In this document: positions 1 to 7,567 of the stretch, piece by piece
Position numbering within the stretch: position 1 is the first letter of the stretch
Layout: each line of letters begins with the position of its first letter
Source: a bacterium
GTDB taxonomy: Bacteria > UBA9089 > CG2-30-40-21 > SBAY01
Length of the DNA stretch: 7,567 bases
NCBI GenBank assembly: GCA_040757115.1
Contig: JBFLYA010000180.1
Location: forward strand, 1 to 7,567
Direction of reading: 5' to 3'
Translations under genes and position numbers: made by a program
The notes under the pieces: generated by a model
Seen by the model: only the letters and a program-made list of their open reading frames with translations
What the model was told of the DNA's origin: nothing
Database searches by the model: none

Positions 1-1
1 C

Positions 2-44
2 CCGAATAGTAAATTTCGTGTCTTCACACTATTTCTACTATCGG
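2..44. repeat. Imperfect stem-loop at the left window edge
   Basis: The arm CCGAATAGTA (2-11) pairs with TACTATCGG (36-44) with one bulged A. The top of the structure can form GTGT-CTTC-ACAC (18-29), and AAAT (11-14) can pair with ATTT (31-34). No clean T-run follows, so it is not a convincing intrinsic terminator. It could be an intergenic repeat element or a 3' structure of a gene lying to the left. Open frames entering from the left edge are too short (stops by about position 100) to call a gene end. Confidence 0.4.
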
Positions 45-128
45 CAAAAGACCTTTCTTTATTTAGCTAATTCGTGCCAAAAACTTCTATCATATTGAGT
101 CCTATCCAAAAACTTGAACATCGAGTTA

Positions 129-191
129 TAGAAATAGGTAGAAATTGATTGTGGAAAACAACAAATTTCCATAAATTTCTATTAGTTTCTA
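129..191. repeat. Imperfect 18-bp inverted repeat (hairpin)
   Basis: The left arm (129-146, TAGAAATAGGTAGAAATT) and right arm (174-191, AATTTCTATTAGTTTCTA) pair at 14 of 18 positions. Two of the four mismatches become G-U wobbles in RNA. The loop is 27 nt. It sits just before the 72-bp repeat and has no U-run, so it is described as a structured intergenic repeat, not a terminator. Confidence 0.45.
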
Positions 192-198
192 TTAATTT

Positions 199-270
199 CA
201 ATTTTTTTATAATATCTCCCTATCTCCTTAATCTCCACATCTCCTTTTGTTACACCACCTGAACGCTTAC
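199..270. repeat. 72-bp dispersed repeat, copy A
   Basis: This segment matches 6122-6193 in the same orientation at 71 of 72 positions. The last 62 bases (209-270) are identical to 6132-6193, and the only difference is T208 versus A6131. It begins with CAA plus a T-run, continues with a CT-rich stretch of TCTCC-type words, and ends with CCTGAACGCTTAC. It has no plausible reading frame. Such near-identity between two non-coding sites about 5.9 kb apart implies a recently spread or gene-converted repeat family. Confidence 0.9.
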
Positions 271-282
271 CAATCTTTTTTA

Positions 283-311
283 TTGACATTATATAAAATT
301 TAGTGTATAAT
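283..311 (+). promoter_or_regulatory. Perfect-consensus sigma70-type promoter
   Basis: TTGACA (283-288) and TATAAT (306-311) are separated by exactly 17 bp. Both hexamers match the housekeeping sigma factor consensus, and transcription should start near 318. A terminator-like hairpin occupies 320-363. Either a very short RNA is made, or transcription reads through into the large gene whose start codon is at 530. It begins 12 bp after the end of the 72-bp repeat. Confidence 0.75.
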
Positions 312-319
312 ATATGAAC

Positions 320-363
320 ACTGGGAGGAAGAATTATAATTTTTTCATACTCCCAGTTTTTTT
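320..363 (+). terminator. Intrinsic terminator-like hairpin directly after the promoter
   Basis: The stem is ACTGGGAG (320-327) with CTCCCAGT (350-357), 8 perfect pairs, with a 22-nt loop. It is followed by seven consecutive T residues (357-363). This is the classic rho-independent layout, although the loop is long. It lies at the expected +1 region of the promoter at 283-311, leaving no room for an aptamer or a normal gene. Readthrough could make it an attenuator for the gene at 530. Confidence 0.65.
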
Positions 364-529
364 ATTTAATTTGGTCTAACAAAAGGCTAAAGAAATTAGA
401 GAAAAAAGTCGATAAATAAAGAGAGAGGAGAAGGGAAGAATATTTCTCCATTTCCCCGCTTCTTTGTTTCTCTTTTCTATCTTTGCGTCTCTGCGGTGAA
501 AAATAAAAACTTTTTACAAGAGGGCTAAA
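364..529. other. Intergenic leader with purine/pyrimidine tracts
   Basis: The stretch between the hairpin and the large gene contains a 23-nt all-purine tract (418-440), then a pyrimidine-rich tract (443-480). GGAGAA (427-432) and TTCTCC (444-449) can pair across an 11-nt loop. CTTTGCGTCTCTGCGGTGAA (481-500) resembles a generic intergenic repeat word I associate with environmental genomes, recognised from memory and not verified. I see no second promoter here. Confidence 0.35.
518..524 (+). promoter_or_regulatory. Ribosome-binding site for the GTG start at 530
   Basis: AAGAGGG lies 5 nt before the GTG at 530 and contains the anti-SD-pairing core GAGG. It supports the unusual GTG start, which is directly followed by a clear signal peptide. 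Confidence 0.65.
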
Positions 530-3500
530 GTGAAACGATATATCACAATATTATTAAGTATTTTTATTGTTAGTTCTGCTTCTGCTGGCAGTCTTAAATT
601 TAATGAGGGGACCAGAATGCAATCATACTTGCTTACAGTACCCTCAAATGCTGTCCCTATGGTTATAGATTTTAATCATGACGATTCAAAGGATTTAATT
701 ATAGGCGATGGGAAAGGAACGGTTTGGTTCTATCAAAATTTTGACACGACGAATAATTCCCCTCAATTTCTTAGTGGGAGTGAAATTAAAGTTGATGGAT
801 TTCCAATTAATGTAAATTCTAATGCAGCTCCATTTGTAGTCAATTGGGATAATCAGAATGATTTAGACTTAATTGTTGGAAATGGTAATGGTGAAATAAC
901 TTTGTTTATAAGTTCAAATGGACCTTTTCCAAATAGTTCACCTGCTTTCCAACCAGGGATAGAGATTGCTGAAATTAATGTATCTTCTAATGCCACACCG
1001 TTTGTTGCTGACTGGAATGATGATGGGGAAAAAGATCTTATCATTGGCAATGCATTAGGGAATATATGGGTATATTTGAATGAAGGCACTCAAAATGAAC
1101 CTCGATTTAGCCAGGGGTATCTGGTATTAGCCGGGACGACAACATTATCTGTAGGAAATGATGCCGTCCCGCAAGTTGTTCAATGGGATGGGAAGGGAAA
1201 TAAAGATTTAGTGGTTGGCAATCGTGAAGGTGAGATATATGTCTTTTTAAGTAGCACTAAAACTACTACAGGCACCCCTACTTTTACTACTGGCAATAAG
1301 GTTCAAGCAAATAATAAAGACATAGATGTAGGATTTAATGCCGCCCCGTTTATTACTGATTGGAATAATTCCGGAAATATTGATTTATTAATTGGTGAGT
1401 TAGATGGGTCTTTAAATCTTTATCTCAACTTAAGCGATAAGCCACCTGTATTTTCTATCCCATCTAAGATTGCCGGTGCCCCAACAGACCTTGATGCTGG
1501 TAGCAGAGTTATTCCTCATGTTTTAAACTTTAATAATGATGGGGCAAAAGATATGGTTGTCGGTGATGAAAATGGCAATGTAAAACTTTATCTAAACTCT
1601 GGAAATGATAATGACCCTAAATTTAGTGATGCCTATACATTTCAGGTAGATGCTGGGACACTAACCGGCATAGTAGATTTAGATGTCGGCGATAATGCCA
1701 GCCCGTATGTCTATGATTGGGATGGTAATAGTATTAAAGATTTAATTGTAGGAGATAGTCAGGGTTTCATATATATATTTATTAATTCTAAAACTGATGA
1801 TTCACCACTTTTTAAACCGGGAACTAAAGCCACTACCGGAACTGGAACTAATCAACCATTAAAAGTTACAGGGGATGCTACGCCAATCATAACTGATTGG
1901 AATAATGATGGATTAATGGACTTATTGGTAGGTGACAACTATGGTTATCTAAATCTCTTTTTAAACTCCGGGACCAACCAAAAACCCGTATTCCCTCAAT
2001 CTCCTCAACGAATCAAAGCAGATGGGACGGATATTACTGTTACCCAAAATGCTAAACCTTTTGTCATAGATTTTGATGAGATTAATGGGAAGGATTTAGT
2101 TATTGGGAATAAAGATGGATATTTGAATGTATATTTGAATATTGGTAATGACGCCAATCCAATATTTACCAATGACCAGTCTTATCATTTTCAAATTCAA
2201 GCCAACGCGCAACCCTTGCAAGTCTCAGGTTATGCCGCACCAATAGTTATGAATTGGAACAACGATAATATACTTGATTTGATTGTAGGAGAGGAAGACG
2301 GTTACATTAATCTTTATACCGGTAGTAGAGAAAATTCGGCTCCGGTGGTTTTATGTGATACACCTGTCGGCACGCAAACTAAAGATGTAACCATTAAGTA
2401 TCTCCTACAAGACGATGAAAATAATCCTTGTTCGATTGTGGTGGAATATTCTCCGGATGGTGGGTATACCTGGATAACAGCGTCCGCAGTTGCAAATGCC
2501 GGAGATGGAATGTCAAATTTAAACTCATCTAAAGAAGGAGTAAACCATAGTTTTGTCTGGAATTCTTTTGGAGATTTAGGTGGGGTGATAAAAAAGGTAA
2601 TAATAAAAATTATCCCTTCTGATAGTCAGGTGGAAGGTGAGTCTGGAAAAACAGGTGAATTCTGGGTGGATAATGTGACTATCTACAACTGGCAAAGAAT
2701 AAAACTTAATGGTGCAGACCTGAATATAAATCCTTATTCCAGTCCCATAGTTATAAATTGGGACGAAAATGGAAGTGATGACCTTCTCGTAGGCGGTGAA
2801 AATGGTTATGTCTATTTTTGCAAAAATATAGGGTCAAATCAATCTCCAGTATTTAAGGTCGCAGTTCCATTGCAAATCCAGGGAGGTGGTTTACTCCAGG
2901 TAGATAGTTATGCCAGCCCTTATGTCTGCAATTGGAATAGTAGTGGCAAAAAAGATTTATTAGTTGGAGATAAAGAAGGTTATGTGACATTTTTTGAAAA
3001 TACTGGTGATCATTTAGTATTAGCGAAAGGTAAAAAAATTCAAATTGGCACATCTAACCTTAAACTCTATGGCGGTTACGCTACCCCTGTTGTGACATAC
3101 TGGAATGGAGATAGTTATAAAGACTTATTGGCTGGTGATAGAAATGGTAATGTCTATCTTTATTTGAATAAAAATGTCTCACCTCAAGAAGATACCTCAC
3201 CTTTATTATCCCCAGGGGTTAAGATTCAAGGAAATAGCGATTTAGATGTCGGCAATAATGCCGCACCTTTTATTATTGATTGGGATAAAGATGGTCGTGA
3301 CGATTTGATTATTGGGAATGAGGAAGGGTTTGTCTTTTTCTACAAAAATCTTGGCGCAAATGGAACCCCTTCATTTAAAACAGGGTCTAAGATTAAACTC
3401 GATGGAGCGCCAATCAAAGTTAATGCCAACTCAAAACCTGGCATATTAACACAGAGCCAAGACACCATTGACTTGATAGTCGGAAGCAAAGCCGGGTATG

Positions 3501-4921
3501 TATTTCGATATTCCATTAGCCGACCCGCTGAAAATACCCCACCACAACTAACGATTATCAATCCGAAAGGGACTCAAAGTGTTCAGACTGGCAGTGTGAC
3601 GATAGGCTATATACTTGCAGATGAACAATGGAATAAATGTAATATCAAGGTAGCATATTCAACAGATGGACAATATTGGTATTCGGCAACCGGCACACCT
3701 AAATCTGACTTAGAATCTACACCAGAAGGGACAAATCAGACATTTACCTGGTTTTCTAAAGAGGATATAATTGCGACGAAAACATACATTTACCTTCGAC
3801 TTATTCCAAATGATGGCATTGCCGATGGTCCTACTGCCACGGTCAGTTTTTACTTGAGAAATAGAAATAATTTACCCATTATTACTAATGTTACAACTAA
3901 ACCTGTTGGTCAATTAGGTCAGATAGAGATTTCGTATGACCTTTATGACCAGGATAGTGATTTCTGCCAGGTTTTTGTGGAATATCAAGGTGGCTCCGCA
4001 GGAAATAAATGGGCAACTGCGACGGTCGTTGGAACGACAACTGATATTCTCCCTGGAACAGGAAAAACTTTAACCTGGCTCTCATCGGTTGATGAGAAAA
4101 ATCAGTCAGCTAAAGATTACAAAATAAAGGTTACCCCGTATGACATAGAATATGGCACTTCTGGGGTATCAACACCATTTGAGGTAAATAATACCTTTAT
4201 TTCATCAGCCGTAGTTCCAAAAGGCACGACAACAATTTTAACCTTTTCTCCCACAATCATTGAAATCCTTATCCCTTTTTCCAATACTTATGATGTCCTT
4301 GTCACAGTTGAGAAAGAGCCATCTGGTATCCCCGCTATGAATACCTTAGCCGCTTTAGATAATACGGTCAGAAAGATTACCACAGCCTGGTTACCTCTAA
4401 ATGTTAAATCTCCTGCCCCGCAAACAAAGGCTAAACTTACGATTGACTATACTGATTTAGGTTCTTATGAAACTGAGAATTTATTGCGAATATTTGAGTT
4501 ACGCGAGAATAAATGGGTAGTGGTCGAAGGAAAACAATCCGTAGATGTGGTTAATAATCGTGTTACCGCAGAGGTAGAACATTTCTCGGTATTCAGGATT
4601 GGACTATATGCTAATTCCCTGGCTAATTTTAGCATCTCACCAAATCCATTCAAGGATAATGATGGGATAAAAGAAAATGGTGAACTTGGTGCTGGTGGCG
4701 ATTATGAAGTTATAACATTCGTGGGTGTGAATAAGGTTGAAATTTATACCATTGCGGGTGAATTGGTTCGTGAATCCAAAAACTCGGAAATAGATTATAG
4801 CGGTTGGCGATGGAACTTACGAAATGATGCCGGTAGATTAGTCAGTAGTGGCATTTATATTTATGTCGCTTATGATAGTAGCGGTGCCTGTGTAGTTGGA
4901 AAATTAGGAGTAATAAGATAA
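530..4921 (+). CDS. Secreted VCBS/FG-GAP repeat protein with Ig-like modules and T9SS-like C-terminal domain
   Basis: This is a 1463-residue exported protein starting at GTG. Residues 1-19 form a signal peptide (KR, hydrophobic core, SASA before G20). Fifteen repeats of about 58 residues follow, with the pattern N-A-x-P-F-V-x-D-W-N-N-D-G-x-x-D-L-I-V-G, then G-x-(hydrophobic)-x-L-Y-L-N and a P-x-F. They begin near residues 40, 98, 154, 211, 270, 326, 389, 449, 507 and 568, then 736, 794, 850, 910 and 967. The D-x-N-x-D-G-x-x-D loops look calcium-binding, as in VCBS/FG-GAP propeller blades. Related Ig-like modules lie at about 603-722, 1003-1112 and 1115-1222. Each has an aligned Cys (C634, C1037, C1146) and a W in a TW-like motif. 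A beta-rich domain (1227-1365) leads to a C-terminal domain (1366-1463) with SPNPF, a W1428-to-Y1445 segment of the W-x-L-x-x-x-x-G-x-x-x-x-S-G-I-Y type, and a KLGVIR end, like T9SS type A or FlgD-Ig sorting domains. A surface adhesin or scaffold role is inferred. No catalytic domain is seen. Confidence 0.88.
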   Translation: MKRYITILLSIFIVSSASAGSLKFNEGTRMQSYLLTVPSNAVPMVIDFNHDDSKDLIIGDGKGTVWFYQNFDTTNNSPQFLSGSEIKVDGFPINVNSNAAPFVVNWDNQNDLDLIVGNGNGEITLFISSNGPFPNSSPAFQPGIEIAEINVSSNATPFVADWNDDGEKDLIIGNALGNIWVYLNEGTQNEPRFSQGYLVLAGTTTLSVGNDAVPQVVQWDGKGNKDLVVGNREGEIYVFLSSTKTTTGTPTFTTGNKVQANNKDIDVGFNAAPFITDWNNSGNIDLLIGELDGSLNLYLNLSDKPPVFSIPSKIAGAPTDLDAGSRVIPHVLNFNNDGAKDMVVGDENGNVKLYLNSGNDNDPKFSDAYTFQVDAGTLTGIVDLDVGDNASPYVYDWDGNSIKDLIVGDSQGFIYIFINSKTDDSPLFKPGTKATTGTGTNQPLKVTGDATPIITDWNNDGLMDLLVGDNYGYLNLFLNSGTNQKPVFPQSPQRIKADGTDITVTQNAKPFVIDFDEINGKDLVIGNKDGYLNVYLNIGNDANPIFTNDQSYHFQIQANAQPLQVSGYAAPIVMNWNNDNILDLIVGEEDGYINLYTGSRENSAPVVLCDTPVGTQTKDVTIKYLLQDDENNPCSIVVEYSPDGGYTWITASAVANAGDGMSNLNSSKEGVNHSFVWNSFGDLGGVIKKVIIKIIPSDSQVEGESGKTGEFWVDNVTIYNWQRIKLNGADLNINPYSSPIVINWDENGSDDLLVGGENGYVYFCKNIGSNQSPVFKVAVPLQIQGGGLLQVDSYASPYVCNWNSSGKKDLLVGDKEGYVTFFENTGDHLVLAKGKKIQIGTSNLKLYGGYATPVVTYWNGDSYKDLLAGDRNGNVYLYLNKNVSPQEDTSPLLSPGVKIQGNSDLDVGNNAAPFIIDWDKDGRDDLIIGNEEGFVFFYKNLGANGTPSFKTGSKIKLDGAPIKVNANSKPGILTQSQDTIDLIVGSKAGYVFRYSISRPAENTPPQLTIINPKGTQSVQTGSVTIGYILADEQWNKCNIKVAYSTDGQYWYSATGTPKSDLESTPEGTNQTFTWFSKEDIIATKTYIYLRLIPNDGIADGPTATVSFYLRNRNNLPIITNVTTKPVGQLGQIEISYDLYDQDSDFCQVFVEYQGGSAGNKWATATVVGTTTDILPGTGKTLTWLSSVDEKNQSAKDYKIKVTPYDIEYGTSGVSTPFEVNNTFISSAVVPKGTTTILTFSPTIIEILIPFSNTYDVLVTVEKEPSGIPAMNTLAALDNTVRKITTAWLPLNVKSPAPQTKAKLTIDYTDLGSYETENLLRIFELRENKWVVVEGKQSVDVVNNRVTAEVEHFSVFRIGLYANSLANFSISPNPFKDNDGIKENGELGAGGDYEVITFVGVNKVEIYTIAGELVRESKNSEIDYSGWRWNLRNDAGRLVSSGIYIYVAYDSSGACVVGKLGVIR
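4906..4910 (+). promoter_or_regulatory. Ribosome-binding site inside the end of the upstream gene
   Basis: AGGAG lies within the last codons of the large secreted-protein gene, 12 nt before the ATG at 4923. That spacing is longer than the usual optimum. With the stop codon ending at 4921, it suggests translational coupling of the two genes. Confidence 0.55.
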
Positions 4922-4922
4922 A

Positions 4923-5834
4923 ATGCAAAAATTAATAAATCTCATATGTTTTATAAATCTTATAATTACTTTACCTGTTTTTGCCCAGGATAAGTATACC
5001 GGGGAAACCTGTGCTAATTTTTTAAAGTTAGATGTTGGGGCAAGACAGGGGGCTTTAGCCGGTGCCTTTGCTGGCGTAGGAGATGATGTCAATACCATCA
5101 ATTATAACCCTGCGGGCTTAGTCTATGCCGGAACTATTTCTTTGACTGCCATGCATAATCAATGGTTTCAATCTATAAAATATGAATATCTTGGTTATGC
5201 TCAGCAGATGTGGTGGGGTGGAGTCCTTGGTGGAAGTTTAGCCTATCTCCATATGGGTGATATAAAAGGTAGTCTGGTTGGGAATAAACCAGCAGAGGAT
5301 TGGACTGCCCGGGATTCTTGCTTGACCATTTCTTATGCCCATCCCTGGAATGATAGACTTTCTGTTGGGGCAAATCTTAAGATTATCTATGAAAAAATAG
5401 AACAAGAGGATGCCTCTACAATAGCATTTGATTTTGGCACCTTTTATAAAACAGTGATTGATAACCTCTCCTTTGGTTTATGTCTTCAAAATGTAGGTTC
5501 CGGGCTAAAATTTATTCAAGAAAAATCTGATTTGCCCATAAACATAAAAGCCGGGATGTCGGTAAAATTACTTGATGAACGGTTGCTCATTGCCCTTGAT
5601 GCAAATAAACCTGTGGATAATGAGATGAATTTACGGCTTGGGGTTGAATATCAATTGATAGATGCCCTGGCATTACGCGCCGGGTATCGAACAGACCCGG
5701 ATATTGGTTCTGGATTCTCTGGTGGTGTGGGATTAAAAGTAATGAATTATGCGATAGATTATGGTTTTGCCCCCTATGGTAACTTAGGCGATACCCACCG
5801 CATTTCTCTGCGTATGGACTTCTTATCTGAGTAA
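4923..5834 (+). CDS. PorV/PorQ family outer-membrane beta-barrel protein (UPF0164-like)
   Basis: This is a 303-residue protein. Residues 1-21 are a signal peptide ending in VFA before Q22. Residues 33-66 carry the family signature FLKLDVGARQGALAGAFAGV followed by the YNPAGL segment (61-66), typical of PorV/PorQ proteins and of FadL-like barrels. The rest alternates amphipathic strands and turns, and it ends in HRISLRMDFLSE, where the aromatic near the C-terminus fits a BAM recognition signal. The length is normal for PorQ-like members and shorter than Bacteroidetes PorV. Only one base separates it from the stop of the large repeat protein, so an operon is nearly certain. Known role of the family: PorV shuttles T9SS cargo by binding its C-terminal domain at the outer membrane. 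A matching role with the adjacent cargo-like protein is inference. A general outer-membrane transporter is the alternative. Confidence 0.87.
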   Translation: MQKLINLICFINLIITLPVFAQDKYTGETCANFLKLDVGARQGALAGAFAGVGDDVNTINYNPAGLVYAGTISLTAMHNQWFQSIKYEYLGYAQQMWWGGVLGGSLAYLHMGDIKGSLVGNKPAEDWTARDSCLTISYAHPWNDRLSVGANLKIIYEKIEQEDASTIAFDFGTFYKTVIDNLSFGLCLQNVGSGLKFIQEKSDLPINIKAGMSVKLLDERLLIALDANKPVDNEMNLRLGVEYQLIDALALRAGYRTDPDIGSGFSGGVGLKVMNYAIDYGFAPYGNLGDTHRISLRMDFLSE

Positions 5835-5841
5835 GGCATCT

Positions 5842-5880
5842 GGTAACTGTTCAGCCACTGATTAACACGGATAAAACGGA
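5842..5880 (+). repeat. Intergenic repeat word after the operon
   Basis: GGTAACTGTTCAGCC (5842-5856) runs into a GCCACTGATTAACACGGAT word (5854-5872). The first part is a variant of the 14-mer at 5899-5912. The second resembles an intergenic word I recall from other environmental genomes (not verified). No terminator hairpin is visible after the PorV-like gene, so transcription may continue into this repeat region. Confidence 0.45.
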
Positions 5881-5911
5881 GAAGAAAGTAAAAAGTAAGG
5901 TAACTATTCAC

Positions 5912-5938
5912 CACGAAGGGCACGGAGAGCACGAAGTG
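5912..5938 (+). repeat. Degenerate 9-bp tandem repeat, three units
   Basis: The units are CACGAAGGG (5912-5920), CACGGAGAG (5921-5929) and CACGAAGTG (5930-5938). They are in frame with the following GxxExxY relic, where they would read His-Glu-Gly, His-Gly-Glu, His-Glu-Val. The last three bases serve as its possible GTG start. CACGAAGG-type words next to GxxExxY genes are something I recall from annotated genomes, not something tested here. Confidence 0.55.
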
Positions 5939-6085
5939 AAATTTGATGAATTATCGAATAGAGTCATTGGATGCGCTATAGCGGTGCATCGAACTCTTGG
6001 GCCAGGTTTGCTTGACACCGTGAAGAGTGATAATTCACAATTCACAATTGACAATTCACCATTTACCATTATTAAGGAAATTTAG
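5936..6085 (+). pseudogene. Truncated GxxExxY family protein remnant
   Basis: From the GTG at 5936 the frame reads VKFDELSNRVIG, then CAIAVHR and TLGPGLL (to about 6013). This is the conserved N-terminal start of the GxxExxY family (PDDEXK_3-like; usual length roughly 120-130 residues). The hallmark G-x-x-E-x-x-Y is destroyed exactly where similarity stops: the sequence is G-L-L-D-T-V-K. The following codons are translated 7-mer repeat (SQFTIDNSPFTI) up to TAG at 6083. The remaining roughly 100 family residues are not found downstream in any frame I checked. The frame is also open upstream back to 5831 but lacks an ATG. It is judged a relic, cut by or joined to a repeat array. The function of GxxExxY proteins is itself unclear. 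Confidence 0.75.
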
Positions 6086-6114
6086 GGAAGAAATTGTGAA
6101 TGGTGAATGGTGAA
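6034..6114. repeat. Inverted arrays of a TTCACMA heptamer
   Basis: Five consecutive 7-mers occupy 6034-6068: TTCACAA, TTCACAA, TTGACAA, TTCACCA, TTTACCA. After a 25-nt centre, three inverted units follow at 6094-6114: TTGTGAA, TGGTGAA, TGGTGAA. The outer 21-nt arms (6034-6054 with 6094-6114) match at 18 of 21 positions, so the region can fold into a long hairpin. It lies inside the 14-bp inverted repeats and directly breaks the GxxExxY reading frame. Confidence 0.7.
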
Positions 6115-6121
6115 TAGTTAC

Positions 6122-6193
6122 CAATTTTTTAATAATATCTCCCTATCTCCTTAATCTCCACATCTCCTTTTGTTACACCACCTGAACGCTTAC
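6122..6193. repeat. 72-bp dispersed repeat, copy B
   Basis: This is the second copy of the repeat at 199-270, in the same orientation, with one mismatch. The flanks of the two copies differ completely on both sides, so 72 bp is the true unit length in this pair. Unlike copy A, no promoter follows within 20 bp. The rest of the stretch to 6276 is AG-rich sequence in which I see no gene. Confidence 0.9.
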
Positions 6194-6276
6194 AAAGTAA
6201 GAAGTAAAAAGCAGGAGAAATCCTCATACCCCTCCAGGGCACAAATGACGATGAAAATTGAGCATAGAGATTGGAG

Positions 6277-6330
6277 ATTAGAGATTAGCAAGAGTGCAGG
6301 TTCTAATTCACTAATTCTCTAATCTCTAAT
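6277..6330. repeat. 12-bp perfect inverted repeat (hairpin)
   Basis: ATTAGAGATTAG (6277-6288) is the exact reverse complement of CTAATCTCTAAT (6319-6330), with a 30-nt loop. Both arms are built of GAGATTA/TAATCTC words, which continue as direct repeats (GAGATTAGAGATTAG at 6274-6288). No clean T-run follows, so termination is unlikely. It is probably another intergenic repeat word pair. Confidence 0.55.
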
Positions 6331-6396
6331 TAACTATTTTCAGGAAAATCCCCCATTTTATTTTACTGACGCATTACCTCAACCTTTAAATTTTTG

Positions 6397-6425
6397 TTGA
6401 CAAAATACACTTCTTTGTATAAAAT
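6397..6425 (+). promoter_or_regulatory. Strong sigma70-type promoter abutting the lipoprotein start
   Basis: TTGACA (6397-6402, perfect) and TAAAAT (6420-6425, 5 of 6) are separated by 17 bp. An overlapping TATAAA at 6418-6423 is an alternative -10. The predicted start of transcription is 6432-6433, the A of the ATG at 6433. The TTG at 6394 that would extend the reading frame overlaps the promoter and is therefore not a credible start codon. Confidence 0.72.
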
Positions 6426-6432
6426 AATAATA

Positions 6433-7359
6433 ATGAGAAAAAAAGGGATAATTTCATCATTAATTCTATTAATAATATTTATGTGTGGTTGTTTCCAAAA
6501 AGAGAAGAGTATCCTACTCCAATATAAATATCAGTCTGGCGAGATACTTAAATATAAATTCTCTAATATTTCCAAAGGGATAATTACCACAGAGGGATTA
6601 CCAATTTTGGGCACTTCTACTTCCCCCATTGAAGTCCTGATGGAGACAAGCTGTAAATTTACCCAAAAAGTTACAGGAATCGAGGAAGGTGGGGTGGCAA
6701 ATATAGACTTCAGCTATGATTCTTTTGAACAAGATATTAAAACGCCAATCTTCAGCCAAAAACAGGTAAATCCATTTTTTAATCTTCTGGAAGGCAAAAG
6801 TCTTAATATAAAAGTAGGAAAAGATGGTTCTTTGTTAAAACAAATAGGGATAGAAGAGATTCCTGGTCAGATACCAGAAAATATTCAGCAAGAATTGATT
6901 CCAAAATTTAAGGCAGAATGGGAAAAAAATATAGTCACATTAATTGAGAGAAGTTATCAAAGATTCCCATTAGAAGAAATGAAAGTGGGGGATAGTTGGA
7001 TTCGTGAATTAAGTTATAATATTCCATTATTGGGCACGACGCGTGGGAAATTTACCTATACTATTGAAAAATGGACACAAATAAGAGGAATTGAGTGTGT
7101 TCAAGTAGGGATAGAGGCAAACCTGACTGTTAGTGAAAGAGAACCCTTTGTATTCCCACAGGAAATAGACATTTCAAAGGTAACATTTAACGGTGCGGCT
7201 CAAGGCAAAGGGAAAATGATTTTTGCATATCAACAAGGAAGGTTAATGAGTAATGATTTAGAAATGGATGTCAAGATGCAGGTCAATTATAGCCAGCCTG
7301 AAAGAGAATTAAAAATGAATCTGGATTTTAAGACACAAACATTACTCGAACTCGAATAA
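6433..7359 (+). CDS. Lipoprotein of the DUF6263-like kind
   Basis: This is a 308-residue protein of unknown function. Residues 1-19 are a lipoprotein signal (RKK, hydrophobic core, MCG) with the lipidated cysteine at C20. The mature part starts with an ILLQYKYQSGEILKYKF segment (27-43), then beta-strand-rich sequence with a KVGDSW motif (184-189), a pattern I associate with DUF6263-type lipoproteins, whose role is unknown. There are no transmembrane segments beyond the signal, and it is probably anchored facing the periplasm or outer surface. ATG 6433 is chosen over TTG 6394 because a promoter covers 6397-6425 and the signal peptide begins cleanly at 6433. No SD precedes this ATG (only AT-rich triplets). 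It has its own promoter and is separated from the upstream operon by 598 bp of repeats, so it is probably an independent unit. I see no terminator after it. Confidence 0.82.
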   Translation: MRKKGIISSLILLIIFMCGCFQKEKSILLQYKYQSGEILKYKFSNISKGIITTEGLPILGTSTSPIEVLMETSCKFTQKVTGIEEGGVANIDFSYDSFEQDIKTPIFSQKQVNPFFNLLEGKSLNIKVGKDGSLLKQIGIEEIPGQIPENIQQELIPKFKAEWEKNIVTLIERSYQRFPLEEMKVGDSWIRELSYNIPLLGTTRGKFTYTIEKWTQIRGIECVQVGIEANLTVSEREPFVFPQEIDISKVTFNGAAQGKGKMIFAYQQGRLMSNDLEMDVKMQVNYSQPERELKMNLDFKTQTLLELE

Positions 7360-7458
7360 GAAGATTAAGAGTGAAATTTTGGTGGTGTTTTAATCTAGCA
7401 TAAAGGTTAAAATAGTGTATAGGGTTCTGCAAAATAGGATTTCAGGAAGACAACAAAT

Positions 7459-7499
7459 AAATATTAAATATCAAATATTAAATATCAAATATAAATATC
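7459..7499. repeat. 14-bp tandem repeat, three units
   Basis: AAATATTAAATATC occurs at 7459-7472 and 7473-7486. A 13-nt version lacking one T (AAATATAAATATC) occurs at 7487-7499. It runs directly into AAAATGCAAAATTACAAATC (7500-7519), another low-complexity word. It could act as an AT-rich upstream region for the possible gene at 7503, or be a slippage-prone simple repeat. Confidence 0.7.
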
Positions 7500-7502
7500 A
7501 AA

Positions 7503-7567
7503 ATGCAAAATTACAAATCAAATTTCAAAGAGGAAGTAGCAGGGTTTCTCAAAGAGTTGGAGGAATT
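7503..7567 (+). CDS. Possible N-terminus of a gene cut by the window edge
   Basis: From the ATG at 7503, 21 codons stay open to the edge. After MQNYKS the translation is NFKEEVAGFLKELEE. The residue pattern is that of an amphipathic charged helix, which looks coding. No family can be named from 21 residues. No SD precedes the ATG, and the first codons overlap a repetitive AT-rich word, so the true start may lie elsewhere or the ATG may be chance. On the opposite strand an alternative C-terminal tail of 18 codons ending in KFDL, with a stop at 7511-7513, is also open. The plus-strand reading is only mildly preferred. Confidence 0.35.
   Translation, partial: MQNYKSNFKEEVAGFLKELEE

What the first reader, a model, noticed from the sequence alone, without database searches (positions are those of the whole stretch)
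5842..6193. A shared GTAA..(G/A)TTCA core at the boundaries of different repeat words
GGTAACTGTTCAGCC (5842-5856), GGTAACTATTCACC (5899-5912 and inverted 6109-6122) and GTAAGCGTTCAGG (inverted 6181-6193 and 258-270) share the core GTAA(C/G)(T/C)(G/A)TTCA. In each case a different repeat word begins at or next to the core. This looks like modular intergenic DNA joined at a common junction, such as an integration or recombination site.
Basis: partly seen in the sequence, partly recalled or inferred. Interest (0 to 1): 0.65.

Follow-up and report, generated by a model that had tools for sequence, protein, structure and literature searches.

The report
Ends of hundreds of jumping mini-elements
The shared GTAA..TTCA motif is the tip of roughly 600 tiny jumping DNA elements that fill the gaps between genes in this uncultured bacterium, carry many unrelated contents (some with a small nuclease-like or four-helix gene) behind the same ends, and were most likely moved by an IS66-type transposase.

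Summary
GTAASYRTTCA occurs 5 times in 7.6 kb (0.03 expected) and 1328 times in the 4.3-Mb genome (24 for the reversed pattern). It is the terminal inverted repeat of short mobile elements, mostly 150-550 bp. In 1.5 Mb, 46 of 127 facing pairs are flanked by exact 8-bp direct repeats (shuffled mean 0.4), with almost none at 7 or 9 bp. A scan that assumed no motif recovered the same ends. GTAA ends plus 8-bp duplications mark the IS66 family; the closest relative is ISDge4 (ISBst12 group). Decayed IS66 transposase genes in this genome and its phylum lie between the same cores. At least 19 different 'words' follow the one core, so modules do switch there, but it is a transposon end, not an integration site. 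The window element is 5900-6193 (duplication AAAGTAAG), a composite of two families. Some elements carry intact GxxExxY (PD-(D/E)XK) or four-helix-bundle genes, also found in other phyla between locus-specific inverted words; I found no published account of that. Who supplied the transposase, and what the passengers do, are inferred or open.

The parts
5892..5899 (.). left copy of the 8-bp target duplication AAAGTAAG
   Evidence: identical to 6194-6201
6194..6201 (.). right copy of the 8-bp target duplication AAAGTAAG
5900..6193 (.). composite mobile element, 294 bp, IS66-type ends
   Evidence: inverted cores at both tips plus exact 8-bp duplication
5900..5910 (+). left terminal repeat GTAACTATTCA
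6183..6193 (-). right terminal repeat GTAAGCGTTCA (inverted)
5900..6121 (.). inner GTAACTATTCA-ended element, 222 bp
   Evidence: 99.5% identical over 222 bp to L097:15944-15723; 215-bp-type relatives with own 8-bp duplications at L034, L104, L110
6111..6121 (-). inner right terminal repeat GTAACTATTCA (inverted)
5911..5936 (+). periodic repeat word CCACGAAGGGCACGGAGAGCACGAAG (about 9-bp period)
   Evidence: sequence; word family of 42 ends in 1.5 Mb
5948..6022 (+). relic of a GxxExxY gene (first ~25 positions of the family)
   Evidence: TIGR04256 E=1.9e-4, PF13366 E=7e-4, both below curated cut-off
6122..6193 (-). right end of the 237-bp GTAACCG/GTAAGCG element family (its positions ~166-237)
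   Evidence: 69-72 bp at 97-100% to about 20 full copies
5843..5899 (+). left end (GTAACTGTTCA, 5843-5853) and word of another element; no right end detected in the window
126..270 (-). copy of the 237-bp family truncated at its left (its positions 92-237); right terminal repeat at 260-270
   Evidence: 98-100% to full copies

Best explanation
The core is the outer terminal inverted repeat of a superfamily of non-autonomous (MITE-like) transposable elements with IS66-type ends, probably of the ISBst12 group. A DDE transposase acting in trans cuts at GTAA and joins the element to AT-rich targets with an 8-bp stagger, leaving 8-bp duplications. It seems to need little more than the 11-bp tip, so many unrelated interiors travel behind the same ends: periodic repeat words, relic or intact GxxExxY genes, four-helix-bundle genes. 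Elements insert into one another, and two ends of different elements can then move together. The window composite fits this: a GTAACTATTCA element inserted into a 237-bp-family element, and the inner left end plus the outer right end then moved to AAAGTAAG. Shown: inverted ends, 8-bp duplications, uninterrupted target copies, nesting, mixed-end composites, the same ends around IS66 transposase genes. Inferred: that IS66 TnpC is the mover, that 11 bp suffices, and the order of events in the composite.
For: 1328 cores vs 24 control; 46/127 adjacent facing pairs with exact 8-bp duplications, shuffled mean 0.41, max 4, lengths 7 and 9 give 2 and 0; motif-free scan recovers GTAA ends only at 8 bp; same in G001 (7/14) and G008 (5/16); uninterrupted copies of the target with one 8-bp unit; IS66 transposase genes between the same cores in L114, L175, L176 and near-identical in L174; published IS66 and ISBst12 ends and 8-bp repeats (PMC12888890, PMC11946415, PMC12898284); composites L049:11027-11572 and the window.
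Against: Terminal identity between families is only 11 bp, whereas IS66 repeats are usually 20-30 bp. None of the transposase-bearing copies examined shows the 8-bp duplication. G000 holds only five, mostly fragmentary, IS66 matches, and element-rich G008 has none detected. About 60% of facing pairs no longer have matching flanks.
Confidence: 0.9

Rival explanations
1. The core is a site-specific recombination or integration site (integron attC/attI type, or an attachment site) at which cassettes are joined.
For: Different modules share the junction, and the genome does encode integron-type integrases above the curated cut-off.
Against: Cores come as facing pairs with variable 8-bp target duplications, are scattered over 74 of 78 sampled stretches, and none lies near the two best integrase genes (nearest about 5 kb away).
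Confidence: 0.02
2. The elements are transposons with these ends, but the mover is not IS66 TnpC: another transposase, or the passenger GxxExxY (PD-(D/E)XK fold) protein, does the work.
For: IS66 genes are few and mostly broken; GxxExxY is a nuclease-fold family carried inside some elements.
Against: Most elements with duplications carry no intact gene; GxxExxY units in other phyla lack the core; ISDge4, an experimentally mobile ISBst12 element, has nearly the same ends and 8-bp repeats (PMC12898284).
Confidence: 0.07
3. They are non-mobile structural or regulatory repeats (REP-like hairpins, terminators, RNA elements) that spread by slow duplication.
For: They sit between genes and the words are inverted, so they could fold in RNA.
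Against: Exact 8-bp target duplications and uninterrupted target copies show insertion; no Rfam family matches in the window.
Confidence: 0.01

Closest known systems
IS66 family, ISBst12 group (e.g. ISDge4 of Deinococcus geothermalis, PMC12898284)
   Same: GTAAC..TCA-type ends (ISDge4: GTAACTGCTCAGCA at one end), 8-bp target duplication, DDE transposase of PF03050 between such ends in this phylum
   Different: The window elements carry no transposase, share only 11 bp of terminal repeat, and are 5-10 times shorter
Bacterial MITEs
   Same: Short, high copy, intergenic, inverted ends, target duplications, no transposase
   Different: A MITE family normally has one conserved sequence; here at least 19 word families sit behind one 11-bp end, and some elements carry whole small genes
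tIS66 elements (IS66 with passenger genes, e.g. ISPa75 with fosZ, PMC12888890)
   Same: IS66-type ends with a passenger gene
   Different: tIS66 keep the transposase genes; here the passenger stands alone in about 450-700 bp
REP/REPIN sequences and integron attC sites
   Same: Many short inverted intergenic repeats, or a common junction between modules
   Different: From general knowledge, neither leaves 8-bp target duplications; no core near the two best integrase genes

Membership tests
IS66 family ends | terminal repeat starts with GTAA | tested here: met
   motif-free scan: 45 of 64 elements with exact 8-bp duplication start GTAA
IS66 family ends | 8-bp target duplication | tested here: met
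   46/127 pairs exact at 8 bp, 2 at 7 bp and 0 at 9 bp; window AAAGTAAG
IS66 family ends | terminal repeats of about 20-30 bp | tested here: not met
   only 11 bp shared across families; within a family the inverted words can lengthen the match
IS66 family (autonomous member) | transposase gene (PF03050) inside the element | tested here: not met
   window element has only a GxxExxY relic; not claimed as an autonomous IS66
IS66-related non-autonomous elements | an IS66 transposase with the same ends in the same genome or phylum | tested here: met
   L114 in G000; L175 (G004) and L176 (G014) in relatives
IS66-related non-autonomous elements | duplications around those transposase-bearing copies | tested here: not met
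   no matching 8 bp at L114, L174, L175, L176, L180
IS66-related non-autonomous elements | mobilised by TnpC in trans | not testable with these tools
   needs an experiment
MITE | short, multi-copy, no transposase, inverted ends, target duplications | tested here: met
   most 118-550 bp, 1328 ends genome-wide
MITE | copies of one family alike along the whole length | tested here: inconclusive
   true within word families such as the 237-bp family, not across families sharing the end
Integron cassette / attC | sites arrayed beside an integrase gene | tested here: not met
   integrases exist but no core lies near the two best ones
GxxExxY protein (window relic) | score above the curated cut-off of TIGR04256 | tested here: not met
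   21.8 bits vs 35, first 25 positions only, so called a relic; intact copies elsewhere pass, e.g. L117 with 162 bits

The most novel reading that the evidence does not exclude
The GxxExxY (PD-(D/E)XK fold) and four-helix-bundle genes, each flanked by its own inverted periodic word, belong to a separate, widespread and undescribed class of mobile units. In this phylum such units have been fused to IS66-type ends, and the matching of words between the two ends of each locus (less so between loci) reflects a copying process that regenerates the ends.
Probability: 0.2. Interest if true: 0.8.

Novelty: new variant of a known kind. Interest (0 to 1): 0.5.

Why it matters
It explains much of the intergenic repeat DNA of this genome, and probably of its uncultured phylum, with one rule: shared 11-bp transposon tips with very different contents. 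One locus shows how nested elements can recombine into new ones by using one end of each. It also puts two common small-gene families of unclear role, GxxExxY and four-helix bundle, on mobile DNA with defined borders, which makes their role testable.

Tried and rejected
Chance or composition: rejected. Integron or attachment site: rejected. Rfam RNA and tRNA: nothing in the window. Orthologous empty site for the window element: inconclusive, because in the family-level relatives the DNA after the porV-like gene is different (one holds other cores, L116/L233; the other contig ends early, L232); uninterrupted copies of repeats that serve as targets were used instead. Duplications in the one out-of-phylum genome with facing pairs (G026): none of 3. 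A published description of the cores or of GxxExxY mobility: none found in the library; hits to the core strings were in unrelated papers. A scan for other ends with 7-bp duplications gave TAGC, which was a tandem-repeat artefact at L092.

Full report
What is there. The window is contig C180 of a draft genome of 4.32 Mb in 462 contigs. In that genome the core occurs 1328 times, against 24 for the reversed pattern. It is enriched in most genomes of the same phylum that were looked at, strongly in some (1329 hits in the same-genus G001, 879 in G008), and shows no clear excess in the 22 genomes from other phyla, apart from a few facing pairs in G026. The public record closest by protein is a MAG contig labelled Nitrospira sp. 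Bin_21_1 (L116, 76% protein identity); its sequence after the porV-like gene equals that of relative G003. I do not know the organism's name.

It is a transposon end. In 1.51 Mb taken from the genome there are 419 cores. They come as facing pairs: 119 of 131 neighbouring plus/minus pairs are less than 500 bp apart. Of the 127 with flanks and less than 3 kb apart, 46 have identical 8 bp on both outer sides; shuffled flanks give 0.41 on average and 4 at most. Duplication lengths of 7 and 9 give 2 and 0. To avoid assuming the motif, I scanned for any inverted 11-bp ends with an exact duplication of 5 to 10 bp. At 8 bp there were 64 such elements, 45 of them starting GTAA, with GTAACCGTTCA, GTAACTATTCA, GTAAGCGTTCA and GTAACTGTTCA as the commonest ends. 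Two further genomes confirm it: the same genus (7 of 14 pairs) and another family of the phylum (5 of 16). Some targets are themselves repeats, and uninterrupted copies show a single 8 bp where the element has two, for example CGTGGTTA and AAATACTT. None of 50 reconstructed empty sites lies inside a long reading frame, against 288 of 396 random sites.

Which family. GTAA ends with 8-bp duplications are the signature of IS66. Published IS66 repeats read GTAAGCGTCCGGCGAACTCACCTT and GTAACCGTCCGGGCA (PMC12888890). Transposing IS66 copies left 8-bp repeats (PMC11946415). The ISBst12-group element ISDge4 has GTAACTGCTCAGCA at one end, a single 449-residue transposase gene and an 8-bp repeat (PMC12898284). 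In this genome a decayed IS66 transposase gene lies between GTAACCGTTCAGG and its inverse (C277, L114:3061-4623). In relatives, L175 (476-residue stop-free frame) and L176 lie between matching cores, and L174 between cores with one mismatch. Against: none of these transposase-bearing copies shows the duplication itself, and element-rich G008 has no detected transposase. So the parent is well supported but not proven.

Modules do switch at the core. Clustering 416 ends by the 30 bases after the core gives 19 families of three or more ends, holding 357 ends. Between families, identity is at background from position 14 inward and directly outside the core; within families it is about 0.9 for most of the first 30 bases. 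The words are periodic at roughly 8-10 bp, such as CACGAAGAG, GCAGAGACAC and GGAGATNNG.

The window element. 5900-6193 has AAAGTAAG on both sides. Its first 222 bp are a complete GTAACTATTCA element (99.5% to L097) with the first ~25 positions of a GxxExxY gene. Its last 72 bp are the right end of the 237-bp GTAACCG/GTAAGCG family. The inner element has no duplication of its own at 6122, where CAATTTTT of the 237-bp family begins. The simplest reading is insertion of one element into another, followed by movement of the inner left end with the outer right end. L049:11027-11572 (TAAATATT on both sides) is a second composite of the same kind. Simple nesting is seen too (L084:4223-4976 around 4646-4923). 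The core at 5843 begins another element without a detected right end, and 126-270 is a truncated copy of the 237-bp family. Nearly all intergenic DNA of the window is repeat sequence (6-288, 5840-6377, 7372-7567).

Passengers. The genome has 68 matches to GxxExxY (TIGR04256, PF13366 PDDEXK_3) and 27 to four-helix-bundle protein (TIGR02436, PF05635). Of the 19 best GxxExxY loci, nine lie within a core pair (one mismatch allowed), three of them with an exact duplication (L128, L131, L133). At least five four-helix loci (L150, L151, L158, L161, L168) do too, four with an exact duplication. The intact L117 protein keeps the GLLESAY motif and a D..ELK motif. Other copies, in this genome, in relatives and in other phyla, lack the core, and many are flanked by an inverted word of their own. 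The word pairs within a locus score higher than pairs across loci: medians 18.5, 18 and 16 against cross means of 10.4, 11.3 and 8.2. Core-bearing loci contribute to the first two figures, and in the own-phylum GxxExxY set only 11 of 28 exceed the 95th percentile of the cross pairs. So word-plus-gene units appear to exist independently of the IS66 ends. I found no paper on this, but the library holds only open-access work.

Verdict. It is the tip of IS66-type mini-elements rather than a recombination site. MITEs and IS66 are known; what is unusual is the number of unrelated contents behind one 11-bp end, the mixed-end composites and the stand-alone passenger genes.

Noticed in passing
window 7372-7567: End of a second short mobile family, GGTGGTGTCT-type tips with 8-bp duplications; six copies with duplications in 1.5 Mb.
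   Followed up: partly
window 6212-6377: Another repeat ending in GTAATGCGTCA (inverted, 6367-6377), a third GTAA-type end also seen with 8-bp duplications at L083 and L108.
   Followed up: partly
window 1-125: A different repeat that interrupts the 237-bp element copy; it recurs at the ends of contigs C57, C55 and C42, so it probably breaks the assembly.
   Followed up: no
L067:1426-1787, L087:17830-17999, L099:10996-11165, L107:3383-3686: Elements with CGACCTGTG tips and 8-bp duplications; two contain the same CGCAGAGACGCAAAG-type word as GTAA elements, so words also pair with other ends.
   Followed up: partly
G000:C39:13643-14572 (L091, L238), C30:7354-7995 (L239), C63: Integron-type integrase genes, two matches above the curated cut-off, with GTTAGAC/GTCTAAC boxes nearby at C39; unrelated to the cores.
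   Followed up: partly
window 530-4921 and 4923-5834: A 1463-residue FG-GAP-repeat protein with a weak T9SS-type tail match, next to a PorV/PorQ-family gene; more than 15 relatives of the latter per related genome.
   Followed up: no
L271-L273 (G026, another phylum): Three facing core pairs about 120 bp long in a genome outside the phylum, without 8-bp duplications.
   Followed up: partly
L120, L123, L127, L147, L152, L155, L190, L196, L199: GxxExxY or four-helix-bundle genes without the core, each between inverted copies of its own repeat word; how the two words of a locus stay matched is unexplained.
   Followed up: partly
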